A stretch of DNA of 64,000 nt, taken from Pedobacter duraquae. Its GTDB lineage: Bacteria > Bacteroidota > Bacteroidia > Sphingobacteriales > Sphingobacteriaceae. The notes beneath the pieces were generated by a model. The model saw only the letters and a program-made list of their open reading frames with translations, did no database searches and was not told where the DNA came from. Of this stretch, positions 1 through 64,000 are shown piece after piece (position 1 is the first letter of the stretch; every line of letters starts with the position of its first letter). The position numbers and the translations under genes were made by a program. The DNA lies in contig NZ_SNWM01000003.1 of assembly GCF_004362245.1 (NCBI RefSeq), positions 806,001 through 870,000 on the forward strand, in the 5' to 3' direction.

Positions 1-917
1 ATATTGATGGCATCTAAACCATATTTTGTCATCAGCTGATCTGGCGTACCGCTCTCGCCAAAGCTGTCGTTTACAGCAACAAACTCCTGTGGTGCAGGGA
101 ATTCAGTAGCTAACAAACGTGCGATACTCTCACCAAGTCCACCAAACTTATTGTGCTCTTCGCAGGAAACTAAGCAGCCAGTTTTTTGAACGGACTTCAA
201 AATTGCCTCATCATCCAAGGGCTTAATCGTATGAATGTTGATGATTTCAGCATCAATGCCTAATTCAGCAAGTTTCTCACCAGCTTCAATAGCTTTCCAT
301 ACCATGTGACCTGTAGCTACGATAGTTACATCTGTACCTTCATTCACCATCCAGGCCTTACCGATTTCAAATTTTTGATCCTCAGCAGTAAAGATTGGAA
401 CACTTGGGCGACCGAAACGTAAATATACCGGGCCAACGTAGTCAAGAATAGCTAATGTTGCAGCTTTAGTTTGATTATAGTCGCATGGGTTAATAACAAC
501 CATACCAGGAAGCATTTTCATCAAGCCTATATCTTCTAAGATCTGGTGTGTTGCGCCATCTTCACCTAAAGTCAAACCAGCATGCGAAGCACAAATCTTC
601 ACATTTTTGTTTGAATAAGCTACAGACTGTCTGATCTGATCATAAACACGGCCGGTAGAGAAGTTAGCAAAAGTTCCGGTAAATGGAATTTTACCGCCGA
701 TAGTAAGACCTGCTGCAATGCCGATCATATTTGCTTCAGCAATACCGATCTGAACAAAACGGTCAGGAAAGTCATTGGCAAAGTCGTCCATTTTTAAAGA
801 ACCTTTTAAATCTGCACAAAGGGCAACAACATTTTCATTGCGTTTTCCCGCTTCATGTAAACCTGCACCAAAACCAGATCTGGTGTCTTTTTTTTCTGTA
901 TATGTATACTTCTTCAC
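1..917 (-). CDS. Transketolase, C-terminal subunit (partial, runs off the left edge)
   Basis: Pyrimidine-binding and C-terminal half of a split transketolase (pentose phosphate pathway, thiamine diphosphate dependent). About 305 residues are visible, which is nearly the usual length of this subunit, so only a few C-terminal residues are missing. The reading includes LGEDGATHQ, the thiamine pyrimidine-ring segment of the family, and a C-terminal region with CLVSCEEHNKFGGLGE. The start is a GTG at 917, ten bases after the stop of the N-terminal subunit gene; no ATG lies before residue 43 or so, and the sequence MKKYTYTEKKDTRSGFGAG from this GTG matches the family's N-terminus. The two halves form one operon and must assemble to give an active enzyme. 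The 1-deoxyxylulose-5-phosphate synthase family shares this fold, but the separate N-terminal partner favours transketolase. Confidence 0.93.
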   Translation of the reverse strand, partial: MKKYTYTEKKDTRSGFGAGLHEAGKRNENVVALCADLKGSLKMDDFANDFPDRFVQIGIAEANMIGIAAGLTIGGKIPFTGTFANFSTGRVYDQIRQSVAYSNKNVKICASHAGLTLGEDGATHQILEDIGLMKMLPGMVVINPCDYNQTKAATLAILDYVGPVYLRFGRPSVPIFTAEDQKFEIGKAWMVNEGTDVTIVATGHMVWKAIEAGEKLAELGIDAEIINIHTIKPLDDEAILKSVQKTGCLVSCEEHNKFGGLGESIARLLATEFPAPQEFVAVNDSFGESGTPDQLMTKYGLDAIN

Positions 918-927
918 GTCTTTATAA

Positions 928-1773
928 TTAGTAATCTGCCAATGTACTTGTTAACTGATTCAGTGCTGATTCCAGTTGCTGATCGTTCGGAGCAGTTCCA
1001 TGCCACTTGTGCGAACCAACCATATAGTCAACACCAAATCCCATTTGGGTGCTCATCAGGTTTAAAATAGGCTTACCTTTTCCAGTTAAGGATTTTGCAT
1101 AGTGTAAAGCCTTAAGGATATCTTCCATGTTGTTTCCGTCAGACGTAATTACATGCCATCCAAAAGCTTCAAACTTGGCCTGCAGGCTTTCCAGAGATAA
1201 GATTTTCTCGGTAGGGCCATCGATCTGCTGACCGTTGTAGTCGATACTGGCAATCAGGTTATCTACTTTATTGTGTGAAGCAAACATAATTGCCTCCCAG
1301 TTCTGACCTTCCTGAAGCTCACCATCGCCATGCAGCGTGTAAATCGTTGTATGCTCTTTGTTTAATTTCTTTGCTAATGCCGCGCCTATCGCTACCGATA
1401 AACCCTGACCTAATGATCCGGAAGCAATCCGAACTCCTGGAAGATGCTCATGTGTTGTTGGGTGGCCTTGCAAGCGAGCACCCAGCTTTCTGAATGTTGC
1501 CAGTTCTGCTACCTCAAAATAGCCTGTGCGCGCTAGCACACTGTACCAAACCGGAGAAATGTGACCATTGGACAGGAAAAACAGATCTTCTCCGGTTCCA
1601 TCCATGTTGAAGTCAGCATTGTGGGTTAATACTTCGAAATAAAGGGCGGTCATAAAATCGGCGCAGCCCAGGGAACCCCCGGGATGTCCTGACTGACAGC
1701 CATGTACCATCCTTACGATATCTCTTCTTACCTGAGTAGCGATATCTTCTAATTCTTTAATTGTATGTTTCAT
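928..1773 (-). CDS. Transketolase, N-terminal subunit
   Basis: Thiamine diphosphate-binding half of the split transketolase, 281 residues, first gene of a two-gene operon. The cofactor motif HGDGELQEGQNWEA followed by SIDYNGQQ (the GDG...N signature) is clear, as are GHPGGSLGCADF near the N-terminus and GSLGQGLSVAIGAA. Together with the downstream subunit it would move two-carbon units between sugar phosphates in the non-oxidative pentose phosphate pathway in the cytoplasm. The length agrees with split transketolases of Bacteroidota. No fault in reading frame or motif is visible. Confidence 0.95.
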   Translation of the reverse strand: MKHTIKELEDIATQVRRDIVRMVHGCQSGHPGGSLGCADFMTALYFEVLTHNADFNMDGTGEDLFFLSNGHISPVWYSVLARTGYFEVAELATFRKLGARLQGHPTTHEHLPGVRIASGSLGQGLSVAIGAALAKKLNKEHTTIYTLHGDGELQEGQNWEAIMFASHNKVDNLIASIDYNGQQIDGPTEKILSLESLQAKFEAFGWHVITSDGNNMEDILKALHYAKSLTGKGKPILNLMSTQMGFGVDYMVGSHKWHGTAPNDQQLESALNQLTSTLADY

Positions 1774-1885
1774 TAAGTTGGCATTGGTTAATATGGTAAA
1801 GTTAACTTTTTAAGTGTTTAAGCTGTTATGTGTCCTGAAAAAATTCCAGTGATTTGCTAGAAAGTAGATAAGGCGCCTCAAAAGG

Positions 1886-1893
1886 CAAATTTA
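1886..1893 (-). promoter_or_regulatory. Possible -7 box of the transketolase operon
   Basis: The minus strand reads TAAATTTG, an exact match to the Bacteroidota -7 consensus TAnnTTTG, about 110 bases before the transketolase start. No well-spaced -33 TTTG is present, so this is tentative. Confidence 0.35.
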
Positions 1894-1924
1894 CCTACGA
1901 TTACGGCAAAAAGGCCATTTATTC

Positions 1925-1956
1925 TTGGTGGACTGGAAATTTAAAAATTATATTTG
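1925..1956 (+). promoter_or_regulatory. Promoter of the collagen-like / T9SS cassette
   Basis: TTG at 1925-1927, a 21-base spacer, then TATATTTG at 1949-1956. This fits the Bacteroidota housekeeping promoter (-33 TTTG, -7 TAnnTTTG, spacer about 19-21). Transcription would start near 1960, about 30 bases before the chosen start codon. Confidence 0.6.
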
Positions 1957-1991
1957 AGATTCTATTGTTTTATTCTGTTACCATGCTCGCC

Positions 1992-2951
1992 ATGAAGCTA
2001 TCTACCCTATTTTGTACACTAATCCTGCTTACAGGACTCGGTACCGCCTACGCCCAGACCGGAAATGTAGGTATCGGAACACAGACGCCAAATGCTAAAG
2101 CAGTTCTTGATGTGAGCTCAAATACCAAAGGATTACTCATTCCCAGACTAACTTTAGTTCAGCGAAATACCCTGCAGCCAGACGGTACGGCAAATGCCGA
2201 TATCAACGGGATGATGATTTATAATACAACCTCTAACCGCTTTAACTACTGGCAGGGAACCAATTGGATCGATATTGGCAGCGGTACAGGAGCAGAAAAA
2301 GGGGATAAGGGCGACAAAGGTGATAAAGGAGATCCCGGCATTCAGGGGCCAAAAGGAGATCCTGGAGATGCCAGTACTGGCGGAGGTACTCAGGGTGCTC
2401 AGGGAGAGGTAGGTCCACAAGGTCCTCAGGGTATCCAAGGGCCGGTAGGACCCGCTGGTCCACAAGGCCCTGTAGGGCCGCAAGGTGCATCGGGAGACAG
2501 CAATGCATGGCTAAAAGTAGGTAATGGTGCTTCCGGGACCGGGGGAACAACTAACCCCGGAACAGCGACAGGACAAAATTTTATAGGTACAACTGATCAA
2601 AAAGAACTGGTGCTTGCTGCTTTTAGAAACGAAGGTATTCGTCTTTTTACTGATGGTAAAGTGCGTATCGGCGTTAACGGCTCGCAGATATCCAGAGTTT
2701 ATAACCAGGGTGTACTAGCCGATTTGCCAGCAATACCTGCCGGGACTACGCTTACACAGAATTTCACTATTCCTAATATAGGCACCACAACGGTACTCAT
2801 GATTTCTACAAGTTCAGATCTTCCTGACGGGCTGATTATTGCTTCCTCAAGAGTAACAGCGGTAGGTACCGTTCAGGTTAAATTTACGAATGTTTCCGCT
2901 GGAACCATCGATCTGCCTGCTACTACGTTTTATATAGCTGGGGTTGAGTAA
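1992..2951 (+). CDS. Secreted collagen-like repeat protein
   Basis: 319 residues. A signal peptide (residues 1-21, ending TAYAQ) is followed by a head domain with GNVGIGTQTPNAKAVLDVS and GLLIPRLT, a pattern common in Bacteroidota surface proteins and similar to trimeric tail-fibre heads. Residues about 100-170 are Gly-X-Y collagen repeats rich in GDKGDKGD and GPQGPQG, briefly interrupted by a glycine-rich spacer; a globular domain of about 150 residues follows. The role is unknown; collagen repeats suggest a trimeric rod at the cell surface. No T9SS C-terminal domain is visible, so it may be exported by another route. Start: the ATG at 1992 gives the best signal peptide (MKLSTLFC); an in-frame ATG at 1983 is possible. 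Its stop overlaps the next gene's start (TAATG), so the two are translationally coupled. Confidence 0.8.
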   Translation: MKLSTLFCTLILLTGLGTAYAQTGNVGIGTQTPNAKAVLDVSSNTKGLLIPRLTLVQRNTLQPDGTANADINGMMIYNTTSNRFNYWQGTNWIDIGSGTGAEKGDKGDKGDKGDPGIQGPKGDPGDASTGGGTQGAQGEVGPQGPQGIQGPVGPAGPQGPVGPQGASGDSNAWLKVGNGASGTGGTTNPGTATGQNFIGTTDQKELVLAAFRNEGIRLFTDGKVRIGVNGSQISRVYNQGVLADLPAIPAGTTLTQNFTIPNIGTTTVLMISTSSDLPDGLIIASSRVTAVGTVQVKFTNVSAGTIDLPATTFYIAGVE

Positions 2952-4150
2952 TGAAAAGGTGGCTTCATATACTGGCTTTGATTCCGGGTCTGATGTCGGC
3001 GCAGCTGGCAGCAGCGCAGTTGGTTAATAACGGGCAGATTATCTACGTGAGTACCGGTGCACTGTTAAATGTTCAGGACAATTATATCCATCAAACTGGA
3101 TCTGTTTTTCTCAATGGTGATTTTACAGTTAGCCAGAATTGGACCAATAACGATCCGCTTGGCCCGGTATTCAATGTAGCCAGCCTGGGGAATGCCCGCT
3201 TCACTGGAACAGACATACGGATAGAAGGGCCAGGAACTACGCAATTCCCATCACTCATTTTTATAAATCCCGGAATAGCTACCCTCTATGTAAATACCGA
3301 AGCCAGACGATCTCTAGTATTGGATAGTAAAAAGATTATCACCCAGAAAAATACACTCTCCCTGTTGAATCCGGAAATAACGGCGTTAACCAGAAATGGT
3401 GGCTATGTTGTTACCGAAGGGCAAGGACTGTTGCTGAGGCGGACAAACCTCGCGGATGAGTATCTTTATCCTTTAGGTGCCGCAGATGGCAGCAGGTATG
3501 CGCCAGTTACCATCCAGCCTGCGGATAACCAGTCTAATATTTTTGGCGTATCACTCGAAAACCATAGTCCGGATCGTGATGGCTATAACAGGCAACTCAA
3601 ACGTGACGAGCTACAAAATATTAACGACAAATATTATTACACGCTGAATCAGCCGTCAGGAACAAGTGCATCTGAAGTTTCTTTATACGGAAACAGCACA
3701 GATGGACGGTTCAATATGGTTGCCAGATGGATTGATAATAGAATCTGGGAAAAAGCCGGGCAGGCAAGACAGCTTACAGGTGCCTTTGGATCTGGCCTTG
3801 ACCAGGTATTCGCATTTAATACATCTGCTTTGGGCGTATTGCTGAATCCCATAACCCTGGCGAACGGTATCAACGCGGCTAATCCGTTTACATTTTTTAA
3901 TGCTTTTTCTCCTGATGGTGATGGTAAGAACGATACCTGGGAGATCAAAAATATTGATGCTTATCCTGATAACGACCTCCAGATCTTTGACCGTTCAGGA
4001 AACAGGGTTTATAGTGCAGAATCTTACTCCAAGGCAAAGTCTTGGGATGGGGGAACCCAATCTTCGGGAACCTTCTATTATGTGTTGAGGGCTAAGATCG
4101 ATGGCGTCAATAAAACCTTTAAAGGGTTTATAACTATGGTAAAACGATAG
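2951..4150 (+). CDS. T9SS type B sorting-domain protein (gliding-motility-associated C-terminal domain)
   Basis: 399 residues with a signal peptide (residues 1-22, ending QLAAAQ). Residues about 314-399 form the type B C-terminal sorting domain: NAFSPDGDGKNDTW, LQIFDRSGNRVY, SWDG and FYYVLRA are its recognisable blocks. Such proteins are carried across the outer membrane by the type IX secretion system. The central part shows no enzyme motif I recognise. It overlaps the collagen-like gene by one base and lies two bases before a PorP/SprF gene, so the three are one operon. In Flavobacterium johnsoniae, type B cargo (SprB) needs a PorP/SprF-family partner (SprF), which suggests the next gene is its dedicated partner. 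Confidence 0.88.
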   Translation: MKRWLHILALIPGLMSAQLAAAQLVNNGQIIYVSTGALLNVQDNYIHQTGSVFLNGDFTVSQNWTNNDPLGPVFNVASLGNARFTGTDIRIEGPGTTQFPSLIFINPGIATLYVNTEARRSLVLDSKKIITQKNTLSLLNPEITALTRNGGYVVTEGQGLLLRRTNLADEYLYPLGAADGSRYAPVTIQPADNQSNIFGVSLENHSPDRDGYNRQLKRDELQNINDKYYYTLNQPSGTSASEVSLYGNSTDGRFNMVARWIDNRIWEKAGQARQLTGAFGSGLDQVFAFNTSALGVLLNPITLANGINAANPFTFFNAFSPDGDGKNDTWEIKNIDAYPDNDLQIFDRSGNRVYSAESYSKAKSWDGGTQSSGTFYYVLRAKIDGVNKTFKGFITMVKR

Positions 4151-4152
4151 AC

Positions 4153-5124
4153 ATGAAGAGATTTTTGATGGTGATGTTATGTCTGTTTCCAGCGGCGCTC
4201 TTTGCGCAGCAGGATGCCATTTACAGCCAATATTTATTTAACCAGTTGCTTATTAATCCTGCATATGCGGGAAGCACAGAAACTTTGAATATGAATTTTC
4301 TGAGCCGTAACCAATGGACAGGAATAACGGGTGCACCTACAACCCAGTCGGCATTAGTTGACGGGGCCTTTGGTAAAGCTAAAAAAATAGGTCTTGGAAT
4401 TTCATTTCTCAATGATAAAGCTGGTCTCGAAAATCAGACAGGAGTCTTTATGAATTACGCGTACAGATTAATCACAGGACCGAAATCAAGATTGAGTATG
4501 GGGCTCGGCGTTGGGCTCACGCAATATATGCTCAATGGAAACGATGCCGTGGTAGATGATATCTCCGATCCAAATTTTCTTAGGAAAGAGATTTACTTTA
4601 CACCTGATGCAAGAGCCGGAGTGTATTATACCAGTCCTGGTTTTTTTGCCGGCTTTTCGGTTACCAATCTACTTACCCATGTGCTCAATGGCAGCGCAAA
4701 TTCCAAGACGGTTATTCTGCCATATACCCATTTCTTTTTAACGGCAGGCGGTATTTTCGGTAAGACCGAACAACTCAAATTTAAGCCCTCCGTTATGCTG
4801 AGAGATGATCCATCAGGGATGGGGAATCTAGATTTCAATGCCTTGTTTACAATAAAAGAACAGCTCACACTTGGTGCTTCTTACCGCATGGGTGTTAACG
4901 TATGGAATAAAGTAGACCAGGGCAATGCCCGTGCACAGCAAAACGCATTGATTGCTATGGTATCGGTGTTTTTCGCCAAGCAGATTAATCTGGGCTACGC
5001 CTACGATTATTCCCTTTCACAATTAAATGCACTGTCGAGCGGCACCCACGAGATTTCTCTGGGTTTTATATTGGGTCGCAGAAGTGGCTGGGGAACTATA
5101 AAAAGTCCAAAACCTGTGCAGTAG
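4153..5124 (+). CDS. PorP/SprF family type IX secretion membrane protein
   Basis: 323 residues. The signal peptide (MKRFLMVMLCLFPAALFAQQ) is followed by the family's strong start DAIYSQYLFNQLLINPAYAG, then a series of amphipathic beta strands ending in SLGFILGRRSG. The family consists of outer-membrane barrels that help present or anchor T9SS type B cargo. It is the third gene of the collagen-like / type B / PorP operon. The last 29 bases overlap the convergent peroxiredoxin gene on the other strand. Confidence 0.92.
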   Translation: MKRFLMVMLCLFPAALFAQQDAIYSQYLFNQLLINPAYAGSTETLNMNFLSRNQWTGITGAPTTQSALVDGAFGKAKKIGLGISFLNDKAGLENQTGVFMNYAYRLITGPKSRLSMGLGVGLTQYMLNGNDAVVDDISDPNFLRKEIYFTPDARAGVYYTSPGFFAGFSVTNLLTHVLNGSANSKTVILPYTHFFLTAGGIFGKTEQLKFKPSVMLRDDPSGMGNLDFNALFTIKEQLTLGASYRMGVNVWNKVDQGNARAQQNALIAMVSVFFAKQINLGYAYDYSLSQLNALSSGTHEISLGFILGRRSGWGTIKSPKPVQ

Positions 5125-5554
5125 CATTTTTGGTGTCCACCTTAGTGATGATATGGGCAATTGTTCCCTTTTCATCAATAATAAATGTAGACCTGGCAAT
5201 GCCCATATATTTTTTACGGTACATGTTTTTCTCCACCCAAACGCCGTAAGCATTCACGATGTTATGATCTGTATCAGCTAATAGCGAGAATGGCAGGTTA
5301 AACTTGTTAACAAATTTCTGGTGAGACGCTTCATCATCTACACTTACCCCAAGCACTACAATTCCTTTTGCTACTAAACCATTGTAATTGTCCCTGAAAT
5401 CACAAGCCTCGGCAGTGCAGCCCGGTGTATTGTCTTTGGGATAAAAATACAGAATCACTTTCTGACCTTTAAACTGGTCAAGCGTTACCGTATTTCCATT
5501 TTGATCATTTGCGGTAAAATCAGGAGCTTTCATTCCTGCTGTAAGTTCAGTCAT
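5096..5554 (-). CDS. bcp: Thioredoxin-dependent thiol peroxidase (Bcp / PrxQ peroxiredoxin)
   Basis: 152 residues, the usual size for Bcp. The active site TPGCTAEACDFRDN carries the peroxidatic cysteine and, five residues later, the resolving cysteine typical of this subgroup. KVILYFYPKDNTPGC and GVSVDD are family blocks. It reduces hydrogen peroxide and organic hydroperoxides using thioredoxin, in the cytoplasm. Last gene of the FAH-M23-bcp operon; six bases separate it from the M23 gene. Its 3' end overlaps the 3' end of the PorP gene by 29 bases. Confidence 0.95.
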   Translation of the reverse strand: MTELTAGMKAPDFTANDQNGNTVTLDQFKGQKVILYFYPKDNTPGCTAEACDFRDNYNGLVAKGIVVLGVSVDDEASHQKFVNKFNLPFSLLADTDHNIVNAYGVWVEKNMYRKKYMGIARSTFIIDEKGTIAHIITKVDTKNATAQVLDFL

Positions 5555-5560
5555 ATCTGC

Positions 5561-7273
5561 TTATCTTGAAAAGTTTATTTTTAAGTTCTTGGTGTTGTCC
5601 TTCATATCAGTAACGATTAGCTCAAGCACATGTTTGCCCGCTGCGGTAGTATCATCAAATGTATGCCACAAGGTAGCTGTTTTTGCATCAAACTCCATGA
5701 GCACCCATCGCCCATCAATATAGCCGTTAAAGCTTTTTATTCCAGACAAATTATCTCTGATTTTGAAAGTCATCTTGCCCAGGCCTTTCATGCTTTTACC
5801 TTCGGTGATGTTTGTTGGCACTATAACTGGAGCTGTAGTGTCTACTGTGATGTGAAAGGTTCCAAAATTTCTGGGAGTAGCCTTTACATACCCGTCGCTA
5901 AAATTGCCACCTTGCGAACCACCATTTGCATTTACGATCAATGCCTTTTCTGCTAATGCGCCCATATCACGACTCGGTTTGATCCACAGTTCAAATCCGG
6001 TATGCAAGGGCGTTAGTCCATTTTGAACTTTATGATCTGCAGACCACGCTCCTGGGTGTGGAATCTCCTTATAGGAGAAATTAAGATCGTTATAAAGTGA
6101 TCCTACAGGAACAACAACTTTTACATTGTCGGTAGCGTAATTGTTAAGTTTATTAAACGGAAACAATATTGTTCCTTCAGGCGCAGTCATTTCAGGAATA
6201 GTTGGATTGAGCTCTGCTTGTACAGTGAAGCTAACAGTACTTTTGTTACCTTTCAAATCGGTTATAGTATACAGAATTTCATGTGTTTTACCATCGGTAA
6301 AGGAGATCCTGCCGTTATTTACCAGGTTGCTGTAGATTTGAAGTGGATTACCCGGATCTACAAAGCTTTTCTGGATATTTCTGCGGGAATTCATGAACTC
6401 GGGATAGTCGATATGTGCATTGATAGCCTTACTGTTTTCAAAAAGAAAACGCTCAACTGCTGATGTAAACACCGTTTTTCCATCTATCTCTAAAACAATC
6501 GCATAAACACCATTTGTTCCTGATAGCCCAGTGTGCCGATCGGTAGCTATAATACCAAATCCAACTTCACCACCTAAGGTGACGGTATTGGTTACCGTAT
6601 ATTTGCCGCCACCACCGGATAAGGCCAATGCTTGTTTTTTAGTAAATTCATTAAATGGAGCCTGGTTAAGCTTATAAACAAATAATCCCGAAATCACAGG
6701 AGGTATATTATCGGGAATGCTGATGCCGAAAAGTTGCGGATTTATCGTCGCTTCTGTTTTCGTATCCCTGATCTCAAAATGTAAATGCGGGCCGCCAGAG
6801 CTTCCTGTATTTCCGGAATAAGCAATTAAATCACCTTTATGAACAGGTACTGCGTCTGCGCCGGGAAACTCGTCAATCTCAAATGATTTTTTAGCGTATT
6901 GGATGCTTTTAGCGAGTGAGGTCAATTTTCCATTGTAACGTTGAAGATGTCCGTACACCGAGGTGAACCCATTCGGATGGTTAATGTATAATGCATTGCC
7001 AAACCCGCTGTTCTGGATACGGATTCTTGAAATATAGCCATCAGCAATTGCGTATACAGGATATCCTTCGCGCTGGTTGGTCCTGAAGTCCATACCAGAA
7101 TGAAAGTGATTGGCACGCAATTCACCAAACGAGCCTGCAAGGGCTGGGGGTGTAATGTCAAGTGGTGGCCTGAAATCTACCAGTGGATATTTATTGGTGC
7201 TAAATATTTGCTGGGCATATAATTGAACGGAAACGAAGAGAGAAAAATAGATTACAACAAGGGTTTTGCGCAT
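5561..7273 (-). CDS. M23 family metallopeptidase (secreted peptidoglycan endopeptidase)
   Basis: 570 residues with a signal peptide (residues 1-20, ending LYAQQ). The LytM/M23 zinc site is near the N-terminus: HFHSGMDF (His58, Asp62) and GPHLHFEIRD (His163, His165). M23 enzymes cut peptide cross-links of peptidoglycan. After the catalytic domain come about 390 residues of beta-rich sequence, including an IPDNIPPVISGLFVY linker and later TAPVIVPTNITEG, which look like Ig-like modules. The gene lies between an FAH-family hydrolase and bcp with gaps of four and six bases. All zinc ligands are intact, so it is likely an active hydrolase. Confidence 0.9.
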   Translation of the reverse strand: MRKTLVVIYFSLFVSVQLYAQQIFSTNKYPLVDFRPPLDITPPALAGSFGELRANHFHSGMDFRTNQREGYPVYAIADGYISRIRIQNSGFGNALYINHPNGFTSVYGHLQRYNGKLTSLAKSIQYAKKSFEIDEFPGADAVPVHKGDLIAYSGNTGSSGGPHLHFEIRDTKTEATINPQLFGISIPDNIPPVISGLFVYKLNQAPFNEFTKKQALALSGGGGKYTVTNTVTLGGEVGFGIIATDRHTGLSGTNGVYAIVLEIDGKTVFTSAVERFLFENSKAINAHIDYPEFMNSRRNIQKSFVDPGNPLQIYSNLVNNGRISFTDGKTHEILYTITDLKGNKSTVSFTVQAELNPTIPEMTAPEGTILFPFNKLNNYATDNVKVVVPVGSLYNDLNFSYKEIPHPGAWSADHKVQNGLTPLHTGFELWIKPSRDMGALAEKALIVNANGGSQGGNFSDGYVKATPRNFGTFHITVDTTAPVIVPTNITEGKSMKGLGKMTFKIRDNLSGIKSFNGYIDGRWVLMEFDAKTATLWHTFDDTTAAGKHVLELIVTDMKDNTKNLKINFSR

Positions 7274-7277
7274 GCTA

Positions 7278-7889
7278 TTATTTAATCTCGAAGTTTAACA
7301 ATTGTTCCCCTTTAAGCCATGCCTCCAAACGATCTCCCTGGTGCACCTGACCAACACCTTCTGGTGTTCCGGTAAAAATAAGATCGCCTTTTTTTAAGGT
7401 GATGTACTGAGAAACAAATGCGATAATCTGTTCAAAAGAAAATAGGATATTTTCGGTGTTACCGTTTTGTCTGCTTTCCTGATTTACCTTTAATTCAAAG
7501 GTAAGTGCTTTAAGGTCGCCTAAACTTCCCTTCGGAACGAAGTTACTTACCGCTGCAGAATTGTCAAAGGCCTTTGCAAGTTCCCAGGGCAATCCTTTTT
7601 CCTTATGTATACTTTGTAGATCCCGAGCAGTAAAATCAATACCTAAGCCAATTTCTTCGTAATAGTTATGTGCAAATTTTTCCTGAATGTGTTTTCCCTC
7701 TTTAGAGATTTTCAAAACCACTTCAAGTTCATAATGGATATCGTTGGAGAAGTCGGGAATGTAAAAAGGTTTGTTGTCTTTCAAAACCGCAGTATCTGGT
7801 TTCATAAAGATTACCGGAACAGTAGGTACGGGATTGTTTAATTCTTTAGCATGCGCGGCATAGTTGCGGCCAATAGCGATGATCTTCAT
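7278..7889 (-). CDS. Fumarylacetoacetate hydrolase (FAH) family protein
   Basis: 203 residues, matching the short single-domain FAH proteins (human FAHD1 type: acylpyruvate hydrolase or oxaloacetate decarboxylase). Seen: IGRNYAAHAKELNN at the start, FMKPDTAV, and HYELEVVL, whose two glutamates belong to the metal site, then GDLIFTGTPEGVG near the end. The substrate cannot be read from sequence. First gene of the operon with the M23 peptidase and bcp; the association looks like shared transcription rather than a pathway. Confidence 0.88.
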   Translation of the reverse strand: MKIIAIGRNYAAHAKELNNPVPTVPVIFMKPDTAVLKDNKPFYIPDFSNDIHYELEVVLKISKEGKHIQEKFAHNYYEEIGLGIDFTARDLQSIHKEKGLPWELAKAFDNSAAVSNFVPKGSLGDLKALTFELKVNQESRQNGNTENILFSFEQIIAFVSQYITLKKGDLIFTGTPEGVGQVHQGDRLEAWLKGEQLLNFEIK

Positions 7890-7958
7890 TAAAAAATGGA
7901 TTTATGTATACAGATAATAAGCTTTATTTGATGGCAGATCACGATGAACACCTGCTGC

Positions 7959-7966
7959 CAAAAGTA
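7959..7966 (-). promoter_or_regulatory. -7 box before the FAH-M23-bcp operon
   Basis: The minus strand reads TACTTTTG, an exact TAnnTTTG match about 70 bases before the FAH start. No correctly spaced -33 element is clear. Confidence 0.35.
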
Positions 7967-7981
7967 AGAAACAAAAGGAAC

Positions 7982-8482
7982 TTATAAAACGGAGATACGT
8001 TTTACTGATGTTTCTGCTCCAGCAACAATCCTGACGAAATAAATTCCACTGCTCAGGCGATTAGGAATCGTGTATGTTTTTGTTTGCTCACCCGCTGCCG
8101 AGCGCTCGTTGGCCAGACTTACTACTTCATTGCCCAGTAAGTCCATAATTTTAATGGATACTGTGCTTTCGCGTTCCAGCTTATAGACAATACTGATTTG
8201 ATCATCAACAGGGCTTGGAAACACTTTAAGGAAAGTAAGGTTCTTTTCGGGCTTTGCTGCAACAGGCGTTTTGGAGAAAATAACACTGTTGAAAGGAATG
8301 AAACCAAGTGGACGGTAAACCGGTAGATTTGGTTTAATAACGGCAGGTTTAGCTTTTCTGGAGCGCGTGATATAGTTAACACTATCTGCCTTCTGACCAA
8401 AAACACTCACATTGCACAATATACCCAAGCATAAGATGCAGGTAAATCGAAGAAGAAGCGTTTTTGTAGATGTTATAGTCAT
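7982..8482 (-). CDS. Small T9SS type A sorting-domain protein
   Basis: 166 residues: signal peptide (about residues 1-29, ending VFGQ), a short basic and proline-rich stretch of about 50 residues, then a type A C-terminal domain of about 80 residues. The latter shows VFPSPVDDQISI, VSIKIMDLLGNEV, and the ending GIYFVRIVAGAETSVKRISVL. The type A domain directs passage through the T9SS and attachment to the cell surface. There is almost no cargo in front of the domain, which is unusual. It stands alone, divergent from kup. Confidence 0.87.
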   Translation of the reverse strand: MTITSTKTLLLRFTCILCLGILCNVSVFGQKADSVNYITRSRKAKPAVIKPNLPVYRPLGFIPFNSVIFSKTPVAAKPEKNLTFLKVFPSPVDDQISIVYKLERESTVSIKIMDLLGNEVVSLANERSAAGEQTKTYTIPNRLSSGIYFVRIVAGAETSVKRISVL

Positions 8483-8497
8483 TCTTTGTAATTACCT

Positions 8498-8505
8498 CAA
8501 AAATA
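8498..8505 (-). promoter_or_regulatory. -7 box of the small T9SS type A gene
   Basis: The minus strand reads TATTTTTG (TAnnTTTG), 15 bases before the start codon, giving a short leader. Confidence 0.4.
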
Positions 8506-8629
8506 GAAATAATAAAACAAATAAAATCACGAATTGTTCACTAATTGAATATTTAACAATATTTAACAATCGTAAAATTCTTAATTTGCGAATCAGTAAC
8601 GCTTAAATCATTGACTTTATAATTATTAC

Positions 8630-10582
8630 GTGTCAGATAGTACAAATATTCAGAAATTATCTACTGCCGGATTGCTTATCAGTCTGGGTATTGTTTACGG
8701 AGATATTGGAACCTCACCATTATATACTTTAAGAGCGATTTTTAATACGGTTCATAGCAACGGACAGCAGATTACACCGATGGTGGTGCTTGGTGCTTTG
8801 TCTTGTATTATCTGGACGCTTACACTTCAAACCACGATCAAGTATGTGCTGATTACATTACGGGCGGATAATAATGGAGAGGGGGGAATCTTTTCCTTGT
8901 ATTCTTTGGTTCGTAAAAAAGCGAAGTGGTTGGTTGTTCCTGCAGTAATTGGTGGATGTGCTTTGCTTGCAGATGGTATTATTACACCGAGTATTACAGT
9001 CACAACAGCAATAGAGGGTTTACAGTTCAAATTTCCCTGGGTGCATGTAATTCCCATTGTGCTTGCTATCATCCTGGTGCTTTTTATTATTCAGCAATTT
9101 GGGACCAGTTTGGTTGGTAAGCTGTTCGGGCCGATTATGTTGATCTGGTTTGCGGCCTTAGGTGTACTCGGACTTCGGTATATAGTTGAAGATTTCACTA
9201 TTTTGAAAGCGCTTAATCCTTACTATGCAATACATCTGATTGCTACAAATCCGATGGCACTTGTCATTTTAGGGGGCGTTTTTTTATGTACTACTGGTGC
9301 CGAAGCGCTCTACTCGGATCTTGGTCATTGCGGCCGACAAAACATCCGGGTGAGTTGGATTTTTGTTAAAGCGACATTGATTTTGAATTACCTCGGACAA
9401 GGAGTATGGTTGCTCAACCATCCGGAATATAACGATAAATTAAATCCCTTTTATGAAATAGTGCCGGAAGCATATCTGCTCTCTATGGTGGCGCTAGCTA
9501 CTATGGCGGCCATTATAGCGAGTCAGGCAATGATTACAGGATCTTTTACCCTAATATCTGAAGCTGTAAGACTAAACCTATGGCCTAAAGTAGCAATCAC
9601 TTATCCGAGTAATCACAAGGGACAAATCTATGTGCCATCAATCAACTGGATCCTTTGTGCCGGCTGCATTGGAGTAGTGTTGTTGTTCAGGAAGTCCATT
9701 AATATGGAGGGGGCGTATGGATTAGCAATTAACCTGACGTTTTTGGCCACAACCATATTAGTTGCGTTTTTTATGCAGGCTAAGAAGGTCCCAGGATATT
9801 TAATCATCATCTTTCTGATCGTATATGGTCTGTTAGAGCTTTCGTTCCTTGCTGGGAATATGACGAAGTTCTTCCATGGGGGCTTTGTAACGCTGCTAAT
9901 CGGATCTGCGCTCTTCACTGTAATGTGGGGTTGGTTTGTTGCCCGTAAAATCAAAAATCGTTTTGTGAAGTATGTCGAAATCGATGACTATTACGAGCTG
10001 CTCGAAGAGTTGAGCGAGGATGAGTCCGTCGCCAAATATTCATCTCAATTGGTGTACCTTACAAGTGCCAACTTTAAAACCGAAATCGAATCCAAGATTA
10101 TTTACTCCATCCTGCAGAAGGAACCTAAGCGTGCTGATGTCTATTGGTTGGTGCATGTGGATGTAGTTGATCAGCCATTCACAAGAGATTACAAGGTTGA
10201 ATTTCTCATCCCCGGCAAGTTGATCAGGATAGATTTTAGATTGGGTTTCAGGGTAGAGCAAAGGATCAACCTATTGTTTAGGAAAGTTGTCGAGAATCTC
10301 GTTAAAAATGGAGAAGTAGATATTACCAGCCAATATACAAGCCTTAAGAAGCATAAGATAGCAGGCGACTTCAGGTTTATTCTGTTAGAGAAACATCTAT
10401 CGAGGTTCAATTCGCTTAACTTCTACGAGCGTACCATCATGACCTGGTATTTTGTGTTGAAAAAACTAAGCATTTCTGAAGAACGAAGTTTTGGTTTGGA
10501 TTCCAGTTATGTTGATGTAGAGAAAGTCCCATTGATCTTCGTTTCAACCGACGATATAGAACTGAACAGACTCCCAATTTAA
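8630..10582 (+). CDS. kup: Kup-family potassium uptake transporter
   Basis: 650 residues, the usual Kup/HAK length. The N-terminal signature SLGIVYGDIGTSPLYTLR is intact, followed by about twelve hydrophobic helices (to about residue 445) and a long cytoplasmic C-terminal domain. Kup takes up K+ in symport with H+ across the inner membrane. The start is a GTG at 8630; no ATG is available before the signature, and starting at GTG gives MSDSTNIQKLSTAG, a normal N-terminus. Divergent from the small T9SS protein across about 147 AT-rich bases. Confidence 0.95.
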   Translation: MSDSTNIQKLSTAGLLISLGIVYGDIGTSPLYTLRAIFNTVHSNGQQITPMVVLGALSCIIWTLTLQTTIKYVLITLRADNNGEGGIFSLYSLVRKKAKWLVVPAVIGGCALLADGIITPSITVTTAIEGLQFKFPWVHVIPIVLAIILVLFIIQQFGTSLVGKLFGPIMLIWFAALGVLGLRYIVEDFTILKALNPYYAIHLIATNPMALVILGGVFLCTTGAEALYSDLGHCGRQNIRVSWIFVKATLILNYLGQGVWLLNHPEYNDKLNPFYEIVPEAYLLSMVALATMAAIIASQAMITGSFTLISEAVRLNLWPKVAITYPSNHKGQIYVPSINWILCAGCIGVVLLFRKSINMEGAYGLAINLTFLATTILVAFFMQAKKVPGYLIIIFLIVYGLLELSFLAGNMTKFFHGGFVTLLIGSALFTVMWGWFVARKIKNRFVKYVEIDDYYELLEELSEDESVAKYSSQLVYLTSANFKTEIESKIIYSILQKEPKRADVYWLVHVDVVDQPFTRDYKVEFLIPGKLIRIDFRLGFRVEQRINLLFRKVVENLVKNGEVDITSQYTSLKKHKIAGDFRFILLEKHLSRFNSLNFYERTIMTWYFVLKKLSISEERSFGLDSSYVDVEKVPLIFVSTDDIELNRLPI

Positions 10583-10683
10583 TAACTTTAAGCTTATTTC
10601 ATATCTGGCTCCAGGCAACTGGCATGTGCATCAATACTGAGTGCATACTGTCTCCGCAATGGGTCCATGTTTTTCGCCTTTTT

Positions 10684-10727
10684 TATGGACTCATTATGGA
10701 CTGACTATGGACTCACTATGGACTCAT
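10684..10727 (+). repeat. Four tandem 11-bp repeats (TATGGACTSAY)
   Basis: Four contiguous units: TATGGACTCAT, TATGGACTGAC, TATGGACTCAC, TATGGACTCAT at 10684, 10695, 10706 and 10717. The period is exactly 11 bp, about one helical turn, so each unit shows the same face of the helix. They lie in the 268-bp gap after kup, about 125 bases before the ORF6N gene. Iterated protein-binding sites are one reading; plain tandem duplication is the other. Confidence 0.85.
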
Positions 10728-10850
10728 ACAAAATTAGGTTCCTCTTTGTCTTTTCCGTATATAGCTATACAGATTATCTTACCCTGTGTCTAAAAAAAAA
10801 TGCATTAAAATAGCTGTCTAAATACGTGATTTGAAAAACACAATATTAAA

Positions 10851-11399
10851 ATGACAGAACTCGATAAAAATCACCCAATTTCAGATGATCTAGTTTTGAA
10901 TAAAATTTACCATATCCGGGGTGTAAAAGTTATGCTAGATAAAGACCTGGCGGCAATGTACGAAGTGCAGACGCGCGATTTAAACAAGGCGGTAGGCCGA
11001 AACATCAAGCGTTTTCCTGCGGATGATTTTATGTTTCAGCTTACAAATAGTGAGTTTGAAAACTTGATGTTCCATTTTGGAACATCAAGTTGGGGAGGAA
11101 CCCGTAAGCTTCCATATGCTTTTACCGAGCAGGGTGTGGCCATGCTTTCTGGTCTGCTCAAAAGTGATAGAGCTATTGCTGTAAACATTATGGTTATGCG
11201 GGTATTTACGCAAACCAGACGGATGCTTGCCGACACTACCGAGATCCGTTTGGAGATTGAGAAAATAAAAAATCACCTGGATCATCAAGACAAAAATTTA
11301 GAGGTTGTTTTTAATTGTTTGGACGAGCTACTGGAGAAACGGGATGAACCTAACCCACCGCGGGTAAGAATTGGTTTTAAACCAGATTTTCTGGCATAA
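10851..11399 (+). CDS. ORF6N domain DNA-binding protein
   Basis: 182 residues. Residues about 10-95 match the ORF6N domain: IYHIRGVKVMLDKDLAAMY, LNKAVGRNIKRFP, and PYAFTEQGVAMLSGLL. The C-terminal third is charged and probably helical (EIRLEIEKIKNHLDHQDKNLEVV), suggesting oligomerisation. ORF6N proteins are found in phages and mobile islands and also as isolated genes in Bacteroidota; they are thought to bind DNA, but targets are mostly unknown. No phage or integration genes lie nearby. The four 11-bp repeats upstream are a possible binding site. Confidence 0.88.
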   Translation: MTELDKNHPISDDLVLNKIYHIRGVKVMLDKDLAAMYEVQTRDLNKAVGRNIKRFPADDFMFQLTNSEFENLMFHFGTSSWGGTRKLPYAFTEQGVAMLSGLLKSDRAIAVNIMVMRVFTQTRRMLADTTEIRLEIEKIKNHLDHQDKNLEVVFNCLDELLEKRDEPNPPRVRIGFKPDFLA

Positions 11400-11401
11400 A
11401 A

Positions 11402-11424
11402 AAAGGCTCCGGGGAGGAGCCTTT
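11402..11424 (+). terminator. Terminator of the ORF6N gene
   Basis: Stem AAAGGCTCC (11402-11410) with GGAGCCTTT (11416-11424) and loop GGGGA, three bases after the stop codon. A second perfect hairpin follows directly: ATGTTTAGT (11425-11433) with ACTAAACAT (11439-11447). Confidence 0.8.
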
Positions 11425-11612
11425 ATGTTTAGTCTCGCACTAAACATTATTATAGGGATAATTAGGAGGGCAATTCAATTTGTGATTTCGTTATCACCCC
11501 ACTAATGTAGAATTAAATTCTCGAATTGTAGAATAAATTTTAAAAAATATTCTAAAATAATGGATTGATAGTTTAATTGGGTATTATTTTCCCCGATGTG
11601 GGGTTTGTAACA

Positions 11613-13559
11613 TTAGCCAACCTGTTGATTTAACTTGCTGTGTTTAAAGCCGTATAAGAAATATACTACCAATCCAATCACTAACCAGATCCCAAAACCT
11701 ATCCAGTTGGAGATACCAAGCTCACACATCATGTATAGACAACTCAGTAATCCAAGTACAGGGATCAACGAAAGGTCTTTCTTGATGCAGTACCAGGTAA
11801 TTACGCAGCAGATGAATAAGAAGATCCACATTGGGATTTTATGTTTAAAAAGACTCCATCCTGAATCATATTTTTTATCTGCAGAAATAGAGGCGTTGTC
11901 TACAAAGTTTTGGTATTGTGCAGCATCTAGTTTAGCCAGGTAAGCTTCTGTATCGATATTTTTCTCTATCAATGCAGGTTTGTTTTCCAGCTGTTTGATC
12001 TGACTTTGCACTGATGCCAGTTCTGAACTATCAAGCGATGTTACCAGGGTAACAGGATCCTGTATTTTTGCACTGTTCAATATAAAACTGCTTGTTTCTT
12101 TACGGTACATTGTAAAAGCCACAATCAATAAAATCGCCAGTATCGGTGGAACCACAAACTTTGAATTCACATAAGGGATTTTAAACTTGCGTGGAATGTC
12201 TTTTTTCTCTTGTAACACCAAAACACCGGCACATACCAATACAAACGCAAATAAGGTTCCGATAGAACATAAGTCGGTCACGATAGTCAGGTTCATGAAC
12301 AAAGAGGGAACTGCGACAACAAAGCCAACTACTATAGTTGCAAAAGAAGGCGTATGGTACTTGGGGTGGATTTTTGAAAAGGCTTTAGGCAACAACCCGT
12401 CTCTGCTCATACTCATCCAGATTCTCGGCTGACCAAGCTGGAAAACGAGCAGTACGCTGGCCATAGCAAATACGGCACTCACAGCAATAATACCACTCAT
12501 CAGTTTCAGATCGATATGATCGAACACAAAAGCAAGTGGATCACCTACGGCTAGGAGACTGTAGTTTACGATCCCCGTTAACACAAGTGCAATGGCTACG
12601 TATAAAATAGTACAAATGATAATTGCCCACATCATACCACGTGGAAGATCTCTTTGAGGGTTCTTACATTCTTCGGCTGTAGTAGAGATTGCGTCGAAAC
12701 CGATATAGGCAAAGAATACTGCAGATACGCCTTTCAACACGCCGCTAACACCATTAGGGGCAAAAGGATTCCAGTTTTTAGTATCTACATAGAAAACGCC
12801 AACGGCCAACACGAGCAGGATTACCGCTAGTTTAACCACAACCATGGCGTTACTTGCATTTTTAGATTCCTTCATGCCCCGATACACCAGCCATGTAATG
12901 AATATAATAATTCCTAAGGCCGGCAAATCTGCAACAAGGTGGAAGTTTCCAATACGTGGGGCAGTATTCCATGCATTGCTGGCAATACGTACAGACTCAT
13001 CAAGATCGGTAAAGTTCTTGCCCGCATTAACTAATGCTTCGGCATGTTTATGACCATTAAATGCACTAAGATAATCCATTGTCATCCAATCAGGAAGATG
13101 AATTCCTGTGATGCCAAGGGCGGGTATATGTATGGAGGAGAGGAGACTGGTGAAATAATCAGACCAGGAAATGGCGACAGTAATATTACCGATGGCATAT
13201 TCCATGATCAGTGACCAGCCAATAATCCAGGCTACCAATTCCCCAAAGGCTACATAGGAGTAGGTATAGGCGCTTCCGGAAACCGGAACCATAGAAGCGA
13301 ACTCTGCATAGGCAAATGCAGCGAAACTACACGCCAGGGCGGTGAAGATAAAAAGAAAGATAACCGCCGGTCCACCGTCGGCACTTGCCTTACCAATCGT
13401 GCTAAAAATACCTGCGCCAATGATGGCTGCGATACCAAACGCTGTAAGATCCCTTACACCAAGAGTTTTATGCAGGGCACTTCCGTGGTCTCCGTACCCC
13501 TTTTCTGCATCTTCTAATATTTTGGTAATGGATTTCTTTCTTAGCAGTTTTTCAAACAT
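11613..13559 (-). CDS. APC-family amino acid permease with inserted soluble loop
   Basis: 648 residues, longer than the usual 450-500. The APC core is clear: GIAAIIGAGIFSTIG in helix 1 and FFAYIGFDAISTTAEE before the middle helices, in the cationic-amino-acid-transporter style. It is closely similar to the permease at 38452-39960 but has two insertions: about 50-60 residues in an outer loop (around residues 150-210), and a larger one near the C-terminus. The latter adds a helix, a polar segment at about residues 486-567 (SSELASVQSQIKQLENKP region, probably helical or coiled) and a further helix before the last two helices. The substrate cannot be told. Gap of 50 bases to the M3 peptidase gene upstream. 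Confidence 0.88.
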   Translation of the reverse strand: MFEKLLRKKSITKILEDAEKGYGDHGSALHKTLGVRDLTAFGIAAIIGAGIFSTIGKASADGGPAVIFLFIFTALACSFAAFAYAEFASMVPVSGSAYTYSYVAFGELVAWIIGWSLIMEYAIGNITVAISWSDYFTSLLSSIHIPALGITGIHLPDWMTMDYLSAFNGHKHAEALVNAGKNFTDLDESVRIASNAWNTAPRIGNFHLVADLPALGIIIFITWLVYRGMKESKNASNAMVVVKLAVILLVLAVGVFYVDTKNWNPFAPNGVSGVLKGVSAVFFAYIGFDAISTTAEECKNPQRDLPRGMMWAIIICTILYVAIALVLTGIVNYSLLAVGDPLAFVFDHIDLKLMSGIIAVSAVFAMASVLLVFQLGQPRIWMSMSRDGLLPKAFSKIHPKYHTPSFATIVVGFVVAVPSLFMNLTIVTDLCSIGTLFAFVLVCAGVLVLQEKKDIPRKFKIPYVNSKFVVPPILAILLIVAFTMYRKETSSFILNSAKIQDPVTLVTSLDSSELASVQSQIKQLENKPALIEKNIDTEAYLAKLDAAQYQNFVDNASISADKKYDSGWSLFKHKIPMWIFLFICCVITWYCIKKDLSLIPVLGLLSCLYMMCELGISNWIGFGIWLVIGLVVYFLYGFKHSKLNQQVG

Positions 13560-13609
13560 AGTCAGTTATTGGCGCGGTTATTTATTCAAACTTATACATT
13601 TACTCTTAA

Positions 13610-15325
13610 CTAATCCAATTTGGCTAGTTCATTTTTGATAAAAGTAGCGAGTTCTTCCACATATCCTTGGGTAAAATCAAATTTGATACCCGCTGTTTCG
13701 TAGATTTCGTTCATTGGCTGTGTATATCCAAGAGATAGGGCATCCAAATACTGTTTAATCGCCTGTTGTGGGTTTTCTTTATAATTTTTATAGATGGCAA
13801 TAGCACCCAATTGTGCAATAGCATACTCAATATAGTAGAAAGGTACTTCAAAGAGGTGTAATTGTTTCTGCCACAAATTTCCGAATTCCTGATCCAGTTC
13901 TTCCCAATTTGTAAATCCGGCACCAAAACGCTCATAGATTTGTTTAAAGGCTGTTTCACGATCTGCCGCGTTATGTCCTGGGTTGGTGTAAATCCAATGT
14001 TGAAACTGGTCGATCACGGCCACCCATGGGAGTGTTTTAAGCACATCGGTAAGTTGTTCTCTTTTTGCACGGATGAGGTCTGCCTCGTTGTCGAAGTAAA
14101 CATCCCAGTAATCCATAGATATCAGCTCCATACTCATCGATGCTAATTCGGCAACTTCAGAAGGGCAATGTTTGAAATCATTGAGTTCCAGATTGGCCGT
14201 TAAGAAAGTATGTACCGCATGGCCTCCTTCGTGCACCATCGTTGTAAGGTCGCGCAGGGAATTGGCAGAATTCATGAAAATAAACGGCGCGCCGGTTTCT
14301 GCCAAAGGGTAGTTATAGCCTCCGGGAGCTTTTCCTTTTCTGCTTTCTACATCGAACAGGTTATTTGCTTTCATGGTTTGTAGCATCTGCCCCAGTTTAG
14401 GGTCAATAGCATTAAAACATGCGATAGTTTTATCAATAAGTTCAGCTCCGTTTTGAAAAGGCTTTAACGCCGGTTTGCCTGTGGTACTCACCTCCATATC
14501 CCATGGCTTAAGAACTTCCAGCTTTAAAGCTTCAGCCCGTTTTTGTGCCTGTTCCTTTAAAATGGGTACAACTTCTTTTTCTATAGCCTCGTGGAATTTG
14601 TAGCAATCGTGCGGCGTGTAGTCAAATCTGCCCAACGCCTGGAACATATAGTCTCTGAAATTCTCGAAACCTGCATTGAGTGCAACCTGATGACGCATGG
14701 TGATCAGTTCATCAAACAGGATATTTAAATCGTCTTTATCGACGAGTCTGCGTTGTAGAATGATTTCCCAGGCATTTTGTCTGGTTTCCCTGCTTACATC
14801 TTTCAAGAAATTGGCGGCTTGCTCCAGGGTGTATTCCTGCTCGTTAATATGGACGCTCATTGCGCCGGTTGTGGCCTGATACTTTTGCTGAGCAACCTGC
14901 AGTTTAGTGAAAAGCTCAATGTTTTCTTCCCTGTAGATTTCCAGTCCTTTACGGATGGCGCGCAGGTAAACAAAATATTTCTGCTCGTCCAATTGCTCAC
15001 TCAATTCATTAGCGATCAGTTTTTTGTTCAGTTGGTTAGCTAAAGGAGAGATCTTTGGATCGATTTCATTAGCAAAATACTGGAAATCTTCAACCAGCTT
15101 TTCGTTTGCCGTGTCACAGCTCATGCGGATATATCTCCACGCAAAATCCTCCTCCAGTGCAGCTTCCAGTTCACTTTTGTCTTTTAACCAAAGTTCCAGT
15201 TCTTCGATGGTCAGGATAGTTCTCTGAAGCAATTCATTAAACAATGGCTCCAGATTTTCCCATTTGATTTCGAGATTTTGGGGAACATATGTTCTAGTTT
15301 TTTTAGGTATGATTAGATCGATCAT
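13610..15325 (-). CDS. M3 family oligoendopeptidase
   Basis: 571 residues, the normal length of PepF-type M3 peptidases. The zinc motif is TTMVHEGGHAVHTF (HExxH, with the usual GGH), followed by SMSMELISMDYW carrying the third ligand. These cytoplasmic enzymes cut short peptides. Last gene of the engB-ubiA-M3 operon (nine bases after the ubiA-like gene). Motifs intact. Confidence 0.93.
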   Translation of the reverse strand: MIDLIIPKKTRTYVPQNLEIKWENLEPLFNELLQRTILTIEELELWLKDKSELEAALEEDFAWRYIRMSCDTANEKLVEDFQYFANEIDPKISPLANQLNKKLIANELSEQLDEQKYFVYLRAIRKGLEIYREENIELFTKLQVAQQKYQATTGAMSVHINEQEYTLEQAANFLKDVSRETRQNAWEIILQRRLVDKDDLNILFDELITMRHQVALNAGFENFRDYMFQALGRFDYTPHDCYKFHEAIEKEVVPILKEQAQKRAEALKLEVLKPWDMEVSTTGKPALKPFQNGAELIDKTIACFNAIDPKLGQMLQTMKANNLFDVESRKGKAPGGYNYPLAETGAPFIFMNSANSLRDLTTMVHEGGHAVHTFLTANLELNDFKHCPSEVAELASMSMELISMDYWDVYFDNEADLIRAKREQLTDVLKTLPWVAVIDQFQHWIYTNPGHNAADRETAFKQIYERFGAGFTNWEELDQEFGNLWQKQLHLFEVPFYYIEYAIAQLGAIAIYKNYKENPQQAIKQYLDALSLGYTQPMNEIYETAGIKFDFTQGYVEELATFIKNELAKLD

Positions 15326-15334
15326 GTTTTTGAA

Positions 15335-16195
15335 TTAAAAATGAGTTCTTATAAAAGCATCTGCCAGGAAGCAAACAGCGAAAATTACGGATGCATATCC
15401 GTTGGTTGTCATAAATGCCCGGTTTACCTTGCTCAGGTCTGTAGGTTTGACGAGGAGATGCTGGTAGACAAGCATAGCGCAGAAAAACAACACTCCGGCG
15501 TCATAAAACCAGCCGAAAGAAACATAGAATAAAGGAATAATTACACATAAGGCTGAACATACATGCAGCACAACAGACAAGCGTAGGGCATTTTTGATGC
15601 CTAAAGCGGCCGGAATAGAGTGCAGATGTTCTGCGCGGTCAAAATCTTCATCCTGCAGGGCATAAATGATGTCGAATCCACTTACCCAAAATAATACGGC
15701 GAAGGAATAGAGTACAGGAACCAGGCTAAACTGACCTGTAACTGCTATATACGCGCCAATTGGGGCAAGGGATAATCCCAGGCCCAAGACCAGATGGCAA
15801 AGGGCAGTAAAGCGTTTGGTGTAACTGTAAAAAAGGATCACAAACAAGGCAACCGGCGATAGGTATAAACAAAGCGGGTTGATAAAGGCAGTTGTTGCGA
15901 CAAATAGAATGCAGTTGATCATAACAAATGTTAAGGCCTGAGTAGGCGTGATTCTTCCTGCCGGAATATCGCGCATAGTAGTGCGTGGATTTTTGCTGTC
16001 TATATTACGGTCCAGATACCTGTTAAAGGCCATTGCTGAGTTACGGGCGAAGACCATGCATAGGATGACCAAGGCAAACAGATGCCACTGAAAAGGATTA
16101 GTTGTAGTGGTAACGCCTAAGAAAAATCCGATGAGGGCAAAGGGTAATGCAAATATAGAATGTGCAAAAAGCACAAGGGAAAAGTACTTTTTCAT
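15335..16195 (-). CDS. UbiA-family prenyltransferase (quinone biosynthesis)
   Basis: 286 residues, strongly hydrophobic with about eight or nine helices. Two Asp-rich motifs are present: FNRYLDRNIDSKNPRT (residues about 57-72) and YALQDEDFDRAEH (about 177-189), which bind the prenyl diphosphate through Mg2+. It would attach a polyprenyl chain to an aromatic quinone precursor in the inner membrane. Databases often call this type 4-hydroxybenzoate polyprenyltransferase, but Bacteroidota make menaquinone, so a role in menaquinone synthesis (MenA-like or the futalosine-route MqnP) is more likely. The menaquinone methyltransferase gene ubiE lies close by in the opposite direction. It sits five bases after engB. 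Confidence 0.88.
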   Translation of the reverse strand: MKKYFSLVLFAHSIFALPFALIGFFLGVTTTTNPFQWHLFALVILCMVFARNSAMAFNRYLDRNIDSKNPRTTMRDIPAGRITPTQALTFVMINCILFVATTAFINPLCLYLSPVALFVILFYSYTKRFTALCHLVLGLGLSLAPIGAYIAVTGQFSLVPVLYSFAVLFWVSGFDIIYALQDEDFDRAEHLHSIPAALGIKNALRLSVVLHVCSALCVIIPLFYVSFGWFYDAGVLFFCAMLVYQHLLVKPTDLSKVNRAFMTTNGYASVIFAVCFLADAFIRTHF

Positions 16196-16200
16196 AACGA

Positions 16201-16830
16201 TTAATCTTCTTCTACCGGAGTTAAGTCTGGCATGGCAAAATCAAGGTTTACCTCAGTGATGAAATTAAGGACGGCATCTCTGCCCGCTCCCTTTTCTGCA
16301 GAGGTAACAAATGTTGGAGGTATCTCTTCAAACCAGCCTTTAAGGGCTTTTTTGAAGGCTGCAACGTTCTGGTCTGTTTTTGGTGCCGATTGTTTATCGG
16401 CTTTAGTAAATACCAGGGCGAAAGGAATTTGTACCTCGCCCATCCAGCAGCAAAACTCAAGATCAATCTTTTGAGGTTCAAGTCGGCTATCGATCAACAC
16501 GAACACACACTGCAGACTTTCGCGTTTGGTGATATAGTTGCGGATAAATTTCTCCCATTTCTCCCTGCTGCTTTTGGATACTTTAGCGTAACCATAGCCA
16601 GGTAAATCCACAATGTACCATTGTTCGTTAATCAGAAAATGGTTGATCAATTGCGTTTTGCCGGGGCGCTGGGAGGTTTTTGCCAGACCATGTTGGTTGA
16701 CAAGCATATTTATCAATGAGGATTTGCCAACGTTAGATCGGCCAATAAAAGCGTATTCGGGCATATTGGCAACCGGTAAGGCCGAAACCTTAGTATTGCT
16801 GCAAATAAATGTTGCTGATTTTATAATCAT
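16201..16830 (-). CDS. engB: Ribosome biogenesis GTP-binding protein EngB (YihA/YsxC)
   Basis: 209 residues. All G motifs of the EngB group are readable: GRSNVGKSSLINM (G1), DLPGYGYAKVSKSSREKW (G3 with the family signature), TKADK (G4) and TSAEKGAG (G5). It is a GTPase needed for assembly of the large ribosomal subunit. First gene of the engB-ubiA-M3 operon. Its ATG lies four bases after a TACCTTTG promoter box, so the mRNA is probably leaderless, which also supports this start. Confidence 0.95.
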   Translation of the reverse strand: MIIKSATFICSNTKVSALPVANMPEYAFIGRSNVGKSSLINMLVNQHGLAKTSQRPGKTQLINHFLINEQWYIVDLPGYGYAKVSKSSREKWEKFIRNYITKRESLQCVFVLIDSRLEPQKIDLEFCCWMGEVQIPFALVFTKADKQSAPKTDQNVAAFKKALKGWFEEIPPTFVTSAEKGAGRDAVLNFITEVNLDFAMPDLTPVEED

Positions 16831-16834
16831 TTGA

Positions 16835-16842
16835 CAAAGGTA
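16835..16842 (-). promoter_or_regulatory. -7 box of engB (predicted leaderless)
   Basis: The minus strand reads TACCTTTG, ending four bases before the A of the engB ATG. In this promoter class transcription starts a few bases after the box, so the mRNA would begin at or within a base or two of the start codon. Confidence 0.5.
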
Positions 16843-16865
16843 GAAAATTAGTTTTCAACAATACT

Positions 16866-16873
16866 TATCTTTG
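16866..16873 (+). promoter_or_regulatory. -7 box of ubiE-porT
   Basis: TATCTTTG (TAnnTTTG) ends nine bases before the ubiE ATG at 16883. With the engB box on the other strand it forms a compact divergent promoter pair. Confidence 0.5.
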
Positions 16874-16882
16874 TCGGGAAGC

Positions 16883-17614
16883 ATGAATGAAAATATAACC
16901 CCCTACCAATCTGAAACCGCTACCAAGAAAGAGCAGGTAGCCGAGATGTTCAACAATATTTCAGGTACTTATGATTTTTTGAATCATTTTCTTTCCCTGG
17001 GGATTGATATCCTGTGGCGTAAAAAAGCAATTAAGGAACTGAAGTCTGTTAAGCCGCGGATTATGCTCGATGTGGCTACCGGTACTGGTGATTTCGCTTT
17101 TGAGGCGATAAAGATCTTACAGCCTGAAAAAATTATCGGTGTAGATATTTCTGAAGGCATGTTGGGCGTTGCAAGGAAGAAGATTCTGGAACGTAACCTT
17201 CAGGATACTTTTTCCGTCCATATCGGAGATTCAGAAAAGTTGCTTTTTGACGATAACCATTTCGACGCAATAACTGTAGCCTATGGTGTTCGGAATTATG
17301 AAAATCTAGAGAAGGGGCTGTCGGATATGTTAAGAGTATTGAAGCCGGGTGGTAAAATTGTAATTCTTGAGTTTTCGAAGCCACAACATTTTCCGATTAA
17401 ACAGACGTATAACTTCTACTTTAAACATATTACACCATTTTTTGGACGATTATTTTCGAAAGATGCTAAAGCTTATACCTATCTTCCTGAATCTGTAGCG
17501 GCTTTTCCTGATGGTAAATCTTTCACAACATTGATGGAGAAAGTTGGATTTAAGCAAACCAAACATGTCAGCCTGACGTTTGGCATTAGTGCGATATATA
17601 CTGGAATAAAATGA
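16883..17614 (+). CDS. ubiE: Demethylmenaquinone methyltransferase (UbiE/MenG)
   Basis: 243 residues from the ATG at 16883; a TTG at 16871 is in frame but overlaps the promoter box and is unlikely. The SAM-binding motif MLDVATGTGDFAFEA and the family blocks YDFLNHFLSLGID, VAYGVRNYENLEKGL and LKPGGKIVILEFSKP are all present. It methylates demethylmenaquinone in the last step of menaquinone synthesis. The stop overlaps the start of porT by four bases (ATGA). Confidence 0.95.
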   Translation: MNENITPYQSETATKKEQVAEMFNNISGTYDFLNHFLSLGIDILWRKKAIKELKSVKPRIMLDVATGTGDFAFEAIKILQPEKIIGVDISEGMLGVARKKILERNLQDTFSVHIGDSEKLLFDDNHFDAITVAYGVRNYENLEKGLSDMLRVLKPGGKIVILEFSKPQHFPIKQTYNFYFKHITPFFGRLFSKDAKAYTYLPESVAAFPDGKSFTTLMEKVGFKQTKHVSLTFGISAIYTGIK

Positions 17615-18369
17615 TCAAAAGATTAATCATCCTGATATTATTATCAACTGCCTGTTATACTGCCGATGCTCAGAACTGGGGCGGCGGGGTAGATGAGAGT
17701 GATATACATTTTGGTTTTACCTTTCAATACATTTCTTCTGAATATAAAATATTGAAGCAAGCGAACTGGAGGCAGCAATTTATAGATCCAACCGGGCCTG
17801 CTAACGCGGCTCCGGTTACCGATCAGTTAAGTTCGATATCTTCGAAGACTTCACCAGGGTTTGGAATTGGCTTCGTGGTGAATAAAAGAATCAATGAACA
17901 TAGCGACTTGAGATTTACACCTTCGTTGGTTTTCAACGATAGGTTGTTAACTTATGAGTACACTACTCCTGCGGTATACAATAAAGCATTTTCTGTGATG
18001 GAACAAAAGGTACAGTCGACCATGGTAGACTTCCCTTTGGATGTGAAATTAAAGTCCGACAGGCGAAACAATTTCAGGGCGTATGTTTTGGCAGGAGCGA
18101 AGTATTCTATGGATATCGCCTCGAAGAAAAAAACAAGTAATGCCGGGGTTCCGGTTTTGGAAAAGCTATTAAGTAATAAGAAGAACTTTATTTCCTATGA
18201 GGCGGGTATAGGTTTCGACTTGTATTTCGAGTATTTCAAGATGTCGCCGGAGTTGAAATGGTCACAATCTTTCAAGAGCATTCTTACTTCGGACGCGACA
18301 AATCCCTATTCTGTTCCTCTTGATAAGCTGATGTTGCGTCATGTGACATTCAGTTTATACTTCGAATGA
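17611..18369 (+). CDS. porT: PorT-family outer membrane beta-barrel protein (T9SS)
   Basis: 252 residues with a signal peptide (ending YTADAQ) and an alternating beta-strand pattern, including HFGFTFQYISSEYKI, SSKTSPGFGIGFVVNKRI, RAYVLAGAKYSMD and a terminal HVTFSLYFE. PorT/SprT is needed for type IX secretion. Translational coupling to ubiE is a conserved arrangement in Bacteroidota (ubiE-sprT in Flavobacterium johnsoniae), which supports the assignment beyond the general barrel pattern. The symbol is inferred from family plus context. Confidence 0.82.
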   Translation: MIKRLIILILLSTACYTADAQNWGGGVDESDIHFGFTFQYISSEYKILKQANWRQQFIDPTGPANAAPVTDQLSSISSKTSPGFGIGFVVNKRINEHSDLRFTPSLVFNDRLLTYEYTTPAVYNKAFSVMEQKVQSTMVDFPLDVKLKSDRRNNFRAYVLAGAKYSMDIASKKKTSNAGVPVLEKLLSNKKNFISYEAGIGFDLYFEYFKMSPELKWSQSFKSILTSDATNPYSVPLDKLMLRHVTFSLYFE

Positions 18370-18390
18370 TGCGGCCGTTGGGAAATTTCC

Positions 18391-18398
18391 TAGCTTTG
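18391..18398 (+). promoter_or_regulatory. -7 box of the SDR oxidoreductase gene
   Basis: TAGCTTTG (TAnnTTTG) ends 16 bases before the ATG at 18415. Confidence 0.45.
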
Positions 18399-18414
18399 AC
18401 CAATATTAAAGATC

Positions 18415-19176
18415 ATGAATTCTAAAATCGCATTAATCACAGGCGCTACATCAGGCATCGGCAAAGCATGCGCACATTTGTTTGCGCAGCAAGGCTATCA
18501 ATTGATTCTTGTAGCAAGAAGAACGCAATTACTCGGAGAAATTTCTCGTCATCTGGAAGATAAATATGCTATCGACATACAACCATTGGTTGCTGATGTG
18601 AGGAACAAGGAGCAATTAACTGCTATTTTGGAGGGTTTGCCAACCGAGTGGAAGAAAGTGGATGTGTTGGTCAACAATGCCGGCCTTAGTCAGGGTTTAG
18701 ATCCGATAGACAAAGGAGATACTGATGATTGGGATGTGATGATCGATACCAATGTAAAAGGACTCTTGTATGTAACCAAAATTGTCTCCAATTGGATGAT
18801 TCCATATAAGTCTGGACATATTATCAATATTGGCTCAATTGCCGGTAAAGAAGTTTATCCAAATGGAAACGTATACTGTGCAACAAAACATGCAGTTGAT
18901 GCATTAAATAAAGGAATGCGTGTAGACCTTTTGCCGCACCATATTAAAGTTACAGCAATTCATCCCGGTATGGTAGAAACGGAATTTTCTATCGTACGCT
19001 TTAAAGGAGATGAAGAGCGCGCCAAGAATGTCTATAAGGGATTTGAGCCTTTGCTGGCACAGGATATTGCTGATGCTATTTGGTTCGCGGTAAGCAGACC
19101 TGCTCATGTTAACATTAACGACATGCTGATTATGCCTGCTGCGCAGGCAACTGCCACTATTACTCAAAAAGATTAA
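18415..19176 (+). CDS. SDR-family NAD(P)-dependent oxidoreductase (YdfG-like)
   Basis: 253 residues. Classical short-chain dehydrogenase motifs: TGATSGIGKACA for cofactor binding, VNNAGLSQG, INIGSIAGKEVYPNGNVYCATKHA with the catalytic Ser, Tyr and Lys, and a PGMVETEFS segment. An arginine pair after the first beta strand (VARRTQ) suggests NADP preference. Closest in style to YdfG, an oxidoreductase of 3-hydroxy acids such as serine or malonate semialdehyde; the real substrate is not known. Confidence 0.9.
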   Translation: MNSKIALITGATSGIGKACAHLFAQQGYQLILVARRTQLLGEISRHLEDKYAIDIQPLVADVRNKEQLTAILEGLPTEWKKVDVLVNNAGLSQGLDPIDKGDTDDWDVMIDTNVKGLLYVTKIVSNWMIPYKSGHIINIGSIAGKEVYPNGNVYCATKHAVDALNKGMRVDLLPHHIKVTAIHPGMVETEFSIVRFKGDEERAKNVYKGFEPLLAQDIADAIWFAVSRPAHVNINDMLIMPAAQATATITQKD

Positions 19177-19192
19177 TTAATACCAAAAAGAT

Positions 19193-19636
19193 ATGATTTC
19201 AAATACAATTGATCAGGAAATAAAACAGGCTATGTTAGCCAAAAATCAGGCTAAACTTCGCGGTCTACGTGCAATTAAGGCGGCATTGTTGCTGGCAAGG
19301 ACGGAGAAGGGATCTGAAGAGGTTACTGAAGAAGCTGAATTGAAGATCTTGCAAAAGCTGATCAAACAGCGTAGGGAGTCCGCTGATATTTACACGCAGC
19401 AAGGTAGAGCAGACCTGGCAGTTATTGAAGAAGAAGAAATAGAGGTGATCAATCATTTTCTACCTAAGCAGATGGAAAAGGAAGAAGTCGAAACTATTAT
19501 TGCTAAAATCATCACTGAATCAGGTGCCTCATCTGTAAAGGATATGGGGAAAGTTATGGGTTTGGCCAATAAAGAGCTTGCTGGAAAAGCGGATGGAAAA
19601 CTTATTGCTGAAATTGTAAAAACGCAATTGGCATAA
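19193..19636 (+). CDS. GatB/YqeY domain protein
   Basis: 147 residues, the typical YqeY size. Seen: LRGLRAIKAALLLARTEKG, LQKLIKQRRESADIYTQQGR, EEEIEVINHFLPKQM and the GKVMGLANKELAGKADG tail. The domain resembles the C-terminal part of GatB and probably binds tRNA; the physiological role of the stand-alone protein is unclear. It lies 16 bases after the SDR gene in the same direction. Confidence 0.92.
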   Translation: MISNTIDQEIKQAMLAKNQAKLRGLRAIKAALLLARTEKGSEEVTEEAELKILQKLIKQRRESADIYTQQGRADLAVIEEEEIEVINHFLPKQMEKEEVETIIAKIITESGASSVKDMGKVMGLANKELAGKADGKLIAEIVKTQLA

Positions 19637-19795
19637 ATTGTGCTTCATTTATAGCAGTTCGAATGTTTCCGAAAATTATCGAATTAAATGCCTTGATTTA
19701 ACTTTTGTCTTCTAACTTAGTGAAATATCAGGATGGTTTAGCGGGTAGATGGGTTCATTAACTGCAGCTTTTAAAAATTGAAATATAACACACGA

Positions 19796-20560
19796 ATGAA
19801 ATACGAGGTAATAGAAGAAGACGGGTTCAGATATACAGAAGCAGGTAAAGGAGAAACCCTGGTTTTACTTCATGGCCTCATGGGCGAATTGAGTAACTGG
19901 GAACCCACCATAGATTACTTCAAGGAACACTATCATGTAGTGGTTCCTATTTTACCAATATATGAATTGCCCTTGCTTACTTTGGGCGTTAAAAGTTTAT
20001 CAAAATACGTATACAAGTTCATCAAGTTCAAAAAGTTGAACCAGGTTGTTCTGATCGGGAATTCTCTGGGTGGCCATGTTGGACTTGCTTTTACAGTTGC
20101 GCACCAGGAATATGTTAAGGCACTTGTGCTGACCGGAAGTTCTGGTTTGTATGAAAACGCTTTTGGTGGTTCTTTCCCACGCAGGGAGAGCTATGACTAT
20201 ATCCGTGAGAAGGTAGAGTTCACTTTTTACGATCCTGCTACCGCCACCCCGGAATTGGTTGACGAAGTATTTAAGTCCGTAAACGAGCGGTCCAGGGTAA
20301 TTCGTATCCTTGCATTGGCTAAATCGGCCATTCGTCATAATATGTCAAAAGACCTGGCAAAGATCACGATACCGGTTTCCTTAATTTGGGGAAAACAGGA
20401 CAAGGTAACACCTCCAGATGTAGCTGAAGAGTTTCATCAGTTACTTCCAAATTCTGAGCTTAACTGGGTGGATAAATGTGGGCATGCGCCGATGATGGAG
20501 CGTCCTGCTGAATTTAATGAATACCTGGATAAATTTTTACAACGCATACTACTGAAATAA
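19796..20560 (+). CDS. Alpha/beta hydrolase
   Basis: 254 residues from the ATG at 19796. Alpha/beta hydrolase fold: LVLLHGLMGELSNW (oxyanion region), nucleophile elbow GNSLGGHVG, acid near IWGKQDKVTPP, and the catalytic histidine in KCGHAPMMERP. The substrate is unknown. It overlaps the CBS gene by one base (TAATG), so the two are coupled, and it begins a plus-strand run that reaches murI. Confidence 0.88.
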   Translation: MKYEVIEEDGFRYTEAGKGETLVLLHGLMGELSNWEPTIDYFKEHYHVVVPILPIYELPLLTLGVKSLSKYVYKFIKFKKLNQVVLIGNSLGGHVGLAFTVAHQEYVKALVLTGSSGLYENAFGGSFPRRESYDYIREKVEFTFYDPATATPELVDEVFKSVNERSRVIRILALAKSAIRHNMSKDLAKITIPVSLIWGKQDKVTPPDVAEEFHQLLPNSELNWVDKCGHAPMMERPAEFNEYLDKFLQRILLK

Positions 20561-21222
20561 TGATAGCTGAAGAACTCATATCGAATATAATTCCGCCTTT
20601 AAAAACCTCTGACACTGTTCAGAAGGCTTTGGAACGGATGAGTGAGTTCAAGTTATTCCATATGCCTATCGTAAATGAAGAGCAGTTTCTGGGCTTGCTT
20701 ACCGAAGACGAGCTGATTGAGGTTCGTGATCCGGCAGCTGCTATCGGTAGTTTACCATTAAGCGTACTTAATCCCTTTGTTTACAGGGATGCGCATGTTT
20801 ATGACGTGATCAGGTTATTCAATCAGTTACAGCTGTCGATCGTTCCCGTATTGGACTATCAGAAAAATTATCTGGGGATGATTTCGGTACAGAGCGTGAT
20901 GGAGTATGTTGCGGATATTTTCGCGGTTAAGGAACCAGGAGGTGTCATTGTTCTGGAAATCGGTAACAGGAACAACTCGCTGTCGCATATGGCGCAAATT
21001 GTTGAGGCTGATAATGCACAGATCCTATCGTCCTACACACAAGCCTTTCCGGATTCCACAAAACTGGAAGTAACGCTAAAAATCAATAAAACTGAACTGT
21101 CAGGAATTATAGCGTCGTTTGAGCGGTATGATTACGAAGTTAAGGCGGTGTTTAACAACACAACGTCTGACGACGGCACAACAGACCGATACAATTCATT
21201 GATGAATTATTTAAACGTTTAA
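20560..21222 (+). CDS. CBS domain protein
   Basis: 220 residues. Two CBS motifs in residues about 5-125 (TVQKALERMSEFKLFHMPIV and DVIRLFNQLQLSIVPVLDY) make one Bateman module, likely to bind an adenine nucleotide. The C-terminal 90 residues resemble an ACT-like sensor fold (GVIVLEIGNRNNSLSHMAQIVEADNAQ), but I am not certain. It lies between an alpha/beta hydrolase and NAD kinase with very short gaps, so a role in sensing adenylate or NAD(P) state is a possible but unproven inference. Confidence 0.85.
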   Translation: MIAEELISNIIPPLKTSDTVQKALERMSEFKLFHMPIVNEEQFLGLLTEDELIEVRDPAAAIGSLPLSVLNPFVYRDAHVYDVIRLFNQLQLSIVPVLDYQKNYLGMISVQSVMEYVADIFAVKEPGGVIVLEIGNRNNSLSHMAQIVEADNAQILSSYTQAFPDSTKLEVTLKINKTELSGIIASFERYDYEVKAVFNNTTSDDGTTDRYNSLMNYLNV

Positions 21223-21230
21223 GAGTCTTC

Positions 21231-22112
21231 ATGAGAATTGCAATCTACGGCAGAGAATTCAATAACACAGTTCTACCTTATGTACAAGAGGTTTTCGACG
21301 CTCTTGAACAGTACAAAATCGATACGATAATCTTCCAGAAATACAAAACCTTTATCGATGATAAAGTGAGACTATTTCCGGGAATACAAACCTTTACCAA
21401 TAACGCAGAACTGGTTAACCATGCTGATGTGTTGATCAGCTTGGGTGGAGATGGTACCTTGCTGGATACACTGGCCCTTGTGCGGGATTCAGGAATTCCT
21501 GTGATCGGAATCAATTTTGGTCGTTTGGGTTTCCTGGCGAGCATTAATAAGGATGAGATCAAGAATGCAATCCTGGCATTACTGAATGGAGAATTTACGA
21601 TCGATAAAAGAAGCCTGTTAAACCTGGAATCCAAGCACCATCTCTTTGGTGATGCAAATTTTGCGTTGAATGACATTACCATTCATCGTAGGGATAATAC
21701 GGCAATGATGATCATTCATGCTTACATGAATGACGAATTTATTAACTCATACTGGGCTGACGGCCTGATTATTGCTACACCAACAGGATCAACAGCATAT
21801 TCGCTGAGTTGTGGTGGTCCGATTATATTGCCGAGTTCTCAGAACTTTGTGATAACTCCAATTGCACCGCATAACCTGAACGTAAGACCGCTGATTGTTC
21901 CTGATGATGCCACGCTGACCTTTGAGGTAGAAGCGCGAAGTACCAAGTTTTTAGTTTCTTGTGATTCAAGGACTGAGACTGTTGATCGTTCTGTGAAAAT
22001 TAAACTGAATAAGGCCAGCTTTCACGTAAATCTGGTTAGATTAAATAACGAGTCCTATTTAACAACCTTAAGAAATAAGTTGCTATGGGGTATCGATACG
22101 CGTAACTATTAG
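21231..22112 (+). CDS. nadK: NAD kinase
   Basis: 293 residues. The kinase motif SLGGDGTLLDTL, INFGRLGFLA, ALNDITIHR and TPTGSTAYSLSCGGPI are hallmarks of the NAD kinase family. It phosphorylates NAD to NADP. Preceded by the CBS gene (8-base gap) and followed one base later by the DUF6089 gene. Confidence 0.96.
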   Translation: MRIAIYGREFNNTVLPYVQEVFDALEQYKIDTIIFQKYKTFIDDKVRLFPGIQTFTNNAELVNHADVLISLGGDGTLLDTLALVRDSGIPVIGINFGRLGFLASINKDEIKNAILALLNGEFTIDKRSLLNLESKHHLFGDANFALNDITIHRRDNTAMMIIHAYMNDEFINSYWADGLIIATPTGSTAYSLSCGGPIILPSSQNFVITPIAPHNLNVRPLIVPDDATLTFEVEARSTKFLVSCDSRTETVDRSVKIKLNKASFHVNLVRLNNESYLTTLRNKLLWGIDTRNY

Positions 22113-22113
22113 C

Positions 22114-22899
22114 ATGAGACTACTGAAGATCCTTCCTTGTTTTTTTTTATTACTCACCTTTTCAACCAGCCTTTCTGCACAAACATGGGAAGTTGGTGTA
22201 CACGGTGGAGGGGCAGGATATATCGGTGATCTGAATCAGGATAACCCTGTTAAAATTAGTGGTATAGCTGCGGGCGCTTTTGTTAAGGCCAACTTTGACG
22301 GCTACTGGGGTTTGGGATTGCACTATACCAGGGGTATTATTACTGCTAACGATGCGAATTCTTCCAATGCACAATTCAGGGAAAGAAATATCAATTTCCG
22401 AACACCACTTAATGAGGTGCTGCTGCGGGTCGACTTCAATTTCTTGGATTACTTTTCCGGAGGCGGCACAAAGAAATTCTCACCTTACTTGTTTTCAGGA
22501 GTGGGGGGCGTCTTGTTTAAGCCGACTGCAAAATACGAAGGTCAGACTTACAGAGTGTATGACATCAGAACTGAAGGTCAGGCTAATACCTATAGAGATT
22601 ATGCACTAACCATTCCTTACGGTGTTGGAGCGAAGTACCGGTTAAATGATAATGTCAGTATTTTTGCAGAAGTCGGTTATCGCACAGCTTATACCGATTA
22701 CCTGGATGATGTGAGTGGAAAATATCCCGATCCGCCGGTATATGCATTCCGTACGGGATATCCTTTATCAGATCCATCTATAAGGGGGATCGGCATCCCC
22801 GGGACGCAAAGAGGCGATTACAGGAAGCGCGATACTTATATGTTTATGAGTGTCGGTTTGTCTTTTGCCTTTTTGAGTGATGATTGTTATAAATTCTAG
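22114..22899 (+). CDS. DUF6089-type outer membrane beta-barrel protein
   Basis: 261 residues with a signal peptide (ending SLSAQTW). Features: WEVGVHGGGAGYIGDLN, LLRVDFNFLDYF, YLFSGVGGVLFKPTAKY and YRTAYTDYLDDVSGKY, then a terminal strand ending SFAFLSDDCYKF. It reads as an 8- to 10-stranded barrel of the DUF6089 kind, function unknown. Its place between nadK and the uppS-bamA block suggests an envelope-assembly role. Confidence 0.8.
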   Translation: MRLLKILPCFFLLLTFSTSLSAQTWEVGVHGGGAGYIGDLNQDNPVKISGIAAGAFVKANFDGYWGLGLHYTRGIITANDANSSNAQFRERNINFRTPLNEVLLRVDFNFLDYFSGGGTKKFSPYLFSGVGGVLFKPTAKYEGQTYRVYDIRTEGQANTYRDYALTIPYGVGAKYRLNDNVSIFAEVGYRTAYTDYLDDVSGKYPDPPVYAFRTGYPLSDPSIRGIGIPGTQRGDYRKRDTYMFMSVGLSFAFLSDDCYKF

Positions 22900-22948
22900 T
22901 TTCGCTGGTAATCTACCATGCTGCTGATAGCCTGCATTGTAATATCTA

Positions 22949-22980
22949 TTTGGATACTATATGCATATCTCATACCTTTG
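22949..22980 (+). promoter_or_regulatory. Promoter of the uppS-bamA block
   Basis: TTTG at 22949-22952, 20-base spacer, TACCTTTG at 22973-22980: an excellent Bacteroidota promoter about 45 bases before the uppS ATG. Confidence 0.65.
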
Positions 22981-23025
22981 TGATCCAAAATCGTTTTTAG
23001 ATTAGGTATCTTCTTATATAAATTG

Positions 23026-23766
23026 ATGGGATTCAAAGAACAAATTGACTTAACCAGGTTGCCAGAGCATATTGCCATCATTATGGATGGTAATGGGAGA
23101 TGGGCCAAAAATCAGGGTAAATTCCGGGCTTCCGGACATGAGAGTGGGGTGCTGTCTGTTAAGGATATCATGGAAGGTTGCGTGGAGGTGGGTATCAAGT
23201 ACCTTACTGTTTATGCCTTTTCTACCGAAAACTGGAACAGACCTATTGAGGAGGTGAATTTTTTGATGGAATTACTTATTTCTACCATCAATCAGGAAAC
23301 CCAGACATTAACGAAAAACAATATTAAACTGCATGCCATCGGCGATATTGCATCTCTCCCACAGAAGTGTATCGACGATCTGAACAGTGCTATGGCTAAA
23401 ACTGCAGATAACACTGCCTGTACGCTAACTCTTGCCTTAAGCTATAGTGCAAAATGGGAAATTCTGGATGCTGCGCGTAAACTGGCCACTAAGGTTAAGA
23501 ACGATGAGCTTGCTGTTGAAGACATCAATGAAACTTTATTTGCATCACAATTAACAACGGTAAATATGCCTGATCCGGAGCTGATGATCAGGACGAGCGG
23601 CGAGCATAGAGTGAGTAATTTCCTGCTGTGGCAAATGGCTTATACCGAATTATATTTTACTGAAACTTTATGGCCCGACTTCAGGTCAGAGGATCTTTAT
23701 GAGGCTATTGTCGACTATCAAAAGCGCGAACGACGCTTCGGTAAGATTAGTGAACAACTGAACTAA
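23026..23766 (+). CDS. uppS: Isoprenyl transferase (undecaprenyl diphosphate synthase)
   Basis: 246 residues from the ATG at 23026. Cis-prenyltransferase motifs: AIIMDGNGRWAKNQG with the catalytic aspartate, YLTVYAFSTENWNRP, and RTSGEHRVSNFLLWQMAYTE. It makes undecaprenyl diphosphate, the lipid carrier for peptidoglycan and other envelope polymers. Followed by bamA after 62 bases. Confidence 0.96.
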   Translation: MGFKEQIDLTRLPEHIAIIMDGNGRWAKNQGKFRASGHESGVLSVKDIMEGCVEVGIKYLTVYAFSTENWNRPIEEVNFLMELLISTINQETQTLTKNNIKLHAIGDIASLPQKCIDDLNSAMAKTADNTACTLTLALSYSAKWEILDAARKLATKVKNDELAVEDINETLFASQLTTVNMPDPELMIRTSGEHRVSNFLLWQMAYTELYFTETLWPDFRSEDLYEAIVDYQKRERRFGKISEQLN

Positions 23767-23828
23767 TTTTACTTTTAACACTTTTTAACATGTGTTTAAA
23801 TTAACTTAGCATCGTTTTTTAGAATTAA

Positions 23829-26369
23829 ATGAAAAGAATATACCAACTTATATTATTGCTATTGTTCGGGTTACCAACAATGGCACAAATAACCCGTCCT
23901 CCTTCCAATCCGGCAGCGCCTTCACTAAAAGTAGCGGGTACTGACCTTGATTATTTTAATCCTAAAGAATATATCATCGGTGGAACTACCTTAACAGGAA
24001 CCAAATATCTGGATAAAGAAACTGTTATCATTTTGTCTAAACTGATCAAAGGAGAAACAGTAACTCTTCCGGGTGATGCTACCGCGAATGCTATTAAAAC
24101 ACTCTGGTCAAACGGTTTGTTTGATGATATCAAAATTAATATCACAAAGATTGTAGAGGACAGTGTCTTTTTCGATATTGAGGTGGTTGAGCGTCCGAGA
24201 TTGAGTTCTTTCGAACTTGTTGGTGTAAGCAAATCTCAGAAGACAGACATACTTGAAAAGCTGAATGCAAAATCGGGAAAGTCGATCATTAACGACAACC
24301 TGTATAACAGTACTACGGCAACGGTTACTAAATACCTGTCAGATAAAGGTTTCTTCTTTACTAAAGTAGACTATAAAACCAAGGTTGATCCAAACGCAGA
24401 GAATAGTCAGATTCTCGAAGTGATCATAGATAAGGGACGAAAGGTAAAGGTCCATGAAATTAAATTTACGGGCAATAAGGACTTCTCTTCTGCCAAATTG
24501 CGTAAGTTTTTGAAAAAAACACACCAACAGGCTTTCTATAAGATTTTTGGATCGGGTAAATTCAACAAAGAAAAATTTGAAGAAGATAAGCTCAAGCTTG
24601 TTGAGAAAATGCACGACAAAGGATACCGTGATGCGGTGATTTTGAAAGATAGCGTTTATCAATACAGTGATAAGGCGGTTGGTATAAAAATGGATCTTTT
24701 TGAAGGTAAAAAATATTACTTTGGAAATATCACGTGGTCAGGTAATGCTAAGTATAGCACAACTTACCTGGAGAAAGTTTTAGGTATCGAAAAGGGAAAT
24801 ATCTTTAGTGAGTCAAAACTAGAAACTCGACTTAAGGGAAATGGTAATAGTGATGATGTCTCAAGTATTTATCTTAACGATGGATATCTTACTTTTAATG
24901 TTGATCCTATCCAGACTAAAATATATGGTGATACTGTTGACGTTGAGATGCGCATCTATGAAGGGCCTCAATATACGAACAACAGAATTACGATTAAAGG
25001 AAATACGATAACAAACGACCGCGTTGTTATGCGTCAGATCAGAACTAAGCCAGGTGATAAGTTCTCTAAAGAATTATTAGTCCGTACGGTTAGAGAAATT
25101 GGTCAGTTGGGTAATTTTGATGAATCTAAGACTGTGCCTACGCCCAGACCAAATCCTGCTGATGGTACAGTAGACATCGAATACGCTGTTGAGGAAAAAC
25201 CTTCCGATCAGGTGGAACTTTCTGGCGGTTTTGGTGGTGGACGTATCATTGGTACGTTAGGATTAACCTTCAATAACTTCTCTTTAAGAAACCTGTTCAA
25301 CCCTAAAGCTTACCGTCCATTACCAAAAGGTGATGGTCAGAAGTTAAGTTTACGTGGTCAGACTAACGGCTCATACTATCAGTCTTACAGTTTTTCTTTC
25401 TCTGAGCCTTGGCTTGGTGGGAAAAAACCAGTTAGTTTTGGTTTGAGTGCTTTTACGTCTTCACAGAAATATCCGATTGCTACGGGTGGCAATCAATCTA
25501 TTCGTTTGAATGGTGTAACTGTAAGTTTGGGTCGGGTGCTTAAATGGCCAGATAACTATTTCCAGTTAACACACTCCATCAATGCGAATCAGTATATTCT
25601 GGAAAACTATCCTGGTTATTTATTCTCAACAGGTACTTCATACAACTTTAACTTAACTCAAGAGTTAAGCAGGGATTCGAGGGATTCTCCAATTTTCCCT
25701 ACAGGAGGATCGTTCTTTAAATTCACTGTTCAGGCTACGCCACCATATTCTTTATTGAATCATACCAACTATGCAATAGCATCGGATAAACAACGTTATA
25801 GATTCACGGAATACCACAAATGGAAATTTGAATCACAGTGGTTCCAGAGAGTAGCGGGAAAATTAGTATTTAAAGCACAGGCACAATTCGGTTTCTTGGG
25901 ATCATATAATGCAGCAGTAGGACAGTCGGCTTTCGAGCGTTTCAAATTGGGTGGTGATGGTATGCAAGGTTTTGATTTCCTTCAGGGATCAGAGCTGATA
26001 GCAATGCGTGGTTACTCTAATAACTCGGTAGTGCCGGTGGGGGCTAATTTAAGTCAGGCACAAAGTTCAGGAAGTCCGATCTTCAACAAATATGTATTGG
26101 AGATGAGGTATCCTGTTATCGCGTCACCATCTGCTACAGCATTCTTAGTAACTTTTGCTGAGGGTGGAAATACCTGGAACAGATTCAGTGATTTCAATCC
26201 GTTTAACATTAGACGTTCAGTAGGTGTTGGTGCCAAAATATTTTTACCGATATTTGGATTACTTGGAATTGATTACGGTTATGGATTTGATGCTATCCCT
26301 GGAGATCCATCTGCTAACAAAGGGCAGTTCCACTTTAGCATAGCACAACAATTGGGCGGATTTAACTAA
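23829..26369 (+). CDS. bamA: Outer membrane protein assembly factor BamA
   Basis: 846 residues with a signal peptide (ending LPTMAQ). The N-terminal half is a row of POTRA domains (for example GTKYLDKETVIILSKLIKGE, VHEIKFTGNKDFSSAKLRKF, YTNNRITIKGNTITNDRVV). The C-terminal half is the Omp85 barrel, with FGGGRIIGTLGLTFNNFS at its start and a terminal strand GQFHFSIAQQLGGFN. It inserts beta-barrel proteins into the outer membrane. Gene order uppS-bamA-ompH-ompH is typical for the phylum. Confidence 0.95.
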   Translation: MKRIYQLILLLLFGLPTMAQITRPPSNPAAPSLKVAGTDLDYFNPKEYIIGGTTLTGTKYLDKETVIILSKLIKGETVTLPGDATANAIKTLWSNGLFDDIKINITKIVEDSVFFDIEVVERPRLSSFELVGVSKSQKTDILEKLNAKSGKSIINDNLYNSTTATVTKYLSDKGFFFTKVDYKTKVDPNAENSQILEVIIDKGRKVKVHEIKFTGNKDFSSAKLRKFLKKTHQQAFYKIFGSGKFNKEKFEEDKLKLVEKMHDKGYRDAVILKDSVYQYSDKAVGIKMDLFEGKKYYFGNITWSGNAKYSTTYLEKVLGIEKGNIFSESKLETRLKGNGNSDDVSSIYLNDGYLTFNVDPIQTKIYGDTVDVEMRIYEGPQYTNNRITIKGNTITNDRVVMRQIRTKPGDKFSKELLVRTVREIGQLGNFDESKTVPTPRPNPADGTVDIEYAVEEKPSDQVELSGGFGGGRIIGTLGLTFNNFSLRNLFNPKAYRPLPKGDGQKLSLRGQTNGSYYQSYSFSFSEPWLGGKKPVSFGLSAFTSSQKYPIATGGNQSIRLNGVTVSLGRVLKWPDNYFQLTHSINANQYILENYPGYLFSTGTSYNFNLTQELSRDSRDSPIFPTGGSFFKFTVQATPPYSLLNHTNYAIASDKQRYRFTEYHKWKFESQWFQRVAGKLVFKAQAQFGFLGSYNAAVGQSAFERFKLGGDGMQGFDFLQGSELIAMRGYSNNSVVPVGANLSQAQSSGSPIFNKYVLEMRYPVIASPSATAFLVTFAEGGNTWNRFSDFNPFNIRRSVGVGAKIFLPIFGLLGIDYGYGFDAIPGDPSANKGQFHFSIAQQLGGFN

Positions 26370-26387
26370 CAACATTAAATTACACAG

Positions 26388-26918
26388 ATGAAAAAATATA
26401 TTTTAATCAGCTTTTTGCTCTTCACAGGCCTTGGTGCCTTTGCACAGAAGTTTGCTTATGTGGACTCTGAATATATTTTAAAGCACATGCCTGAGTATAA
26501 GTCGGCACAAAATCAACTTGACGTACTTTCTCAGCAATGGCAAAAACAAGTGGATGTTAATTTTACTGAGCTTGATAAGATGTACAAATCTTACCAGGCA
26601 GATCAGGTATTATTAACAGATGAAATGCGTAAGCGCAGAGAGAATGATATCATTGAAAAAGAAAAAGCAGCTAAAGAATTTCAACGCCAAAAATTTGGTC
26701 CGGATGGAGATCTGTTTCAGACCCGGTCTAAGCTTTTGAAGCCCATTCAGGAAAAAGTTTCTAAAGTTATTGCAGATTTCTCTAAAGCTAAGTTTATAGA
26801 TTTTATCTTTGATAAAAGTAGCGAGTCAACAATGATGATTTATGCAAGCACGGGTTATGATGTCAGCAATGATATTATCACCCGACTAGGTTACAAACCA
26901 GGAACCATTTTAAAATAG
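26388..26918 (+). CDS. OmpH/Skp-family periplasmic chaperone (first copy)
   Basis: 176 residues with a signal peptide (ending LGAFAQ). FAYVDSEYILKHMPEYKSAQ is the family's N-terminal signature; a long helical, charged middle (residues about 45-115, the tentacle coiled coil) follows. Skp-type chaperones hold unfolded outer-membrane proteins in the periplasm. The location directly after bamA fits. Confidence 0.9.
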   Translation: MKKYILISFLLFTGLGAFAQKFAYVDSEYILKHMPEYKSAQNQLDVLSQQWQKQVDVNFTELDKMYKSYQADQVLLTDEMRKRRENDIIEKEKAAKEFQRQKFGPDGDLFQTRSKLLKPIQEKVSKVIADFSKAKFIDFIFDKSSESTMMIYASTGYDVSNDIITRLGYKPGTILK

Positions 26919-26961
26919 AACATACAAATAAATTTAAAAACAACTAATAAGAACAATAGAA

Positions 26962-27552
26962 ATGAGAAAGTTAATTAACGCAATTTTTGTAGCAGCCGGA
27001 CTACTTTTCACTGCTAACATTGCGAATGCACAACAAAAGATCGGTCATTTGAATTCTGAAGCAATTTTCGCGGTGATGCCTGAGGCAAAAGTTGCACAAA
27101 CTACTTTAGAAGCGTTCAACAAAACCAAAACTGCTGAGATTGAGAAAATGCAAGGTGAGTACCAAACTAAATATGCTGCTGCCGTTGCGAAACAAAAAAC
27201 CATCAGTGAGGCAAACAAAGAAGCAGTTGGTAAAGAACTTGACCAAATGGGTGCTGAATTGGAAGATTTGAAAAAAAGAATCAATGATGCTGGTGTTAAA
27301 GCACAACAAGAATTTGCACAGAAACAAGGTGATCTTTTCGTACCTATCAACACTAAATTCGAAGCAGCTGTAAAATCTGTTGCTAAAGAAAAAGGATTGG
27401 CTTACGTTTTCGATATCGCTGCACAACAAAATGGAAACAACTTGTTGTTCTCTGAAGGTGGTGATGATATCACTGCTGCAGTAAGAACTAAATTAGGCAT
27501 CGCTGCTTCGGCAGTTCCAGCAACAGCTCCTGCTGCTGCACCAAAAAAATAG
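26962..27552 (+). CDS. OmpH/Skp-family periplasmic chaperone (second copy)
   Basis: 196 residues with a signal peptide (ending IANAQQ). IGHLNSEAIFAVMPEAKVAQ matches the first copy's signature, followed by a long charged helical region rich in Lys, Glu and Gln and an Ala/Pro-rich tail (SAVPATAPAAAPKK). Codon use is strongly biased (repeated GCA, AAA, GAA), suggesting higher expression than the first copy. Followed by a strong terminator, so the bamA block ends here. Confidence 0.9.
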   Translation: MRKLINAIFVAAGLLFTANIANAQQKIGHLNSEAIFAVMPEAKVAQTTLEAFNKTKTAEIEKMQGEYQTKYAAAVAKQKTISEANKEAVGKELDQMGAELEDLKKRINDAGVKAQQEFAQKQGDLFVPINTKFEAAVKSVAKEKGLAYVFDIAAQQNGNNLLFSEGGDDITAAVRTKLGIAASAVPATAPAAAPKK

Positions 27553-27567
27553 TTAAAGTAAAATACT

Positions 27568-27575
27568 TAAATTTG
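27568..27575 (+). promoter_or_regulatory. -7 box of murI
   Basis: TAAATTTG (TAnnTTTG) directly abuts the ompH terminator hairpin. Transcription from it would begin inside the hairpin and run to the murI ATG at 27615. Confidence 0.4.
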
Positions 27576-27610
27576 CGGGACCGGATATATCATCCGGTCC
27601 CGTTTTTTTT
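27576..27610 (+). terminator. Strong terminator after the ompH genes
   Basis: Perfect 11-bp stem CGGGACCGGAT (27576-27586) with ATCCGGTCCCG (27592-27602), loop ATATC, then eight Ts. It lies between the second ompH and murI. Confidence 0.92.
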
Positions 27611-27614
27611 GCAT

Positions 27615-28436
27615 ATGCTTGAAGGTCCCATAGGTATTTTTGATTCTGGTTACGGTGGCTTGACGGTCTACAAATCCATTGTAGAACGGTTGCCACAGTA
27701 TGACTACATCTATTTTGGCGACAATGCCAGGGCCCCTTATGGCGACCATACTTTTGAGACTGTTTACCAGTATACGCTGGAATGTGTAGAATGGCTATTC
27801 GGTCAGGGTTGCCCGTTAATTATCCTCGCCTGCAATACGGCCTCTGCCAAAGCCTTACGCAGCATACAGCAAAACATTCTTCCTTTTAAATACCCCGGGC
27901 GCAGGGTGCTGGGTGTAATCAGGCCTACGGCAGAAGTGATAGATCAGTATACCAGAAGCAAAGAGATTGGGGTGCTCGGTACGAGAGGTACAATTGAGTC
28001 TCAATCTTATTTAATGGAAATTGAGAAGTTACACCCGGAGATTTCGGTGAAACAACAAAGTTGCCCAATGTGGGTACCAATCATTGAAAATAACGAACAT
28101 ACCACCTCTGGTGCAGATTACTTTGTAAAGGAATATATCGAGGCGCTAATGAATGATAAACCTGGTATAGACTGTGTATTGCTGGCCTGTACCCATTACC
28201 CATTGTTATTGCCTAAAATTAAGGCAGCGCTGCCTGTCGGTGTTAATATTGTTGTGCAGGGTGATATTGTTGCTGATAGTTTAGAAGGGTATCTTGAAAA
28301 TCATCCGGAGATGGAAGTAAGATTGACGCAGAATGGCGACCGGAAATTCTTTACTTCAGGATCGGCGCCGAAGTTTGATGCGCATGCATCGGTTTTCTTT
28401 GGCAGTGAAATTCAGTCTGTGCGGGTGCAGTTGTAG
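27615..28436 (+). CDS. murI: Glutamate racemase
   Basis: 273 residues from the ATG at 27615; an in-frame TTG at 27573 would run through the upstream terminator and is rejected. Motifs: GPIGIFDSGYGGLTV, LACNTASAKAL with one catalytic cysteine, and LLACTHYPLLLPKI with the other. It makes D-glutamate for peptidoglycan. The start codon is only four bases after the terminator's T-run, so it must have its own promoter or depend on read-through. Confidence 0.96.
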   Translation: MLEGPIGIFDSGYGGLTVYKSIVERLPQYDYIYFGDNARAPYGDHTFETVYQYTLECVEWLFGQGCPLIILACNTASAKALRSIQQNILPFKYPGRRVLGVIRPTAEVIDQYTRSKEIGVLGTRGTIESQSYLMEIEKLHPEISVKQQSCPMWVPIIENNEHTTSGADYFVKEYIEALMNDKPGIDCVLLACTHYPLLLPKIKAALPVGVNIVVQGDIVADSLEGYLENHPEMEVRLTQNGDRKFFTSGSAPKFDAHASVFFGSEIQSVRVQL

Positions 28437-28631
28437 CAGCCTCGCGTTTGAAATTTATGACTCCGTACGTGATGAATTGATGACTAGTTTCGCTACGGTT
28501 GGTTCGTCTAAAAATATCGCCTTAGATCGACGGAATTTTTCCTTAAGATATTCAATTAAACATCAGATAATCTGTTATTTGCCCTTGTTTTTGTCGATAT
28601 ATTTTCTTATCTTATACTACTCAATTAATGA

Positions 28632-28943
28632 GTTACCACGCTAAGAAAGCGGAAAGATCATGACGGAAGCGGCTTTACACCGGTCAATAAGCAGCAACCG
28701 TCCGTACGGATTAATCGGCTGGATTGACATGGAGTAAAGGACGAAGGGATTTCGCTTCCGGGCATGTTCTTTGACGTATTGGAAATTGGATAGGTGGATT
28801 GCATGCGGAGCTGATGAGCACCTATCCGTGTAAGTAATCAAAGGTATTGATGTATGTCAGGAGATAGATCGACTTTGGTTAGTAGCGGGGATCAGGACGA
28901 TCCAATTAAACAGCTTTGCCCGGATACGGGCAAAGCTGTTTTT
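28632..28943 (+). ncRNA. Candidate structured RNA with terminator (6S-like rod, or leader of purF)
   Basis: A rod-like hairpin is built from stacked complementary blocks: 28653-28657/28768-28772, 28659-28662/28763-28766, 28664-28671/28753-28760 (CGGAAGCG with CGCTTCCG), 28673-28678/28734-28739, 28683-28688/28723-28728 and 28692-28695/28718-28721. Its inner part has a lopsided bubble (13 bases on the 3' side). A second hairpin pairs GGATAGGTG (28788-28796) with CACCTATCC (28819-28827). GTTACCACG at 28632-28640 can pair with 28827-28838 to close both. GGATC/GATCC (28889-28903) and a 14-bp terminator complete the unit. The transcript probably starts near 28610, after a weak promoter-like TATATTTT at 28598. 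No match to RNase P, tmRNA or SRP RNA core sequences was seen. A 6S RNA is a reasonable guess because of the rod with bubble; a purF leader is the alternative. Confidence 0.5.
28909..28943 (+). terminator. Strong terminator ending the candidate RNA
   Basis: AACAGCTTTGCCCG (28909-28922) pairs perfectly with CGGGCAAAGCTGTT (28927-28940), loop GATA, followed by Ts on the plus strand. No protein gene ends just upstream, so it must end an RNA transcript or act as an attenuator for purF. Confidence 0.88.
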
Positions 28944-29051
28944 GAAACGATAGTCACAGGGGTGTGTATGCATGCCGGAAAATTGACGGTCAGATTATTT
29001 AAGCATGTTATTATTGTCTATTTCTTTCTAGGTTCTGATTTTTATTAGGCG

Positions 29052-29059
29052 TAAATTTG
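29052..29059 (+). promoter_or_regulatory. -7 box of the purF-type gene
   Basis: TAAATTTG (TAnnTTTG) ends 18 bases before the ATG at 29078. It implies purF can be transcribed independently of the structured RNA upstream. Confidence 0.45.
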
Positions 29060-29077
29060 CCGCTCAAACAACACACC

Positions 29078-30979
29078 ATGAGTGACCAGATTAAACACGA
29101 GTGCGGGATCGCCTTCATTCGTCTTCTCAAACCTCTTTCTTTCTATCAGGAAAAATACGGCACAGCACTTTACGGACTCAATAAGTTGTATCTTCTCATG
29201 GAGAAGCAACACAACAGGGGCCAGGATGGCGCAGGTATTGCAACGATTAAACTAGATGTGAAGCCGGGACACCGGTACATCAGCAGATATCGGTCGATGG
29301 CACAAAATGCTGTGGCCGATATTTTTGGTTATGTGCAAAATAAGTTTGTAAATATCCAGAATGAAACGCCAGAACTGATGCAGGATGCCGAGTGGCTGAA
29401 AGCTAATGTGAGCTTCATTGGCGAGGTATTGCTAGGGCACTTGCGTTATGGTACCCATGGCCAGAACAGCATTGAAAACTGTCACCCTTTTCTTCGTCAG
29501 AATAACTGGATGACACGTAACCTGGTTATTGCCGGTAACTTCAACATGACTAATGTTGATGAATTATTGGAGCAGTTGTATGAACTTGGTCAGCATCCAA
29601 AAGAGCAGGCAGATACCGTTACTGTGCTTGAAAAGATTGGTCATTTTCTGGATGATGAAAATCAACAGCTATTTGATGCCTATAAAAAAGAGGGTCTGGA
29701 CAACGTTGAGATCACGCATAAAATTTCTGATGGCCTGAACATTGGTCATATATTGCGCAGATCAGCTAAAACCTGGGATGGTGGTTATGCCATATCTGGT
29801 ATTGTGGGTAATGGTGATGCTTTTGTGTTACGTGACCCTGCTGGTATCAGACCTGCATTTTATTATGCAGATGATGAAATCGTTGTTGCTGCCTCGGAGC
29901 GGCCGGCTATTCAGACAGCTTTCAATATTCCATTTAAAGATGTTAAAGAGATCGAACCTGGTCATGCGTTAATTGTTAAAAAGAATGGTAAAGTAACTCA
30001 GGAAGTTTTCCGCGAGCCTACAGAGAAACGTGCATGTTCATTTGAGCGTATTTATTTCTCAAGAGGTAGTGACGCTGAGATCTATAAAGAAAGAAAACAT
30101 TTAGGAAGACTGTTGATCCCTCAAATTTTGAAATCAGTAAATAGTGACCTTAAAAATACTGTATTCTCTTTTATACCAAATACTGCAGAAGTTTCCTTTT
30201 ACGGCATGGTAGAAGGTGTTCATAAACACATCAAGTCAGTACAGAAGGATGCACTGATTAATAATAAAGAAACGCTTACAGACGAGCAATTGGATGAATT
30301 GCTTTCTATGGCGCCGCGAGTTGAAAAACTTGCGATTAAAGATGTGAAGTTGCGTACATTTATTACTCAGGATGCAGATCGCTCTGATATGGTTGCACAC
30401 GTTTACGACACTACGTATGGTGTAATCAGGAACCATACAGATACTTTGGTTGCTGTAGACGACTCTATTGTTCGTGGTACAACATTAAAACAAAGTATCA
30501 TTAAGATTATTGATCGTTTACATCCTAAAAAGATTGTAATTGTGTCTTCTGCACCGCAGATTAGATATCCAGATTGTTATGGTATCGATATGTCTAAAAT
30601 GGGACAGTTTGTTGCTTTTGAAGCGGCAATCCAGTTGTTGCATGAAAGGGGATTATCTCACATCATCGATGAGGTTTACGAAAAGTGTAAAGCTTCTCTG
30701 TTGTTGCCAAAAGAGGAGATCGTTAATCATGTTAAAGATATCTACAGGCCGTTTAAGCAAGAGGAGATTTCTGCACAGATAACCAAGATCATTACACCTG
30801 CTGATACTGTTGCTGAGGTCGAGATCATCTATCAGACACTTGACAACTTACATATTGCTTGCCCTAACCATAAAGGTGACTGGTATTTCTCTGGTAACTA
30901 TCCGACACCGGGAGGAAATAAGGTTGTTAATAAAGCATTCGTAAACTGGAAAGAAGGAAATAACCAACGCGCTTATTAA
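29078..30979 (+). CDS. Amidophosphoribosyltransferase-type protein (long PurF)
   Basis: 633 residues from the ATG at 29078, longer than classical PurF (about 470-510). MSDQIKHECGIAFIRLL places the glutaminase cysteine behind a short propeptide, as in other PurF enzymes; RGQDGAGIATIK, LRYGTHGQNSIENCHPF and AGNFNMTN are class II amidotransferase blocks. The PRPP-binding loop LVAVDDSIVRGTTLKQSI is intact at about residue 465. Extra sequence sits between the two parts, including a segment after NTVFSFIPNTAEVSFYGM. PurF catalyses the first step of purine synthesis. Long versions occur in Bacteroidota beside a normal PurF, so this may be a paralogue of altered role. Confidence 0.85.
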   Translation: MSDQIKHECGIAFIRLLKPLSFYQEKYGTALYGLNKLYLLMEKQHNRGQDGAGIATIKLDVKPGHRYISRYRSMAQNAVADIFGYVQNKFVNIQNETPELMQDAEWLKANVSFIGEVLLGHLRYGTHGQNSIENCHPFLRQNNWMTRNLVIAGNFNMTNVDELLEQLYELGQHPKEQADTVTVLEKIGHFLDDENQQLFDAYKKEGLDNVEITHKISDGLNIGHILRRSAKTWDGGYAISGIVGNGDAFVLRDPAGIRPAFYYADDEIVVAASERPAIQTAFNIPFKDVKEIEPGHALIVKKNGKVTQEVFREPTEKRACSFERIYFSRGSDAEIYKERKHLGRLLIPQILKSVNSDLKNTVFSFIPNTAEVSFYGMVEGVHKHIKSVQKDALINNKETLTDEQLDELLSMAPRVEKLAIKDVKLRTFITQDADRSDMVAHVYDTTYGVIRNHTDTLVAVDDSIVRGTTLKQSIIKIIDRLHPKKIVIVSSAPQIRYPDCYGIDMSKMGQFVAFEAAIQLLHERGLSHIIDEVYEKCKASLLLPKEEIVNHVKDIYRPFKQEEISAQITKIITPADTVAEVEIIYQTLDNLHIACPNHKGDWYFSGNYPTPGGNKVVNKAFVNWKEGNNQRAY

Positions 30980-30995
30980 TTAAGCTGATCCTTAT

Positions 30996-31038
30996 AAAAA
31001 GAAAGCGCAGTCCTGATTCAGGAATGCGCTTTCTTTTT
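30996..31038. terminator. Bidirectional terminator between purF and the LysE gene
   Basis: AAAAAGAAAGCGCA (30996-31009) pairs with TGCGCTTTCTTTTT (31025-31038), with an inner TCCTGA/TCAGGA stem. A-runs and T-runs on both sides allow it to serve both convergent genes. Confidence 0.9.
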
Positions 31039-31050
31039 ATACCTGGATTT

Positions 31051-31683
31051 CTATTTCAGTTTATAATATTTTAAGGCTACTTCTACGAAAAGCCTGATGG
31101 CAAATATGATGATGACGCCTCCGGCAATGCGGTTCAAGTTTCGAATGGTCTTTTCTTTGATCTTATAGCGCAGTTTGGCTGCGTAATATGTTTTAACAGC
31201 ATCTACTGAAAGTTGTGTAGCCATGGCGATCACGAAGAATACAACCTTCTCAGTCATCTCATAGTGCAATTGCACGGATACAATGCCACCTACCATAATC
31301 CAGAACATTAATGTAGTAGGAGAGAGCAGGCACATTAGAAATCCTTTAATAATATAACCTCTTTTTTTAATCTTAAGGGTTTCTGAGATCTCATAGTTGA
31401 CTTTAACCTTATTGATCAGGTAATATAAACCGACGCCAAGAAGAAAAAGGCCGCCGATGATTCCAATATACATATTGTATTTGGAGTTATAATTAACAAA
31501 CTGTGAACTGAAAATGGTTGCACTGATGAAAATAATATCACTGAAAATCACACCAATAGCCAATGAAAAGCCAGCTTTAAAGCCCTTTTCAATACTGGTT
31601 TTTATCATGGAAAAGAAAACCGGCCCCGTAAGAAAAGAAAATAAAATCCCTGCACCAATCCCCTGTAATATCGCTTCAAACAT
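31051..31683 (-). CDS. LysE-family transporter
   Basis: 210 residues, about six hydrophobic helices. GIGAGILFSFLTGPVFFSMIKTSIEKG at the start is the LysE/RhtB pattern, and FLMCLLSPTTLMFWIMVGG the second-half motif. These inner-membrane proteins export amino acids or related compounds; the substrate is unknown. Single gene, convergent with purF. Confidence 0.88.
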   Translation of the reverse strand: MFEAILQGIGAGILFSFLTGPVFFSMIKTSIEKGFKAGFSLAIGVIFSDIIFISATIFSSQFVNYNSKYNMYIGIIGGLFLLGVGLYYLINKVKVNYEISETLKIKKRGYIIKGFLMCLLSPTTLMFWIMVGGIVSVQLHYEMTEKVVFFVIAMATQLSVDAVKTYYAAKLRYKIKEKTIRNLNRIAGGVIIIFAIRLFVEVALKYYKLK

Positions 31684-31856
31684 TGATCTAAAGTATATAT
31701 TGCGCTAATATGCGATTTTAAACATAATTTCAACGGAGTTTTCTCAGTTTTAAATCCATATACCCATGGCAAACGCGGGCTGTGTGTAAATATTACACTT
31801 TAGTAAACAATAATTTTTATTTATGTTTATCCCACAAAACTTTTCTATAACCAAAT

Positions 31857-33464
31857 ATGAAACAAGAAGCACAAAAAAATTACGGGACTGCACTGTACTC
31901 CATCATTACGGTGTTTTTCTTTTGGGGATTTGTTGCGGCATCCAATGGGGTATTCATACCTTTTTGTAAAACGCATTTTCACCTCACACAATTTGAATCC
32001 CAGCTCATCGATTATACCTTTTATGGCGGATATTTTATCGGTTCCCTGATTCTTTATTTCGCCTCGCAGGCAAGTAAAGTTGATATCCTGAATAAGATAG
32101 GTTATAAAAAAGGGATTATCGCCGGACTTGTTATTTCTGCGGCGGGTGCCTTATTGATGATTCCGGCAGTACATTCCGGAGCGTTTGGTTTTATCCTTGT
32201 TTCATTCTTCGTTATTGCTGTAGGTTTTTCTTTACAGCAAACTGCAGCGCAGCCTTTCGTGGTGGCTTTGGGCCCTGAGGAAAGCGGAACACACCGTTTA
32301 AATCTGGCCGGAGGTATCAATAACTTTGGTGGACTAATGGGGCCGGTTATCGTGAGTGTTGTTCTTTTTGGAACTGCCAATGATGCTGTTGCCAAAGTAG
32401 TCGATATTACGTCGATCAATAACTTATACTATATCCTTGCGGGACTGTTTTTTGCTGTTGCTATATTTTATGCAGTTACCAAACTTCCTGATGTAACCAG
32501 TAATGAGAAAATTGAATCAAGTCCGAAATCAAATGGCCCTATCGTAGTGATGATCTTAGGTTTCCTGATGATTCTTGCGGCAAGTCCATTAAGTAAAGTG
32601 ACTGGCGTTGATGAGCAAATCTTTATTTATTCGTCATTGGCGATTATCATCTTGTCGTTATTATATGCTTACACTGCAAAAAAAGATAATCCTGCGCACT
32701 GGGGAGCAATGAAATACCCACAATTAATTTTGGGTATGTTGGCGATCTTTATCTATGTAGGTACAGAGGTAACTATCCAGAGTAACCTGGGTACCTTGCT
32801 TAACCTAAAAGATTTTGGTGGTTTGGCCGAGTCTGATATCAAACAATACATCTCGTTATATTGGGGAAGTATGATGATTGGCCGCTGGACAGGAGCGATC
32901 AGTGCTTTTAACCTTAAGAAGAATACTAAAAATATCCTGACGGTTATCGTTCCTTTTGTGGCTTTCGGTGTTGTGTTATTGGTTAGTCACCTAACCGGAA
33001 CTAACGTTGGTAACCTGTACGTATATGCTGTTTCTGTTGCGATCATGATCGTTGCATTCTTTATTGGTCAGGAGAAACCAGCAAAAACACTGGCGATCTT
33101 CGGTGTTCTTGGCGTATTATCTATGGCTATTGGATTGTTGACAACAGGCCCTATCGCGATTTTTGCGTTTATCAGTGGAGGTTTGTGCTGCTCTATTATG
33201 TGGCCGTCAATCTTTGCCTTGTCTATCACTGGCTTAGGGAAATACACCAGTCAGGGGTCTTCATTCCTGATCATGATGATTTTGGGTGGTGCCATCATTC
33301 CACCGATCCAGGGTAAGCTTGCGGATACGCACGGGATCCATGGCTCTTACATCATTCCATTGATCGGATTTGCTTATTTGATTTTCTTTGCATGGAAAGT
33401 AAGTGCAGAGTTAAGAAACCAAGGTATTAACGTAGAAGATATTGCCGCCGAAGGTGGACACTAG
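31857..33464 (+). CDS. MFS sugar transporter, FucP/GluP type
   Basis: 535 residues with about twelve helices. [38 protein letters not shown] and [16 protein letters not shown] are FucP-family blocks; the family takes up fucose, glucose, galactose or related sugars with protons. The specific sugar cannot be read. The stop codon is one base before the dCMP deaminase start, so transporter, deaminase and guaA may share transcription, although their functions are unrelated. Confidence 0.9.
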
Positions 33465-33465
33465 T

Positions 33466-33918
33466 ATGCGCGTTAAGCCAAGTTTTACAGATATTTATAT
33501 GAATTTAGCGTCAGATCTTGCTGCCCGGTCACACTGTGTCCGGGCACAGGTTGGTGCTGTATTAACAAAGGATACCCGAATTATCAGTATCGGATACAAC
33601 GGCCCTCCGGCAGGCACACATAACTGCGATGAGGAATGGCCGGATACGGGTTGTGCGCGCGACTCTCGTGGGAGCTGCTCTCTGGCCTTACATGCAGAGG
33701 AAAATGCGATCCTGTATGCCACTAGAAATGGCTCAAATATCGCAGGTTCTACTTTATATTGTACACTCTCTCCCTGCATTGCCTGTGCGCGGTTGATCCT
33801 TTCCTCAGGCATCAAATTGGTGATATTTAAAGACTCCTATGCTGCCTATAAAGGACTAGCCAGCGATGAAGGTGTTGATTTCTTAAAAAGATTCGGCGTT
33901 GAGGTTAATAAATATTAA
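33466..33918 (+). CDS. dCMP deaminase family protein
   Basis: 150 residues from the ATG at 33466. Zinc motifs: [15 protein letters not shown] (His and catalytic Glu) and [12 protein letters not shown] (two Cys), typical of deoxycytidylate deaminase, which makes dUMP for thymidylate synthesis. [20 protein letters not shown] is the family's substrate segment. Followed closely by guaA. Confidence 0.92.
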
Positions 33919-33923
33919 CTTTG
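33916..33923 (+). promoter_or_regulatory. -7 box of guaA (predicted leaderless)
   Basis: TAACTTTG overlaps the dCMP deaminase stop codon and ends three bases before the guaA ATG at 33927, so transcription from it would begin at the start codon. Confidence 0.4.
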
Positions 33924-33926
33924 TCC

Positions 33927-35456
33927 ATGCTAGAAAAAATCATTATTCTCGATTTTGGATCCCAGTACACTCAGTTGATTGCCAGAAGAGTCCGCGAACT
34001 TAACGTTTACTGTGAAATTCATCCTTTTAATCATATTCCGGAAATTACTTCAGACGTAAAAGGTGTGATCCTTTCGGGTAGTCCATTTTCAGTTCGTCAG
34101 GAAGATGCTCCACAGGTAGACCTGGGACTATTCATGGATAAATACCCGGTACTTGCCGTTTGTTACGGTGCACAATACATCGCACAACAATCTGGCGGTG
34201 ATGTACAACCTTCCTCAACCCGTGAGTATGGACGGGCAAAATTAGGCTATGTATCTGAGCAGAATAAGTTATTCAAAAATATATTAACCGAATCTCAGGT
34301 ATGGATGTCGCATGGCGATACCATCACTGAAGTTCCTGAATCATTTGAGATCATTGCAAGTACAGATTCTGTACGTGTTGCAGCGTTCCAGGTGAAAGAT
34401 ACCGACACTTATGCTATTCAGTTCCACCCGGAGGTTACTCACAGTACTGATGGTAAGCAGTTGTTGGAGAACTTTTTGGTCGACATCTGCGGATGTAAAC
34501 AAGACTGGACAGCCGACGCATTTGTAGAGTCTACGATTGCAAACCTTAAAAGTCAGCTTGGTGATGATAAAGTAGTGCTTGGTTTATCTGGAGGTGTGGA
34601 TTCCAGTGTTGCTGCCGTATTGCTTCATAAAGCGATTGGAACAAATCTACATTGTATTTTTGTTGATAACGGACTGTTACGTAAGGATGAGTACGAAGCT
34701 GTTTTAGAGCAGTACAAACATATGGGACTTAACATCAAAGGTGTTGATGCCAAAGAAAGGTTTTTAGGTCAGCTTGCCGGTATTAAAGATCCTGAATTGA
34801 AACGTAAGGCCATTGGCCGGGTGTTCATTGAGGTTTTTGATGATGCTGCACATGAAGTACAGGATGTGGTATGGCTTGCACAGGGAACAATCTATCCGGA
34901 TGTAATTGAGTCTGTTTCTGTGAAAGGTCCTTCTGCAACGATCAAGTCGCACCACAATGTTGGTGGTTTGCCTGATTTCATGAAGCTTAAAATTGTGGAG
35001 CCGCTAAACACTTTGTTTAAAGATGAAGTACGCAGGGTGGGTAAAACGCTTGGTATTGCTGATGTAATCCTTGGTCGCCATCCTTTCCCGGGCCCAGGTC
35101 TGGCTATCCGTATTTTGGGTGATGTTACCGCCGAAAAGGTGGCTATACTTCAGGAAGCCGATGCAATTTATATAAACAATTTAAAGGAAGCCGGGTTGTA
35201 TGATCAGGTTTGGCAGGCCGGAGCAATTTTCCTTCCTGTGCAATCCGTTGGTGTAATGGGTGATGAACGTACCTACGAGAATGTGATCTGCCTGAGAGCT
35301 GTTGAATCTGTGGATGGTATGACCGCTGATTGGTGTCACCTCCCTTACCCTGTACTCGCTAAAATTTCTAACGAAATCATCAATAAAGTAAAAGGAATTA
35401 ATCGCGTTGTATATGATATCAGTTCCAAACCTCCGGCTACTATTGAGTGGGAATAA
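33927..35456 (+). CDS. guaA: GMP synthase (glutamine-hydrolysing)
   Basis: 509 residues from the ATG at 33927. Class I glutamine amidotransferase domain (residues 1-190): [20 protein letters not shown] with the nucleophile Cys, and [12 protein letters not shown] pyrophosphatase domain: [17 protein letters not shown] (PP-loop). C-terminal dimerisation domain ends in the standard [13 protein letters not shown]. It converts XMP to GMP. Its 3' end overlaps the start of the following lipoprotein gene. Confidence 0.97.
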
Positions 35457-36645
35457 ATATTTGATCTTTCTTGTCATCGGGACAGTGCTTGCGGCGTGTT
35501 CGCCGAAGATCAGGCCCGATGACAAAAAGAAAACGAATGCACCCGAAACGGAAAAGGCAGCTGTAGTTCCACAAGCAAAATTTTCGGAAGCTGAGATCGC
35601 TTTGCTGCTTCCTTTCAAACTGAATACAATAAATCTTAGGGGTATAAGTAAAACCGAAATAGAGCAGTCGGCATTGTCTATCGACTTCTATCAGGGCTTC
35701 AAGATAGGGCTGGACTCAGCGGCGGCTGGTGGATTCAATTTTAAGCTGGACGTGTATGATACCAGGGATCAGACCGGACATCTTCAGGAATTGATCAACA
35801 ATAAAAAACTAAATAAAAGTAATCTGATCGTTGGTCCTGTTTTTCCTGAAGGCTTGAAATTCATGAAATCATTCAGCACAAGTCAGCAGGTTCCCATGGT
35901 TTCTCCTTTGGCCGCCTCTCAGCCGGAAGAATTCAATAATCCTTTCCTGATATCCATTGTTAATAACATAGATCTTCATGCAAAGAAAATGGGAGATTTC
36001 ATTTCAAGAAGTTATAGCAGGGAAAACAGTATTGTCGTACTGATCAATCCTGCATCACAATCAGATGAAATACTCGCCACACCTTTAAGAAAATATTTCC
36101 AGGCTCAACGGAACAACAGATTCACTGTTCAGGAATATTCTTCAGTTTTTACACTGGAAACCAAGCTTGTTAAGGGAAAGAAATACATTATCCTGCTGTG
36201 CTCTTCTGATAAAAATTTCGTTACAGCCACACTCAATAAATTGGTGAAGATGCAACGTACAGGGTTGAATGCCGATCTGTTTGGTCATCCTGACTGGGTC
36301 AAGCAAAACTATCCAACAGATAAGCTACAGTTGTTGAATACAACGGTAAGTACTTCCTACAGGGTAGATTATAAACGCCCGGAGGTGATCGAATTCATCA
36401 AGAAATACAGGAAGGCTTATGGATTTGAACCTGGTGAATATGCGTTTAAAGGATTTGATATCGGCTGTTATTTCGGTAAATTGATTGCTAAACACGGCTC
36501 CGGCTATATCAGGAATATCACCAGAGAGCGTTATAAAGGGTTGCAAAACAACTTCTCCTTTGTTTACGATGCAAATACAGGCTATTTGAATACAAACCTG
36601 ATGTTACTTAGATATAAAAATTACGACTTAATTAGCGTTGAATGA
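35413..36645 (+). CDS. Periplasmic-binding-protein-fold lipoprotein
   Basis: 410 residues from the ATG at 35413. A hydrophobic segment ([16 protein letters not shown]) ends in a lipobox with Cys about 30, followed by [11 protein letters not shown]. The rest reads as a type 1 periplasmic-binding fold ([43 protein letters not shown]), like branched-chain amino-acid receptors or LpoA-like envelope proteins. No ABC permease genes are near, so a structural or sensing role in the envelope is as likely as transport. The start overlaps guaA by 44 bases; a later TTG near 35440 would shorten this. The rsmB-like gene overlaps its stop by four bases. Confidence 0.78.
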
Positions 36646-37805
36646 GAGTTGACCAGCAGATCAGGACATTTGAGCAGATTTTAAAGAACTACGATGGTAA
36701 ACTTCCCTTACACCGTTTTCTCGTTACTTATTATAAGGCAAACAAACAGATGGGCTCATCTGACCGTAGATGGGCATCCCGGTATCTTTACAGCTACTTC
36801 AGATTAGGTGAAGCTTTAATTGGTGAGGATCCGGTTACGAGATTGGCGGTGGCCGACTTTCTTTGTCACGATACTTTAAGTCTTGTTGCTGAACAAAAGC
36901 TGCCTACGCTGACTGAAGAGGTGGGCTTGCCCGTGGCAGCTAAACTTGCGTTAATTGAGGATCTATTCCCTGCATTTAAAATTGGTGATGTCTTTAAATT
37001 GCACGCTAAAATTTCTGAGAAGATAGATAAGGATCTTTTCCTCCAATCTTTTTTTACCCAGCCGGATCTTTTTATCCGTTCTGATGAGCAGTCCATCAGG
37101 GATATCCATCAGATGTTAAGTGCTGAAGAAATTGAAGTTAAAAGTATTGGTAGCCATACGCTGGCTATGCCAAATGGAGTGAAACTGGAGCAGCTATTAC
37201 CTCAGGGTTATCATTATCAGGTGCAGGATCTATCTTCGCAAAAAACAGGCGATTATTTCCAACCTCAGCAATATGATTATTGGTGGGACTGCTGTGCTGC
37301 ATCCGGAGGTAAATCTCTGCTTTTACATTCGCTGCAGCCCAAGATACAGTTGCTGGTGAGTGATGTGCGTGAAAGTAGTCTTCATAATCTGGACGAGCGT
37401 TTTCATCAGGCTGGTTTAAAGAAATATCAGAAGAAAGCTCTGGATCTGCTACAAAATAATGAAGCCGATCTGCACGACTATGAGTTTGATGGAATTATCC
37501 TGGATGCGCCATGCTCTGGATCGGGTACATGGGGCAGAACACCGGAGATGCTCAGCTTCTTTGAAGACTTCAAGATTGAATATTTCAGTAAGCTTCAAAA
37601 ATCAATAGCATCGAATGTTGTACAGTATTTGAAAAAAGATAAGCCGTTAATTTACATTACATGTTCCGTTTTCAAGGCTGAGAACGAGGAAGTAGTCGCT
37701 TTTCTTGAGGCAAATGCTGGATTAAAGCTAGAGAAAATGGATCTGATTCAAGGGTATACCGAGAAAGCGGATACCATGTTTGTAGCCCGCTTTATAAAAG
37801 TCTGA
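36642..37805 (+). CDS. RsmB/NOP-family RNA methyltransferase
   Basis: 387 residues. N-terminal NusB-like helices (residues 1-140), then a SAM-dependent methyltransferase: WWDCCAASGGKSLLL (SAM site), LDAPCSGSGTWGRTPE with one catalytic Cys, and ITCSVFKAENEEVV with the other. It makes 5-methylcytosine in rRNA or tRNA; the exact position cannot be read. Starts inside the stop of the lipoprotein gene (ATGA). Confidence 0.92.
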   Translation: MRVDQQIRTFEQILKNYDGKLPLHRFLVTYYKANKQMGSSDRRWASRYLYSYFRLGEALIGEDPVTRLAVADFLCHDTLSLVAEQKLPTLTEEVGLPVAAKLALIEDLFPAFKIGDVFKLHAKISEKIDKDLFLQSFFTQPDLFIRSDEQSIRDIHQMLSAEEIEVKSIGSHTLAMPNGVKLEQLLPQGYHYQVQDLSSQKTGDYFQPQQYDYWWDCCAASGGKSLLLHSLQPKIQLLVSDVRESSLHNLDERFHQAGLKKYQKKALDLLQNNEADLHDYEFDGIILDAPCSGSGTWGRTPEMLSFFEDFKIEYFSKLQKSIASNVVQYLKKDKPLIYITCSVFKAENEEVVAFLEANAGLKLEKMDLIQGYTEKADTMFVARFIKV

Positions 37806-37807
37806 TC

Positions 37808-38374
37808 CTATAAGCCTGTATTGTTTCGGAATAGCTTGATCGCAATTGCCAGCAGGATAATACCGAATGCTTTACGCAGGATATTGAGTCCTGTTTTTCC
37901 AAATAGTTTTTCTAGTCTATTGGTATTCTTCAATACAAAATAAACAAACATCATGTTAATGATGATACCAACAACTATATTTTGACTTGCGTATTCTGTT
38001 TTCAGGGAGAGTAATGTGGTCATGGTTCCTGCACCAGCAATAAGTGGGAAGGCCAGAGGAACTATAGATACTGTTTCAGGGGCCTCTTCTTTAAAAAGTG
38101 TTAGTCCAAGTACCATTTCCATCGCGATAGCGAAGATCACAATAGATCCGGCAATGGCGAAAGACTCTACGTCTAATCCGATGACCTTTAATAAAGCCTC
38201 ACCAGCAAAGAGAAAAATGATCATCAGAATAGTGGCTACAATGCTGGCTTTTTCTGATTCGATATGACCGGCTTTTTTACGGAGCTCAATAACGATAGGA
38301 ATAGCACCAAGTATGTCAATTATTGCGAATAATACCATTGTGGTGGATAGGATCTGACTCAGATTGAATTCCAT
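37808..38374 (-). CDS. MarC-family integral membrane protein
   Basis: 188 residues with six hydrophobic helices. FAIIDILGAIPIVIEL at the start and VPLAFPLIAGAGTMTTLL in the middle are the MarC (UPF0056) signature. The function of the family is unsettled. Convergent with the methyltransferase gene (gap of two bases). Confidence 0.9.
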   Translation of the reverse strand: MEFNLSQILSTTMVLFAIIDILGAIPIVIELRKKAGHIESEKASIVATILMIIFLFAGEALLKVIGLDVESFAIAGSIVIFAIAMEMVLGLTLFKEEAPETVSIVPLAFPLIAGAGTMTTLLSLKTEYASQNIVVGIIINMMFVYFVLKNTNRLEKLFGKTGLNILRKAFGIILLAIAIKLFRNNTGL

Positions 38375-38392
38375 AATGCCGGGGTTTTAACA

Positions 38393-38400
38393 CAAAGGTA
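38393..38400 (-). promoter_or_regulatory. -7 box of the marC-like gene
   Basis: The minus strand reads TACCTTTG (TAnnTTTG), 18 bases before the start codon. Confidence 0.45.
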
Positions 38401-38405
38401 AAAAA

Positions 38406-38432
38406 AAGAGGCCATCTTTTGAATGGCCTCTT
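38406..38432 (-). terminator. Terminator after the 38452-39960 permease
   Basis: AAGAGGCCAT (38406-38415) pairs with ATGGCCTCTT (38423-38432), loop of seven, with a run of Ts on the minus strand after the stem. Confidence 0.88.
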
Positions 38433-38451
38433 CATTTATAGGTTGATACGG

Positions 38452-39960
38452 TTAAACTGTACCGTTTTTATGTGCTTTTCTAACTTTCGAGTGTTTACGA
38501 CTGTAGACAAAATAGATAACAAAACCAATTGCCATCCAAACGATCAAACGCTCCCAGTTGTGTTTACCTAAACCAACCATCATCAGTATGCAAACCAATG
38601 CACCCAGGATAGGAACAACTGGCATGAATGGTGTTTTGAATGGACGCTCACGGTTAGGATCTGTTTTACGCAATACCAATACACCCACACATACCAATGC
38701 AAAAGCAAACAATGTTCCGATACTGGTCATATCACCAACAACTTCTCCAGGTACAAAAGCTGCAAATAGCCCAACAAATACCAGGAAGATTAAATTAGAT
38801 TTATAAGGCGTCTGGAACTTAGGGTGTACTGCAGAGAATACTGCTGGTACAAGACCATCTTTAGACATCGAAAAGAATACGCGTGACTGGCCTAATAACA
38901 TCACCAGGATTACCGAAGAGAAACCTGCAAGAATTGCTACAGTTACCAGTACAGATAACCAGTGGTAGCTGTGCATATAGTTTTCAATAGCATAAGCTAC
39001 TGATGCCTCTTTACCAGCAGTTGCAAACTCTTTGTAGTTGGCTACACCAGTTAATACGTGTCCGAACAATACGTATAAAACAGTACAGATGGCTAAAGAC
39101 ACCAAGATACCGATTGGCATATCTTTACTTGGGTTTTTAGCTTCCTGCGCGGCAGTAGATACCGCATCAAAACCGATGAACGCAAAGAACACTACACCTG
39201 CACCAGCGATAATACCCGACCAGCCAAACTTACCGAAATCGTGCGTAAAGAAGTCCATAAAGCCGATTTCACCTTTTCCATATGCTACTTCACCTGCATT
39301 AACAGGGATGTAAGGCGTATGGTTAACAGGATTCATATAACCCCATCCGATTGCAATAAAGGCTATAACGATTGCAACTTTCAGGATAACAATAATTCCA
39401 TTTAAAGTAGCTGATTCCTGTGTGCCTCTGATCAAGACAAAAGTTAACAGGATAACGATAAATAACGCAGGAATATTGATAATCCCCTGAACGCCATCTA
39501 GTGAGGTTTGGAATGGTGAGTGACAAAATTGGTAAGGTATGGAGACCCCGAAGTTTTCTATGAGCTTATTGAGGTATTCAGACCAGGCAATAGCAACGGT
39601 GGCTGCACCTACTGCATATTCAAGTACCAAATCCCAACCGATAATCCAGGCTACCATTTCTCCCATTGTGGCGTAAGAGTAGGTATAAGCACTTCCAGCG
39701 ATAGGAATCATAGAAGCAAATTCTGCATAACATAAGCCGGCTAAAGCACAACCTACAGCTGCAAGGATGAAGGAAAGTGTTACTGCAGGGCCAGAGTGAT
39801 CAGCAGCAGCAGCAGCGGTTCTAACGAAAAGGCCTGCCCCGATAATTGCTCCGATACCCAGGGCAATTAAGTTACCTACACCCAGCGTCCGCTTCAGCGT
39901 GCCTTCTCCACTTTCCGTAGATTCCTTAATCAGGGCATCTATCGATTTTTTAAATAACAT
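38452..39960 (-). CDS. APC-family amino acid permease
   Basis: 502 residues with about twelve helices. IGAIIGAGLFVRTAAAAADHSGPA in helix 1 and FFAFIGFDAVSTAAQEAKNPSKD are the cationic-amino-acid-transporter style motifs shared with the permease at 11613-13559. This copy lacks the large C-terminal insertion found there and ends in YFVYSRKHSKVRKAHK. The substrate is unknown. Single gene with its own terminator. Confidence 0.92.
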   Translation of the reverse strand: MLFKKSIDALIKESTESGEGTLKRTLGVGNLIALGIGAIIGAGLFVRTAAAAADHSGPAVTLSFILAAVGCALAGLCYAEFASMIPIAGSAYTYSYATMGEMVAWIIGWDLVLEYAVGAATVAIAWSEYLNKLIENFGVSIPYQFCHSPFQTSLDGVQGIINIPALFIVILLTFVLIRGTQESATLNGIIVILKVAIVIAFIAIGWGYMNPVNHTPYIPVNAGEVAYGKGEIGFMDFFTHDFGKFGWSGIIAGAGVVFFAFIGFDAVSTAAQEAKNPSKDMPIGILVSLAICTVLYVLFGHVLTGVANYKEFATAGKEASVAYAIENYMHSYHWLSVLVTVAILAGFSSVILVMLLGQSRVFFSMSKDGLVPAVFSAVHPKFQTPYKSNLIFLVFVGLFAAFVPGEVVGDMTSIGTLFAFALVCVGVLVLRKTDPNRERPFKTPFMPVVPILGALVCILMMVGLGKHNWERLIVWMAIGFVIYFVYSRKHSKVRKAHKNGTV

Positions 39961-40053
39961 AGTTTAAGGTTTAGTTAGTTTGTTTCAATAAAATTGTCTT
40001 GTTTCGATTATGAGTAATATAGCTCCAAACCTAATTAAAATATCTTTAAAAAT

Positions 40054-40082
40054 AAAAGGGATTTTCAGTCGAAATCCCTTTT
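40054..40082 (-). terminator. Terminator after the pyrophosphatase gene
   Basis: AAAAGGGATTT (40054-40064) pairs with AAATCCCTTTT (40072-40082), loop of seven, T-rich on the minus strand after the stem. Confidence 0.85.
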
Positions 40083-40104
40083 ATCAGTAACAATATCAGT
40101 CAAT

Positions 40105-42357
40105 TTATCTGTTTTTTAAGCTGTCTGTGTTGTTTATCAGCGTATCTGTACGTTCTATACCCGTTTCATCTTTGGTTTTTATGATTTTAATCTCTTTTTT
40201 AACCTCAGTTTGTGTTGTTGTCATTACGCCGACGGCAATATGTGGTGCGATGATCAAAGAAACTATAGACATTAGTTTAATGAGAATATTCATGGAAGGT
40301 CCTGAAGTATCCTTGAAGGGATCGCCTACAGTGTCACCTGTTACTGAAGCCTTATGCGCATCTGAACCCTTGAATTCCATCGTGCCATTAATCATCACAC
40401 CTTTTTCAAACGACTTCTTGGCATTGTCCCAGGCACCGCCGGCATTGGATTGAAAGATGCCCATCAATACTCCGGATACAGTAACTCCTGCTAATAATCC
40501 ACCCAATACTTCAGGGCCAAAGATGAAACCTACCACAATAGGTACGATCAAAGCGATGGCTCCAGGCAGCATCATCTCGCGGATAGAGGCTTCGGTAGAG
40601 ATGGCGACACATTTTTCATATTCTGGTTTGGCCTTGTACTCCATAATTCCCGGGATGTCTCTGAACTGCCTGCGTACTTCCTGAACCATGGCCATGGCCG
40701 CACGGCCTACGGCCGAGATGCATAGGGATGAAAAGATAAATGGAATCATACCGCCAACAAATAAGCCAGCCAATACATTTGCCTTATATATATCTATGGA
40801 CGAGATTCCGGAGATTCCTGCAAAAGCCGCAAATAAGGCCAGCGAGGTCAGGGCTGCAGATGCAATAGCGAATCCTTTTCCTGTGGCTGCCGTGGTATTA
40901 CCTACAGCATCGAGGTTATCGGTGCGTTCACGCACTTCTTTAGGGAGTCCGCTCATTTCCGCAATTCCGCCTGCGTTATCTGCAATCGGACCAAATGCAT
41001 CGATTGCCAGTTGCATTGCTGTTGTAGCCATCATTCCTGCGGCAGCAATAGCTACCCCATAAAATCCTGCAAAATAATAAGAACCATAAATGCCTGCAGC
41101 CAAAACTAGAATCGGAAGTACAGTAGATTCCATCCCTACAGAAAGGCCGCCGATAATATTAGTAGCATGACCGGTGGAGGATTGATGGATAATGGATTGT
41201 ACAGGTCTTTTACCCATCGCGGTATAATATTCAGTAATAAGACTCATGAGGGTCCCAACAACAAGGCCTACAATGATGGCGTAAAATACATTTGCTGATG
41301 TAAATTCAAATCCTCTGATTGACATGGTATCGGGAAGCATCCAATGTACCGCAAAGTAAGAAGCCACTGCAGTTAAAATGATAGATAACCAGTTGCCAAA
41401 GTTTAACGCATTCTGTACACTGTCTGTCTCCTTGCTGATTTTTACAAACCAGGAAGCGACAATGGAAAACAAGAGTCCTAATCCTGCAATCAGCATAGGC
41501 AACAGGATAGGAGCCATACCGCCAAAGCGGTCTACAGATACTATTTCCTGCCCAAGCACCATCGTTGCAAGAATTGTTGCTACATAAGATCCAAATAAAT
41601 CGGCACCCATACCTGCAACATCGCCAACATTATCGCCAACGTTATCGGCAATAGTTGCAGGGTTTCTTACATCATCCTCAGGAATGCCAGCTTCGACTTT
41701 CCCCACCAGATCGGCTCCCACATCGGCAGCCTTTGTATAAATACCGCCACCTACTCTGGCAAACAGCGCGATACTCTCGGCACCAAGGGAGAATCCTGCA
41801 AGCACTTCGATTGTCTTTTTCATCTCTATGCCTGCGGAGGATGAGCCTGCTGGAACAAAGGCATAATACAGAATGATGAATAAACCGCCAAGGCCAAAAA
41901 TAGCGAGACCTGCAACGCCAAATCCCATAACGGTACCGCCTGTAAAAGAAACCTGTAGCGCTTTAGCCAGACTCGTTCTGGCAGCTTGCGTGGTTCTAAC
42001 GTTAGCTTTCGTTGCGATGCGCATGCCCAGATATCCTGCAAATGCGGAGAACACTGCGCCCATCAAAAAAGCTATGGCGATAATTGGACTGGAATGAATA
42101 GGATGGTCGGCAGTTCCGGTCATCGTACCAGACCAGCATAACAAAGCGCCGGCAAGGATAACGAAATAGGTAAGGACTTTCCATTCGGCTCTGAGAAAGG
42201 CCATTGCGCCATCGGCAATGTAGCCCGCCAGCTCGGTCATGTTCTTGTCTCCGGCATCTTGTTTGCTCACCCAGGCGCTCTGGATGGCCATGAAAAGGAT
42301 TCCAATAAGTCCGAAGACCGGAATCATGTAGATCAGGTTGTTTTGTAAAAACTCCAT
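40105..42357 (-). CDS. hppA: Membrane-bound ion-pumping pyrophosphatase
   Basis: 750 residues with about sixteen helices. Active-site segments: [34 protein letters not shown] and [11 protein letters not shown], all intact. It splits pyrophosphate and pumps Na+ or H+ across the membrane. At the known potassium-dependence site the sequence is [19 protein letters not shown]; alanine here (rather than lysine) marks the K+-dependent class, to which the Na+-pumping enzymes belong. The C-terminal tail (about 35 residues rich in Lys, Glu, Thr and Asp) is longer than in many relatives. Own promoter and terminator. Confidence 0.95.
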
Positions 42358-42401
42358 AGTTGATTTATATTTGGTTTGGTTGTCCGGCGAACCGGTATAT
42401 A

Positions 42402-42432
42402 CAAAAATAAGCGAGTTAATGACATTACCAAA
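42402..42432 (-). promoter_or_regulatory. Promoter of hppA
   Basis: On the minus strand, TTTG (42432-42429), a 19-base spacer, then TATTTTTG (42409-42402): an ideal Bacteroidota promoter about 45 bases before the start codon. Confidence 0.65.
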
Positions 42433-42526
42433 TTTTTAATGCCTTACTCCGTATTTAGCCTATTTTTATATCGGTATTTTTAAATATATTAGCCGCACAA
42501 CATAAACACTAAACGCTAAGTAACGC

Positions 42527-43951
42527 ATGAAACAGGAAGATCAGGACCAGACATTTAAAAGAGAACTCGGACTTTTAGACGGCACAATGCTCGTTGTAGG
42601 CTCAATGATTGGTTCGGGAATTTTTATTGTAAGCTCTGATATTGCCAGGCAAGTTGGCTCTGCGGGTTGGCTTACATTGATCTGGATATTAACAGCTGTG
42701 ATTACCATGATCGCTGCGGTCAGTTATGGTGAGCTGAGTGCGATGTTTCCGAAAGCGGGTGGACAGTATGTATATCTTAAAGAAGCTTATAACAAGCTTT
42801 TTGCATTTTTATATGGTTGGAGTTTCTTTGCAGTAATCCAAACAGGAACAATTGCGGCGGTAGGGGTTGCTTTCTCGAAATTTGCGGCATACTTATATGA
42901 GCCACTCAGTGATGAAAATGTCTTGTATGAGTTGGGGTCCTTTAAATTTAACGCTGCGCAAGCAGTTTCTATCGTAACTATTATTCTACTTACCTATATC
43001 AATAGCCGTGGTGTTAAAGACGGTAAATTATTACAGACATTTTTAACAATCATAAAGATTTTATCGCTATTTGGTTTAATCATCTTTGGGTTTACCATTG
43101 GTGCGAGAGCAGAGGTTTGGAATGCAAACTGGGCTGATGCCTGGACCTTTAAATCTTTTAACAAGGTTAGTGATTCCTGGGTTTCTGTTGGGGGTACCAC
43201 GCTGATAGCAGCTGTTTCTGCTGCCATGGTTGGGTCGCTATTTTCTAGCGATGCATGGAATGGGGTTACATTTATTGCCGGAGAAATCAAAAAGCCTGAG
43301 CGTAATGTAGGGTTAAGCTTGTTTCTAGGAACTTTTATCGTTTCGGTAATTTATATCCTTGCCAATCTGATGTACCTAGCGGTAATGCCATTAAATGAAA
43401 TTGCTTTTGCAAAATCTGATCGTGTAGCAGTAGTGGCAGCGCAGCACATCTTTGGTAATACGGGGACGCTGATTATCGCTGTTATGATCATGATCTCGAC
43501 ATTTGCCTGTAATAACGGTTTGATTATGGCTGGTGCCAGGGTTTACTATACGATGGCTAAAGATGGTCTGTTTTTTAAGAAAGCAGCAATACTGAACAAG
43601 TCGAGTGTGCCAGCATGGGCACTATGGTTCCAGTGTATCTGGGCGTCAGCTTTGTGTTTAACAGGTAAGTATGGAGACCTGCTCGACTATGTAATGATCA
43701 TCGTAGTTATATTCTATATACTAACGATCTACGGTATTTTCAAATTGCGCAAAACAAGACCAGATGCTGAAAGACCATATAAAGCTTTCGGATATCCGGT
43801 ACTGCCTTTCTTTTATATAGTAATTGCTTCGGCAATATGCATCTGTTTGCTGATCACAAAGACCAGTACCTGCGGATGGGGTGTGGTCATTATGCTTGCA
43901 GGAATACCAGTATATTACATGACTAAACCGACTGAGGAGCCTACGGTGTAA
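42527..43951 (+). CDS. APC-family amino acid permease (LAT type)
   Basis: 474 residues with about twelve helices. LDGTMLVVGSMIGSGIFIVSSDIA in helix 1 and SLFSSDAWNGVTFIAGEIKKPERN match the L-type (LAT) or SteT-like branch, distinct from the two other APC permeases in this window. It probably exchanges or takes up neutral amino acids. Divergent from hppA; convergent, with a gap of four bases, with the thioredoxin-like gene. Confidence 0.9.
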   Translation: MKQEDQDQTFKRELGLLDGTMLVVGSMIGSGIFIVSSDIARQVGSAGWLTLIWILTAVITMIAAVSYGELSAMFPKAGGQYVYLKEAYNKLFAFLYGWSFFAVIQTGTIAAVGVAFSKFAAYLYEPLSDENVLYELGSFKFNAAQAVSIVTIILLTYINSRGVKDGKLLQTFLTIIKILSLFGLIIFGFTIGARAEVWNANWADAWTFKSFNKVSDSWVSVGGTTLIAAVSAAMVGSLFSSDAWNGVTFIAGEIKKPERNVGLSLFLGTFIVSVIYILANLMYLAVMPLNEIAFAKSDRVAVVAAQHIFGNTGTLIIAVMIMISTFACNNGLIMAGARVYYTMAKDGLFFKKAAILNKSSVPAWALWFQCIWASALCLTGKYGDLLDYVMIIVVIFYILTIYGIFKLRKTRPDAERPYKAFGYPVLPFFYIVIASAICICLLITKTSTCGWGVVIMLAGIPVYYMTKPTEEPTV

Positions 43952-43955
43952 AGCC

Positions 43956-44435
43956 CTACTGTTTAATCAGTGTAAAGAACTTAGGCACTTCGCGTTCATC
44001 ACTTGAAAAGTAAATCAGGTTTTTGTCTTTACCATATAAGTATAGCGAAGGGTATTGTTTTGGTTTGAAATAAGGGATGAATACCTGATAGCCATCACGT
44101 AAAACAGTTACGTTTTTTGCGCCAACAAAGGGTTTTCCGAATGTTTTCATGAAGTAGTCTATCGATCTGAACTCGTCAAGAGAGATAAAATATAAGTTGA
44201 TGTTAGCAAGATCTTTGCTCTTTTTTGAGAAGTTTGCAACCACGCGTTGACAATGTTCGCAGGTAGCATCAAAAAAGATAATCATTGATTTCTTATTTGT
44301 CGGGATCTGATCCGTAGAGAAAGCATCGCCATTAGCCTTAAAGAAAATAGAGCTTGGCATTTTTGGGCTTTGTGGTTGTGCAAACGTTTTTAATGACACG
44401 AACACAAAAAAAAGGGATAGCATAAAATACTTCAT
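43956..44435 (-). CDS. Secreted thioredoxin-like protein (TlpA/redoxin fold)
   Basis: 159 residues with a signal peptide (ending LKTFAQ). The redox motif is FFDATCEHCQRVVANFSKK (CEHC, the thioredoxin-fold CxxC position), followed by LYFISLDEF and a cis-proline segment KQYPSLYLYG. It likely acts on thiols in the periplasm. Single gene. Confidence 0.87.
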   Translation of the reverse strand: MKYFMLSLFFVFVSLKTFAQPQSPKMPSSIFFKANGDAFSTDQIPTNKKSMIIFFDATCEHCQRVVANFSKKSKDLANINLYFISLDEFRSIDYFMKTFGKPFVGAKNVTVLRDGYQVFIPYFKPKQYPSLYLYGKDKNLIYFSSDEREVPKFFTLIKQ

Positions 44436-44554
44436 AAATGCGAATATCGTGAATATTAGGCTTCCGTTATGTCATTGTAATTCTATATTATACAATTACC
44501 ACTTTAGCCGTGGCTCGTTTTCTCTCTGTTATTCTGTATTCCTTTAAAAAACTG

Positions 44555-44562
44555 TATTTTTG
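44555..44562 (+). promoter_or_regulatory. -7 box of the TIGR01212-type radical SAM gene
   Basis: TATTTTTG (TAnnTTTG) ends 17 bases before the TTG start codon at 44580. Confidence 0.45.
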
Positions 44563-44579
44563 CATAAAAAAATAACAAT

Positions 44580-45536
44580 TTGGGAACTCCACTAGATTTA
44601 GGCATAAAAGGGTATAATAATTACGGCACACACCTTAAAGAAAAATATAAGGGGCAACGCGTGTTTAAAGTAATTGTTGATGGCGGTTTTACCTGTCCAA
44701 ATAGAGATGGATCCAAAGGTTATGGAGGGTGTACCTATTGCAATGTAGATTCATTTACCCCTGAACTTTCCCGTAAGCTTCCTACTATCCGTGAACAGCT
44801 TGAGCAAGGCATGGAAAGAGGCAAAGGCTTTTATAAAGCAGATAAGTTTATTGTTTATTTTCAACCAAACACAAATACATACGCACCGGTACATTATTTA
44901 AAGATGATGTATGATGAGGCATTGTCTATCAATCCAGGGGATGTTGTTGGTTTTTCTGTTGGTACTAGGCCTGATTGTATTGATGCAGAGAAAGTGGCTT
45001 TATTAGAAAGTTATGCTGATCGCTTTGATGTGGATCTTGAAATGGGAATGGAATCTATCTATGACGAGACCCTGGATCAGATTAATAGGGGCTGCAGTCA
45101 TGGTGAATTTATTGAAGCAGTAAAGTTGCTTGAAAACAGTAAGCTTGACCTTTGCGTACATACTATTTTTGGATTTCCCTGGGAGACCGAAGAAATGATG
45201 CTTGGCTATATACATGAGATTAATCGTTTCCCTCAAATTAAGTTTGTAAAATTCCATCACCTGCACATTGTAGAAGGATCTATCATGGGTGCTAAATACA
45301 AGAAAAATCCTTTCAAGTTATTTACTCTTGAAGAATACACTGATTTGCTTTGTAAATTAATCCCATTGCTGAGGCCGGATGTTGTAATTCAGCGCTTATT
45401 TGGAATTTCGGATTGGGATTTATTGATTGCACCTAACTGGGGGCTTAATAAATCTGCTATTCAGACATATATAGATAAGGAGATCGAAAAGAGAGGTGTA
45501 GTGCAGGGTTCAGCTTATGCGGTACCTGTTTCCTGA
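44580..45536 (+). CDS. TIGR01212-family radical SAM protein (YhcC type)
   Basis: 318 residues. FTCPNRDGSKGYGGCTYCN carries the cysteines of the iron-sulfur cluster in the pattern of this family, followed by YFQPNTNTYAP and VGFSVGTRPDCID. The reaction is unknown; a role in RNA or protein modification has been suggested for the family. The start is a TTG: an in-frame stop lies 15 bases before it and no ATG precedes the conserved GYNNYGTHLKEKY region. Its 3' end overlaps the convergent SRPBCC gene by 22 bases. Confidence 0.9.
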   Translation: MGTPLDLGIKGYNNYGTHLKEKYKGQRVFKVIVDGGFTCPNRDGSKGYGGCTYCNVDSFTPELSRKLPTIREQLEQGMERGKGFYKADKFIVYFQPNTNTYAPVHYLKMMYDEALSINPGDVVGFSVGTRPDCIDAEKVALLESYADRFDVDLEMGMESIYDETLDQINRGCSHGEFIEAVKLLENSKLDLCVHTIFGFPWETEEMMLGYIHEINRFPQIKFVKFHHLHIVEGSIMGAKYKKNPFKLFTLEEYTDLLCKLIPLLRPDVVIQRLFGISDWDLLIAPNWGLNKSAIQTYIDKEIEKRGVVQGSAYAVPVS

Positions 45537-45997
45537 TGTCCAAATAAAATTTCTACCTGCTTTTTACGATAATTAAAAATCTCCTGCAGCTTTGCTGCTA
45601 CAAACAAATTATTCGCTATTCTTCCAAATATCCCCATGGGTAATCCATAGGTTAATATATCGTGCATCATTACTCCGTCTGGCACTTCTGTAAAATGATG
45701 CTGGTGGTGCCAGAAGCGGTATGGGCCAAAGCGTTGTTCGTCTATAAAGTATTTCCCTTCTTCCACCTGGGTGATTTCAGTCATCCAATCCAATTTGATG
45801 CCCAGCATAGGGGATACCTTATAGGTGATAATCATTCCAGGATACATCTGTACCGGGTCAGGCATTTTTGAAGTTACTGTAAAAGCCATCTCTTTCGGTG
45901 TGATCTTTTGGAGGTTAAGCGGGTTGCTAAAGAATGACCAGGCTTCGGTTAAAGTTATGGGAAGCAATTGGTTAAATTCCAAGTGATATGACTTCAT
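45515..45997 (-). CDS. SRPBCC-family protein (polyketide-cyclase-like fold)
   Basis: 160 residues from the ATG at 45997. The SRPBCC pattern is clear: FNQLLPITLTEAWSFFSNPLNLQKITP at the start, and a strand order ending in a long C-terminal helix (FGRIANNLFVAAKLQEIFNYRK). These proteins bind small hydrophobic ligands; function unknown. It overlaps the radical SAM gene by 22 bases at the 3' end. Confidence 0.85.
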   Translation of the reverse strand: MKSYHLEFNQLLPITLTEAWSFFSNPLNLQKITPKEMAFTVTSKMPDPVQMYPGMIITYKVSPMLGIKLDWMTEITQVEEGKYFIDEQRFGPYRFWHHQHHFTEVPDGVMMHDILTYGLPMGIFGRIANNLFVAAKLQEIFNYRKKQVEILFGHQETGTA

Positions 45998-46035
45998 GAA
46001 CAAGAAACAAAAAACAGAATAAATTGTTTTTTTAG

Positions 46036-46054
46036 TATTTTTTTAAAAAATACA
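46036..46054. repeat. AT-rich palindrome upstream of amtB
   Basis: GTATTTTTT (46036-46044), one T, then AAAAAATAC (46046-46054). It lies just upstream of the SRPBCC start and about 215 bases before amtB, in a very AT-rich 270-base gap. No regulator binding site can be named. Confidence 0.45.
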
Positions 46055-46268
46055 CGATAATTTAATGTTTTTTGTAATTGGCTTGAGGTTATGGTGCTGG
46101 ATATTGTTAATTGTGCTAAAAATTGATGTAAATAATCTATTAAATCGGTATATTTTTTATAAACTTTCCATTTTATGATGTAATAATCTTGTTGTTTATA
46201 TAATTTTTACTTAAGTTTAGCTTAAATATTACAAATTACAAACCATTTAACCAATTAAACTAAGCTTT

Positions 46269-47648
46269 ATGACCAAAATTCTATTTAAACAGTTTGCGCC
46301 ATTTGCAATTCTCGCCATTATTGCAATAATAGCATTATTCATTCCGCTCTTACCAAATTTCGATGAGGGTAAGTATAACGCGGCTGATGTGGCCTGGATA
46401 CTTGTAGCTACTGCACTTGTATTTTTGATGACACCAGGATTAGCCTTCTTTTATGGAGGTATGGTTCACCGTAAAAATGTATTGTCGACCATGATTAAAA
46501 GTGTGGTTGCTGCAGGGGTAATTACGGTACTGTGGGTAACAGTAAGTTTTAGTCTTGCTTTTGGTGAAAGTATCAATGGATTGATTGGAAACCCAAAGAC
46601 CTTTTTGTTTTTTCAGAATGTGAATTCGGGTGCTCCATGGAGTCTGGCGCCTACAATTCCCCTTACACTTTTTGCTTTATTTCAATTGATGTTTGCGATC
46701 ATTACACCAGGTTTGGTTGTTGGTGCCGTAGCTGAACGCATTCGTTTTACTTCTTATATCCTTTTTATCGTCTTGTTCGCCATTTTCGTTTATTCTCCAT
46801 TGGCACACTGGACTTGGCATCCTGATGGAATCCTGTTCAAAATGGGTGTTCTGGATTTTGCTGGTGGTACTGTAGTGCACATTTCCGCAGGTATGGCTGC
46901 TCTTGCTGGTGCTTTGGTATTAAAACGTAGAAAATCACATATTGATCATCAGGAAGTACCTCCTGCAAACATTCCTTATGTTTTGATCGGAACTGGATTA
47001 CTTTGGTTCGGTTGGTTCGGATTCAATGCAGGTTCCGCACTTGGATCAGGAGCTCTTGCTGTATCTGCATTTGCTACTACAAATATTGCTGCAGGTGCTG
47101 CTGGGTTATCATGGATGTTCTTCGATGTACTTAGAGGTAAAAAACCTTCTGTACTCGGTTTTTGTATCGGTGCTGTAGTTGGTCTGGTGGCTATCACACC
47201 TGGAGCAGGTTTTGTAGCCATTCCAACAAGTATCTTTATCGGTTTCGTAGCAGCTATTGTCTCTAACCTAGCTGTGATGTGGAAATCTAAAACAAGCCTT
47301 GATGATACATTAGATGTATTCCCTTGTCATGGTGTAGGTGGAATCGTAGGAATGCTTTTGACTGGTGTCTTTGCTACTAAAACAGTAAACCCTGCCGGTG
47401 TAGACGGCTTATTCTATGGAAATCCTGCTTTTTTCATTACGCAATTAAAAGGTGTAGTGATTGTCGTTGTATTCAGCTTTGTTGTTTCTTTCGTCATCTT
47501 CAAGTTGATCAACCTGATCCAACCAATCCGCGTAACTTCCGAAGAAGAAGAGGAAGGACTGGACTCAAGTCAGCACAACGAAAAATATTTTCAAGGCACG
47601 CTGATCGTTGCATCAACAGGAATGGAAACTGAATTGCCAACCACTTAA
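46269..47648 (+). CDS. amtB: Ammonium transporter (Amt/AmtB)
   Basis: 459 residues with about eleven or twelve helices. AFFYGGMVHRKNVLSTM, the pore histidines in GGTVVHISAGMAALAG and DVFPCHGVGGIVGML (twin-His), and GLVAITPGAGFVAI are family marks. It conducts ammonium into the cell. The C-terminal tail is extended and acidic (TSEEEEEGLDSSQHNEK). No PII gene (glnK) follows; instead an outer-membrane porin gene lies 41 bases downstream. Confidence 0.95.
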   Translation: MTKILFKQFAPFAILAIIAIIALFIPLLPNFDEGKYNAADVAWILVATALVFLMTPGLAFFYGGMVHRKNVLSTMIKSVVAAGVITVLWVTVSFSLAFGESINGLIGNPKTFLFFQNVNSGAPWSLAPTIPLTLFALFQLMFAIITPGLVVGAVAERIRFTSYILFIVLFAIFVYSPLAHWTWHPDGILFKMGVLDFAGGTVVHISAGMAALAGALVLKRRKSHIDHQEVPPANIPYVLIGTGLLWFGWFGFNAGSALGSGALAVSAFATTNIAAGAAGLSWMFFDVLRGKKPSVLGFCIGAVVGLVAITPGAGFVAIPTSIFIGFVAAIVSNLAVMWKSKTSLDDTLDVFPCHGVGGIVGMLLTGVFATKTVNPAGVDGLFYGNPAFFITQLKGVVIVVVFSFVVSFVIFKLINLIQPIRVTSEEEEEGLDSSQHNEKYFQGTLIVASTGMETELPTT

Positions 47649-47689
47649 CCCTCATAAACCATCTAAATTCTCACCTCAAAACAAAAAAA

Positions 47690-48736
47690 ATGAAATTGAA
47701 ATCACTGCTGTCGCTGTCGGCTCTCGCCTTCGGATCGATATCCTATGCTCAAGAAGCGCCTAAAGATCCACTGGTAATTTTCGGCTCTGTAGATACTTAT
47801 TATAAATATGATTTTCAAAAGAAAGCTAATATACCTACTAGTTTCGCTAATGATCAAAATTCCATTTCATTGGGTATGATCGACCTGGGTGTGAAGAAAA
47901 CGACTGGCAAGGCCTCTTTTGTAGGTGAGCTTTCATTTGGACCGAGAGGCCAGTATCAGTCTATTCCTAATGGTGATGGTACGGATGATAACTCTTTCCA
48001 TATTCAGAATTTATATGCTACTTATGCTTTTACAGATAAGTTCAGTATGACTGCCGGTTATATGGGGACATTTATTGGGTACGAGGTGATTTCGCCGGTA
48101 GGAAACTATAACTACTCTACTTCATACTTATTCACCAACGGCCCTTTTCAGAATGCGGGGATTAAAGCAAACTACGTGTTTTCTCCAAAGGTCAGTTTAA
48201 TGGTCGGTTTGTTTGACGATTGGAATGTATACAAAGATCTTAATGGTGTTTCTCATGTTGGTGCTCAACTTGCGCTGGCACCGGCCGAAGGTTGGACGGC
48301 TTATCTGAATGTATTATCAGGCCGCAATGCCGGGGCTCCTGGAACTGGATCAATCTTCGATCTGACTACTTCTTATCAGGTTACTGAAAAAGTAAAGTTA
48401 GGATTAAACGCAGCAGATTATTCTGTATCCAATAACAATGGGGGATATACAGGCGCCGCCTTGTATGCTCAGAATGCTTTTACTACCGGATTCTCCATGG
48501 GTGTAAGAGCAGAATATTTTACGGCAAAGGATATTAAAGCTACTGGAACAACCCCGCTCGTAAAAGGTGAAAGCGTAACTGCCATTACGTTATCAGCGAA
48601 CCTAAAAGCGGGGGGACTGACTTTCATTCCTGAGGTGCGTTTTGACAACGGGTCTTCAACCATGTTTACGAAAAGTAATTTAACACCGACCAAGAGCGCA
48701 TCTCAGTTTTCTCTTGCTGCGGTATATGCCTTTTAA
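47690..48736 (+). CDS. Outer membrane beta-barrel porin (OmpL-like)
   Basis: 348 residues with a signal peptide (ending ISYAQ). IFGSVDTYYKYDFQKKANIP at the start of the mature part and many amphipathic strands (TAGYMGTFIGYEVISPVGNYNYSTSYL split over several) match the putative porin family common in Bacteroidota. Ends in SLAAVYAF with a terminal Phe typical of barrels. Directly follows amtB with no terminator between, and a good terminator after it, so the two are one operon; the porin may let ammonium or another nitrogen source cross the outer membrane. Confidence 0.85.
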   Translation: MKLKSLLSLSALAFGSISYAQEAPKDPLVIFGSVDTYYKYDFQKKANIPTSFANDQNSISLGMIDLGVKKTTGKASFVGELSFGPRGQYQSIPNGDGTDDNSFHIQNLYATYAFTDKFSMTAGYMGTFIGYEVISPVGNYNYSTSYLFTNGPFQNAGIKANYVFSPKVSLMVGLFDDWNVYKDLNGVSHVGAQLALAPAEGWTAYLNVLSGRNAGAPGTGSIFDLTTSYQVTEKVKLGLNAADYSVSNNNGGYTGAALYAQNAFTTGFSMGVRAEYFTAKDIKATGTTPLVKGESVTAITLSANLKAGGLTFIPEVRFDNGSSTMFTKSNLTPTKSASQFSLAAVYAF

Positions 48737-48767
48737 ACCACGTCTAAATACTAACCACTCATCAGTC

Positions 48768-48793
48768 GCCGGCAAATTGCCGGCGGCTTTTTT
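48768..48793 (+). terminator. Terminator of the amtB-porin operon
   Basis: GCCGGC (48768-48773) pairs with GCCGGC (48779-48784), loop AAATT, followed by GG and six Ts. Confidence 0.85.
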
Positions 48794-48810
48794 AATTTAA
48801 TATCCGGTAA

Positions 48811-49302
48811 TTAATGCACCATTTTATCAGCGCAGGTAGAGCTGGCAAATGCTTCAGGTTTTGCCTTAAAGATAAAGCCCATACTTAAAATATATCCCAT
48901 TGCCTCGTTCAAAGCTTTATTGGATTTGAACGATGGGTTGGTGTTTATATCAGCGTGAACTTCCAGATCTACGTCATAAAGATCCAGCAGATCGCAAATA
49001 GAATAAGCGGTTTCTATGGATTTCTGAACCTCTACTAACATACGTTCCTTGATGCTCATAACTATCGGTGTCTTTTCCTGATGGATATACATAAATCCCC
49101 CGTGATGCTCTCTAACTAAAACTATGACAGTAGCAAAGTCTGTCAGGCTTCCTTTAACTTGCGAATCTGTACCGATGCATACTTTTAAACGATAGCCTTT
49201 TTCGGTTTCCCGGATAATGGCTTGTTCCACTTCTTGAAGGATGGGCGCGTTGATCACTTCGCCACTAAATTTTTTCCAGGTCATATCTTCATTTCTTAGC
49301 AT
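48811..49302 (-). CDS. YkuK-family ribonuclease H-like protein (DUF458)
   Basis: 163 residues. KVCIGTDSQVKGSLTDFATVIVLVREHHGG, ERMLVEVQKSIETAY and DLEVHADINTNPSFKSN are the family blocks; the acidic residues resemble an RNase H-like fold. Function is not established. Single gene, convergent with the porin. Confidence 0.88.
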   Translation of the reverse strand: MLRNEDMTWKKFSGEVINAPILQEVEQAIIRETEKGYRLKVCIGTDSQVKGSLTDFATVIVLVREHHGGFMYIHQEKTPIVMSIKERMLVEVQKSIETAYSICDLLDLYDVDLEVHADINTNPSFKSNKALNEAMGYILSMGFIFKAKPEAFASSTCADKMVH

Positions 49303-49489
49303 AAAGAACCTTTTTTGGGGTTTAACTAATTTACCTGGTTTTATGTTAAATATATGTTATTTAAATGTAGTTATTTCCTAACAATCAGATACTTGTCAAC
49401 ACGCATGCAGATCCTTTAAAAGTACTTCTGAGGAAGATGTTTCAAAAAAAACAAACAATACAGCTCTAAAACGGGTAGTTATTTAACAT

Positions 49490-51667
49490 ATGATGAAAAG
49501 TAAGACGATTATTATTTCCAATCGGCTGCCCGTAAAAATTGTGGAACAGGATGGACAATACCTGTTGAGTGCGAGTGAAGGTGGATTAGCAACGGGCTTA
49601 GGCTCTATTTACAAGAAAGGTGAAAATATCTGGATCGGATGGCCTGGTATAGATGTGCCGCCAGAAAGGCAGGATGAAGTAACAAGACAACTGGCACAGC
49701 TGAACCTTATTCCGGTTTTTTTGACTGCCGAAGAGATCAACGGTTATTACGAAGGTTTTTCAAATGAAATATTATGGCCGGTATTCCACTACATGATTAC
49801 CTATGCCAATTACGAACAAACTTACTGGGATGCTTACAAAAAGGTAAATGATAAATTTGCTGATATAGCGGATAGTCATATCCAGAATGGAGATACGGTT
49901 TGGGTGCACGACTACCAGTTATTACTGCTTCCTTGTCTCATCAGGACGCGTAAGCCGCAGGTAACGATTGGATTCTTTCAGCACATCCCTTTCCCCTCTT
50001 ATGAAATTTTTAGACTTATTCCCTGGAGGGAAGAACTGATTACGGGTTTGTTTGGGGCTGATCTTATCGGCTTCCATACTTTTGATGATGTCCGACACTT
50101 TCTGAGCACTGCCTCGCGGTTGTCTTCAGCAAATTATGCTGATAATATCGTTACTTATCAGGAGCGGCAGATTGTGGTCGAAGCCTTTCCTATGGGAATT
50201 GACGATGAGAAATTTGAGAAATTTAAAGACAACGAGTTAGTCAAGACGCATATTAAATCTTTTGAGGAGGCTCAGGCAGGGGTGCAGGTAATTCTTACGA
50301 TCGACAGGCTTGATTATAGTAAAGGGATTCTGCAGCGTCTTCAGGCATTTGAACTCCTGCTACAAAATTATCCAAAATATCAGGGACATATTGCATTATA
50401 CATGATTGTTGTTCCTTCGAGAGATAGTGTTCCACAATACCGGGAGCTGAAGGAGCAGATCGATCAGCTAGTGGGAAACATTAATGCCAGATACAGGACG
50501 TTAAACTGGCTCCCTGTACATTATTTTTATCGCTCGTTCCCCATTGAAGTACTGTCGGCGCTTTACCGTACTGCAGATATCTGTCTGGTTACCCCCATGC
50601 GCGACGGTATGAACCTGGTAAGTAAAGAGTATGTAGCTTCCCGTACTAACGACACCGGTGTGCTTATTTTAAGCGAAATGGCCGGAGCGTCGAAAGAGCT
50701 TAATGACGCCCTGATCGTTAATCCAAATAATATAGGAGAAACAATGCGGGCTATTCTACAAGCCTTAAATATGTCGTTGGCAGAGCAGCAGGTGCGTATG
50801 CGAAATATGCGTAGTAACGTAACGAAGTTTAATATCCACCTATGGGTGAAAAATTTTATGGATAAATTGGAAGAGGTAAAGACGATGCAGGCATCCCTGC
50901 TCACAAAATATGTAAATGCGCCGGTCAGGACTGTGATCAGATCGGATTATGATGAGGCAACAGAGCGGTATCTGTTTTTGGACTATGATGGCACACTGGT
51001 AGGCTTCAATTCAAATATTGACCGGGTATCTCCCGACGAAGAACTGTATACAATCATGAGCGACCTGATATCAGACCCGCTTAATAAGGTTATCGTGATC
51101 AGTGGCAGAAGACATGAGACCCTTGAAGAATGGTTCGGTAATATGAAGATTGACCTGATTGCCGAGCATGGTGCCTGGCAAAAGAAATATGGTGAAGAGT
51201 GGAAGAGTCTGCCTTTGCTGACCGACAAATGGAAGCAGGAGGTTCGAACGGTATTGGAAACTTATACTGACCGTACTCCGGGTTCTTTTATAGAAGATAA
51301 AAGTTATTCGCTGGTATGGCATTACCGCAAAGTTGAGAAAGGTTTGGGTGAACTACGGGCAAATGAAATTATGAATCACCTAAGGATGATGCTTGCTGAT
51401 AAAGGTCTGCAGTTAATGGCTGGGAACAAAGTCCTTGAATTTAAAAATATCGAAGTAAACAAAGGTAAGGCAGCGTTGAACTGGATGCACGACAATGAGC
51501 CTGATTTTATCCTCGCTATCGGTGACGATGTTACTGATGAGGACATTTTCAAAGCATTGCCTGCTACTGCCTATACCGTGAAGGTTGGAGGTAACCTTTC
51601 AGCTGCGCGATTCTATTTGCGGAATCCCGCCGAAGTACGCGCCCTGCTGAAAGGTTTTACATCCTAA
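49490..51667 (+). CDS. Bifunctional trehalose-6-phosphate synthase / phosphatase
   Basis: 725 residues in two domains. Residues 1-470: GT20 trehalose-6-phosphate synthase ([51 protein letters not shown]). Residues about 490-725: HAD phosphatase ([41 protein letters not shown]). It forms trehalose from UDP-glucose and glucose-6-phosphate in two steps on one protein. Both active sites are intact. The stop overlaps the convergent GH15 gene by four bases. Confidence 0.96.
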
Positions 51668-53445
51668 ATAAATATTGGGCGATCTAATTTGATGGCTATA
51701 CGATGTGCGGCATTCATCAATCCCACATGGCTGTAAGCTTGTGGGAAATTGCCCCACTGACTGCCATCATTTTCGTCTACATCCTCACTGAATAGCTGCA
51801 GGTGATTGCCGTATTGAATGAGGGATTCGAATTCTCTGATTGCATCATCAATGCGGCCAACACATGCCAGGGCTTCTACATACCAAAACGCGCAGATTAG
51901 AAAGGTTGTTTTTGGCTTACCAAAATCATCAGCATGTTTATAGCGGTAGAATAGTCCATTTTTGCCCTTTAATTCAGTTTCCAAGGCTATTAGGTGGTCT
52001 TTTGCCCGCTGCGAATTTGGATCGAGATAATTCATCAGGATCAGTTGCAGTGTGCTTGCATCGAGGTGTGCACTACCCACAGCATGGTTGTAAACTTTTC
52101 GTTCCGGATCATAGCAATCTTCGATATGCTTGGCAGCCTTGTCAATCAGTGCCTGTGCACGCTTCTGAAAATCTTCATGACCAATTGTAATGGCCATTTT
52201 TAAAGCAGCGTTTGCACCGGCCCACTGGAATAAATTAGTGTAGCAATGGAAGTTGGCAAGATTTCTGAACTCCCAGATTCCTGCATCCTTTTCGTCTATT
52301 GTATGTTCGATTTTTCTAAGCAGGGAGTCCAGCCACCTGCTGGAATCCTGCCGCTCGTCTACCGTGAATCTTCTGTCGTGGTACAACGGGAGCATAGAAA
52401 TCAATACCTGGCCATAGATGTCATTTTGGATGTGTTCAAAAGCCTGGTTGCCAACACGTACCGGCTGATTTCCCTGGTATCCCTTAATATTGGTCAGGAT
52501 TCTTTCCGTCAAAACCCTTTCGCCGGCGATGCCGAACAATGGCTGATAACGCTCATCGTCCCTAAAGGAAATGTCTGTTACATAATTAAAGTACTTCTCC
52601 ATTTCCTCAAAATGACCGATGTGGTTTAGCGCGGTAATGACGTAGTAGGTATCGCGCATCCAACAATATCTGTAGTCCCAGTTTCGTGTGCTTCCTGGTG
52701 ATTCAGGTAGGCTCGTTGTGCTGGCCGCTATAATTGCACCCGTATCTTCATATTGATGGATCTTCAATACCAGGGCTGAGCGGATAACGAGTGGTTGATA
52801 GAAACCGGCAATCGTAGAGTGTTTGATCCAGGTTCTCCAATACTGTCTGGTGCTTAATAAAAACCTTTCTGCTGTGCTTTCAATCGGCGCCTCCAGTTTA
52901 TAACCGTAAGTCATGATCAGATATTTAGTTTCATTGAGTGCAAAGAACTTTTCTTCCTGAACGTAACTTAACGAAATATTGGTGCTCAGCTGAATTGTTT
53001 CCGTTCCGGCTTCATATAAAATGTGGCTGCTGCCCCGGCTACCCTTAAAGTTTCCTTCTCCATAATGGTGTACCGGACGGCAGGTAACCTTAATCCGTGG
53101 ATTTCCGCTAATTACTTCAATTTTTCTGATAAACATCAGTGGTTTGAAATAACGTTCGTATTGATGAAACCTAGGTGCGAAATCTGTTATCCGGTAAACG
53201 CCTTCTGAATCACTGATCTCTGTGCATAATATATTGGTGTTCTCCTGATAGTATTGTTTAGAGGTGTATGAACCTGCCGGCAGAATGCTGTATTCGCCAC
53301 CTTTTTCCTGATCCAATATTCCTCCAAATACAAAAGAACTATCAAATCTCGGCCAGCATAACCAGTCAACATTTGTGTTTTTATTGATATGTGCTAAAAA
53401 TGCGCAATTGCCTATAATCCCTGTTTGATAGGTATGTCTATCCAT
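51664..53445 (-). CDS. Glycoside hydrolase family 15 protein (trehalase or glucoamylase type)
   Basis: 593 residues. N-terminal beta domain starting GIIGNCAFLAHINKNTNVDWLCWPRFD, then an alpha/alpha barrel: GSTRNWDYRYCWMRDTYY, GIWEFRNLANFHCYTN (general-acid Glu) and TTFLICAFWYVEAL. GH15 enzymes cut glucose from trehalose, dextran or starch. Facing the trehalose synthase gene, a trehalase or a regulator of trehalose turnover is the natural guess. The usual EEGxF segment before the final FW reads KTTF here, so the catalytic base may have moved or been lost; this should be checked by modelling. Ends head-to-tail against the synthase gene. Confidence 0.88.
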   Translation of the reverse strand: MDRHTYQTGIIGNCAFLAHINKNTNVDWLCWPRFDSSFVFGGILDQEKGGEYSILPAGSYTSKQYYQENTNILCTEISDSEGVYRITDFAPRFHQYERYFKPLMFIRKIEVISGNPRIKVTCRPVHHYGEGNFKGSRGSSHILYEAGTETIQLSTNISLSYVQEEKFFALNETKYLIMTYGYKLEAPIESTAERFLLSTRQYWRTWIKHSTIAGFYQPLVIRSALVLKIHQYEDTGAIIAASTTSLPESPGSTRNWDYRYCWMRDTYYVITALNHIGHFEEMEKYFNYVTDISFRDDERYQPLFGIAGERVLTERILTNIKGYQGNQPVRVGNQAFEHIQNDIYGQVLISMLPLYHDRRFTVDERQDSSRWLDSLLRKIEHTIDEKDAGIWEFRNLANFHCYTNLFQWAGANAALKMAITIGHEDFQKRAQALIDKAAKHIEDCYDPERKVYNHAVGSAHLDASTLQLILMNYLDPNSQRAKDHLIALETELKGKNGLFYRYKHADDFGKPKTTFLICAFWYVEALACVGRIDDAIREFESLIQYGNHLQLFSEDVDENDGSQWGNFPQAYSHVGLMNAAHRIAIKLDRPIFI

Positions 53446-53524
53446 TTAAATTAAATTTTGTTATATTAGATATAGGAAAACAACAGCAGGATGCATTTGT
53501 TGTTTGATAAATATATAAGCAATC

Positions 53525-53746
53525 ATGGATACAGCACTGATTAACGAATTCAACCTGATGCAGCAAAGCCGCTCGAACTTGAAGTATATCGAATTACTGG
53601 AAGAACATGTGTATCAGCCGGTGCAAACAGCTAACCACTATATGACATCCTGGATGGGCAAACGCGGACAGATGTTGCTTAAACTTGACGTTACCTTGTA
53701 TAATTCTTACAGGCGACTTAAAAAGAAATATCTCCGAATAGGATAG
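53525..53746 (+). CDS. Small hypothetical protein
   Basis: 73 residues, basic and helical, no domain I recognise; the C-terminus is rich in Lys and Arg (YNSYRRLKKKYLRIG). It fills the space between the GH15 and DEAD-box genes with a clean ATG and normal codon use, but a chance open frame cannot be excluded. Confidence 0.5.
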   Translation: MDTALINEFNLMQQSRSNLKYIELLEEHVYQPVQTANHYMTSWMGKRGQMLLKLDVTLYNSYRRLKKKYLRIG

Positions 53747-53789
53747 CCCGGCTTTCCTTATCCTTTATGTAATCGTATCTTTACAGCTT

Positions 53790-55094
53790 ATGTTAGAAAA
53801 GATACTGAATCAACTCAATATTACTGCATTAAATGCGATGCAGCAGGCATCAGTTAAAGCCGCCCAAACCGGAAAGGATGTGCTGCTGCTTGCGCCGACA
53901 GGCTCCGGGAAGACCTTAGGGTTTTTGCTGCCCCTGGTATTGAACCTTGACCCCGCATCAAAAGGAGTGCAAGCACTGATCGTGGTGCCCTCACGCGAGT
54001 TGGCTCTTCAGATTGAAATGGTGTTCAAACAGATGTCTACAGGTTTTAAAGTGAACTGCTGTTATGGTGGACACGCTGTTAAAACCGAGAAGAATAACCT
54101 GGCTCAGGCTCCTGCTGTGCTTATCGGTACTCCCGGAAGACTCGCTTATCATATCAGACACGAGAATTTTGATGAATCTACAATCCAATATCTTGTGTTG
54201 GATGAATTTGATAAGGCTTTGGAATTCGGATTTCAGGAGGATATGTCGTATATCATCCATAAGCTATTATCACTTAAACAAAGGTATCTTACTTCCGCCA
54301 CCGCAATGGATGAAATCCCTGATTTTGTTAGGATCAATCAGCCCGTGGAAGTGAACTTTCTGAAAGATGTTAAAGTGCTTCCAAATCTGCAGCTTAAAAA
54401 AGTGACCTCTACTGCAGAGGATAAACTGAATGTTTTATTTCAATTGATCTGCAAAATTGGCAGTAAAACAATGCTCATTTTCTGCAACCACAGGGAAACT
54501 GTAGACCGGATTAGTGATCTCCTTATTGATAAGGATCTTGCGCATGATATTTTTCATGGGGGAATGGAACAGGATGAGCGTGAACGCGCCATATTAAAGT
54601 TCAGAAATGGAAGTATTAAAATATTAATAACGACCGATCTGGCTGCGCGGGGATTGGATATTCCGGAAGTAGAGTATATCATCCATTATCAGTTGCCATA
54701 TACGGAAGATGCCTTCCTGCATAGAAATGGGCGCACGGCAAGGATGAATGCAAGTGGAACCGTTTATCTGATCATGACAGATGAAGAAAAATACCCCTTT
54801 CTGAAAACCGAAATTGAGACTGAGTCGCTGTCAGGTAAGTTCTCTCCGCCAAAGGATAGCGAATGGCAAACACTTTACGTTGCCTCTGGTAAAAAAGATA
54901 AGATCAATAAGATCGATATCGTAGGGTTACTCCTTAAAAAGGGTGGGCTGCAAAAAGAAGATGTGGGGCTTATCGAGGTTAAAGACAGCAGTAGCTATGT
55001 AGCCATCAAAAGGAAAATGGTAAAACAAGTCCTTGTCAAATTAGCGAACGAACGGATAAAGAATAAAAAGATTAAGATTGAAATCGCAATGTAA
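53790..55094 (+). CDS. DEAD-box RNA helicase (DEFD variant)
   Basis: 434 residues. Motif I APTGSGKT, Ia PSRELALQ, Ib GTPGRL, II LDEFDKAL, III TSAT, and the C-terminal domain with TTDLAARGLDIP and HRNGRTARM (motif VI). Motif II reads DEFD instead of DEAD, a variant seen in some bacterial RNA helicases that keeps the catalytic acidic pair. It unwinds RNA, probably in ribosome assembly or cold adaptation; the exact role is unknown. The C-terminal region (residues 345-434) has the fold expected of an RNA-binding tail of the DbpA type. The DUF1456 gene follows two bases later. Confidence 0.92.
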   Translation: MLEKILNQLNITALNAMQQASVKAAQTGKDVLLLAPTGSGKTLGFLLPLVLNLDPASKGVQALIVVPSRELALQIEMVFKQMSTGFKVNCCYGGHAVKTEKNNLAQAPAVLIGTPGRLAYHIRHENFDESTIQYLVLDEFDKALEFGFQEDMSYIIHKLLSLKQRYLTSATAMDEIPDFVRINQPVEVNFLKDVKVLPNLQLKKVTSTAEDKLNVLFQLICKIGSKTMLIFCNHRETVDRISDLLIDKDLAHDIFHGGMEQDERERAILKFRNGSIKILITTDLAARGLDIPEVEYIIHYQLPYTEDAFLHRNGRTARMNASGTVYLIMTDEEKYPFLKTEIETESLSGKFSPPKDSEWQTLYVASGKKDKINKIDIVGLLLKKGGLQKEDVGLIEVKDSSSYVAIKRKMVKQVLVKLANERIKNKKIKIEIAM

Positions 55095-55096
55095 TT

Positions 55097-55351
55097 ATGA
55101 GTAACAACGATATTTTTAAAAAACTACGCGTAGCACTGGCGCTCACCAATGATGATATTATCAAAATTATGGAGTTGGTTAATTTCAAGATTACAAAAAG
55201 TGAACTTGGTTCTTTTTTCAGGAGCGATGACCATCCGAATTTTAAGCCTTGCGGCGATCAGATCCTGAGAAATTTCCTGAATGGCCTGGTGATCTACAAA
55301 CGCGGTCCACGTCCTCCAAAGGAAAAAAATATAGCTTCAGATTCAGAATAA
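55097..55351 (+). CDS. DUF1456 family protein, single-repeat form
   Basis: 84 residues. KLRVALALTNDDIIKIMEL and LGSFFRSDDHPNFKPCGDQILRNFLNGL make one DUF1456 unit. The E. coli member YehS carries two such units in about 156 residues, so this is half size. Function unknown. Coupled to the DEAD-box gene (two-base gap). Confidence 0.85.
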   Translation: MSNNDIFKKLRVALALTNDDIIKIMELVNFKITKSELGSFFRSDDHPNFKPCGDQILRNFLNGLVIYKRGPRPPKEKNIASDSE

Positions 55352-55412
55352 CCCGTAGGTCTGTAATCATATTTAGTTTTTTTTTCAGTATGTTCGCATA
55401 GCAAGGTTTGTT

Positions 55413-58043
55413 ATGCGCGTATACCTGATCCTATTATTCAACCTTTTTCTGGCTGGCTCCGTTACGGGGCAAGTAAATAACAGGATAAATGGTCTGGTGA
55501 AGGATTCCCTGAAGCGGCCTATCCCAAATGCCGCAATTAAGGTAATTGCCGGTGAAGATACTTTGCATGCTTCTACAGATGATAGGGGAAAATTTAATCT
55601 CTCCGGCATCTCAACAATCCGTATCACTCTAGAAATTAATGCATTTGGCTATCTGCCGTATACCAGGGAACTCATCTACGATCTAGGTCAGCGTACAATT
55701 AGTTTGCCGCTCTTATCTTTGGAACGGGATGCGCATACCCTTAAGGAGGTAGTCATCAAAGCCCAGGTTATTCCGATACGATTGATGAAGGATACGATAG
55801 AGTATAACGCGGCGGCATTTGCTGTGCGGGAAAATGACCGGGTTGACGAGTTGCTGCGACTAATGCCAGGAATGACCATTGATCGGGAGGGAAGAGCACT
55901 CAATATGGGGAAAGTTATGACCAAACTTAGGATTAACGGAGAAGACTTCTTTACCAGTAACGTGAAAGATTTTATCAGTCAGTTGCCGGCAGATATGATT
56001 GCAAAGGTTCAGGTGATCAATGATTATGGCGATGAAGCCAACTTTACAGGCGTTAAAACCGGCGAACCTCAGAAGATGTTAAACCTCGTCACAAAACCAG
56101 GACGTGGTAAGGGCAATTTCGGAAATACCTCGATAAATGGGGGTTCAAATGAACGCTATGGCCTACAGACCAATGGCAACATCTGGCGGGAGAAAAAACA
56201 GATCGGCGTTAAGGCAAATGTAATCAGTACAAATAACGCTGCAGGTATTAATCGAAATATCGCTACCGGAATCAACTATAGAGATAAGATAAGTGAAGGT
56301 TTAACAACGAGTTTGGGCTACACGTACGACAACAATAAAAATAACAGTAAGCAACTGGACTATATAGAAACCGTAAACCCACTGGGAATTATCAGGACTA
56401 CCAACGCTAACGATAGACTGACAACGAGCGATAAACATAACTTGAACTGGAGCTTACAGTCGGTTGGAAAGTTAAGTTATTTTCAGGCTTCTGTAGTTGG
56501 TTCGTTTTTGAATAGTAATAGCAATTCCGATGCTACTTCTCGACAAACTGGGGTTATTTTACAGGATTTAGCCAACCGAAATGCGACAAAACTATACACA
56601 CCCAATTTCAGTGGAAACCTCGCCTATGCCTACAGGCTTAATAAGCCGGGGAGAAATTTATCGGTCGGATTTACTGCTAAAAATGGGATCAATAATACAG
56701 ATGAAGATCTCCTAAGTAAAATCGTGTATTATAATGATCGTATTCCGGTTAAAGACTCTGTATTGAACAGGTTGGTAGATACACGTAACAGGTCCAGAAA
56801 TATAAGTGCTACGGTCCGGTTTTCTGAGCCATTAGGAGGTAAGGTAGATAGTGCAAAGACTAAAAGCCTGGATGTATACTATACTTTCGATATGGAAGAA
56901 AATGCAAATGATCTGCTTACCCGAGTCAATACGATGTACCGGGTTGGAAGGGTAGTAGATTCGTTGAGTACGATGTATACGTCGAGGTTCACGGCGCATT
57001 TATTGGGCGCTAGTTATAGGTTTGCTTCTGAATCGGTGAGCTACAATCTTGGCATTACTGCTCAGCCAAATATCTTAACGGTTAGAAACGAACAACCGAG
57101 AAATACAATCAGTCATGTGGGATTTAATGTTGCACCGGTTGCGAATGTCAGCTATATCCTGACAGAGAAGTCCAGTCTGAGTCTTGTATATACAGGAAAT
57201 AATGTCGCACCTAATTTTACGCAACTTCAGCCAGTGCCCAATACGCGGAATCTTCAGAATGTAATCGTTGGAAATCCAAATTTACGGTCAACATTTACCC
57301 ACACTGCAGGACTATCCTATCAGAAGACGGATTTAAAAACAGGAGCGGCATTAATGCTGGGTGTAAATGCGAATGTAATCAAAGACCAGGTGGTTACGAA
57401 TCTGATCTTGGTTACGGATACACTGAATAGTCTTAAGCAGGAAACGAATTTTCTGAATGCGAATGGCGCATACAGCTTTGAAACGCTGTATTCATGGTCG
57501 CAGCCTTTTGTAGAAAATACGTATAACCTGGAGTTTAGGGGGAACGTCGGATTTGCCAATACTGTTTCCTACTCAGATTATATTTTAAACCAAAATAAGG
57601 GCTTTAATTTTTCTCAGGCGGTACTACTGAGGATGAATAAAAAGAAGCTGATCATGACGGGTGATGCAAGTTATAATTACTATAGTAACAGATACTCGCT
57701 TGCAATCGGGGAGCTAAAGGATATTCAGGTTTATGAATTCAACCTGAGCATGAAAACATTTTTAGGCAAGCGCTATGCAATGGGTTTTGATGCGCTTAAG
57801 AGAATTAATATTGGATATTCTATTGAAGCGAAAAATCCTTTATTAATTAATTTGAGCTTGGAGAAATCCTTTCTTAAACGTGATCAGGGAACGATCAAAC
57901 TACAAGCTTATGATATTCTTAATCAAGGAAATTATCTGATCAGAAGCGTTTCTGATAACTCGATTATTGATAGTAAGAACAATCAGATTACGAGGTATTT
58001 GCAGCTAAGTTTAAATATTAACCTCCAGCAGTTTGGAGGTTAA
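55413..58043 (+). CDS. TonB-receptor-like outer membrane protein with carboxypeptidase-regulatory domain
   Basis: 876 residues with a signal peptide (ending GSVTGQ). Residues about 20-100 form a carboxypeptidase-regulatory-like (Ig-type) domain (INGLVKDSLKRPIPNAAIKVIAG); residues about 110-220 resemble a plug (IEYNAAAFAVRENDRVDELLRLMPGMTIDREG), and the rest is a large beta barrel. There is no adjacent SusD-like gene, so it is not a typical glycan-uptake SusCD pair. The ligand is unknown. Single gene. Confidence 0.85.
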   Translation: MRVYLILLFNLFLAGSVTGQVNNRINGLVKDSLKRPIPNAAIKVIAGEDTLHASTDDRGKFNLSGISTIRITLEINAFGYLPYTRELIYDLGQRTISLPLLSLERDAHTLKEVVIKAQVIPIRLMKDTIEYNAAAFAVRENDRVDELLRLMPGMTIDREGRALNMGKVMTKLRINGEDFFTSNVKDFISQLPADMIAKVQVINDYGDEANFTGVKTGEPQKMLNLVTKPGRGKGNFGNTSINGGSNERYGLQTNGNIWREKKQIGVKANVISTNNAAGINRNIATGINYRDKISEGLTTSLGYTYDNNKNNSKQLDYIETVNPLGIIRTTNANDRLTTSDKHNLNWSLQSVGKLSYFQASVVGSFLNSNSNSDATSRQTGVILQDLANRNATKLYTPNFSGNLAYAYRLNKPGRNLSVGFTAKNGINNTDEDLLSKIVYYNDRIPVKDSVLNRLVDTRNRSRNISATVRFSEPLGGKVDSAKTKSLDVYYTFDMEENANDLLTRVNTMYRVGRVVDSLSTMYTSRFTAHLLGASYRFASESVSYNLGITAQPNILTVRNEQPRNTISHVGFNVAPVANVSYILTEKSSLSLVYTGNNVAPNFTQLQPVPNTRNLQNVIVGNPNLRSTFTHTAGLSYQKTDLKTGAALMLGVNANVIKDQVVTNLILVTDTLNSLKQETNFLNANGAYSFETLYSWSQPFVENTYNLEFRGNVGFANTVSYSDYILNQNKGFNFSQAVLLRMNKKKLIMTGDASYNYYSNRYSLAIGELKDIQVYEFNLSMKTFLGKRYAMGFDALKRINIGYSIEAKNPLLINLSLEKSFLKRDQGTIKLQAYDILNQGNYLIRSVSDNSIIDSKNNQITRYLQLSLNINLQQFGG

Positions 58044-58059
58044 TATTTGCAAATGTGGC

Positions 58060-59739
58060 TTAAGCCAGTTTTTTATATTTTAAACGGTGTGGCGTGCTGT
58101 CTCCAAGACGTTTCTTGCGATTTTCTTCGTAATCACTATAGTTACCTTCAAAGAAGTATACCTGCGAATTGCCTTCGAATGCAATAATGTGTGTACAGAT
58201 ACGGTCAAGGAACCACCTGTCGTGACTGATTACTACTGCACAACCGCCAAAGTTTTCAAGCGCTTCTTCGAGTGCACGTAGCGTGTTTACGTCGATATCG
58301 TTTGTTGGCTCATCTAAAAGCAAAACGTTTGCGCCTTTTTTCAGCGTGATTGCGAGATGAACCCTGTTCCTTTCTCCGCCTGATAATACGCCAACTTTCT
58401 TTTGCTGATCGCCGCCGTTAAAGTTAAACTTAGAAACATAGGCTCTTCCACTCACCGCTTTATTGCCTAATTGTATGTTATCTAATCCGTCAGTGATATT
58501 TTCATATACAGTCTTGTCAGGATTCAGATCATTGTGCATTTGATCTACATAACCCAATGCAACAGTCTCTCCAACTCTGAACGTACCGCTATCAGGTTGT
58601 TCCTGCTCGGTGATCAGTCTGAACAACGTTGTCTTACCAGCACCGTTTGGACCAATAATGCCGACGATACCGGCGGGAGGAAGCGAGAAGTTTAAGTTCT
58701 CAAACAAAATCTTGTCGCCATACGCTTTCGTAACATTCGTTGCTTCAATCACCACGTTACCTAACCTTGGGCCCGCAGGGATAAATAACTCTAACTTGTC
58801 CTCACGTTCTTTAGAATCTTCTGAGGCTAACTTATCGTAATTTGATAAACGGGCTTTAGATTTTGCATGTCTTGCTTTTGGCGCCATGCGTACCCACTCC
58901 AGCTCACGCTCCAAAGTTTTTTGTCTTTTGCTTTCAGTCTTTTCTTCCTGAGCCAGACGTTTTGCCTTCTGATCTAACCAAGACGAATAATTTCCTTTCC
59001 ATGGAATACCCTCTCCACGGTCAAGTTCAAGGATCCATCCAGCAACATTGTCAAGGAAGTATCTATCGTGGGTAACTGCGATAACAGTCCCTTTGTAATC
59101 TTTTAAGAATTGTTCCAGCCAGTCGATACTTTCTGCATCAAGGTGATTGGTTGGCTCATCCAACAAAAGAACGTCTGGTTCCTGAAGCAATAAACGGCAC
59201 ATCGCTACACGCCTCCGCTCTCCTCCTGATAATACTCCGATTTTTGCATCGGGATCTGGGCAGCGCAAAGCGTCCATGGCGCGTTCTAGCTTATTGTCTA
59301 GCTCCCAGGCATTACTAGCGTCGATTTTATCCTGTAGTTCGCCCTGCTTGGCCATCAACCTATCCATCTCGTCTGCATTTTCGTAGACTTCAGGCAAACC
59401 GAAGCTTTCGTTGATCTCTTCGTATTCTTTAAGTATGGCTATTGTTTCTGCAACGCCTTCTTCGACTACCTCTCTCACAGTTTTAGTCTCGTCAAGAATA
59501 GGTTCCTGAGCCAGGTAACCTACACTGAATCCTGGGGCAAAAACAACTTCTCCCTGAAAGGACTTGTCTAATCCAGCAATGATTTTTAAAAGAGAAGACT
59601 TTCCAGATCCGTTAAGACCGATTACGCCAATTTTGGCACCGTAAAAAAAAGAAAGATATATGTTTTTTAGAACTTGTTTCTGAGGGGGGTAAATCTTATT
59701 TACACCCGCCATTGAAAAGATTATTTTTTCGTCTGACAT
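58060..59739 (-). CDS. ettA: Energy-dependent translational throttle protein EttA (ABC-F)
   Basis: 559 residues with two ABC domains and no membrane segment: Walker [13 protein letters not shown] and [11 protein letters not shown], signatures [11 protein letters not shown] and [12 protein letters not shown], Walker [12 protein letters not shown] and [11 protein letters not shown]. The EttA arm insertion (residues about 90-140, [16 protein letters not shown]) is present, matching EttA rather than other ABC-F proteins. It binds the ribosomal E site and gates early elongation by ATP/ADP ratio. Confidence 0.95.
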
Positions 59740-60315
59740 GTGAAGGTTTATGCTTTAGCAAGCAAATATAAAGACTACCGCAGAAAATATACTATAGTTT
59801 GTCGAAGCAAATAGGTTTGATAATTTGAACATATCCGGATGGTTCCATTAAACTGTAAAAATGACAGTCCAATATGGTTATAACTGTAAAATAGCTGGTT
59901 TTATTAATGACGGGCAACACAATATTGCTTTTTAGATGGTGTATCCTTAACACAGCCGCTCATTTCTAGCGCTTGCTATGTCATTTTGTTAGCTGTTATT
60001 GAGCAAAACAACCAATTTTGACAGCCTCCAATGTGCAATAAAATCATTACAATTTATGGACAATTCGTTTTTGATACCATAATTAAAATAAAAAAAACTA
60101 CCTTGTATAGGTACTGAATGCATATTTCCTAAAATCACTTGGTCGATTTTAAGGTCCGAAGCATTTCAAAACAATGTAAGTTTAAATGTATGCGGCAAAT
60201 CCCATCGCTCTGGTTTGTCTGTATGGCGTAATTGTTGATAAAATAAACAAAATGGTCTCGCTTATTTATAAACATTATTTTATAGTTTAGAGCATTCCGG
60301 TAAAGAAAGGTAGAT
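59740..60315. other. 576-base gap between ettA and clpC
   Basis: AT-rich sequence without a recognisable gene. It holds the ettA -7 box (59763-59770) and presumably the clpC promoter. A purine-rich GAAAGGTAGAT immediately before the clpC ATG is a fair ribosome-binding site. I could not see a named regulatory site such as a CtsR box. Confidence 0.6.
59763..59770 (-). promoter_or_regulatory. -7 box of ettA
   Basis: The minus strand reads TATATTTG (TAnnTTTG), 23 bases before the ettA start; the -33 element is not clear. Confidence 0.45.
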
Positions 60316-62850
60316 ATGGAAGCTAAATTTTCACCACAAGTTAAAGATGTGATTTCATTCAGTAGGGAAGAAGCCCTCAGACTTGGTCACGATTACATCG
60401 GCGCAGAGCATCTTTTGTTAGGCTTGATTCGCGAAGGCGATGGCATGGCTATCAAAATATTAAGATCACTTGGTGTTGATACCTCAAAATTACGTCGTTC
60501 TATTGAAGACGCTGTTAGGGGTACCTCAAGTGTAACGGTTAATCTGGGAAACATCCCGTTAACCAAACAAGCTGAAAAAGTATTAAAAATAACCTATTTA
60601 GAAGCTAAGATTTTTAAAAGCGATTTAATAGGAACAGAGCACTTATTGTTGTCAATCCTGCGCGACGACGATAACATTGCGTCTCAGATTTTATTACAGT
60701 TCAGCATCAATTACGAAATTTTCAAACAGGAAGTAGAAGTAAATAAAAACGGATTTAGGGATGAGACTCAAAACAGCGCTTCGGCAGGTAGTGATGATGA
60801 TTATCGCGAAGAAGAAAGCTTCAGTGGACCTAAGAAAGTTTCAGATATCAAATCAAAGACTCCGGTTCTTGATAACTTCGGACGTGATTTAACTAAGGCA
60901 GCAGAAGAGGGACGTCTCGATCCAATTGTTGGTAGAGAGAAGGAAATCGAACGCGTATCGCAGATTCTTTCTCGTAGGAAGAAAAACAATCCAATTCTGA
61001 TTGGTGAGCCTGGTGTTGGTAAATCTGCGATCGCAGAAGGTTTGGCATTGCGTATTGTACAACGTAAGGTGTCAAGGGTACTGTTCAACAAACGTGTTGT
61101 GACTTTAGATCTTGCTTCTTTAGTTGCTGGAACAAAATACCGTGGTCAGTTTGAAGAACGTATGAAAGCGGTAATGAATGAATTGGAGAAATCTACAGAT
61201 GTAATCCTTTTTATTGATGAAATCCATACGATCGTAGGTGCTGGTGGTGCTTCTGGTTCATTGGATGCATCAAATATGTTCAAGCCGGCGCTGGCTCGTG
61301 GAGAAATCCAATGTATTGGGGCCACAACGCTTGATGAGTATCGTCAATATATAGAAAAAGACGGAGCCTTGGATCGTCGTTTCCAAAAGGTTATGATTGA
61401 ACCGGCAACTCCGGATGAGACGATTGAAATCTTGAACAGAATCAAAGAAAAATACGAAGACCATCATGGTGTAACTTATACTGATGAAGCGATTAACGCA
61501 TGTGTTGCTTTAACCTCAAGGTACATTACTGATAGGTTCCTTCCTGATAAAGCTATTGACGCGTTAGATGAAGCTGGATCAAGAGTACACCTTACCAATA
61601 TCCACGTTCCTGAAAAGATCATCGAGATCGAAACGAAGATCGAGGATATTAAGGTTGAGAAGAACAAAGTTGTAAAAAGCCAGAAATACGAAGAAGCAGC
61701 CAAACTGAGAGATACTGAAAAAAATCTTTTAGAAGAACTGGAACGTGCTAAGGCGGAATGGGAAGCTGAAACCAAGACTAAAAGATATACAGTTACAGAA
61801 GATAATGTAGCTGAAGTGGTATCTATGATGACTGGTATTCCTTTGCAACGCGTTGGGCAGACTGATAGTCAGAAGTTGCTGAACATGTACGATACTGTTG
61901 CTACAAAGATTATCGGACAGGATGACGCTATCAAGAAATTGACCAAGGCAATTCAACGTACCCGTGCAGGATTGAAAGATCCTAAAAAACCTATCGGTTC
62001 CTTCATTTTCCTTGGACCTACAGGTGTTGGTAAAACAGAATTAGCCAAGGAACTTGCCCGTTTCATGTTTGATAGTGATGACTCATTGATTCAGATCGAT
62101 ATGAGCGAATACATGGAGAAATTTGCGGTATCAAGATTAGTTGGTGCGCCTCCGGGGTACGTAGGTTATGAAGAGGGTGGTCAGCTTACCGAAAAGGTGC
62201 GTCGTAAACCTTATGCAGTAATCTTACTTGATGAGATCGAAAAAGCACATCCTGATGTATTCAACATTTTGCTTCAGGTATTAGACGAAGGACAGCTTAC
62301 TGATAGTTTAGGTCGTAAGGTGGATTTTAGAAATACGATCATCATCATGACTTCTAACATCGGTGCCCGTCAGTTGAAAGATTTCGGTCAGGGGGTAGGG
62401 TTCTCTACAGCTGCGAAAACAAGTCAGGTTGACGCACATTCCAGAGGTGTGATTGAAAATGCATTGAAACGTGCTTTCGCTCCTGAGTTCCTAAACAGGG
62501 TTGATGATGTTGTTGTATTCAATACCCTTGGCAAAGATGAGATCTTTAAAATTATTGATATCGAGTTGAAATCTTTATTCGGAAGAGTACATACTCTGGG
62601 ATATGAGATCAAATTGACTGATGTAGCTAAAGACTTTATAGCTGATAAAGGATTTGATAGTAACTTCGGTGCACGTCCTCTAAAACGTGCTATCCAAAAA
62701 TATCTGGAAGATCCTATTGCCGAAGAGATATTGAAAGGTGAGATCGCTGAAGGAGATATCCTGGAGATCGACTACAATAAAGAAAATGATCAAATTGTTG
62801 TGGTTAATAAAAGCCCAGGCAAGAAAAAGAAAAAAGAAGAAGGTGCCTAG
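60316..62850 (+). CDS. clpC: ATP-dependent Clp protease ATP-binding subunit ClpC
   Basis: 844 residues. Clp N-domain repeats (residues 1-145: FSREEALRLGHDYIGAEHLLLGL, then IGTEHLLLSILRDDDN), first AAA+ domain (GEPGVGKSAIAEG, VILFIDEIHTIVGAGG), a UVR-like coiled segment (KYEEAAKLRDTEKNLLEEL), and second AAA+ domain (GPTGVGKTELAKEL, VILLDEIEKAHPDV). It unfolds proteins for ClpP in protein quality control and stress. Ends in a Lys/Glu-rich tail and is followed by a terminator. Confidence 0.95.
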   Translation: MEAKFSPQVKDVISFSREEALRLGHDYIGAEHLLLGLIREGDGMAIKILRSLGVDTSKLRRSIEDAVRGTSSVTVNLGNIPLTKQAEKVLKITYLEAKIFKSDLIGTEHLLLSILRDDDNIASQILLQFSINYEIFKQEVEVNKNGFRDETQNSASAGSDDDYREEESFSGPKKVSDIKSKTPVLDNFGRDLTKAAEEGRLDPIVGREKEIERVSQILSRRKKNNPILIGEPGVGKSAIAEGLALRIVQRKVSRVLFNKRVVTLDLASLVAGTKYRGQFEERMKAVMNELEKSTDVILFIDEIHTIVGAGGASGSLDASNMFKPALARGEIQCIGATTLDEYRQYIEKDGALDRRFQKVMIEPATPDETIEILNRIKEKYEDHHGVTYTDEAINACVALTSRYITDRFLPDKAIDALDEAGSRVHLTNIHVPEKIIEIETKIEDIKVEKNKVVKSQKYEEAAKLRDTEKNLLEELERAKAEWEAETKTKRYTVTEDNVAEVVSMMTGIPLQRVGQTDSQKLLNMYDTVATKIIGQDDAIKKLTKAIQRTRAGLKDPKKPIGSFIFLGPTGVGKTELAKELARFMFDSDDSLIQIDMSEYMEKFAVSRLVGAPPGYVGYEEGGQLTEKVRRKPYAVILLDEIEKAHPDVFNILLQVLDEGQLTDSLGRKVDFRNTIIIMTSNIGARQLKDFGQGVGFSTAAKTSQVDAHSRGVIENALKRAFAPEFLNRVDDVVVFNTLGKDEIFKIIDIELKSLFGRVHTLGYEIKLTDVAKDFIADKGFDSNFGARPLKRAIQKYLEDPIAEEILKGEIAEGDILEIDYNKENDQIVVVNKSPGKKKKKEEGA

Positions 62851-62870
62851 GCATGCTGACTGATAAATAA

Positions 62871-62897
62871 AACCCGCTAGCAGTAGCGGGTTTTTTT
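62871..62897 (+). terminator. Terminator of clpC
   Basis: AACCCGCTA (62871-62879) pairs with TAGCGGGTT (62884-62892), loop GCAG, then Ts. Confidence 0.92.
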
Positions 62898-62908
62898 ATG
62901 GTCAAAAT

Positions 62909-63982
62909 TTAAAACAAATTCAATTGAGAACCAGGTATACGAAATTGCGTGGCGTCAAGTTCAACTACGGTGGTATTTAATTTGTTGAGGCGGCAATGCA
63001 GCCTGAATGTATCCCGGATCATGTCGGCAATGTTTCCACCTCCCCGCATGCGTTCACCAAAACGACTGTCATTAACCTGCCCGCCATGGCAGGACTGGAT
63101 CATATGCCACACTTTTTCAAATCTATCAGGATAGTTTTTTATCAACCAATCCTTAAAAATTGGGCCTATGGCGCCATTAAGTCTCACAACCGTGTATCCA
63201 GCGCTAATAGCGCCACATTGAGCAATCGTTTTAAGAATCTGTGGAATCTCATGGTCACTCAGACCGGGAACAGTTGGCGCAACCATTACTCCCACAGGAA
63301 TTCCTGCACTACTTAGTTGTTCGATAATTTTTAGGCGTTGTTTGGCTGTGGTTGTCCTCGGCTCCATCTTGAGACGGAGGTCTTCATTCAAACTATTGAT
63401 AGACACATACACACTGATCAACTTGTGCTTTGCCAGCTCAGATAAAATATCAAGATCACGGAGAATCAATGCATTCTTTGTAATTATGCCAATAGGCTGC
63501 TTATATTCAAGGGCGATTTCTAGTAACTGGCGTGTTAGTCTGAACTTTCTTTCTGCAGGTTGATAACAATCTGTATTTCCTGATAGGGAAATGACGGAGG
63601 CGTCCCAACCTTTTCTATGAAGAAACTTTTTGAATAATTCAGGTGCGTCTTTTTTAACGATGATTTTACGCTCGAAATCTAGTCCGGCACTAAAGCCCCA
63701 ATATTCGTGTGCGTTTCTGGCATAACAATAGGTACAGCCGTGTTCACAGCCCTGGTAGGGGTTTAAAGAATAAGCCATACCGACATCCGGACTGTCAACT
63801 TTGTTGACAATAGAACGTGACTCTCCGAAGATAAAACTGGTTTTAGGGTCAGATTCCTCCCAATCATCTATCCCCTCTGTATGTTCTTTGACATAGCTAT
63901 CTTTCTGAAAATGATTGTGCGGGTTGAGCTGGGCACCCCGGCCTTTAAAATAAGTTGAGTCTTGTTGCTCATCTGTTTTCAT
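62909..63982 (-). CDS. PA0069-family radical SAM protein
   Basis: 357 residues. NPYQGCEHGCTYCYARNAHE and YWGFSAGLDFERKI are the family's cluster-binding and flanking motifs (Cx3Cx2C). It is related to spore photoproduct lyase-like radical SAM proteins, but the reaction is unknown; many Bacteroidota carry one copy. The start ATG at 63982 lies 18 bases from the window's right edge, so the promoter is outside. Convergent with clpC. Confidence 0.9.
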   Translation of the reverse strand: MKTDEQQDSTYFKGRGAQLNPHNHFQKDSYVKEHTEGIDDWEESDPKTSFIFGESRSIVNKVDSPDVGMAYSLNPYQGCEHGCTYCYARNAHEYWGFSAGLDFERKIIVKKDAPELFKKFLHRKGWDASVISLSGNTDCYQPAERKFRLTRQLLEIALEYKQPIGIITKNALILRDLDILSELAKHKLISVYVSINSLNEDLRLKMEPRTTTAKQRLKIIEQLSSAGIPVGVMVAPTVPGLSDHEIPQILKTIAQCGAISAGYTVVRLNGAIGPIFKDWLIKNYPDRFEKVWHMIQSCHGGQVNDSRFGERMRGGGNIADMIRDTFRLHCRLNKLNTTVVELDATQFRIPGSQLNLF

Positions 63983-64000
63983 CTTCTAAAATTACTAAAA

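Follow-up and report, generated by a model that had tools for sequence, protein, structure and literature searches.

A probable independent gene for a strongly structured RNA, with no relatives known, upstream of purF in Pedobacter duraquae

The stretch between murI and purF in Pedobacter duraquae raises the question of what a gap without a protein gene, rich in self-complementary blocks, may encode. The gap was analysed within a window of 64 kb, the whole stretch of DNA studied here, and all positions refer to this window. A preliminary description, made from the letters alone, had proposed a structured RNA in a protein-free gap. The features of the locus are as follows.

28557–28616, + strand: segment similar to the stretch 5' of IS4-like transposase genes in genomes of the genus (over 60 columns, 46/60 identities with G157 and 44/60 with G083)
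28564–28574, no strand: perfect 11-nt dyad CAGAT-A-ATCTG, located 5' of the promoter; at this place CTGAT-N-ATCAG is found in the IS relatives
28585–28615, + strand: predicted promoter, with -33 TTG (28585–28587), 20 nt and -7 TATCTTAT (28608–28615), from sequence and a generally known consensus
28620–28943, + strand: predicted RNA transcript of about 320 nt, between murI and purF
28620–28632, + strand: 5' hairpin CUCA-AUUAA-UGAG, in the full-length fold
28653–28772, + strand: long rod whose 12-nt loop GACGAAGGGATT (28740–28751) is on one side only, in the predicted fold
28788–28827, + strand: hairpin with a 9-bp stem and a weakly paired 22-nt loop with two GGA, in the predicted fold
28832–28884, + strand: further hairpin with loop GUCAGGAG, in the predicted fold
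28889–28903, + strand: small hairpin GGAUC-AGGAC-GAUCC, in the predicted fold
28908–28943, + strand: intrinsic terminator with a perfect 15-bp stem, a 4-nt loop and 5 T ending the 3' arm, from the inverted-repeat stem
29019–29080, + strand: purF promoter and short leader, with TAAATTTG at 29052–29059, from genus-wide conservation; separate from the RNA

Folding of the segment between murI and purF

The segment 28620–28943 is the top-ranked stretch of about 322 nt for structure in the 64-kb window and in 391 kb of further sequence from this genome. The fold of 28620–28950 has an energy of -119.9 kcal/mol, compared with a mean of -86.8 for shuffled sequences (z = -7.45), and none of 100 shuffles was equally stable. 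When windows of 322 nt on both strands were corrected for GC content, the stability of the RNA was matched by none of 1592 in the 64 kb and by none of 4814 in the further 391 kb. The extreme folding is on the + strand, and the flanks of the RNA are without structure (z = 1.43 and 0.56). No long reading frame spans the region, and its six-frame translation, with X at stops, gave no Pfam match. A conserved protein frame, which would have spoken against the proposal of a structured RNA in a protein-free gap, is thus not found, and the z value together with the lack of any protein signal bears the proposal out. A broken protein gene in the gap was rejected as well, because Pfam and plasmid tblastn searches were without match.

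The predicted fold consists of a rod, two hairpins, a small hairpin with a GGA loop, and the 15-bp terminator. From the 5' end, the elements of the predicted transcript are the 5' hairpin, a small stem, the rod, the 9-bp hairpin, the hairpin at about 28832–28884, GGAUC-AGGAC-GAUCC, and the terminator. All complementary blocks named in the preliminary description are present in the sequence. The rod that it placed at 28653–28772 is confirmed by a z of -4.80, none of 200 dinucleotide shuffles being equally stable; by itself the rod is not unique in the window, where equal stability is reached by 13 of 3194 windows 133 nt long, several of them ordinary terminators. The 9-bp hairpin (arms 28788–28796 and 28819–28827) and the small hairpin at 28889–28903 also recur as described. 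The hairpin at about 28832–28884 had been overlooked; the z value for 28832–28904 is -3.26. A closing stem between 28632–28640 and 28827–28838 forms only if folding begins at 28632, and the full-length fold has the 5' hairpin at 28620–28632 instead. In the modelled full transcript this hairpin competes with the closing stem for the left arm, which makes the stem weak and doubtful. A hammerhead-like CUGAUGAG at about 28811–28818 was considered and rejected, the remaining core being absent on inspection.

Transcription signals and the likeness to insertion sequences

The structured segment is framed by the predicted promoter just upstream and the terminator just downstream. The promoter consensus of the Bacteroidetes is TTTG/TAnnTTTG, and the -7 box agrees with the TAnnTT part only. 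The terminator had been recognized earlier with a stem of 14 bp; the stem is in fact perfect over 15 bp (arms 28908–28922 and 28927–28941). Its T-run is short and lies partly within the stem, and a terminator scan did not list it. The RNA has its own promoter and its own terminator, after which a separately conserved purF promoter follows; this argues for an independent RNA rather than a purF leader. The preliminary description had leaned the same way, and the relatives, which have the purF promoter but no such RNA, agree with it. Judged from the sequence, there is good support for a transcription unit of its own.

We consider it fairly probable that the locus is a free-standing, lineage-specific small-RNA gene with a primary-sigma start, a transcript of rod and hairpins, a terminator and an action in trans, its promoter possibly being derived from an insertion sequence (IS). 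Starting near 28620 from the promoter at 28585–28615, RNA polymerase carrying the primary sigma factor would yield a transcript of about 320 nt, which is predicted to fold into the rod and several hairpins, and would end at 28908–28943. For purF, its own promoter would then be used. Such a stable RNA would most likely work in trans, with exposed GGA-rich loops that may bind a protein or the start regions of mRNAs. The gene would have arisen or arrived in this lineage only, with a promoter that resembles the region 5' of an IS4-like transposase gene and perhaps stems from it. Bacteroides thetaiotaomicron has intergenic small RNAs (PMC7366714), such as the RbpB-bound FopS family (PMC11697453), and the likeness to these is that of a free-standing small-RNA gene in the Bacteroidetes. 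FopS is a conserved multicopy family, whereas the present RNA occurs once and no relatives of it were found. If expressed, it would be an orphan structured RNA, invisible to family-based annotation; the combination of structure, promoter and terminator can point to such an RNA gene even where there is no homologue.

The segment at 28557–28616 that carries the promoter has a similar match in G096 and a weaker one in G097 at contig ends. The transposase of G083 contains a DDE_Tnp_1 domain, and its element has inverted repeats. The match to the IS flank stands well clear of the background: the runner-up site in the window reaches 33/60, compared with 46/60, and a search of 391 kb of the same genome with 28557–28616 gave 35/60 at best. 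The strong alignment ends at about the expected transcript start. The 11-nt dyad is palindromic in the window, in G157 and in G083, even though its second base pair differs (CAGAT/ATCTG and CTGAT/ATCAG).

The likeness to the IS4-like (DDE_Tnp_1) elements of the genus is therefore that of a 60-nt 5' flank with dyad and promoter; the locus differs in having no terminal inverted repeats and no transposase, and a structured RNA replaces the gene. The match would be compatible with descent of the promoter from such an element as well as with strong convergence, and we infer descent from the resemblance. If the RNA is expressed, a plausible IS origin of the promoter would make the locus a testable case of the emergence of new small-RNA genes in bacteria. 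The whole locus could also be a mobile-element relic, left after an IS4-like element, or a non-autonomous derivative of one, had entered the space between murI and purF and decayed, so that the structure is a by-product without RNA function. This would account for the resemblance of 28557–28616 to transposase flanks and for a gap some 500 nt longer than in many relatives. We nevertheless regard it as unlikely, because the gap contains no terminal inverted repeat, transposase trace or right end of that IS, no such transposase was found in the genome, and perfect stems of 15 and 9 bp are not a product of decay.

GGA motifs in the predicted transcript

The predicted transcript of 324 nt contains 15 GGA, about seven of which are unpaired in the predicted fold, for example in the loops AUC-AGGAC-GAU and GUCAGGAG. 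A count of 15 is attained by 0.01% of the 324-nt windows of the same genome, a density that is exceptional for it. Against dinucleotide shuffles the P value is 0.005, uncorrected and for one of 64 trinucleotides chosen afterwards, with AGC equally enriched. The excess, of modest significance on the sequence, may be taken as a lead towards a protein sponge, but not as evidence for one.

Such a sponge would act like CsrB or RsmZ, its loop GGA motifs binding many copies of an RNA-binding protein. The predicted RNA would share with CsrB, CsrC and RsmZ its length, hairpins with GGA loops, and its own promoter and terminator. It differs from them in that about half of its GGA are paired and the Csr/Rsm models of Rfam do not match; their partner CsrA is, to our knowledge, not expected in this non-flagellated phylum. 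Given also that the enrichment was noticed after the fact and is modest against dinucleotide shuffles, a sponge is decidedly unlikely. Its more specific form, a CsrB-type sponge of the Bacteroidetes born in one lineage as a GGA-rich structured RNA under an IS-derived promoter, seems very improbable to us. If true, it would be the first sponge of this kind in a phylum believed to have no CsrA, and a new RNA gene would have been seeded by an IS promoter.

Relatives, known RNA families and the purF promoter

The body of the RNA was found by blastn in none of 145 genomes of the genus and none of 400 of the order. A covariance model, built from the single sequence, found no relative in 400 genomes of the family or 395 of the phylum. 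These searches were a first look with strict filters, which remote relatives of little sequence identity could escape. The preliminary description had proposed to look for conservation of the stems; no homologue was found by blastn or by the covariance model, and hence the stems have no covariation support. The phage and plasmid collections gave no match to the RNA, and an exact-pattern scan of viral contigs gave none either. The RNA is single-copy, and in its absence from every relative searched it is unlike a housekeeping RNA.

Several matches were discarded. The covariance model gave a single weak match, in G433 of another genus (E = 2e-4), but this is antisense to a coding frame of SusD-like appearance. 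The exact-pattern scan of genome contigs returned one WOR-3 contig, which is unrelated and about the number expected by chance. The blastn matches at 28530–28570 and 28842–28884 were attributed to chance, as they lie inside coding frames or in gaps of no relation to this one.

The search against Rfam that had been proposed gave no family match; gathering and relaxed thresholds yielded chance matches only, mostly on the terminator. No tRNA or tmRNA was found in the region. The rod had been likened to 6S RNA, and the segment would then be a diverged 6S RNA whose rod captures RNA polymerase by its likeness to an open promoter. A validated 6S RNA exists in Bacteroides (PMC7366714). The likeness consists in a rod-like fold with an internal loop and an independent stable RNA. 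In addition, RF00013 finds no 6S in this genome, so that a 6S gene remains to be located; that of the genus is still unrecognized by the models. The 6S-Flavo model exceeded its cut-off in none of the 145 genomes of the genus, a weak test because it found nothing in control genomes either. The identity as 6S is not supported, however: neither RF00013 nor RF01685 matches the RNA region or the genome, the modelled bubble is one-sided (12 nt versus about 1) rather than two-sided and central, and the length is about 320 nt. A housekeeping RNA would be expected throughout the genus, and no counterpart was found in the searches of genus, family, order and phylum. A 6S gene absent from all relatives would be very odd, and we consider this identity very unlikely.

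The 50–60 nt just before purF, including TAAATTTG, were recovered in most matching genomes when the gap was searched by blastn against the 145 genomes of the genus, with mostly 82–94% identity over 50–60 nt. The purF promoter and leader are strongly conserved in the genus while the upstream neighbor varies by species. PurF is present in a single copy in each of 57 of the 59 genomes searched. The gap between murI and purF in relatives is often 75–160 nt, which leaves room for the purF promoter and not more. These short gaps and the conserved segment indicate that purF has its own conserved promoter and that with the RNA about 500 nt were added in this lineage. No comparable structure was found in the long murI-purF gaps of other species, where the best z was -3.6, with single-base shuffles, for a gap of 580 nt that contains repeated motifs. 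The rival idea of the preliminary description, a leader that senses purine or PRPP and controls purF through termination, would suit an RNA upstream of purF on the same strand with a terminator at its end, but it is very improbable because the conserved purF promoter (29019–29060) lies 3' of that terminator, which would leave the RNA outside the purF transcript, because relatives keep this promoter and lack the RNA, and because no Rfam match or conserved aptamer was found.

Other repeats were seen in the window. Direct repeats, TAGATCGAC (9 nt) and ATTCAATTAAACA/ATCCAATTAAACA (13 nt), occur in the same order in 28523–28562 and 28865–28912, at spacings of 342 and 350 nt that straddle most of the RNA; this may be chance. 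A very strong hairpin 3' of purF at 30990–31042 has a 17-bp outer stem with an A-run and a T-run (z = -8.79 for 30965–31060) and probably terminates transcription from both sides, that of purF and that of the LysE-like gene facing it. A perfect 14-bp inverted repeat (AACTTGATGTTCC...) lies at 11060–11091 within the reading frame 10851–11399, possibly an ORF6N-type gene.
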